A stretch of DNA of 33,477 nucleotides, from the NCBI RefSeq assembly GCF_012569525.1, contig NZ_CP046200.1:107794-141270 (forward strand), given 5' to 3'. Position numbers and translations under genes: made by a program. Each line of letters starts with the position of its first letter. Within the stretch, counting starts at the first letter, position 1. Under the pieces are notes generated by a model. It ran no database searches, was not told the DNA's origin, and worked only from the letters and a program-made list of their open reading frames with translations. This DNA comes from Enterobacteriaceae endosymbiont of Donacia piscatrix. GTDB lineage: Bacteria > Pseudomonadota > Gammaproteobacteria > Enterobacterales > Enterobacteriaceae. Shown piece after piece: positions 1-33,477 of this stretch.

Positions 1-182
1 AATAAGGATATTTGAGACAAAGTAATATTTTTTTCTTGTAAAAAATTATTAAGTAATTGTAATATACATTTTATATGAGAATAAGGAGAATATTGTATTT
101 TATTATAAATAATATCATCTTTTTTTAGAGATAGTAAACAATATTCAGTAGATGTATCAATTATTAAAATATTATTTTTCAT
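1..182 (-). CDS. tsaB: TsaB (YeaZ), tRNA t6A synthesis subunit, partial (N-terminal 60 residues)
   Basis: Reading the minus strand from an ATG at 182-180 gives 60 uninterrupted codons that run off the left edge of the window. The peptide opens with MKNNILIIDTSTE, the ASKHA-fold N-terminus of TsaB (E. coli has ILAIDTATE), and ends NITLSQISL, which matches the E. coli stretch SLTDINAL at the same spacing. TsaB is the non-catalytic partner of TsaD in the complex that puts threonylcarbamoyl on A37 of ANN-decoding tRNAs. TsaD shares the fold, but its N-terminus reads GIETSCDET, so TsaB fits better. The rest of the gene lies outside the window. It is divergent from hslV. Confidence 0.8.
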   Translation of the reverse strand, partial: MKNNILIIDTSTEYCLLSLKKDDIIYNKIQYSPYSHIKCILQLLNNFLQEKNITLSQISL

Positions 183-420
183 ATAGATATTAATTAATAT
201 AAATTTATTGTTTAAAATAAAAATTATGTTATAATTTTACTGTTTTAATAAAATTTATGATTATTTTATCATTAATTATAATATAATTTTTCATGAAATC
301 AAATATGAAATATTAGTTTAATTTGATTATTATTTTAATAAATTTTTTTAAAAATATAATTATTATTTATTTTTTTATGAAATTTTAAAAAAAATAATAA
401 TTATAATGAGGAACAAACTC
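183..420. promoter_or_regulatory. Divergent tsaB/hslV intergenic region
   Basis: This 238-base gap, almost pure A/T, separates two divergent starts, so it should hold promoters for both. For hslV, TTGTTT (208-213), a 16-base spacer and TATAAT (230-235) form a plausible sigma-70 promoter on the plus strand; another TATAAT lies at 282-287. In such A/T-rich DNA these matches are weak evidence. I see no heat-shock (sigma-32) promoter of the kind that drives hslVU in E. coli. The end of the gap holds GAGG at 408-411, the ribosome binding site that fixes the hslV start. Confidence 0.35.
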
Positions 421-948
421 ATGACAACAATAGTTAGTGTAAGGAGAAATGGTAATGTAGTTATTGGTGGTGATGGACAAGCAACTTTTGGTCATATTAT
501 AATGAAAGGAAATGTAAAAAAAATTCGTAAATTGTATAATGATACGGTGGTTGCTGGTTTTGCTGGTGGTACTGCCGATGCTTTTACTCTTTTTGAATTA
601 TTTGAACAAAAATTAGAAATACATCAAGGACATTTAATTAAATCAGCAGTTGAATTAGCAAAAGATTGGAGAACAGATCGTATTTTACGTAAATTAGAAG
701 CATTATTAGTAATAGCAGATAAAATTACTTCTCTAATTATTACAGGTAGTGGAGATGTTATACAACCTGAAAATAATATAGTAACTATCGGTTCTGGTGG
801 CCCATATGCACAAGCATCAGCTCGTGCTTTATTCGAAAATACTAATTTAAGTGCATATGAAATAGTAAAAAAATCTTTAAATATAGCTGGAGATATTTGT
901 ATATATACAAACCATAATTTTACTATTGAAGAATTACCATCTAAATAA
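421..948 (+). CDS. hslV: HslV (ClpQ), ATP-dependent protease peptidase subunit
   Basis: HslV is the threonine protease that forms a double-hexamer chamber capped by the ATPase HslU and degrades unfolded and regulatory proteins in the cytoplasm. From the ATG at 421 the protein is 175 residues (E. coli 176) and starts [11 protein letters not shown], so removal of Met exposes the catalytic N-terminal Thr. Conserved blocks [29 protein letters not shown] and GSGGPYAQA follow in order. An upstream in-frame ATG at 406 would add five residues and bury the catalytic Thr. GAGG at 408-411, nine bases before 421, supports the later start. hslU follows after 20 bases, as in E. coli, indicating one transcript. 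Confidence 0.97.
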
Positions 949-968
949 TTATAAGGAAAATTTTCACT

Positions 969-2288
969 ATGTCTGAAATGACCCCAAAAGAAATTGTAAA
1001 TGAATTAGATAAATTTATTATTGGCCAAAAAAGTGCAAAAAAGGCAGTTGCAATTGCTTTAAGAAATCGTTGGCGTCGTATACAATTAGATGAAAATTTA
1101 AGATTAGAAGTAACACCTAAAAACATATTAATGATAGGTCCTACAGGTGTAGGAAAAACAGAAATTGCACGTAGATTAGCAAAATTAGCTAATGCACCTT
1201 TTATTAAGGTAGAAGCGACTAAATTTACTGAAATTGGTTATGTAGGAAAAGAAGTAGATTCTATTATTCGCGATTTAACTGATGTTGCAATAAAAATGAT
1301 AAGAATACAATCATTTAATAAAAATTGTTATAGAGCAAAAGAAATGGCAGAAGAAAGAATTATTAATGTATTAATACCTAATAAAAGCTATTGGAATAAA
1401 AATGATGATATTGAATCTATCCGTAAAAAATTAAAAAATAAATTAAAAAATGGATTATTAGATAATCAAGAAATTGAAATTAATTTATCTAGTACCCCTA
1501 TGGGTATTGAAATTATGGCACCACCTGGGATGGAAGAAATGACTAGTCAATTACAATCTTTATTCCAAAATTTAGGAGGAAATAAACAAAAAAAACGTAA
1601 ATTAAAAATTAAAGATGCAATTAAGCTATTAATAGAAGAAGAAGCTAACAAATTAGTTAATAATGAAGATATTAAACAAAAAGCTATAGAGGCAGTAGAA
1701 CAAAATGGTATAGTTTTTTTAGATGAAATAGATAAAATTTGTAGAAGAAGTAATAATGTATCTTCTGATATTTCTAGAGAAGGTGTACAAAGAGATTTAT
1801 TACCTTTAGTTGAAGGATGTACAGTATCAACAAAACATGGTATGGTTAAAACAGATTACATTTTATTTATTGCTTCAGGATCATTTCAAATTTCAAAACC
1901 TTCTGATTTAATACCCGAATTACAAGGTAGATTACCTATTAGAGTAGAATTGAAAGCATTAACTAGCAATGATTTTGAAAGAATTCTTATAGAGCCTAAT
2001 GCGTCTATAACAGTTCAATATAAAGCTTTATTAGCTACAGAAAAAGTAGATATTATCTTTACGAAAGATGGTATAAAAAAAATAGCAGAATCTGCTTGGA
2101 AAGTTAATGAAACAACAGAAAATATAGGAGCTAGAAGATTACATACTGTACTTGAATATTTAATGTCAGATATTTCTTATAATACTGATGAATATAATAA
2201 TAAATCAATTATTATTGATGAAAAATATGTAAGTCAACATCTTGATTCACTTGTTATTAACGAAGATATTAGTAGATATATTTTATAA
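969..2288 (+). CDS. hslU: HslU (ClpY), AAA+ unfoldase of the HslUV protease
   Basis: HslU is a hexameric AAA+ ATPase that unfolds substrates and threads them into HslV. The 439-residue product (E. coli 443) has Walker A GPTGVGKT at 57-64, the substrate-gripping pore loop GYVG at 90-93, Walker B VFLDEID near residue 250, the sensor region [10 protein letters not shown], and the C-terminal ISRYIL that inserts into HslV to open its pore. The intermediate domain is a few residues shorter than in E. coli, with a variable lysine/asparagine stretch, but is otherwise complete. An AAGGA Shine-Dalgarno lies just upstream in the 20-base gap after hslV. All catalytic features are intact, so I expect a working protease. 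Confidence 0.98.
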
Positions 2289-2374
2289 TATTTAGAGTTT
2301 TTATTTAAAATTATTAAATGTTGTTTTTTAAACTTTAGAAATTTAAAATAAAATTCAATTAATAAATATTTAAA

Positions 2375-2980
2375 TCAAGAATTTCTTATTTTTAAGATTT
2401 TAATAACATCTTTTAAATTAATATTTTTTATTTTTAATAAAACTATTAAATGATATATTAAGTCTGCTGTTTCTTGTATAGTTTTTTTTTTATTATTATC
2501 GTTTGCTGCTATAATAGTTTCTATAGCTTCTTCTCCTACTTTTTGAGTAATTCTTTTTACCCCACTTTGATATAATTTATAAGTATATGAAGATTCTATA
2601 GAAAATTTTTTTTTTTTATCCAAAATTTTTTCTAATAAATATAAAAAAGTAAAATCAGATATTGTTTTTTTAAAACAACTATTTTCATTTAAATGACATG
2701 TATTATTTATAGAAATAACTAATATAAGAAGTGTATCTTTATCACAATCAGTTGTAATTTTTTTTACATATAAAAAATTACCTGTTGTTTCTCCTTTAGT
2801 CCATATTTTTTTTTTAGTTCGAGAAAAAAATGTAACTTTTTTAGTTTTTAAAGTAATATTAAGAGATTCCTTATTCATATAAGCATGCATAAGTATTTGT
2901 CCAGAAATTTTATGTTGTATTATAGTTGGAATTAATCCATTTGTTTTAACCCAATTTAAATTATTTAAAAAATTTAACAT
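2375..2980 (-). CDS. hisI: HisIE, bifunctional phosphoribosyl-AMP cyclohydrolase / phosphoribosyl-ATP pyrophosphatase
   Basis: Catalyses histidine steps 2 and 3: PR-ATP to PR-AMP (C-terminal HisE half), then ring opening (N-terminal HisI half). The 201-residue length fits the fused enterobacterial form (203). The HisI half has the metal-binding DCDKDTLL and the later Cys pair in [10 protein letters not shown]. The HisE half carries [24 protein letters not shown] and [13 protein letters not shown]. It is the last gene of the his operon, and its ATG lies inside the end of hisF (7-base overlap), which suggests translational coupling. A 12-base poly-A tract on the coding strand (plus-strand T at 2606-2617) sits in the linker and a 10-base one further on; both are in frame here but are potential slippage sites. 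Confidence 0.97.
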
Positions 2981-3753
2981 ATTCTTACCTCAATATTTTT
3001 TTTATGCAAAAATTTTTTTAATGTTTTAATATTAATAATATTTTTATGAAATACTGATGCAGCTAAAGCACCATCAACATTTATTTTTTTTTGAAAAACA
3101 TTATAAAAATCTTCTACAGAACCTGCACCTCCAGATGCTATTAAAGGTATTTTACAAATTTTTCTTATTTTTTTTAAAAAATTTATATCATAACCATTAC
3201 ATAATCCATCTTGATTCATCATATTTAAAACTATTTCACCTGCTCCTAATTTTTGGACATATTTTATCCATTCAGTTGTTTCCCAATTTGTTATTTTTAT
3301 ATTTTTTTGATTACCAGTATATTTATAAACATAATATTTTTGGGTTTCCTTGTCATACCAAGAATCTATTCCTATAACAATACATTGTTTACCAAAATAA
3401 TTAGATAATTTACTTATTAAATTAGGATTATTTAATGCAGGAGTATTAATTGATATTTTTTCTACTCCTAAATGTAATATTTTAGCAGCATCATCTATAG
3501 ATGTAATTCCTCCTGCAACACAAATTGGGATACTAATAATCTTAGAAATTTCAGATATCCATCTTTTATTAACTAATTCTTTATTAATTGATGCATTTAT
3601 ATCATAAAATACTAATTCATCAGCACCATCTTTATCATATTTTTTAGCTAAAGATAAAATATTTCCTATAATTTGATGATTTTTAAATTGTTTTCCTTTA
3701 ACTACTACATCTTTTTTTACATCTAAACAAGGAATTATCCTTTTTGCCAACAT
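2974..3753 (-). CDS. hisF: HisF, imidazole glycerol phosphate synthase cyclase subunit
   Basis: HisF is the (beta/alpha)8 cyclase half of IGP synthase. It uses ammonia delivered by HisH to convert PRFAR into IGP and AICAR. The protein is 259 residues (E. coli 258). Catalytic Asp11 is in IIPCLD and the second catalytic Asp is in VIGIDSW near residue 130. Phosphate-binding loops include CVAGGI and IASGGAG, and the C-terminus reads EVRIC as in E. coli. The start codon overlaps the end of hisA by 19 bases and the stop overlaps hisI by 7, so hisA-hisF-hisI are tightly packed. No damage is seen. Confidence 0.98.
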
Positions 3754-4475
3754 AAATTAGCCTCTTTAATAGTAAATTTTTTTTCTAAAAATGCTCTTCC
3801 TATAATTATATCTTTTACTCCAGTATTTTTTAAATTAATAATATCTTGTAAGGAAGATATACCTCCTGAAGCTTGAAATGATATTTCAGGATATTTTTTA
3901 ACTATTTCAGTATATAAATTTATATTTGGTCCTAAAAAAGTTCCATCTCGAGAAATATCTGTACATAAAACATATTTTAAACCTAAATATAAAAATTTTT
4001 CTATAATATCTTCAAAAATTATATTACTTGTATTTTGCCATCCATTAATAAAAATTATTTTTTCATTATTTTGATTATATTTTATATCTAAAGCTAAAAT
4101 AATAGAAAATGGATTATATAATTTAAATATTTTTTTTATATTTTCAAAATTTTGTAGGATAAAAGATCCTAATATAACTTGAGAATTAGGTATTAAATTA
4201 AAAATAAAATCTATATCTTTTTTAGATCTTATACCTCCCCCAATTTGTATTGGAGGTAAATGATATTTAGAAATTTTTTTTAATAACATTAATTGTTTTT
4301 TATCAGGATTTTTTGCGCCATCCAAATCTATAAGATGAATTTTATGAACATTTTCTTTAATATATTTTTTTATATAAAAAGTAGGTGTGTATAAATATTC
4401 ACGTTTTAAATTAAATTTACCTTGATGTAATCTAACTACTTTACCTTTTATTAAATCAATTGCTGGGATAATCAT
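3735..4475 (-). CDS. hisA: HisA, ProFAR isomerase
   Basis: HisA is the (beta/alpha)8 isomerase that converts ProFAR to PRFAR, the substrate of HisF/HisH. Length is 246 residues (E. coli 245). Catalytic Asp7 lies in IIPAID and the second acid in the CTDISRDGT loop. Phosphate-binding elements are IGGGIRS and ASGGISS, and the C-terminus keeps the EANLCWQKG pattern. It lies 10 bases downstream of hisH, and its 3' end overlaps hisF by 19 bases, longer than usual for this pair and consistent with genome compaction. Confidence 0.98.
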
Positions 4476-4485
4476 ATTTATAATT

Positions 4486-5076
4486 TCACATATTTAAAAA
4501 ATTTTTAATTAATTGAATACCATTAATTCCTGATCTTTCTGGATGAAATTGTACTCCAAAGAAATTTTTTTTTTGAATAACTGAACTGAACATTTTTCCA
4601 TAAGTAGTTGTAGCTATTGTATAATTATTCATACATATACTATAACTATGTGAAAAATAAAAATAAGAATTTCTATTAATTTTATTAAATAATGGTGATT
4701 TAATAGTATTATTTACTTTATTCCATCCCATATGAGGAATAGGAATGTATTTATTATCCATTAAATGGACAGAATAATCTATAATACCTAATGTTAGGGT
4801 ACCCCCATTTTCTTCACTATATTGTCCAAATATTTGCATTCCTAAACATATTCCTAAAATATCTATTTTACAATTTTGAATTAATTGAATTAAATTATCT
4901 TTTTTTAATTTTTTTATTATAGATTTAGCAGAACCTATACCTGGTAAAAAAATTTTATCAGCATTTGAAATTAAATTTTTATTATTTGTAATTTTAGAGT
5001 TAAATCCTAATTTTTTTATAGTAAATTTTAAAGAACAAAAATTACCACAAGAAGTATCTATAATAACAATTTTCAA
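4486..5076 (-). CDS. hisH: HisH, IGP synthase glutamine amidotransferase subunit
   Basis: HisH hydrolyses glutamine and channels ammonia to HisF. The 196-residue length equals E. coli. The class-I glutaminase triad is present: nucleophile Cys77 in GICLGMQ, and His178 and Glu180 in FHPERSG. The start is TTG (5076-5074), read from alignment to the family N-terminus (MKIVIIDT) and because no in-frame ATG is near. The TTG overlaps the hisB stop as TTGA, a four-base stop-start overlap typical of translational coupling, with an ATG replaced by TTG. Confidence 0.96.
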   Translation of the reverse strand: MKIVIIDTSCGNFCSLKFTIKKLGFNSKITNNKNLISNADKIFLPGIGSAKSIIKKLKKDNLIQLIQNCKIDILGICLGMQIFGQYSEENGGTLTLGIIDYSVHLMDNKYIPIPHMGWNKVNNTIKSPLFNKINRNSYFYFSHSYSICMNNYTIATTTYGKMFSSVIQKKNFFGVQFHPERSGINGIQLIKNFLNM

Positions 5077-6140
5077 TTTAAAACTCCTTTTGTGCTAGGA
5101 ATAATATTATGTTCAATTTTGATAGCTTGTTTTAAAGAACAAGCAAATGCTTTAAATAAACTTTCAATTTTATGATGATCATTTTCTCCAGTTACTTTTA
5201 AATGTATGTTACATAACATAGAATATGATAATGAATAAAAAAAATGTTTAATCATTTCAGTATTTAAATCTCCAATCTTTTGGTATTTAAATTGTACATC
5301 ATATTGTAAATATGGTCTTCCTGATAAATCTAATGAACATTGTGCTAATGATTCATCCATTGGCAATAAAAAACCAAATCTGTTAATACCCTTTTTATTG
5401 CCGATTGCTTTAGTGAAAGCTTTTCCTAAAGCAATAGCAATATCTTCTATTGTATGATGATCATCAATAAATAAATCTCCATTACTATAAATATTTAAAG
5501 TAAAACCTCCATGTATTGCTATTTGTTCTAACATGTGATCTAAAAAATTAATTCCAGTATTAATATTACATTTACTAAATTTATCTAAAAATAATTCTAC
5601 ATATATTATAGTTTCTTTTGTTATTTTTCTTATTATAGCATATCTTTTTATTGATGTTAATTTAGCTAAAATATCTAACCAATTACAAGTTTTTTTATTA
5701 TATAAAATACCTTTAATACCAATATTATTAGCTAATTTCATATCAATAATACGATCCCCTATAACATAGCTATTTTTTTTATCTAAAGAATTATTTAAAT
5801 ATTGTTTTAACATTGTTATATTTGGTTTTCTACATATGCATTTTTCATAAGAAAAATGAGGACAAATAAGAATATTTTCAAACTCTATATTTTGTGATTT
5901 AAATATATTAATCATGAAATTATGAGGAATATTAAAAGATTCATATGGGAAAAATTCTGTACCTAACCCATCTTGGTTAGTAACCATAATAAATAAATAA
6001 GAAAGTTTTTTTAATCTCGATAGTGTAAGAATAACGTTTTTTTCAAAAAATAATTTATTAATATGATCAATTTGAAAATTATTTTTAGGTTCAGATATTA
6101 AGGTACCATCTCTATCTATAAAAAGTATTTTTTTAAGCAT
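5073..6140 (-). CDS. hisB: HisB, bifunctional histidinol-phosphatase / imidazoleglycerol-phosphate dehydratase
   Basis: Two-domain enzyme of 355 residues, the same as E. coli. The N-terminal HAD phosphatase (about 1-165) has Asp9 and Asp11 in FIDRDGT, VTNQDGLGT, the zinc loop CPHFSYEKCICRKP and the GDRIID acid motif; it turns histidinol phosphate into histidinol. The C-terminal IGP dehydratase (about 166-355) has the manganese-binding repeats FLDHMLEQIAIHGG, DDHHTIED and HHKIESLFKAF. It follows hisDC by 22 bases. The bifunctional form is characteristic of gammaproteobacteria, which supports the taxonomic placement. Confidence 0.98.
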   Translation of the reverse strand: MLKKILFIDRDGTLISEPKNNFQIDHINKLFFEKNVILTLSRLKKLSYLFIMVTNQDGLGTEFFPYESFNIPHNFMINIFKSQNIEFENILICPHFSYEKCICRKPNITMLKQYLNNSLDKKNSYVIGDRIIDMKLANNIGIKGILYNKKTCNWLDILAKLTSIKRYAIIRKITKETIIYVELFLDKFSKCNINTGINFLDHMLEQIAIHGGFTLNIYSNGDLFIDDHHTIEDIAIALGKAFTKAIGNKKGINRFGFLLPMDESLAQCSLDLSGRPYLQYDVQFKYQKIGDLNTEMIKHFFYSLSYSMLCNIHLKVTGENDHHKIESLFKAFACSLKQAIKIEHNIIPSTKGVLN

Positions 6141-6162
6141 AAATTATTTCTTATAAAATTAA

Positions 6163-8556
6163 TTAAGATATTTTTTGTAATGTAAAAAATAATTTTTTAC
6201 ATTCATCAAATGTTCCTATTGTAATTCTTAAACAATTATTTAGTATTTTTTCATGGTTTTGATTTCGTACAATTATATTATTTTCATTTAAAATATCAAA
6301 AATAATTTTTGAATTATAAAATTTTACTAAGATAAAATTAGTTTTACTAGTAAAAATTTTTTTTATACAACTACAATTACTTAATTTTTTTATTAACCAT
6401 TTTTTATTATTTATAATTGTTTTAACATTATTATTCATAATAACTAAATTTTTTGTACTTAAAGCTTGTATTGCAATATCTAAAACTGGAATAGATATTG
6501 GATATGGTGCTATAACTTTAAGTAATATATTTATAATATATTTGTTTGTTAAAATAAAACCACAACGTAAACCTGCTAAACCAAATGCTTTAGATAAAGT
6601 TCTTAATATAATTAAATTTTCATATTTATTAATTAAATAAATCATAGTATGATTTAAACAAAATTCAATATATGCTTCATCAATAACAATTATTATTTTA
6701 TTTTTTGTTAATTCTAATAATTGTATTATATTATCTTTATTTAAAATATTTCCTGTAGGATTATTAGGATTGCAGAAATAGATAATTTTAATATTTTTAA
6801 GATTTTTTTTAATTTCATTAAAATTTATTTTCCAATTATCATTAATACTAAAAATCATTAAATATTTAATATTTAATATTTCAGCAGTAACACGATACAT
6901 ATCGTATGTAGGAGGACAAAATAAAATTTTGTCATATTCTTGATTACAAAATGTTCTCATAATTATATCTATACCTTCATCTGCTCCTCTAGTAATTAAA
7001 ATATTTTCATTATTTAAATTAATATATTTACTATAAAAATTAAGTAATTCTTTAGGTTGTTGTTCTGGATATCTATTCAATATTCTATTATTAATAGAAA
7101 ATAATGAAATAATAGGAGATTCATTTGCATTTAACATAATTTTATTATTAATATTATTTTTATATAATAATCTTGCTGATTTATATGGAATTAAATTTAG
7201 AATATTTTTTTTAACTATTTGATTAATATTTTTAATTTTTTTTTTTTGTTGATTTATAAAATTTTTTCTTATTGTTACAGAATTACTATGACCTAACAAA
7301 TTTTCTGTTTTTGCCATAGTTTCTACTGTAAAAGAAATATTTAATAAACCATTTTTTGTTAATTTTTGTACAGATATTTTTTTTTGAAAATCAGAAATAC
7401 TTAAACAAGAATAAGTTGAAGCATAACCATATGTAGGCAAAACATGGTTAGTTCCAGAAGCATAATCTCCTACTGATTCAGGAGCCCAATTACCTAAAAA
7501 AATAGATCCTGCATTAATAATATTAGATAAAATTTCTTTATAATTTTTACATTGAATAATAAGATGTTCAGGTGAATATGTATTCACTATATTAATACAT
7601 TCATCTATATTATCCACTATTATAATGTAACTATTATTAAGTGATTTTACTATTATATTTTTTTTAGGTATTTTTTTTAATTGTTTAAAAATATTTTGTT
7701 TAACTAATTTTCCAATTTTTTCTTCAGTAGTTATTAATAATACTTGTGAGTCAATACCATGTTCTGCTTGTGATAATAAATCTGCTATAATAAATTTATA
7801 ATTTGCTGATTCATCTGCAATAATCATTAATTCTGATGGACCAGCTGGCATATCTATAGAAGTTTTATTAAAAAAATTAGTATTATTACTAACTTGTTTT
7901 TTAGCTTCTGTAACATAAATATTTCCAGGACCAAAAATTTTATCTACTTTATTAACAGATTTTGTTCCATAAGCCATAGCTGCTATAGCATGTGCACCTC
8001 CTATTTGAAATATATTTTGTATATTACATAAATTAGCGGCAAATAAAATTTCATTAGAAATTGGTGGAGGAGAACATAAAATAATATTAGGACATAATGC
8101 TATTTGTGCCGGTATTCCTAACATTAATACTGTAGAAAATAATGATGATGTTCCTCCTGGAACATATAACCCTATTTTAGATATAGGACGAAAAATATGA
8201 CTACAAAATACTCCAGGTATAATTTCAATTATTTTTTTTTTTATAATTTGATATTTATGAAATTTATAAATATTATTATATGCATTTTGTATTGCATTTT
8301 TTACATTATGATTTATATGAAATTTTGAATTAAATATTTGTTCTTTATTTATTTGTAAATTATCAATTTTAATTTTATCAAATAATAAACTATATTTTTT
8401 TAAAGCAATATCACCATTTTCTTTAACTTGTTTTAAAATATTTTTTACATTATTCTTAATTTTTTTATCTATAAAAGATAGAGGTCGAGACAATATTCTT
8501 TTTTTGTAATTTTTATTACAATTTTTCCAATAAATAATATTATTTATAATATTCAT
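6163..8556 (-). CDS. hisD-hisC: HisD-HisC fusion: histidinol dehydrogenase joined to histidinol-phosphate aminotransferase
   Basis: One uninterrupted frame of 797 codons carries two normally separate enzymes. Residues 1-436 are HisD (E. coli 434 residues), with the zinc ligands in LLSQAEHG, GDYASGTNH and GHSNSVTIR and the catalytic PEHL. From about 442 to the end is HisC (E. coli 356 residues), with NPNNPTG, VIDEAY, the PLP lysine in TLSKAFGLAG and the CGFIL arginine region. The join is a 12-base A tract where the HisC Met would fall; no ATG, GTG or TTG lies nearby for a separate HisC start. I start HisD at the ATG 8556, five bases after GGAG (8565-8562), not at the TTG at 8577. The fusion is seen directly; whether one polypeptide is made is inferred. 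Confidence 0.9.
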   Translation of the reverse strand: MNIINNIIYWKNCNKNYKKRILSRPLSFIDKKIKNNVKNILKQVKENGDIALKKYSLLFDKIKIDNLQINKEQIFNSKFHINHNVKNAIQNAYNNIYKFHKYQIIKKKIIEIIPGVFCSHIFRPISKIGLYVPGGTSSLFSTVLMLGIPAQIALCPNIILCSPPPISNEILFAANLCNIQNIFQIGGAHAIAAMAYGTKSVNKVDKIFGPGNIYVTEAKKQVSNNTNFFNKTSIDMPAGPSELMIIADESANYKFIIADLLSQAEHGIDSQVLLITTEEKIGKLVKQNIFKQLKKIPKKNIIVKSLNNSYIIIVDNIDECINIVNTYSPEHLIIQCKNYKEILSNIINAGSIFLGNWAPESVGDYASGTNHVLPTYGYASTYSCLSISDFQKKISVQKLTKNGLLNISFTVETMAKTENLLGHSNSVTIRKNFINQQKKKIKNINQIVKKNILNLIPYKSARLLYKNNINNKIMLNANESPIISLFSINNRILNRYPEQQPKELLNFYSKYINLNNENILITRGADEGIDIIMRTFCNQEYDKILFCPPTYDMYRVTAEILNIKYLMIFSINDNWKINFNEIKKNLKNIKIIYFCNPNNPTGNILNKDNIIQLLELTKNKIIIVIDEAYIEFCLNHTMIYLINKYENLIILRTLSKAFGLAGLRCGFILTNKYIINILLKVIAPYPISIPVLDIAIQALSTKNLVIMNNNVKTIINNKKWLIKKLSNCSCIKKIFTSKTNFILVKFYNSKIIFDILNENNIIVRNQNHEKILNNCLRITIGTFDECKKLFFTLQKIS
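7236..7247. repeat. 12-base poly-T (poly-A on coding strand) tract at the hisD/hisC junction
   Basis: A run of twelve T on the plus strand, read as A12 in the his transcript, sits exactly at the HisD C-terminus. With 12 A the frame continues into hisC. With 13 A the next codons are AAT then TAA. With 11 A the frame ends at a TAG a few codons on. Both alternative frames would therefore give a HisD of normal length, and only the 12-A form gives the fusion. RNA polymerase slippage on such tracts is known in insect endosymbionts. Confidence 0.9.
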
Positions 8557-8558
8557 TA

Positions 8559-8746
8559 TTACTCCATAATTTTTCAATAGGAAAAATTAAGATAGAATTA
8601 ATTTTTAATAATTTTAATTTTTCTATTATTTTTCAAAATAATTTTTTATATTTTTATATATATCAATATGTAATGAAATTTTTTCTGTTTCTCCTATTAA
8701 TAGTAAAATAATTAAATTTTTTTATATATGATAATAATAAAAATGC
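8559..8746 (-). pseudogene. hisG: Decayed 3' end of hisG (C-terminal regulatory domain remnant)
   Basis: Between the early hisG stop and hisD, the minus strand still encodes the missing HisG C-terminus, broken across frames. Frame 0 after the TAA gives AFLLLSYIKK, lining up with E. coli VIALLPGAER, so the stop replaces a Glu codon (GAA to TAA). After a shift near an A7 run comes LLIGETEKISLHI, matching PLAGDQQRVAMHM. After another shift, IIEKLKLLKINSILIFPIEK matches MEKLKALGASSILVLPIEK. After a third shift, ATG GAG TAA reproduces the family ending (M)ME-stop at 8559. The total span from the hisG start is 908 bases against about 900 expected. This GAG also supplies the hisD Shine-Dalgarno. Confidence 0.85.
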
Positions 8747-9466
8747 TTATTTTAATTTTTTACTTGAAATATGTAAAGTAATATATTTTGATGTTTTTGT
8801 TTGAATTATTCCTTTGATTCTAGTTAATAATTTATTTATTAATTTTTGTTTAAAATATGATATTTTATCATAACGTTGTACTAAACATGCTTGAGAATTA
8901 TATATAACTTCTACTTCTTTAATACCATTTGCTTCTAATGTTGCTCCTGTAGAAACTAAATCACAAATAACATCAGATAAACCAACTTTTGGTGCTAATT
9001 CTACTGAACCATTTAAAATGCAAAACTTAAATTTGATATGATGTTGATGAAGATACTTTTTTAATAAATTAGGATAAGATGTTGCAATACAAGTATTTTG
9101 TAAAGATTTTAATCCTAAATAATTTTTATTTATAGGTATTGCTATTGATAATCGACATATACCAAAATCTAATTTACGTAATATTATATATTTTGCATTA
9201 TAACCCTTAGATACTCTATTTAATACTTCTTCTTCTAAAACATTTTTACCTATAATTCCTAAATCAACAACACCTTCCATAATTAAATTAGGAATATCGT
9301 CATCACGTACTCTTAAGATATCAATTGGCATATTTTCTGCAAAAACTATTAACCGTTGTTGTCGTAAATTAATTTTAAGACCACAATTCTTTAATAGTTT
9401 ACTAGTTTCATTACTTAAACGACCAGATTTTTGCATAGCTATACGTAAACGATTATTATCTAACAT
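8747..9466 (-). CDS. hisG: HisG, ATP phosphoribosyltransferase, truncated to the catalytic domains
   Basis: First enzyme of histidine synthesis (ATP + PRPP to PR-ATP) and the usual point of feedback inhibition by histidine. The 239-residue product matches E. coli HisG closely over residues 1-238: [40 protein letters not shown], and the PRPP loop [11 protein letters not shown]. It stops right after [14 protein letters not shown], where the long-form family (299 residues) continues into the C-terminal ACT-like domain that binds histidine. Both catalytic domains look intact, so a functional but feedback-insensitive enzyme is plausible. The short-form HisG of other bacteria needs HisZ and differs in sequence; this is a truncated long form. 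Start ATG 9466, preceded by AAAGG. First gene of the operon. Confidence 0.93.
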
Positions 9467-9608
9467 ACTATATACCTTTATTAAAAATAATTTAGTTTAA
9501 ATTTAGAACATAAATGTAATTTTAAAATTAATTAGTTAATTTAAACTTAAAGAAGTTATGTTAAAATAACAACTATTTTTTATAATTTTACATAAGTATT
9601 TAAAATTT
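9467..9608 (-). promoter_or_regulatory. Presumed his operon promoter region, no visible attenuator
   Basis: This 142-base gap upstream of hisG must hold the operon promoter. I looked for the enterobacterial his leader peptide (a run of His codons) followed by a terminator hairpin and found neither: there is no CAT/CAC cluster and no G/C stem. Near-consensus promoter hexamers are weak and I do not assign one. A likely ribosome binding site, AAAGG, lies just 5' of the hisG ATG. Confidence 0.4.
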
Positions 9609-10079
9609 TTAATTTTTTATTTTTATATATCCTAAATCTTCTTCTATAGGATTTTTAGCTAAAATACGAGCTAGTTTATCACATCGCTTATTTATAAGAT
9701 GAGATGAATGACTTTTAATCCATTTCCATGAAATTTTATGATGAATTAAAGATAATTCTAATCTTTTCCACAAGTCGATATTTTTTACTTTTTGTTTATT
9801 ATTACGTTTCCAATTAGATTTTTTCCAATTATATATCCATTTTGTAATTCCTTTTTTTAAATATTTACTGTCAGTAGTTATTATAATATTACAATTTTCT
9901 TTTAAAGATTCTAACGCGATTATAGAGGCCATTAATTCCATTCTATTATTAGTTGTTAAAAAAAAACCTTTAGTTAAAATTTTTTCATATTTATGATATT
10001 GTATAATAGCAGCGCATCCTCCTGGACCTGGATTATTTATACAAGAACCATCTGTAAAAATTTTTATATTTTTATACAT
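9609..10079 (-). CDS. rnhA: Ribonuclease HI
   Basis: RNase HI cleaves the RNA strand of RNA-DNA hybrids, removing primers and R-loops. The protein has 156 residues (E. coli 155). The catalytic carboxylates are all in register: Asp10 in FTDGS, Glu48 in RMELMA, Asp70 in TTDSKY and the late Asp in KRCDKLAR. The metal-handling His lies in the KSHSSH loop (E. coli KGHAGH). It is divergent from dnaQ with only 38 bases between the starts, the arrangement known in E. coli where the two promoters overlap. Confidence 0.97.
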   Translation of the reverse strand: MYKNIKIFTDGSCINNPGPGGCAAIIQYHKYEKILTKGFFLTTNNRMELMASIIALESLKENCNIIITTDSKYLKKGITKWIYNWKKSNWKRNNKQKVKNIDLWKRLELSLIHHKISWKWIKSHSSHLINKRCDKLARILAKNPIEEDLGYIKIKN

Positions 10080-10117
10080 ATTTTTTTATTAAAATTAATA
10101 TTACTTATATAACAAAT

Positions 10118-10849
10118 ATGAAAAAATTAAATATACGTCAAGTAGTTTTAGATACAGAAACAACTGGAATGAATTCGTTTCCTCCATATTATATAGGACA
10201 TCGTATTATTGAAATAGGAATTATAGAAATTATTAATCGTAATATTACTAAAAATTATTTTCACGAATATATAAATCCACAAAAAATAATAAGTAAAGAA
10301 GCATTTAATATTCATGGTATTTCTAATAAATTTATATCTAAAAAACCAATTTTTGCTAAAATTGTACATAATTTTTTAAATTATATTAAAGAATCAGAAC
10401 TTATCATTCATAATGCTCAATTTGATGTTGATTTTTTAAATTATGAATTATCATTATTAAAAAATAATTTACCTAAAATTGAAGATATTTGTACAATTAC
10501 AGATACATTAAAAATAGCTAGAAATATATTTCCTGGAAAAAGAAATTCTTTAAATTCTTTGTGTTCACGGTTTAATATAGATAGAAGTGAACGTACTTTA
10601 CATGGTGCTTTATTAGATGCAAAGCTCTTATCACATGTCTTTTTATCTATGACTACTAAACAAAATAATTTTAAATTAGAATTATTAAAAGAAAAAAATA
10701 ATATAATTCATATTAATGATTTTAAAAAATTTTTTAAAACAAAAAAAAAATTATTAATTATAATAAAAGCTTCTAATGAAGAATTAAAATTACATAATTT
10801 AAAATTAAATTTAATTAAAAAAAAATGTGGTTTTATTTTATGGAAATAA
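10118..10849 (+). CDS. dnaQ: DNA polymerase III epsilon subunit (3'-5' proofreading exonuclease)
   Basis: Proofreading subunit of the replicative polymerase core. The 243-residue length equals E. coli. DEDDh motifs are intact: Exo I with Asp12 and Glu14 in LDTETTG, Exo II with Asp103 in HNAQFDVDF, and Exo III with His162 and Asp167 in LHGALLDAK. The C-terminal tail that binds the alpha subunit is also present, ending GFILWK like E. coli CLWRA. So proofreading appears retained, in contrast to the suspect MutS further on. It is followed by tRNA-Asp as in E. coli. A 10-base A tract lies near the C-terminal region (10740-10750). Confidence 0.97.
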   Translation: MKKLNIRQVVLDTETTGMNSFPPYYIGHRIIEIGIIEIINRNITKNYFHEYINPQKIISKEAFNIHGISNKFISKKPIFAKIVHNFLNYIKESELIIHNAQFDVDFLNYELSLLKNNLPKIEDICTITDTLKIARNIFPGKRNSLNSLCSRFNIDRSERTLHGALLDAKLLSHVFLSMTTKQNNFKLELLKEKNNIIHINDFKKFFKTKKKLLIIIKASNEELKLHNLKLNLIKKKCGFILWK

Positions 10850-10859
10850 AAAAAAATTA

Positions 10860-10888
10860 TTGATAATAATAATATATTCTTCTATAAT
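10860..10888 (+). promoter_or_regulatory. Sigma-70 promoter of tRNA-Asp
   Basis: TTGATA (10860-10865, five of six consensus -35 bases), a 17-base spacer and a perfect TATAAT (10883-10888) lie right upstream of the tRNA. Predicted initiation is at about 10895-10896, giving only a two- to three-base 5' leader. It starts 10 bases after the dnaQ stop. This is the best promoter match in the window; spacing to a known RNA start makes it more credible than isolated TATAAT boxes. Confidence 0.65.
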
Positions 10889-10897
10889 ATAGAATAT

Positions 10898-10971
10898 GGT
10901 GCGATAGTTCAGTTGGTTAGAATACCGGCTTGTCACGCCGGGGGTCGCGGGTTCAACTCCCGTTCGCACCG
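10898..10971 (+). tRNA. aspV: tRNA-Asp (anticodon GTC)
   Basis: A 74-base cloverleaf with a perfect seven-pair acceptor stem (GGTGCGA with TCGCACC), D-loop AGTTGGTTAGA, anticodon stem CCGGC/GCCGG around loop TTGTCAC (anticodon GTC at 10932-10934), T arm GCGGGTTCAACTCCCGT, and discriminator G. It is nearly identical in layout to E. coli tRNA-Asp. The bases after the discriminator are TAT, so CCA is not encoded and must be added by the tRNA nucleotidyltransferase. It is a G/C-rich island in very A/T-rich DNA, as expected for a structured RNA. It sits downstream of dnaQ as E. coli aspV does. Confidence 0.98.
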
Positions 10972-11010
10972 TATATTTAGAATTTAAAATAGAAATATTA
11001 TAGATATTAT

Positions 11011-11844
11011 CTAGTCGTTATTAATCCATAAAACACAAGATTTGTTATATAATTCTAAGTTATTTTTAATAATATTTATTAAATCTGAACAAATTTCTTT
11101 TTTATTTATAAAATCATTTATCCAAAAAAAAACACTAAAATTAATAGAACTATTAGTAATCCCATCAACAACAACATTAACAATAGAATTTTTTATTATT
11201 TTATCATTTAGTGAAATAGTATCTAATAAAATTTTTTTAATTGTATTAATATCATTTTGTATTAATTCTCTTGAAAGACTTAAAGTAATTTTGTTACGAT
11301 ATTCATTTGATTTAGAAAAATTTATTATATTTTCTGTTAAAATCTTTCCATTAGGTACTGATATAATATTTCCATCAAATGTTTTTAAAAGAGTACAAAA
11401 AATTTCTACATTAGTTATTTTACCAGTTACATTACTTATATTAATATAATCTCCTACTTTAAAAATGCGAAAAGTAATAATTAATAATCCTGAAGCTAAA
11501 TTTGCTAATGCACTTTGCCATGCTAAACCTATTACTAATCCTATAGTACCAAATGCAGCAAAAATTGATGATGTTCTTAACCCAATACTACTTAAAGCAC
11601 TAACTATAACAAAAATAATAAAACTATATTTAAAAACATTTGTGAGAAATCCGATAGTAATCGGATCTATATTCCTTTTAGTAAAAACATTTCTTATAGT
11701 TTTAGTACTAAATTTAACACTCCATAATCCAAAAAATAAAACCATACCTGCTAAAATAAAATGTTCACATTGATATAAAATAAAAATTTTATTTTTAAAT
11801 ATCCACATTTTTATAAAATCTAATACACTAATAAACTTATTCAT
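11011..11844 (-). CDS. mscS: Small-conductance mechanosensitive channel MscS
   Basis: MscS is a homoheptameric inner-membrane channel that opens on membrane tension to release solutes during osmotic downshock. The 277-residue protein (E. coli 286) has three hydrophobic segments in the first 130 residues. The third is the Gly/Ala-rich pore helix (AAFGTIGLVIGLAWQSALAN), followed by ASGLLIITFRIFKVGDYI, the beta-domain PNGKI and NIINFS motifs, and the C-terminal cage domain. The extreme C-terminus is shorter than in E. coli, ending CVLWINND where E. coli continues about ten residues. It lies next to fbaA, the conserved enterobacterial order. Confidence 0.93.
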   Translation of the reverse strand: MNKFISVLDFIKMWIFKNKIFILYQCEHFILAGMVLFFGLWSVKFSTKTIRNVFTKRNIDPITIGFLTNVFKYSFIIFVIVSALSSIGLRTSSIFAAFGTIGLVIGLAWQSALANLASGLLIITFRIFKVGDYINISNVTGKITNVEIFCTLLKTFDGNIISVPNGKILTENIINFSKSNEYRNKITLSLSRELIQNDINTIKKILLDTISLNDKIIKNSIVNVVVDGITNSSINFSVFFWINDFINKKEICSDLINIIKNNLELYNKSCVLWINND

Positions 11845-11907
11845 ATTTTAATAATCCATTGTATAAAATAATTTGTATTTTGTTTTATAATTTAAATAAT
11901 TTAGTTT

Positions 11908-12987
11908 TTATAATATATTAATTGCATTTAATTCTTTAAATGTTCTTTCTAATCGTTTTTTCATAGAAATTTGTGATGCTCTAATCCATGATCTAGGATC
12001 ATAATATTTTTTATTAGGTTTATTTAAACCTTCTGGATTACCTAATTGTTTTTGTAAATAAAATTTATATTTTTTATAAAAATTTAATATACCTTTCCAT
12101 GTAGCCCATTGGGTATCTGTATCAATATTCATTTTAACAACACCATATCTTATGGCTTGTTTGATTTCTTTTATTGACGATCCAGAACCTCCATGAAATA
12201 CAAAATTTATAGGATTTTTATATAGATGATGTTTTTTACTAATAAATTTTTGTGATTTTTTTAAGATTTTAGGTAATAATTTTATATTTCCTGTTTGATA
12301 TACTCCATGTACATTACCAAAAGAAGCAGCAATAATAAATTGTGAACTAATTAATTTTAATTTTTCATATGCATAATTTACATCATTAGGATCAGTATAT
12401 AATAATTTTTTATTTAAATTACTATTATTAATACCGTCTTCTTCACCTCCGGTACATCCTAATTCTATTTCTAATGTCATTTGCATTTTTGACATTCTTT
12501 TTAAATAAGAACTACATATTTTAATATTATCTTTTATCGATTCTTTAGATAAATCTATCATATGTGATGAAAACAAAGATTTTTTATATTTCAAATAATA
12601 TTTTTCATTTTCATATAATAAATCATTAATCCAAGATAACTTATTTTTTGGGCAATGATCAGTATGTAAAATAACTGGTATACCATAATATTGTGCAGTG
12701 TTATGAACATGTTTAGCTCCAGATATAGCACCTATTATAGATGCTAATCTAGGATTAATTATTTGTAATCCTTTACCAGCAATAAAAGCAGCTCCTTCAT
12801 TTGAAAATTGGATAATTACTGGAGATTTCATCTTTGCTGCAGTTTCTAATACTATATTAATAGAATCAGTACCTACACAATTAATGGCTGGTATAGCAAA
12901 ATTATTTTTTTTAGCTATTTTAAATATAGTTTGTACATCATGACCAACAACTACACCAGGTTTTACATAATTTAAAATTTTAGACAT
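11908..12987 (-). CDS. fbaA: Fructose-bisphosphate aldolase class II
   Basis: Zinc-dependent aldolase that interconverts fructose-1,6-bisphosphate with DHAP and glyceraldehyde-3-phosphate. From the ATG at 12987 the protein is 359 residues, the same as E. coli. A GTG three codons earlier (12996) would extend it, but the family N-terminus MSKI supports 12987. Zinc and substrate motifs are HTDHC, LEIELGCTGGEEDG, FGNVHGVY, FHGGSGS and NIDTDTQWATW. It belongs to the minus-strand tktA-pgk-fbaA-mscS block; 66 bases separate its start from the pgk stop. Confidence 0.97.
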   Translation of the reverse strand: MSKILNYVKPGVVVGHDVQTIFKIAKKNNFAIPAINCVGTDSINIVLETAAKMKSPVIIQFSNEGAAFIAGKGLQIINPRLASIIGAISGAKHVHNTAQYYGIPVILHTDHCPKNKLSWINDLLYENEKYYLKYKKSLFSSHMIDLSKESIKDNIKICSSYLKRMSKMQMTLEIELGCTGGEEDGINNSNLNKKLLYTDPNDVNYAYEKLKLISSQFIIAASFGNVHGVYQTGNIKLLPKILKKSQKFISKKHHLYKNPINFVFHGGSGSSIKEIKQAIRYGVVKMNIDTDTQWATWKGILNFYKKYKFYLQKQLGNPEGLNKPNKKYYDPRSWIRASQISMKKRLERTFKELNAINIL

Positions 12988-13053
12988 AATATACACTTTA
13001 CATTTAATAATTTTTTATTAGATATTTTATAATTTTAATTATAAGATTTCATT

Positions 13054-14208
13054 TTATGAAATATTTTCTAATAGAGTTGTAACAGGTAATTTGTTTTTTT
13101 CTATATATTTTAAAAAAGCTCCCCCACCTGTAGAAATATAAGAGATTTTATTAAAAACATTAAATAATTCTAGTGCAGCTAATGTATCTCCTCCACCTAC
13201 AATAGAAAAAATATTATTATCAATAATAGCATTAATAATACTTTCAGTACCTTTTCTAAAATTTTTAAATTCGAATACTCCAACTGGTCCATTCCATAAA
13301 ACAGTTTTAGCTTTTTTAAGTTCATTTTGAATTATATTTATAGTTTTATGTCCTATATCTAAAATTTTTTCATTTTTTGAAATATTAGTAATTTTTTTTG
13401 TTTTTATTAAAGTATTATTTGAGTTAGTTGTACTAACAATACAATCAATGGGAATAATTATATTTTTACATTTTTGAATTATTTCTTGAGCTAATAAAAT
13501 TGCATTAGGTTCATATAATGAATTACCAATATTATTATTTAATGCAATTAATGTATTAGCGATACCTCCTCCTACAATAACTTTATCTGATAATTTAGAT
13601 AATTTTTTTAAAATATTAAATTTAGTTGATATTTTTGATCCACCAATGATTGATATTATTGGTTTTAAAGGATTTTTTAAAAATTTTGTTAGATTTTTTA
13701 TTTCATTTATTAATAAAAAACCTGCACAAGATTGTTTAGCAAATTTGATAATACCATAAGTAGAAGAATGAATACGATGAGAAGTTGCAAATGCATCCAT
13801 TACAAAAATATCACATAAAGATGCATATTTTTTAGCTAATTTTTCATTATTACTTTTTTCACCAATATTAAAACGCACATTTTCTAAAAGAATAATTTCG
13901 TTATCTTTAAATTTTAAACCATTTAAATAATCTTTTTTTAAAATAACTTTATGATTTAAAATTTCTGTTAAATATATACTTATTTTTTTAAGAGATAAAG
14001 AATTATTATATTTTCCCTCAACAGGATTTCCTAAATGAGAAGCTATAATAATCTTACATTTTTTATTTAAAGCATATTTAATAGTAGGTAATGATAATTT
14101 AATTCTAATATCTGATTTAATATTACCATTTAAATCTATTGGTACATTTAAATCAGATCTAATTAATATTATTTTATTTTGAATATTTAAATCTAAAATA
14201 CTTAACAT
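13054..14208 (-). CDS. pgk: Phosphoglycerate kinase
   Basis: Glycolytic kinase transferring phosphate from 1,3-bisphosphoglycerate to ADP. It has 384 residues (E. coli 387). Recognisable blocks are the substrate loop LIRSDLNVP, ASHLG, LLENVRFN, the hinge region with WNGPVGVFE, the nucleotide-binding VGGGDTLAAL and the C-terminal STGGGAFL. The 37-base gap to tktA upstream holds no gene; E. coli has epd at this place, so epd has been lost cleanly. Confidence 0.98.
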   Translation of the reverse strand: MLSILDLNIQNKIILIRSDLNVPIDLNGNIKSDIRIKLSLPTIKYALNKKCKIIIASHLGNPVEGKYNNSLSLKKISIYLTEILNHKVILKKDYLNGLKFKDNEIILLENVRFNIGEKSNNEKLAKKYASLCDIFVMDAFATSHRIHSSTYGIIKFAKQSCAGFLLINEIKNLTKFLKNPLKPIISIIGGSKISTKFNILKKLSKLSDKVIVGGGIANTLIALNNNIGNSLYEPNAILLAQEIIQKCKNIIIPIDCIVSTTNSNNTLIKTKKITNISKNEKILDIGHKTINIIQNELKKAKTVLWNGPVGVFEFKNFRKGTESIINAIIDNNIFSIVGGGDTLAALELFNVFNKISYISTGGGAFLKYIEKNKLPVTTLLENIS

Positions 14209-14245
14209 AAATGTTTTAATCCTATTTTTTTTAATTAAAAAATGA

Positions 14246-16252
14246 TTAATTATATAATTTAAAAAAATTTTTTATTTTTGATAAAATATTTTCAATAGTA
14301 AAACCAAATTTTTTAAACAATTTTTTTTCAGAAGCAGAATATCCAAAAGTATTTATACCAATAACAATACCAGTTAAACCTACATATTTATACCAAAAAT
14401 CTTTAGATCCTGCTTCAATTGCTATTTTACATTTTACATAACTAGGTAATACATAATTTTTATATTCTTTACTTTGTTTATCAAAAATATCAGTAGAAGG
14501 CATAGATATAACTCTAACTTTATATTTTAAAATAGATAATTTTTCATATACTTTAATAGCTAAAGATACTTCTGATCCAGTAGCTATTAATATAATTTGA
14601 GGATTTTTATCTATACAATCTTTTAAAATATAGCCTCCATATGATATATATGATATAGTTTTTTCATTTCTTTTTTGTGTAGGTAAAATTTGTCTTGATA
14701 AAACTAAAATAGTTGGTTTTTTTTTATTTTCAATACCTATTTTCCACGCTATAGCTGTTTCAATTACATCACATGGACGCCAAATATTTATATTGGGTAT
14801 TAATCTTAAACTAGATAATTGTTCTATTGGTTGGTGTGTTGGTCCATCTTCTCCTAACCCTATAGAATCATGAGTATAAATCATTATATTTCTAATTTTC
14901 ATTAATGCTGCCATTCTTATGGCATTACGACAATAATCTGAAAAAACTAAAAAAGTAGCTGTATAAGTAATAAATCCATTATATAAAGAAATACCATTAG
15001 AAATGGCAGTCATGCCAAATTCTCTTACACCATAATAAATATAATTACCATCTTTAAATTCATTAATTGGTTTAGAACTATCTAATATAGTTAAATTACT
15101 ATGAGATAAATCTGCAGAACCACCTAATAATTCAGGTAGTAATTTTGAATATTTTTGTAGAATATATTGTGATGATTGTCTTGTTGAAAAATTTAAATTG
15201 CTATTATTTAATTCTAAAAGAAATTTATTAATTTTATTTTCCCAATCATAAGGAAGAATTTTACTAATTCTTCTTTTAAATTCTTTTGCTAAAATTGGAA
15301 ATTTATAACAATAATTTTTAAACATCTTTTTCCATTTTTGTTCTTTTATATAACCTATTTTTTTTGCATCCCACGCTTTATAAATATATGAAGGAATTTC
15401 AAAAGATTTAAAATTCCATTTTAAATGTTTTCTTGTTAATAAAACTTCTTTTTTTCCTAAGGGTGATCCATGTGAAATATTTTTACCTGCTTTATTAGGT
15501 GAACCAAAAGCAATAATTGTGTTACAAATTAATAATGATGGTTTATTATTTGTATTTGATTTAACTTTTTTAATAGCTTTTTCTATAATTTCAGAATTGT
15601 GACCATCTATATTAGATAATACATTCCAACCATAAGATTCAAATCTTTTTTTAGTATTTTCATTAAACCATCCTTTAATATTTCCATCTATAGATATTTG
15701 ATTATTATCATAAAATACTATTAATTTTTTTAATTTTAATGTTCCAGCCAATGAACAAACTTCATGTGAAATACCTTCCATTAAACATCCATCACCTACA
15801 AAAACATAAATATAATGATCAATAATATTAAAATTTAATTTATTAAATTGTGCAGATAATATTTTTTCTGCTATAGCCATACCAACAGCATTCGCTAATC
15901 CTTGTCCTAAAGGACCTGTACTAGTTTCAATACCTGGAGTATTTAATTCTGGATGTCCTGGTGTTTTAGAATTTAATTTACGAAAATTTTTTAAATCAGA
16001 AATAGATAAATTATATCCAGTAAGATGTAATAAACTATAAAGTAACATTACACAATGTCCATTAGATAAAATGAATCTATCACGATTTATCCACATAGGA
16101 TTACTAGGATTATGATTTAAAAATTTACGCCAAAGTGCTTCTGCTATATCTGCCATTCCCATTGGAGCTCCAGGATGTCCTGAATTAGCATTTTCTATAG
16201 AATCTATACTTAAAAATCTAATAGCATTAACTATATCTTTTCTAAAATTCAT
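14246..16252 (-). CDS. tktA: Transketolase
   Basis: Thiamine-diphosphate enzyme of the non-oxidative pentose phosphate pathway. It helps produce ribose-5-phosphate (for PRPP, the histidine precursor) and erythrose-4-phosphate. It has 668 residues (E. coli 663). The cofactor site has [19 protein letters not shown], the GDGCLMEG motif with the downstream Asn, and the catalytic Glu in [22 protein letters not shown] and the substrate Arg in LSRQ are also present. tktA versus tktB cannot be told from sequence alone, but the neighbouring pgk, fbaA and mscS make it tktA. A 9-base T run (coding A9) lies at about 14717-14725. Confidence 0.96.
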
Positions 16253-16349
16253 AATATACTTTATCCCTAAATTTAAAAATATTTCATAAAAAAATCTTTA
16301 TATAAAGAAATATATAGGTAAAATGTTTTAAAATCTATTTATTGTAATT

Positions 16350-16379
16350 TTAAAATTTTTAATAAATTAAAAATTTTAA
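16350..16379. repeat. Perfect A/T inverted repeat in the tktA/metK divergent promoter region
   Basis: Two 14-base arms (16350-16363 and 16366-16379), perfectly complementary with a 2-base spacer, lie 68 bases before the metK ATG. A second, uninterrupted 14-base palindrome (TCTTTATATAAAGA, 16295-16308) lies in the same 195-base gap. The gap separates divergent tktA and metK and must contain both promoters. All pairs but two in the smaller palindrome are A-T, so chance is a real alternative. Confidence 0.5.
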
Positions 16380-16447
16380 TTTTATATGCATTTTTTTTAA
16401 AAAAATATATAATAAAATTATTAAAGTATTTATGGGAAATAATATTA

Positions 16448-17605
16448 ATGACAGAATATCTATTTACTTCAGAATCTGTATCAGAAGGTCATCCAGATAA
16501 GGTTGCAGATCAAATTTCTGATGCAATATTAGATAATATAATAAAACAAGATATTGAATCACGTGTAGCATGTGAAACATATATTAAAAATAATATGGTA
16601 TTAATCGGAGGAGAAATAACTACTAAAGCTAATATAAATATAGAAAAAATAACAAGAAAAACTATAAAAGAAATTGGATATACTAATTCTGATATAGGTT
16701 TTAATGCTAATACATGTACAATATTAAATATTTTAAGTAAACAATCAGATGATATTAATCAAGGAATTACATCTAATTTAGATAAATATAATCAAAAAGC
16801 AGGAGATCAAGGTTTTGTATTTGGATATGCTACTAATGAAACCGATGTTTTTATGCCAGCACCTATTATTTATGCACACAAATTAATGTATCAACAATCA
16901 CAAGTTAGAAAAAAAAAAATTTTATCATGGTTGGAACCAGATGCAAAAAGTCAAATTACATTTAAATATAAAAAAAATAAAATTATAAATATAGATTCTG
17001 TTGTTTTATCTACACAAACTTCTAAAGAAATATCTTCTAAAAAATTAACAGAAGCAGTTATGGAAGAAATTATTAAACCAGTATTACCAAAAAAATGGAT
17101 TAATAAACAAACTAAATTTTTTATTAATCCTTCTGGACGTTTTATCATAGGAGGTCCTTTTGGGGATTGTGGTTTAACAGGAAGAAAAATTATTGTAGAT
17201 ACTTATGGTGGTATGGCTAGACATGGAGGAGGTGCATTTTCAGGGAAAGATCCATCAAAAATAGATAGATCTGCTGCATATGCAGCAAGATATATAGCAA
17301 AAAATATAGTTGCTTCAAATTTAGCTTCACGTTGTGAAATACAAATTGCATATATTATTGGTATTGCTAAACCAATTTCAATTATGGTAAATACTTTTGG
17401 TACTAGTAAAATTTCTGATAAAAATATTATGTTATTTATTAAAAATAATTTTGATTTACGACCTTTTAATTTAATTAAAATGCTAAATCTTTTAAAACCT
17501 ATATACAAAAAAACTGCATCTTATGGACATTTTGGTAGAAATATTTTTACATGGGAAAAAACAAATAAAATAAATGAATTTAAAAAAGTTTTTAATATTA
17601 AATAA
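16448..17605 (+). CDS. metK: S-adenosylmethionine synthase
   Basis: Makes SAM from methionine and ATP, the methyl donor used for example by RsmH in this window. The protein has 385 residues (E. coli 384). Signature segments are [20 protein letters not shown], the AGDQG and FGYATNETD loops, [33 protein letters not shown] and the terminal YGHFGR. An 11-base A tract (16909-16919) runs through the middle in frame. In E. coli metK lies near speA-speB-tktA; here the spe genes are gone and metK adjoins tktA, divergently. Confidence 0.98.
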
Positions 17606-17647
17606 AATTATATTTATTTAATATTTATAAATAAAAAAAATGAATTG

Positions 17648-20185
17648 TTAAATTTTTTGTAATCCTATTACTTTTTCATTAGGTTTAGTTTTAATTATAA
17701 TAACACCTTTAGTATTACGTCCAATAACAGAAATTTCAGATATATTAATACGTATTAATGTACCCATATTTGTTATTATAATAATTTGATTATTTTGTTC
17801 AACATTTAAAGATCCTACTAATAATCCATTTTTTTTATTAATTATCATTGATAAAATTCCTTTAGTATATCTAGATCGTGTAGGAAATAATTTATTCTTT
17901 GTACATTTACCATATCCATTTTCTGTTATAGTAAAAATATTACCCTTAAAAAGGGGTTTAATAATAGTTAATGAAATAACAAAATCATTTTTTTGTTTTA
18001 AAATATTAATTCCTTTTACCCCCATTGTATTTCTTCCTGTAGATCTTACTTTTGTTTCACAAAATTTTACTACTTTACCTTGTGAGGTAAATAACATAAT
18101 TTTATCTTTTATATCTACAATAGATACTTCAATTAAAATATCATTTTTTTTTAATTTAATTGCAATAATACCTTTAGATCTTGGATGACTAAATTGTTTT
18201 AAATTAATTTTTTTTACTATTCCTTGTTTAGTTACCATAATTAAATTAGAATTATTTTTATATTCATTTACTATTAATAAACTAGTAATCTTTTCATTCT
18301 TTTTTAATGGAATTAAATTAATAATAGGTTTTCCTTGAGATAATCTACTAAACCTAGGAATATTATATACTTTTAACCAATATAATTTACCTATATTAGA
18401 AAATAATAAAATATTATCATGAGTATAAGCTATTAAAATTTTGTAAATAAAATCATTTTCTTTTAATTTTGTAGTTAATTTTCCTTTACCCCCTCTATGT
18501 TGTAGATGATATTCATCAATTTTTTGATATTTTATATATCCTTGATAAGATAAAGTGATAATAACTTTTTCATGTTTAATTAAATCTTTTGTATTTATAA
18601 TATGTTTATTATTATCTAAAATAATTTCAGTTTTTCTTTTATCTCCAAATTCTTTTTTAATTGTAATTAATTCATTATATATTACTTTCATTAAATATTT
18701 ATAATTATTAATAATTTTAACTAATTTAGAAATTTTATATATCAAGTTTTGATATTCAATACATAATTTTTTATATTCTAATTTTGTTAATTTATTTAAT
18801 TTTAAATCTAAAATAGCCGAAACTTGATTATAACTAAAATGATAGTTTTGATTAAATTTTACTAAATTAGAATTAGTTAAATAACTATTTAACAGTTTTT
18901 GTTCTTGAAATAAGAATAACTGTGATATATCTGGTATTTTCCAAGATTTTATACAAATCTCATTTTTTATATTTTCTGATATTTTATCAGAACGTATAAT
19001 TTTTATTATTTCTTGTATATTTAATAAAGCAACTATTAATCCTTCTAGGATATGTGCTTTATTACGAGCTTTTTTAATTTGATAATTTGTTCTTCTTATT
19101 ACTATTTCACGACGATGAGAAATAAAAGCTTTAATAATATCTTTTAAAGACATTAAAATAGGTTCACCTTTATATAAAGAAATCATATTCATACTAAAAG
19201 TAGTTTGTAGAGATGTTAATGTATATAAATGATTTAAAATAACATTAGTGGAAATATTTATTTTTACTTTAATTAAAATTCTTATTCCATCTTTATCTGA
19301 TTCATCTCTTAAAGTTCTAATTCCTTGAATTTTTTTTTCTTTTATTAATAAAGCTATTTTTTTTATTAATTTAGCCTTATTTACTTGATAAGGTAATTCA
19401 TAAATTATAATAGTTTTATAATTTTTTTTTTTATTTTTAATAACTTTAGTACGTCCTCTAAGAAAAATTTTACCTTTACCGGTAGAATAAGCATTTTTAA
19501 TGCCATTTACACCATAAATAATACCTGATGTAGGAAAATCTGGTCCAGGAATATAATTCATTAATTCTTTTATAGAAATTTTGTTATTATTTATATAAGC
19601 TAAACAACCATCAATTACTTCAGTAATATTATGAGGAGGTATATTAGTCGTCATACCTACAGCTATTCCTGATGATCCATTTATTAATAAATTAGGTATT
19701 TTAGTAGGCATTATTTCAGGAATTTTTTCTGTTCCATCATAATTAGATAAATAATTAACTGTATTTTTTTCTAGATCATTAGTAATTTCCTGAGATATTT
19801 TAGCCATTTTAATTTCTGTATAACGCATAGCTGCGGCTGAATCTCCATCAATAGATCCAAAATTTCCCTGTCCCTTAATTAAAGGATACCTTAATGAAAA
19901 TGATTGAACTAATCTCACAATTGTATCATATACTGCATTATCACCATGTGGATGATATTTACCAATAACATCTCCTACTATTCTAGCTGATTTTTTATAA
20001 GGCCTATTAAAAGTATTACCTAATATATACATTGCGTACAATATACGTCTATGTACAGGTTTTAATCCGTCTCTTACATCTGGTAAAGCTCTACCAATTA
20101 TTACTGACATTGCATAATCTAAATAAGAATTTTTTAATTCTTCTTCAATATTAATTAATTTTACTTCTTTAGCAAAAGAATTCAT
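17648..20185 (-). CDS. gyrA: DNA gyrase subunit A
   Basis: Breakage-reunion subunit of gyrase, which introduces negative supercoils. It has 845 residues (E. coli 875). Catalytic Tyr122 lies in AAMRYTEI, with YAMSVIIGRALPDVRDG upstream. The C-terminal DNA-wrapping pinwheel carries the gyrase box as QHRGGKG (E. coli QRRGGKG) and repeated blades to GRNTKGVIII. The protein ends at GLQKI, so the acidic C-terminal tail (about 30 residues in E. coli) that modulates supercoiling is absent. Position 83 is Asn in HPHGDNAVYD where E. coli has Ser. A coding A11 tract lies at 19422-19432. It is transcribed convergently with metK, 42 bases apart. Confidence 0.98.
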   Translation of the reverse strand: MNSFAKEVKLINIEEELKNSYLDYAMSVIIGRALPDVRDGLKPVHRRILYAMYILGNTFNRPYKKSARIVGDVIGKYHPHGDNAVYDTIVRLVQSFSLRYPLIKGQGNFGSIDGDSAAAMRYTEIKMAKISQEITNDLEKNTVNYLSNYDGTEKIPEIMPTKIPNLLINGSSGIAVGMTTNIPPHNITEVIDGCLAYINNNKISIKELMNYIPGPDFPTSGIIYGVNGIKNAYSTGKGKIFLRGRTKVIKNKKKNYKTIIIYELPYQVNKAKLIKKIALLIKEKKIQGIRTLRDESDKDGIRILIKVKINISTNVILNHLYTLTSLQTTFSMNMISLYKGEPILMSLKDIIKAFISHRREIVIRRTNYQIKKARNKAHILEGLIVALLNIQEIIKIIRSDKISENIKNEICIKSWKIPDISQLFLFQEQKLLNSYLTNSNLVKFNQNYHFSYNQVSAILDLKLNKLTKLEYKKLCIEYQNLIYKISKLVKIINNYKYLMKVIYNELITIKKEFGDKRKTEIILDNNKHIINTKDLIKHEKVIITLSYQGYIKYQKIDEYHLQHRGGKGKLTTKLKENDFIYKILIAYTHDNILLFSNIGKLYWLKVYNIPRFSRLSQGKPIINLIPLKKNEKITSLLIVNEYKNNSNLIMVTKQGIVKKINLKQFSHPRSKGIIAIKLKKNDILIEVSIVDIKDKIMLFTSQGKVVKFCETKVRSTGRNTMGVKGINILKQKNDFVISLTIIKPLFKGNIFTITENGYGKCTKNKLFPTRSRYTKGILSMIINKKNGLLVGSLNVEQNNQIIIITNMGTLIRINISEISVIGRNTKGVIIIKTKPNEKVIGLQKI

Positions 20186-20279
20186 GTAAATAAATATCCT
20201 TTAAACTTTAATTAAATTAATTTTTTAGTTATAAAACTAATAGAATTTATATTTATTTAAACCTAACTTTTATAAAAAT

Positions 20280-22676
20280 TTAGTTTAAAGTATTATGATT
20301 TTCTAATTGTTTAATTTTTTTTTTTGCCTGATTAATAACTTCTTTAGGAATTCCTGCTAAGGATGCTACAAATAAACCATAATTTTTATTTATTGATCCA
20401 TTTTTAATTTTATGTAAAAAAACAATAGAATTATTTAATTCTATTGCGTCAAAATATACATTTTGTATACATTTATTTGTATTTTTTAAAAAAGTTAATT
20501 CAATATAATTAGTAGCAAATAAAGTAAGTGATTTAATTTTTTTTGCTATATTTTCTGCACAAGCCCATGCAATAGCTAAACCATCATGTGTAGAAGTTCC
20601 TCTTCCTACTTCATCCATTAAAACTAAACTTTTATTTGTTGCATTTCTTAAAATATTTGCTGTTTCTATCATTTCTACCATAAAAGTAGATAATCCAGAA
20701 GAAATATCATCAGTTGATCCTATTCTAGTAAAAATTCTATCTATTGGTCCTATAATAGCTTTTTCTGCTGGAACATAACTTCCTATATAGGTCATTAAAA
20801 TAATTAATGCAATTTGTCTCATGTACGTGCTTTTCCCTCCCATATTTGGGCCAGTTATCATTAACATATGATTTTTTTCTGTTAAAAATATATTATTAGG
20901 TATAAATGGTAATTTTTTAATATTTTCTACAACAGGATGTCTTGAATTAGTTAAAGATATTCCTATTTTTTTATCAATGATAGGACAAGTATAATTTAAA
21001 GTTAAAGAACGTTCAGCTAAATTACATAGTACATCTAATTCTGATAAATATAATGACAATTTTTGTAAATCTTTTAAAAAAGGATTTATATAATGAAACA
21101 GTTGATTATATAAAGTTTTTTCTAAATTTAAAAGTTTTTCTTTAGAAAATAAAATATCTTTTTGATATTTTTGTAATTCTGGAATTATATATCTATTAAA
21201 ATTTTTTAAAGTCTGAATTTGAATATATTTATTTGGTATATTTAATTTATAATTTTTACTAATTTGAATATAATATCCATGAATTGTATTAAAACCTATT
21301 TTTAATTTTTCTAATTTTAATAATTTTTGTTCTTTTTTTTCTAAAAAAGATAAATATTTTTTAGAATTTTGTGAAAATTTTCTTAATTTATCTAGTAAAG
21401 GATTATATCCAGTAGCTATAACATTACCATCTTTTAAAGAAAGAGAAGGTTTTTTCTTTATAGATTTTATTAAAAATTTTTTTAATTTAGAAAATAGTCC
21501 TAAATTTAAAATTTTTAATTTTATTTCACAAATATCTATAATATTTATTATTTTATAGATTTTAGGTAAATAAATTAATGTATTTCTTAAAGAAACTAAA
21601 TCATTAGGTCTAGCAGTTTTTAACGCTAATCTAGCAATAATTCTTTCGATATCATTAATTTTTAATAAATTTTTCTGAAATTTTAAATAATATTGTTGTA
21701 ATATAGAAATATTTTTTTGTCTATTTAAAATAATTTTTGTATTTCTTATTGGATTATTTAACCAACGTTTTAATAAACGACTACCCATGCTAGTTGTAGT
21801 ACAATCTAATACCTTAATTAAGGTATTGTTACTATTACCAGAAATACTATTAATAATTTCTAAATTTTTACGAGTATTTTCGTCTAAAATAATTTCATTA
21901 TTATGGTTTTCTAAAAAAATATTATTAATATGAGGTAAATATATTTTTTGAGTATCTTGAACATACTGAAGTAAACAACCCGCGGCTCTAATAGCTAAAA
22001 ATGAATTTTCAATACCAAAACTTTTTAAGTTTTGAGTTTTAAATTGCATATTTAATTTTTGTATAGATGTATCTGTGTCAAATTCCCATAACGGTCTACA
22101 TTGAGTAAATTTTATTTTTTTTATTAAATTCATATTACTAAAATTTTCTGGATATAATAATTCTTTAGGATTTGTTCTTTGTAATTCTCCTGCAATTATA
22201 TTAATATCTTTATTTTCTGTTACTCTAAAATCACCAGAACTAATATTTAACGTTGCATAACCAAATCCTAATTTTCTATCTTGATAAATAGAAGCTAATA
22301 AATTATCAACATTATCATTTAATAAAATATCATCACTAACTGTTCCAGGAGTAATAATGCGAACTATTTTCCTATCCAAAATTTTTTTTTTATATAACAA
22401 CAAATTTTTATCTTCTATCTGTTCACAAATAGCTATTGATTCTCCTAATCTAATTAATTTTGATAAATAATTTTCAACTTTATTAACTGGTATACCTGCC
22501 ATAGGAATAGGTTCCCCGTTAATTTTACCTCTTTTAGTTAATACAATATTTAATAATTGAGATACTTTTTTAGCATCTTTAAAAAACATCTCATAAAAAT
22601 CTCCTAATCTATAAAAAAGGATAATTTTAGGATATTGTTTTTTTAATTTTAAATATTGTTTTATCATAGGTGTCAT
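20280..22676 (-). CDS. mutS: DNA mismatch repair protein MutS
   Basis: Mismatch-recognition ATPase. It has 798 residues (E. coli 853). Near the N-terminus is the mismatch-reading Phe-X-Glu in RLGDFYEMF. The C-terminal ATPase has Walker [11 protein letters not shown], the STFMVEM signature and Walker [13 protein letters not shown]. The H-loop reads FATNYIEL: Asn723 replaces the His that is His728 in E. coli. The N-terminus lacks about ten residues, and the C-terminus stops after [10 protein letters not shown], losing the clamp-binding and tetramerisation tail; E. coli MutS without that tail still works in part. The long open frame argues for selection, but full activity is doubtful. 94 bases separate it from gyrA. 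Confidence 0.95.
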
Positions 22677-22769
22677 ATTTTATATTTATAATTTTTAATT
22701 ATATTGATTATTCTAATTTTTAAATTTATATAAAAGAAAACTAAATGATAATCTTTATATATAAAATTA

Positions 22770-23498
22770 TTATTTATCATCATCATTATTATTAATCATG
22801 CGTAATATTACAAAAAATAAATTAATAAAATCTAAATATAACATAAGTGCCCCTAAAATAGCATATCTTCTTAAATTATCTTGATCTTGTTTATTTAAAC
22901 TAATTTTTTTTGCAATATTTTTAAGTTTTTGAGTATCATAAGCAATGATTAATGTAAAAAAAATTACACCAAGATAATTAATTATAGATGTTATTAAACT
23001 ATTTTGTAACCACAAATTTATAAAAGAGGCAATTAATGTACCAACAATTCCCATTATTATCATATTACCTAAATTACTCAGATTTTTTTTAGTAAAAAAA
23101 CCCCAAATACACATAAATAAAAAAGTTAATGAAGTAGTTATAAATGCTGTAAAAATAGTATTTTGATTATATATGGAAAATATTCCAGCTGTTGTAAATC
23201 CTGTTAAGCATGAATAAAACATAAATAAAGTAGTTAATGTTTTTCCAGATAATTGATTTATAAGACTAGAAATAGTAAAAACTAATATAAATTGCACAAA
23301 ACATATACTTAATAAAAAATACTTATTACTTAATAAGTATTTTGTAATTTGTATTGTATTAGATACATACCAAGCAATAAATGAAGTTAATAATAATCCA
23401 CAAAACATCCACCCATATACTTTTTGAAAATATTTTTGTGTATAATTTTTTTCTTTTTTTAATAAAGTAGTACTTTTAAAATTTGGATATTCTATCAT
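22770..23498 (-). CDS. ybhL: Bax inhibitor-1 family inner-membrane protein, YbhL-like
   Basis: A 242-residue membrane protein with about seven hydrophobic segments. It matches E. coli YbhL (234 residues) along its length: VYGWMFCGLLLTSFIAWY near the start, GNMIIMGIVGTLIAS in the middle, and the BI-1 signature AYDTQKL and YAILGALMLYLDFINLF at the C-terminus. These proteins are linked to calcium leak and membrane homeostasis in other organisms; the bacterial role is not settled and I assign none. YbhL fits better than the paralogue YccA. Its retention in a reduced genome is notable. It is divergent from rsmH and the start is an ATG at 23498. Confidence 0.9.
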   Translation of the reverse strand: MIEYPNFKSTTLLKKEKNYTQKYFQKVYGWMFCGLLLTSFIAWYVSNTIQITKYLLSNKYFLLSICFVQFILVFTISSLINQLSGKTLTTLFMFYSCLTGFTTAGIFSIYNQNTIFTAFITTSLTFLFMCIWGFFTKKNLSNLGNMIIMGIVGTLIASFINLWLQNSLITSIINYLGVIFFTLIIAYDTQKLKNIAKKISLNKQDQDNLRRYAILGALMLYLDFINLFFVILRMINNNDDDK

Positions 23499-23571
23499 AA
23501 ATATTACCTTTTAACAATTTAACCAAACTTTTAAATAAATATTAATTTATATTAAAAATATTTTAATTACA

Positions 23572-23604
23572 AATTAATATATTATATAATATAATATATT
23601 AATT
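23572..23604. repeat. Perfect 15-base inverted repeat between ybhL and rsmH, carrying -10 boxes on both strands
   Basis: Arms 23572-23586 and 23590-23604 are perfectly complementary with a 3-base spacer (TAA), all A/T. Within it TATAAT occurs on the plus strand at 23585-23590 and 23590-23595, and on the minus strand at 23586-23581. It lies centrally in the 135-base divergent gap and ends 29 bases before the rsmH ATG, a suitable place for a shared bidirectional promoter. I see no good -35 partner and no Shine-Dalgarno for rsmH. Confidence 0.5.
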
Positions 23605-23633
23605 ATATAGTATTTAATTAAATTCAGTATCAC

Positions 23634-24563
23634 ATGATAAGTCATATTCCAGTCTTATTAGAAGAATCTATTAATAGTTTAAATATTAAAAAAAATGGAA
23701 CATATATAGATGCAACATATGGTTGTGGAGGACATACAAAATTAATTTTATCTAGACTAAATAATCAAGGAAAAATTTATGCTATAGATCGAGATCTAAA
23801 AACATTATTAAAACATAAAATATTAGATAAAAGAATTATTTATATTAATAATAATTTTTCAAAGTTACAAAATTTATTTAAAAATAAAACAGATATAATA
23901 GATGGTATATTATTTGATTTAGGTATTTCTTCATTCCAATTAAATAATCCTAAAAGAGGTTTTTCTTATATGTTTAATGGACCATTAGATATGCGTATAA
24001 ATCAAAATGAAAAAATTACTGCTCATGATTTATTAAAACATATAAATGTAAAAAAATTATCAAAAATATTAAAAATATATGGTGAAGAAAAATATCATAA
24101 AAAAATAGCATATAATATTAAAAAATATATATTTAATAATAAATTAAATAATACACGAGATTTATCATATGTAATATCTATAGTTAATAAAAAAAATAAA
24201 TTTAAACATCCAGCAAAAAGATCTTTTCAAGCTATAAGAATTTTTTTAAATAAAGAGATAGAAGAATTAAAAAAAGGGTTAAATATTTCATTAAAACTAT
24301 TAAAAATAGGAGGAATTATATCAATTATTAGTTTTCACTCTATAGAAGATAGGATTATAAAAAAATTTATGAAAAAACATAGTTCTTATCAAAATCAAAT
24401 TAATAATAAATTACCTTTAACAAAAAAACAAATAGATAATTTTTATACTAAAAATAAAAAATTAACATTAAAAATTATTGGTAGAATTTTCCCTAATAAA
24501 AATGAAATTTTAAAAAATTCAAGATCTAGAAGTGCAATATTACGTATTGCACAAAAAATATAA
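23634..24563 (+). CDS. rsmH: 16S rRNA m4C1402 methyltransferase RsmH (MraW)
   Basis: SAM-dependent methyltransferase that modifies C1402 of 16S rRNA in the ribosomal P site. It has 309 residues (E. coli 313). The N-terminal HIPVLLEESI, the SAM-binding YIDATYGCGGHT, LFDLGISSFQL, GFSYMFNGPLDMRI and the C-terminal ISFHSIEDRIIKKF are all in order. It is the first gene of the cell-wall cluster; mraZ, its usual upstream neighbour and repressor of the cluster, is absent. No Shine-Dalgarno is visible before the ATG. A 55-base gap separates it from murE, where ftsL and ftsI would normally be. Confidence 0.97.
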   Translation: MISHIPVLLEESINSLNIKKNGTYIDATYGCGGHTKLILSRLNNQGKIYAIDRDLKTLLKHKILDKRIIYINNNFSKLQNLFKNKTDIIDGILFDLGISSFQLNNPKRGFSYMFNGPLDMRINQNEKITAHDLLKHINVKKLSKILKIYGEEKYHKKIAYNIKKYIFNNKLNNTRDLSYVISIVNKKNKFKHPAKRSFQAIRIFLNKEIEELKKGLNISLKLLKIGGIISIISFHSIEDRIIKKFMKKHSSYQNQINNKLPLTKKQIDNFYTKNKKLTLKIIGRIFPNKNEILKNSRSRSAILRIAQKI

Positions 24564-24618
24564 AAAATACTAATTTTAGTATAAATATAATAATATAATT
24601 TATATTAAGGATTAATCA

Positions 24619-26115
24619 TTGGATATTTCTTTACTTAGTTTACAAAAACTATTAAATAGTTATATTAAACATGATTTAATAAAAAATATTTTAATAAATA
24701 AGATTATTTTAGATAGTAGAAAAATTAAAGGTAAAAATTGTTTATTTATTGCAATTAAAGGACGTAAGTATGATGGTAAAAATTTTATAAAACAAGCTAT
24801 ATTAAAAGGGGCAGTAGCAGTATTAACTTATTCTGATAAAAAAATATTACCTTATACTATAAAAGTAAAAAAAAACATACCTATTATTTATTTACCAAAT
24901 TTACATAAAAAAATTTCATATCTTGCAGGTATACTGTATGATCATCCAAGTAAAAAAATTCCTATAATAGGAATTACTGGAACTAATGGAAAAACAAGTA
25001 TCACATATTTTTTAATGCAATGGTTTAGATTATTAAATTATAAACCTGCTATTTTAAGTACTATAGGAAATGGTTTTTATAAAAATTTAACTGCGACAAA
25101 TAATACAACTGATTCAGCTGTAGATATACAATTTACATTAAAAAAATTTATAGATAAAAAGGCAGATATTGTAATTATGGAAGTTTCATCACATGGATTA
25201 GATCAATTTAGAGTAGCTAATATAATATTTTCTATTGGAATTTTTACAAATTTAACAAGAGATCATTTAGATTATCATATTAATATGAAAAATTATGAAT
25301 TGTCTAAATGGAAATTTTTTTCTACTCACAAAATCAAAAAAAAAATTATAAATATTGATGATAATGTAGGATTAAAATGGTATAAAAAATTATCAAATGT
25401 TACAGTTATTACTACTAATTCAAATTATCAATTAAATTTGTTTATATATATAAAAAAAATAATTTATTTATCTAATAATACTATTATTAAATTTAATTCT
25501 ATTTGGGGTAATGGAAAAATAAAAACAAATTTAATGGGTCAATTTAATGTAATAAATATTATATTATGTATGGCTACATTATTAAATCTAAATTTTTCTT
25601 TGAAAAAATTAATAAAAACAGTACCAAAAATATTTCATACTCCAGGAAGAATGCAAAAAGTTTATTTTAAAAAAAAATATACTAATATAATAATTGATTA
25701 TGCTCATACTCCTGATGCACTTAAGAACATATTATTAACTCTTAAATTAAATATTAAAGGTAAAATATGGTGTATCTTTGGATGTGGAGGAGAAAGAGAT
25801 ATAGGGAAAAGATCAATAATGGGATATATAGCTACAAAATATGCTGATGTTATAATTCTAACCACTGATAATCCTAGAAAAGAAAATATTGATAATATTA
25901 TTAAAGATATAAAAAAAGGATGTATTACATTAAAAAATGTTTATATTATTTTAAATAGAATTAAAGCTATTTCTTATGCGATTTCTCATTCAGCAAAAAA
26001 TGATACTATTTTAGTAGCTGGTAAAGGTCATGAAGATTATCAAATTATAGGTAATAAAATTTTTGTTTATTCAGATTTTGATACTATTCAAAAAATCTTA
26101 AGAAATATAAAATGA
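24619..26115 (+). CDS. murE: UDP-MurNAc-tripeptide synthetase (meso-DAP ligase) MurE
   Basis: Adds the third amino acid to the peptidoglycan stem. It has 498 residues (E. coli 495). The ATP loop is GITGTNGKTSITYF, the carbamylated Lys lies in YELSKWKFF, and the DNPRKEN motif specifies meso-diaminopimelate, as in Gram-negatives. The start is TTG at 24619, supported by AAGG eight bases upstream (24607-24610) and by the lack of any early in-frame ATG. The stop TGA overlaps the murF start (ATGA), which suggests coupled translation. Confidence 0.97.
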   Translation: MDISLLSLQKLLNSYIKHDLIKNILINKIILDSRKIKGKNCLFIAIKGRKYDGKNFIKQAILKGAVAVLTYSDKKILPYTIKVKKNIPIIYLPNLHKKISYLAGILYDHPSKKIPIIGITGTNGKTSITYFLMQWFRLLNYKPAILSTIGNGFYKNLTATNNTTDSAVDIQFTLKKFIDKKADIVIMEVSSHGLDQFRVANIIFSIGIFTNLTRDHLDYHINMKNYELSKWKFFSTHKIKKKIINIDDNVGLKWYKKLSNVTVITTNSNYQLNLFIYIKKIIYLSNNTIIKFNSIWGNGKIKTNLMGQFNVINIILCMATLLNLNFSLKKLIKTVPKIFHTPGRMQKVYFKKKYTNIIIDYAHTPDALKNILLTLKLNIKGKIWCIFGCGGERDIGKRSIMGYIATKYADVIILTTDNPRKENIDNIIKDIKKGCITLKNVYIILNRIKAISYAISHSAKNDTILVAGKGHEDYQIIGNKIFVYSDFDTIQKILRNIK

Positions 26116-27488
26116 ATGAATTAATTAGTTTAAAAAAATTATCACAAATAGTAAATGGTAAATTAATTGGTAATAACATTAAAATATTAAATTTTTCTAT
26201 AGATAGTAAACAAATTAAACAAAATTGTATTTTTATTGCTATTTGTGGTAATAAATTTGATGGACATTGTTTTATTCATGATGCTATTAAAAATGGAGCA
26301 TTAGCTATATTAGTACATAAATATATTAACATTAATATTCCTCAAATTATTGTGTTAGATACTACTATAGGATTAGCTAAATTAAGTTTATGGAAAAGAA
26401 TAAAATTTAAACATAATGTAATCGGAATTACTGGATCTTCAGGTAAAACATCAGTTAAAGAAATGACTGTATGTATTTTAAAAAATAAAAATAAGATCCT
26501 TTTTACTAAAAAAAATATGAATAATCATATTGGTGTACCTTTAACATTATTAAAATTACAAAATAAATATAAACATGCTATAATTGAAATAGGTGGAAAT
26601 AAAATTAATGATATTTCCTATATTGCTAATTTAGTAAAACCTAATATTGCATTAATTAATAATATATCAGAATCACATTTAGAAGGTTTTAAATCTTTAA
26701 AAAAAATTATTGAAAATAAAAGTGATATTTTTAAATTTTTAAAAAATAAAGGAATTGCAATTATTAATTATGATGATAAAAATCAAAAAAAAATTTTAAA
26801 AAAATTAAATAATGATAAAAAAATCTTTACTTTCTCTTTAAGAAATAACAAAGCAGATTTTTTTGCCAAAAATATAATAATATTGCCCAATAAAATTAAA
26901 TTTTTATTAATTTCACCTATAGGTAAAATATTAATTAAATTATTTCTTATTGGGGGGGGAACGCATAATATTAGTAATGCATTAGCATCAGCAGTATTAT
27001 CATTTTCTGTAGGATCTACTTTAGAAGAAATAGCAATTGGATTAAAAAATTTCAAACCTATTAAAGGAAGAATGTACCCAATTATTATTGACCAAAATAA
27101 ACTTATTATAAATGATTCGTATAATGCAAACCCGAATTCAGTAAATATAGCTATTAATATTTTAAAAAATTTTTCTGGTAAAAAAATTTTAGTTATTGGT
27201 GATATGTTAGAATTAGGTATTTATACTATTTTTTATCACAAAAAAATAAAAAAATTAATTTTAAAATCTAATATAGATTATATTTTTAGTATTGGTAAAT
27301 ATAGTCATTACTTTACTAAAAATAATATTAATATGGAATCACAACATTTTTATAATAAAAATATGTTAGTAAATCAATTATTTTTAATAATTAAAAATTT
27401 TAATCATTATACTATTTTGTTTAAAGGATCACGTAAAAATAAAATAGAAATATTAATTAAAATGTTATTGGAAAAATTAAAATGTTAA
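26112..27488 (+). CDS. murF: UDP-MurNAc-tripeptide:D-Ala-D-Ala ligase MurF
   Basis: Attaches the D-Ala-D-Ala made by Ddl to finish the UDP-MurNAc pentapeptide. It has 458 residues (E. coli 452). The ATP loop is GITGSSGKTSVKEM; HNISNALASAVL and NDSYNANPNSV are typical of Mur ligase central and C-terminal domains. It overlaps murE by 4 bases and mraY by 7. An uninterrupted run of eight G (26952-26959) encodes the GGG before THNISNAL, a striking run in this A/T-rich DNA and a possible frameshift hotspot; it is in frame here. Confidence 0.97.
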   Translation: MNELISLKKLSQIVNGKLIGNNIKILNFSIDSKQIKQNCIFIAICGNKFDGHCFIHDAIKNGALAILVHKYININIPQIIVLDTTIGLAKLSLWKRIKFKHNVIGITGSSGKTSVKEMTVCILKNKNKILFTKKNMNNHIGVPLTLLKLQNKYKHAIIEIGGNKINDISYIANLVKPNIALINNISESHLEGFKSLKKIIENKSDIFKFLKNKGIAIINYDDKNQKKILKKLNNDKKIFTFSLRNNKADFFAKNIIILPNKIKFLLISPIGKILIKLFLIGGGTHNISNALASAVLSFSVGSTLEEIAIGLKNFKPIKGRMYPIIIDQNKLIINDSYNANPNSVNIAINILKNFSGKKILVIGDMLELGIYTIFYHKKIKKLILKSNIDYIFSIGKYSHYFTKNNINMESQHFYNKNMLVNQLFLIIKNFNHYTILFKGSRKNKIEILIKMLLEKLKC

Positions 27489-28564
27489 TGATATTATTTA
27501 CATATTTTAAAAAATATTTAAAATATATAAATTATTTCTTAATAAATTTTAGAATACGTTCTATAATGACATTTATAACGTCATTCAGTATCACATTTTT
27601 TTTAACTCCAATTTTTATTAACTATTTTCATAAAAAAAAAATTTCTCAAATAATTAGAAAAGATGGACCAATTACACATTTTATTAAGAAAAAAACTCCT
27701 ACTATGGGAGGAATAATTATATTATTATCTATTTTTACTTCTGTAATAATTTGGTCAGATTTATCTAATAAATATGTTTTATATATATTATTTATAACAT
27801 TTTTATATTCAATAATTGGTTTTATGGATGATTTTTATAAAATTATTTTGAAAAATTCAATAGGATTAAGTCCATATAAAAAACTTTTTTTACAATCAAT
27901 TGCTAATATTTTTTTTTTATTATTTATTACAATAAATAATAAAAAAGAACAATATATAAATATTATTGTTCCCTTTACACATAAAATTATAAAATATAAT
28001 TTAAATATCATCTTATATATAATAATATGTTATTTTATTCTAATAACAGTTAGTAATTCTGTAAATTTAACTGATGGATTAGATGGTTTAGCAATTATGC
28101 CTATTATTTTTATTTCTTTAGGTCTAGCTGTTTTATCTTATTTTACAGGAAATATATATTTTTCTAAATATTTTAATTTTATTTATATAAAAAATTCTAC
28201 AGAATTAATCATTATTTGTTTGTCTATAGTTGGTTCTGGATTAGCATTTTTATGGTATAATACATATCCTGCAAAAATTTTTATGGGAGATGTAGGTTCA
28301 TTATCTTTAGGTTGTATCATTTCAATAATTGCAATTTTTATAAAACAAGAATTTTTATTTATTATAATGTGTGGTATATTTATTACTGAATCAATTTCTG
28401 TTTTTATTCAATTAGTAAAATTTAAATATAATAAAAAAAGATTTTTTTTAATGGCTCCTTTACATCATCATTATGAATTACAAGGGATTTCAGAACCTTG
28501 TATTATTATTAGATTTTGGATTATTTCATTAATATTAATATTGTTTACTTTTATGATAATGTAA
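27482..28564 (+). CDS. mraY: Phospho-MurNAc-pentapeptide translocase MraY
   Basis: Integral inner-membrane enzyme that transfers phospho-MurNAc-pentapeptide to undecaprenyl phosphate, giving lipid I. The 360-residue length equals E. coli, with about ten hydrophobic segments. Active-site motifs are the Asp pair at 116-117 in IGFMDDF, NSVNLTDGLDGLA, the third catalytic Asp in IFMGDVGSL, and HHHYELQG near the C-terminus. It starts at ATG 27482, inside the end of murF; a second ATG two codons on (27488) is an alternative. The family ending is preserved (RFWIISLILIL). Confidence 0.98.
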   Translation: MLMILFTYFKKYLKYINYFLINFRIRSIMTFITSFSITFFLTPIFINYFHKKKISQIIRKDGPITHFIKKKTPTMGGIIILLSIFTSVIIWSDLSNKYVLYILFITFLYSIIGFMDDFYKIILKNSIGLSPYKKLFLQSIANIFFLLFITINNKKEQYINIIVPFTHKIIKYNLNIILYIIICYFILITVSNSVNLTDGLDGLAIMPIIFISLGLAVLSYFTGNIYFSKYFNFIYIKNSTELIIICLSIVGSGLAFLWYNTYPAKIFMGDVGSLSLGCIISIIAIFIKQEFLFIIMCGIFITESISVFIQLVKFKYNKKRFFLMAPLHHHYELQGISEPCIIIRFWIISLILILFTFMIM

Positions 28565-28582
28565 TATTTAATAGTGTAAAAA

Positions 28583-29899
28583 ATGAATAAAAAAATACTT
28601 ATTATAGGTTTAGGTATAACAGGAATGTCGTGTTTAAAATTTTTTTTAAAAAAAAAAATTATTCCAGCTATTATGGATGAACGAAAAAATTTTAAATTTA
28701 TAAAAAAAATACCTTTATATGTACCATGTCATTTTGGTTCTTTAAATAGAGATTGGATACTTAATTCTCAATTAATTATTTTAAGTCCCGGTATATCAAT
28801 ATTTAATAATCTCATATTAGAAGCTCAAAAAAAAAATATTGAAATTATAGGAGACATGGAATTATTTGCTCGTTATAATACTACTCCATTAATAGCTATA
28901 ACAGGTACTAATGGTAAAAGTACTGTAACTAATATGATTGCTAATATAATGAAAAAAAGTAATTTTCAAGTTAGCATCGGGGGAAATATAGGATATCCAG
29001 TAATGAATTTACTATCCTTTAAAAGGGATTTTTATATTTTAGAAATTTCTAGTTTTCAATTAGAGACAATTAAAAAATTAGATATATATATTGCTATAAT
29101 TCTAAATATTTCACAAGATCATATGGATAGATATCCTTTAGGTATTGAACAATATCGTAATTTTAAATTACGTATTTATCGAAATGCTAATATTTGTATA
29201 TATAATTCTGATGATAAATTATGTTATCCAGAAGTATTTTATAATGAAAAAAAATATATTACTTTTGGTAAATTTTCAGGTAAATATTCTTTATCTTTTA
29301 AGAAAGAGAAGGTTTTTTTAAAAATAAATAATAAAAAAATATTTAATTTTAATAAAACTAAGTTAATTGGTGTCCATAATTATTTAAATTCCCTAGCTGT
29401 ATTAGCTGTTATAGATATATTAAAAATTTCTAAAAAAATTTTTTTTAAAGAAATGAATAATTATAAAAACATGAATCATACATTAAAAATTATTCACAAA
29501 GAAAATGGAGTAATCTGGATTAATGATTCAAAATCTACTAATGTTAATAGTACAAAAGTTGCTCTAGAATATCTATGTAAAAAAAAAAGAATTTGGTTAT
29601 TTTTAGGTGGTTACGATAAAAATTGTAAATTTTTTTTATTACAAAAATATTTACAAAAAAAAAATAATATAAAAATTTTTTGTTTTGGTCAATTAAGTAA
29701 AAAAATATTATCTATTTATTCTAAAGCAATAATAGTTAAAACAATATATGAAGGAATAAAAAAAATTATTAAATTAGTAAAATTTGGGGATATTGTATTA
29801 TTTTCTCCAGCATGTTCTAGTATTGATCAATTTAAAAATTTTAAACATCGTGGAAATGAATTTATTAGAATAGTAAAAAAAATTCATAAATGTAAATAA
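28583..29899 (+). CDS. murD: UDP-MurNAc-L-alanine:D-glutamate ligase MurD
   Basis: Adds D-Glu to UDP-MurNAc-L-Ala. The 438-residue length equals E. coli. The N-terminal UDP-binding loop is GLGITGMSCL, the ATP loop is ITGTNGKSTVTNM, then LEISSFQLE, the NDSKSTN motif and the C-terminal FSPACSSIDQFKNFKHRG. An 8-T run followed by 11 A (28640-28658) lies near the 5' end in frame, and two A10 tracts occur later. After its stop there are only 55 bases before murG; ftsW, normally here, is missing. Confidence 0.97.
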   Translation: MNKKILIIGLGITGMSCLKFFLKKKIIPAIMDERKNFKFIKKIPLYVPCHFGSLNRDWILNSQLIILSPGISIFNNLILEAQKKNIEIIGDMELFARYNTTPLIAITGTNGKSTVTNMIANIMKKSNFQVSIGGNIGYPVMNLLSFKRDFYILEISSFQLETIKKLDIYIAIILNISQDHMDRYPLGIEQYRNFKLRIYRNANICIYNSDDKLCYPEVFYNEKKYITFGKFSGKYSLSFKKEKVFLKINNKKIFNFNKTKLIGVHNYLNSLAVLAVIDILKISKKIFFKEMNNYKNMNHTLKIIHKENGVIWINDSKSTNVNSTKVALEYLCKKKRIWLFLGGYDKNCKFFLLQKYLQKKNNIKIFCFGQLSKKILSIYSKAIIVKTIYEGIKKIIKLVKFGDIVLFSPACSSIDQFKNFKHRGNEFIRIVKKIHKCK

Positions 29900-29954
29900 T
29901 ATTTCTATAAAAGAAATTTATGATTTTAAATATTTTACATATTAAATTTTAAAA

Positions 29955-31016
29955 ATGAAAAAAAAAATTCTTATAGTAGCTGGAGGTACTAGGGGACATA
30001 TTAATCCAGCTTTAAATATAGCATATGTTTTAAAAAAAAAAGGTTGGGAAGTACGTTGGTTAGGAACATATTCTAGAATGGAAGCAAAAATTATTCCTAA
30101 AAAAAATATACGTATTTATTTTATAAAATTTTATAAATTTAAAAACAAAAATATTTTTTCAATTATTTTTACTATTATTAAATTAATAATATCAATTTAT
30201 AAATCTATTTTAATTTATAAAAAATATAAACCACATATAATATTAACAATGGGTAGTTATATTTCTGGACCTAGCGGATTAGCCGCATGGTTATGTCAAA
30301 TACCATTAGTAATACATGAACAAAATAATATTGCAGGTATAACAAATAAACTTTTATATAAAATAGCAACTAAAACTATGCAAGCATATCCTAATACATT
30401 TAATAATGCTATATTAGTGGGCAATCCTTTAGATTATAGAATTATTAAATTATCTTTATATAAAAGAAAAAATTTAAAAATTCATAAACCAATTCATTTA
30501 TTAATTACAGGAGGTAGCCAAGGATCATATACAATAAATAAAATAGGTATAAAATTAGCTAAAAATTTAAAAAATAAAATATGTATTTTACATCAAGTTG
30601 GCAAAGGTAATTTTAAAAAAATATCTTGTAAATATAAAAAATATAATATTATTAATAATATTATTATAAAAGAATATATAAAAGATATTCATAAAGCATA
30701 TGCATGGGCTGATATAATCATATGTAGATCAGGAGCTATGACTGTTAGTGAAATTACTGCGATAGGATTACCTGCTATTTTTATACCTTTTCAACATAAA
30801 GATAAACAACAATATTTTAATGCAATATATTTAAAAAATATAGGAATAGCTAAAATTTTTGAACAAAATAATATTAATTATGATAAAATCGCTAATTTAA
30901 TATTAAATCTTAATACAGATCAAATTATAAATATAATTAATAAATCTTATAATTTATTTATGATTAATTCTGTAGATTTAATTTATAAAGAATTAAATAA
31001 AATAAAAATTAATTAA
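29955..31016 (+). CDS. murG: Lipid II synthase MurG (GlcNAc transferase)
   Basis: Peripheral membrane GT-B enzyme that adds GlcNAc to lipid I. It has 353 residues (E. coli 355). The C-terminal UDP-GlcNAc half is intact: TGGSQGSYTIN, RSGAMTVSEITAIGLPAIF and PFQHKDKQQYFNA. In the N-terminal half the first glycine loop reads AGGTRGHINPAL, with Arg13 where the family has Gly (E. coli AGGTGGHVFP); the following His15 is kept. The codon is AGG, one base from GGG. Everything else suggests a selected gene. Confidence 0.95.
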   Translation: MKKKILIVAGGTRGHINPALNIAYVLKKKGWEVRWLGTYSRMEAKIIPKKNIRIYFIKFYKFKNKNIFSIIFTIIKLIISIYKSILIYKKYKPHIILTMGSYISGPSGLAAWLCQIPLVIHEQNNIAGITNKLLYKIATKTMQAYPNTFNNAILVGNPLDYRIIKLSLYKRKNLKIHKPIHLLITGGSQGSYTINKIGIKLAKNLKNKICILHQVGKGNFKKISCKYKKYNIINNIIIKEYIKDIHKAYAWADIIICRSGAMTVSEITAIGLPAIFIPFQHKDKQQYFNAIYLKNIGIAKIFEQNNINYDKIANLILNLNTDQIINIINKSYNLFMINSVDLIYKELNKIKIN

Positions 31017-31040
31017 TTAAAATAAAAAAATATAAAAAAT

Positions 31041-32519
31041 ATGTCTAGTGTAGTAAATTTTCAAAAAATATTAAAAATAAAAAATATTAAACATATATAT
31101 TTAATTGGCATTGGTGGTTCAGGAATGGGAGGAATTGCAAAAATTTTAATAAAAAAAGGGTATAAAGTTAGTGGTTCAGATTTAATTTCTAATTTTATTA
31201 CAAAAAACCTAATTTCGTTAGGTATTACCATTTATTTTAAACATGAAATTAAAAATATTACAAATAATATAGATCTTATTGTTAAATCTAGTGCTATTAA
31301 AAATAATAATCCAGAATTAATTATTGCAAAAAAATTAAATATTACTATAATTAGTAGAGTAGAAATGTTAGCAGAATTAATGAAATTTTACTATAAGATT
31401 ACTATTACAGGAACTCATGGAAAAACTACAACTACAGCAATGGTTTATGAAATATATAAATTATCCGGATTAGATCCTACATTTATTAATGGAGGAATAT
31501 TAAAATATTCTAAAGAATATGCTTATTTAGGTTCTGGTAAATATTTTATTGCTGAAGCAGATGAAAGTGATAAATCATTTTTATATTTAAAACCAACTAT
31601 TAATATAGTAACAAATCTTGAAAAAGAACATTTAGATTACTATAATAATAGTATAGAAATTTTAAAAAAAACATTTTTAAAATTTTTAAAAAAAATACCA
31701 TTTTATGGTTGTATAGTTATTTGTATAGATAATAACAATAATTATGATTTAATAAAAAAAAATAAACTTAGTTTTAGACAAAATATTATTACATATGGTT
31801 TTCATAAAAATGCTGATATACAATTATATAATTATAAACAAAATGGTTATAAAAGTCAATTTTATATATTAGAAAAAAAAACATGTTTATCTTTTAAAAT
31901 TAACTTAAGTATTCCTGGATATCATAATGCATTAAATGCAACAGCAGCATATGTTGTTTCAAAATTTAATGGTCTAAATAATAGAATTATTTTAAAATCA
32001 TTAAAAAATTTTCGGGGTATTATACGAAGATTTGATATTTTAACTACAATTTATCCTCCAAAAAAAATAAAATACCAACATGATATAATAATTATTAATG
32101 ATTATGGACATCATCCTACTGAGATAGATATGACTATAAATACAGCACGTAAAATATGGCCAAATAGAAATTTAATAATGGTTTTTCAACCTCATCGTTA
32201 TTCAAGAACTAAAATTTTATTAAATTACTTTATTAAAGTATTATCAAAAGTTGATAAATTATTTTTATTAAAAGTTTATCCAGCAGGAGAAAATTTTATT
32301 AAAAATGCTGATAGTAAATATTTATCTAAAAAAATAAATAAATTAGGAATTATTATTTCTCAATTTATTAATTTAAAAGATTACTGTAATATTGCATATT
32401 ATATTTTTTCTAAATTAAGAGGAAATGAAATATTAATTTTTCAAGGAGCTGGTGATATTAATAATATTTCATCATTTTTTATTAATAAAAAATTTCAAAA
32501 AAAAATATTAAACCAATAA
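31041..32519 (+). CDS. murC: UDP-MurNAc:L-alanine ligase MurC
   Basis: First amino-acid ligase of peptidoglycan stem synthesis. It has 492 residues (E. coli 491). The UDP-binding loop is GIGGSGMGGIAK, the ATP loop is ITGTHGKTTTTAM, then AEADESDKSF, GYHNALNATAA, NDYGHHPTEID and FQPHRYSRT. It lies 24 bases after murG and 31 bases before ddlB, so it is part of the same transcript. No missing motifs or damage seen. Confidence 0.98.
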   Translation: MSSVVNFQKILKIKNIKHIYLIGIGGSGMGGIAKILIKKGYKVSGSDLISNFITKNLISLGITIYFKHEIKNITNNIDLIVKSSAIKNNNPELIIAKKLNITIISRVEMLAELMKFYYKITITGTHGKTTTTAMVYEIYKLSGLDPTFINGGILKYSKEYAYLGSGKYFIAEADESDKSFLYLKPTINIVTNLEKEHLDYYNNSIEILKKTFLKFLKKIPFYGCIVICIDNNNNYDLIKKNKLSFRQNIITYGFHKNADIQLYNYKQNGYKSQFYILEKKTCLSFKINLSIPGYHNALNATAAYVVSKFNGLNNRIILKSLKNFRGIIRRFDILTTIYPPKKIKYQHDIIIINDYGHHPTEIDMTINTARKIWPNRNLIMVFQPHRYSRTKILLNYFIKVLSKVDKLFLLKVYPAGENFIKNADSKYLSKKINKLGIIISQFINLKDYCNIAYYIFSKLRGNEILIFQGAGDINNISSFFINKKFQKKILNQ

Positions 32520-32550
32520 TTAAAAAATTTTAATAAATTTTATTTTAAAT

Positions 32551-33474
32551 ATGTCTAATAAAATAGTTGTTTTATTTGGGGGTAATTCTCTAGAAAGGGA
32601 AATATCTTTAAAATCTGGTAAATCAATTTTAAATATTCTAAAAAAATCAGGGATTAATGCTATCGGGATAGATCCAATTAAGTTTCCATTATTATATTTA
32701 AATAAATATGGTTTTAAAAAAGCTTTTATAGCTTTACATGGTAAAGGTGGTGAAGATGGTGTTATACAAAGTATATTAGAATATTTAAATATTCCTTATA
32801 CTGGTAGTGGAGTATTATCATCAGCAATAACTATAAATAAATTTTTAACAAAAATTATTTGGAAAGAACATGGATTACCTATTATTTATCCTCATTTATT
32901 GCTAAATAAAAAAAAATTTACTAAAAAAAATTATTTAATAATAGAACAAAAAATTTTAAAAATAAAATTTCCGGTTATTATTAAACCTAATTGTAATGGT
33001 TCTAGTTTAGGTATTTTTAAAATTAATCATAAAGATGATTTATTTAATGCATTAGAAAAATCATTTATATATGATGATAACATTTTAATTGAACAATATA
33101 TAAAAGGAACAGAATATTCTATAGGAATATTAAATAATAAAATGTTACCTCCTATTAGGATAGAATATTCAAATATATTTTATGATTATCAATCTAAATA
33201 TTGTTTAAATAATACTAAATATTTTTGTCCTAGTGGTTTAAATAAAAGTAAGGAAAAAGAATTAGAAAATATAATTTTAAAAGCTTGGAAAGTTTTAAAT
33301 TGTAAAGTATGGGGGAGAATTGATGTTATTTTAGATGAAAATAAAAATTTTCAATTATTAGAAATAAATACTATTCCAGGGATGACACCAAAAAGTTTAT
33401 ATCCTATAGCTGCACAAAAAGCAGGATTATCTTTTTATAATTTAATTATGAAAATTTTATTTTTAACTAAATAA
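32551..33474 (+). CDS. ddlB: D-alanine-D-alanine ligase DdlB
   Basis: ATP-grasp ligase that makes D-Ala-D-Ala for MurF. It has 307 residues (E. coli 306). Glu15 in the LEREISL motif, IALHGKGGEDG, the Ser of PNCNGSSLG, the Tyr loop FYDYQSKY, and the magnesium-binding WGRIDVIL and LEINTIPGMT motifs are all present. Its place after murC identifies it as ddlB, not ddlA. It is complete and ends three bases from the window edge. In E. coli ftsQ, ftsA and ftsZ follow; that is beyond this window. Confidence 0.97.
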   Translation: MSNKIVVLFGGNSLEREISLKSGKSILNILKKSGINAIGIDPIKFPLLYLNKYGFKKAFIALHGKGGEDGVIQSILEYLNIPYTGSGVLSSAITINKFLTKIIWKEHGLPIIYPHLLLNKKKFTKKNYLIIEQKILKIKFPVIIKPNCNGSSLGIFKINHKDDLFNALEKSFIYDDNILIEQYIKGTEYSIGILNNKMLPPIRIEYSNIFYDYQSKYCLNNTKYFCPSGLNKSKEKELENIILKAWKVLNCKVWGRIDVILDENKNFQLLEINTIPGMTPKSLYPIAAQKAGLSFYNLIMKILFLTK

Positions 33475-33477
33475 AAA

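Follow-up and report, generated by a model that had tools for sequence, protein, structure and literature searches.

A hisD-hisC fusion conserved across a genus of endosymbionts probably encodes a bifunctional enzyme of histidine synthesis

Fusions between genes of the histidine pathway were catalogued by Fani et al. (2007, PMC1963479), whose excerpted text lists five of them, including hisNB, hisIE, hisHF (HIS7), hisIED (HIS4) and hisA/hisF, and names eight of the ten his genes as fusion partners, hisC and hisG not being among them. HisC catalyses step 7 and HisD steps 9 and 10 of histidine synthesis (PMC8305728); a fusion of the two joins steps 7 and 9-10, with step 8 in between. No HisDC fusion is mentioned in the excerpts of PMC8305728, PMC10138114 and PMC11237513, nor did a literature search by title and abstract, which left out most subscription journals, return a natural case; in the passages of PMC3896937 and PMC6432763 in which 'hisDC' or 'hisD-hisC' occurs, the terms stand for the operon or for HisD of Corynebacterium. 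As far as the literature searched goes, the combination is new, which agrees with the remark, in a first-pass annotation of the DNA described here, that HisDC is not a common fusion. Along another line, transcript slippage at runs of A is real in other endosymbionts (PMC5009743, PMC3017870), and in the excerpted cases, among them a histidine gene from the symbiont of an ant, 12-50% of the transcripts made at long A runs are frame-corrected (PMC5009743).

Here, I show that in the window, i.e. the whole stretch of 33,477 bases that was analysed, hisD and hisC share a single frame, which translates from ATG to TAA into 797 residues with no internal stop (Table 1). The genes on either side, which from their sequence and operon order I take to be hisG, upstream, and hisB, hisH, hisA, hisF and hisIE, downstream, place the fusion within the his operon; the listed start of the hisH frame (4486-5076) is a TTG and overlaps the end of hisB.

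Table 1. The fused gene, its parts and its neighbours (positions within the window).
Feature	Position	Strand	Basis or remark
hisDC, fused histidinol dehydrogenase / histidinol-phosphate aminotransferase	6163..8556	-	797 codons plus TAA (stop 6163-6165)
HisD half, residues 1-437	7246..8556	-	alignment to the E. coli enzyme (1k75), E 1e-137
HisC half, residues 444-797	6166..7227	-	alignment to E. coli HisC (1fg3), E 5.1e-103
Linker, residues 431-449, KNFINQQKKKIKNINQIVK	7210..7266	-	covers the HisD end, the join and where the N-terminal helix of HisC begins; span as measured across species
A12 tract at the join (T12 on the plus strand)	7236..7247	-	the sister genome lacks it
hisG, next his operon gene upstream	8747..9466	-	translation; presumed name
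hisB, hisH, hisA, hisF, hisIE, his operon genes downstream	2375..6140	-	translations; presumed names

Both halves are present in full. The alignment with E. coli HisD (1k75, 434 residues) pairs residues 4-437 with its residues 3-433, and that with E. coli HisC (1fg3) pairs residues 444-793 with its residues 6-351. Pfam places Histidinol_dh at 31-430 (517 bits for the PF00815 match of the HisD half) and Aminotran_1_2 at 490-789; the NCBIfam model TIGR00069 (hisD) matches residues 37-430 over model positions 1-393 of 393 with 504.2 bits, against a curated cut-off of 243.8, and TIGR01141 (hisC) matches residues 450-795 over model positions 2-348 of 349 with 342.5 bits, against 276.55. Two complete domains in one uninterrupted frame are the mark of a multifunctional his fusion, and the fused frame of 797 codons read in the first-pass annotation stands, its translation being stop-free and both of its domain profiles scoring above cut-off. 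An AlphaFold2 model of the fused protein, built with 20 sequences (20 of the 24 members of the genus, see below), is of middling quality (mean pLDDT 66.4, pTM 0.50) and says little on how the halves are placed relative to each other.

The run of twelve A lies at the join exactly where it had been reported, and the frame is as sensitive to its length as had been claimed: it is open with 12 or 15 A, whereas 13 A bring a stop at codon 442 and 11 A a stop at codon 447. The in-frame ATG, GTG or TTG codons nearest to the join are ATG 414 and TTG 420, both within the HisD domain, and ATG 474, within HisC, while the other two frames are closed by stops at 9 and 38 bases before the tract, with no ATG, GTG or TTG in between; HisC is therefore devoid of a standard start at its normal place, as first proposed, and its dependence on translation from hisD is supported for the window's species.

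The join is found throughout the genus. HisD and HisC lie in one stop-free frame in 24/24 genomes, the window genome included, although these share ancestry and are not 24 independent tests. Among the relatives, 22 gave stop-free alignments to the window protein that were complete or short of it by no more than a few terminal residues, and one (G015, locus L035) aligned in two pieces that lie inside a single 869-codon open frame; its extra length is made up of unknown bases and, after them, a repeated copy of the adjoining stretch, probably an assembly or scaffolding flaw. The lowest identity of these relatives to the window protein is 60%. A tree of the fused protein (midpoint-rooted, for drawing only) resolves clades of three, five and sixteen genomes, the last with support 94/95, and all of them carry the fusion. 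The fusion is no sequencing error and no one-off, but is conserved across the lineage. Long A runs are error-prone, and an error of assembly or sequencing in the tract, with two separate genes in reality, had been named as an alternative; its probability is now negligible, for the same in-frame join recurs in 23 further assemblies, 18 of the 24 genomes have no run of ten or more A there, and the alternative frames of the window genome offer no standard start between the nearest upstream stop and the tract. Only one error common to all 24 genomes would restore it.

The genome of the window comprises 465,734 bases in two contigs. The plasmids that best match the smaller one, of 6,615 bases, are those of the Plateumaris pusilla and Macroplea mutica symbionts (68% identity over 53% and 45% of its length, respectively), and trfA and prephenate dehydratase genes lie under the match. 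A plasmid-borne chorismate mutase/prephenate dehydratase is reported from all reed-beetle symbiont species in the excerpted text of PMC7289800, and the sequence suggests that the 24 genomes belong to symbionts of donaciine reed beetles. If so, the fusion is as old as the diversification of the Donaciinae, for which 75–100 million years are given in the same source (PMC7289800).

Defined from the residue after HisD's conserved arginine through to the HisC helix, the linker has seven lengths across the 24 genomes (19, 20, 21, 22, 23, 25 or 26 residues), and is short, variable and probably flexible. Stops occur in frame +1 of 23/24 linkers and in frame +2 of all 24, and in frame 0 of none, whereas base-shuffled linkers are stop-free with a probability of 0.017–0.094 each (mean 0.045). 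In two sets of close pairs, pN/pS is 0.41 for the linker in both, a figure resting on about 20 codons that says little, as compared with 0.26–0.32 for HisD and 0.29–0.37 for HisC.

HisC might nevertheless be made for the most part by initiation within the fused frame, in most species at a non-standard codon such as the ATA, ATT, ATC or ATG found ten codons before the PYxSA motif. At this position every one of the 24 genomes has ATA (16), ATG (4), ATT (2) or ATC (2), which would suit such a start; yet near the HisC N-terminus a hydrophobic residue sits at this position (L in the E. coli enzyme), and this explains the codon. Likewise, a separately made HisC would leave the linker free to close, and it is open in all 24 genomes despite its seven lengths. 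In 17/24 there is no in-frame ATG, GTG or TTG between codons -34 and -1 from PYxSA, and an internal HisC start is not supported; such initiation as the main source of HisC is very improbable. The four genomes with an ATG at -10 and the three with a TTG at -25, -24 or -2 may use an internal start.

A different role was proposed for the tract in the first-pass annotation, namely that RNA polymerase slipping on the A run yields both a stand-alone HisD and the fused HisDC from one gene. The design is plausible at first sight: transcripts with 11 or 13 A run into a stop no more than ten codons from the tract, the other two frames hold a stop in nearly all linkers, and the frame-corrected transcripts of other endosymbionts (12-50%, PMC5009743) are a precedent. 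Runs of ten or more A overlap the linker in six of the 24 genomes (12 A in the window genome and L014, 18 in L018, and 10 in L017, L019 and L021, which form one clade in the fused-protein tree), three of the six thus having 12 or 18 A, and runs of nine or more in twelve. Per kb such runs of ten or more are over five times as dense in linkers (3.62, or 6 in 1,659 bases) as in the rest of the gene (0.67, or 38 in 56,688).

The tract is, however, not conserved. Eighteen of the 24 linkers lack a run of ten or more A, and at the tract's position the sister genome (L010) reads CAA AAA CAA AAA, with no run longer than six A; a conserved slippery run at the decision point, as in programmed slippage of the dnaX type, is not found. 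Linkers are 60% A as against 44% for the genes, and when codons are shuffled within them a mean of 5.85 linkers carry a run of ten or more A, against 6 observed (56% of shuffles reach 6), and 8.87 a run of nine or more, against 12 observed (12% of shuffles reach 12); the lysine- and asparagine-rich codons predict the frequency of the runs, which are thereby fully explained. Genes of the window hold 20 A/T runs of ten or more, two of them of length 12. Since the fusion frame is conserved and the A run is not, slippage is not what makes HisC; as a mechanism it is rejected, and a programmed device giving HisD and HisDC is highly doubtful. Some slippage at the tract is likely, by analogy with the other endosymbionts, and looks like incidental leakage at most. 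The his genes of the window have other long A runs, A12 in hisIE (2606-2617) and A11 in the HisD half (8232-8242), which are also candidates for slippage.

The reading that I strongly favour is that of a HisDC conserved genus-wide, one bifunctional protein of about 800 residues made by straight translation, with the A12 tract as a by-product of the linker and with hisC hidden by the fusion from annotators. The ribosome would read straight through the join into a single chain, the halves of which would be held together by the linker. HisC would be present only within the fusion, at least in most genomes, because it lacks its own standard start codon there, and the A12 tract would arise from the lysine-rich, A-rich linker, allowing in the window's species for a leaky HisD-only product at most.

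As to function, the six positions that I take to be the zinc ligands and the catalytic Glu-His of HisD (E. coli Q259, H262, E326, H327, D360 and H419) are identical in 24/24 genomes. So are eight positions of HisC, including K214, presumably the PLP lysine, and N157, D184, Y187, S213, R222 and R335, presumably PLP or substrate residues. I infer that a single protein is made and that both of its halves are active, one bifunctional protein being the likeliest product. No second hisC was found by a PF00155 search of the window genome, which returned HisDC and a single 24.7-bit match, to a gene that I take to be SufS. A scan of genome contigs with the fused protein gave one distant, uninformative locus. 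Six other genomes of the genus (G005, G009, G011, G013, G015 and G019) encode another protein with a PF00155 match (95.5–126.9 bits), its frame being 385–395 residues long, and in the remaining 18 of the 24 no second match exceeds 38.5 bits.

These observations bear on a gap in the published model of the symbiosis. According to the excerpted text of the 2020 paper on reed-beetle symbiont genomes, hisC and argD are among five missing genes, for which other aminotransferases of the symbiont or of the host were proposed as substitutes, the annotation being by RAST and the grouping of genes by OrthoMCL and BlastKOALA (PMC7289800). The fused protein presumably received the single label hisD in that study, and the fusion very probably hid hisC from the annotators; HisDC thus very probably corrects a false gene loss in the model, as far as it is laid out in the excerpt (PMC7289800). 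That argD was hidden by a fusion in the same way is rejected: PF00202 (class III aminotransferases, argD type) has no match in any of the 24 genomes of the genus, whereas all 14 control genomes are positive. The reported absence of argD looks correct on sequence grounds, and the loss real; hisC is present in the 24 genomes as part of the fusion, whereas argD looks absent. More generally, annotation that grants one label to each protein can make fusions look like gene losses in small genomes.

Because HisDC is the sole strong match to class I/II aminotransferases (PF00155) in 18/24 genomes, a wider role may be proposed, in which the HisC half took on further transaminations reported missing (tyrB for tyrosine, argD for lysine) and a single fused protein supplies the beetle through several essential amino-acid pathways; I regard this as unlikely.

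Genomes outside the genus suggest how the fusion may have arisen. A case in point is L043, from a 0.6-Mb genome of the same family, in which the TAG of hisD is followed directly by the ATG of hisC in the same frame; by analogy this layout is a one-step precursor of the fusion, the loss of a single stop being enough. TAA and TGA separate the two genes in L041 and two stops in G035, again in the same frame, and in L042 hisC is in a different frame from hisD. The mechanism appears to be the ordinary one of stop loss between neighbours. It seems to have operated a second time in G442 (L076, G442:C55:35000-39500), from another genus of the same family, which has an open HisDC frame of 815 codons: the sequence ahead of hisC is 45 bases shorter than that of G035, a member of the same genus, neither stop is left and the hisC ATG is kept. 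This fusion is probably recent and independent of that in the window's genus, and HisC may still start alone there, since its ATG is kept.

The survey of HisDC architectures suggested in the first-pass annotation thus yields, besides the 24 genomes of the genus, one read-through frame (G442) and one candidate with unknown bases at the join (G608) among the matches listed. With strict thresholds, which may miss distant or weak fusions, and in overlapping sets that each include the window genome, one HisDC outside the genus was found among 394 genomes (G442), one frame among 369 (that of G608, locus L077, a distant genome of the class, with 789 codons open across the unknown bases) and none among 398; no stop-free HisDC outside the genus occurs among the matches listed for 36 further genomes, nor among those listed for a set of 147. 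Frames of 554–604 residues with a HisC-like match occur in G038, G042, G048 and G049. In L084:191-1900 and L085:943-2754 (G042 and G038) a HisC-like domain, at 205 and 212 bits below the NCBI hisC cut-off of 276.55, is followed by a HAD-type hydrolase domain (TIGR01548-like), and L086 and L087 (G049 and G048) have by eye the same layout. HisC-type domains therefore do join another natural fusion, in other genomes of the order, possibly one whose single chain covers steps 7 and 8 of the histidine pathway.

Elsewhere in the window, an Rfam search found tRNA only, with no family at the gathering threshold upstream of hisG (9467-9608), a result that bears on the speculation, in the excerpted text of PMC12508126, that attenuation regulates the his genes of these symbionts. 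A cell-wall cluster lies at 23634-31016; where ftsL, ftsI and ftsW would normally stand in it, no ORF for them is listed. From sequence and order I take its genes to be rsmH-murE-murF-mraY-murD-murG.

How, then, does HisDC compare with the systems already described? One of the closest is not natural: Yourno, Kohno and Roth (Nature 1970, 228:820) reportedly obtained a Salmonella hisD-hisC fusion that kept both activities. The two share the same genes in the same order and probably one bifunctional chain; the Salmonella fusion was made by mutation in the laboratory, whereas HisDC is natural and found in a whole genus, and may be regarded as the lasting counterpart of that classic construct. G442 likewise has hisD and hisC in one open frame, but, unlike HisDC, keeps the hisC ATG. 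The HisC-like–HAD proteins (L084 and L085 and, by eye, L086 and L087) are also natural fusions with a HisC-like domain, yet the partner is another one, the HisC-like domain comes first and it scores below the NCBI hisC cut-off. With the slippage-rescued genes of Buchnera and Blochmannia, as excerpted, hisDC has in common the AT-rich endosymbiont gene and the long A run; in those the reading frame is broken in the genome and mended by slippage (PMC3017870, PMC5009743), whereas that of hisDC is intact and calls for no rescue. Among the fusions named in the excerpt of the 2007 list, the resemblance is to hisNB, hisIE, hisHF and hisIED, in which his genes are joined in frame into a multifunctional enzyme, as HisDC probably is; in HIS4 (hisIED) HisD is a fusion partner as well, but HIS4 is fungal and carries HisD C-terminally, behind HisIE (PMC1963479). 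None of the five contains hisC, and HisDC, which does, is thus a his fusion of a kind absent from that list (PMC1963479).
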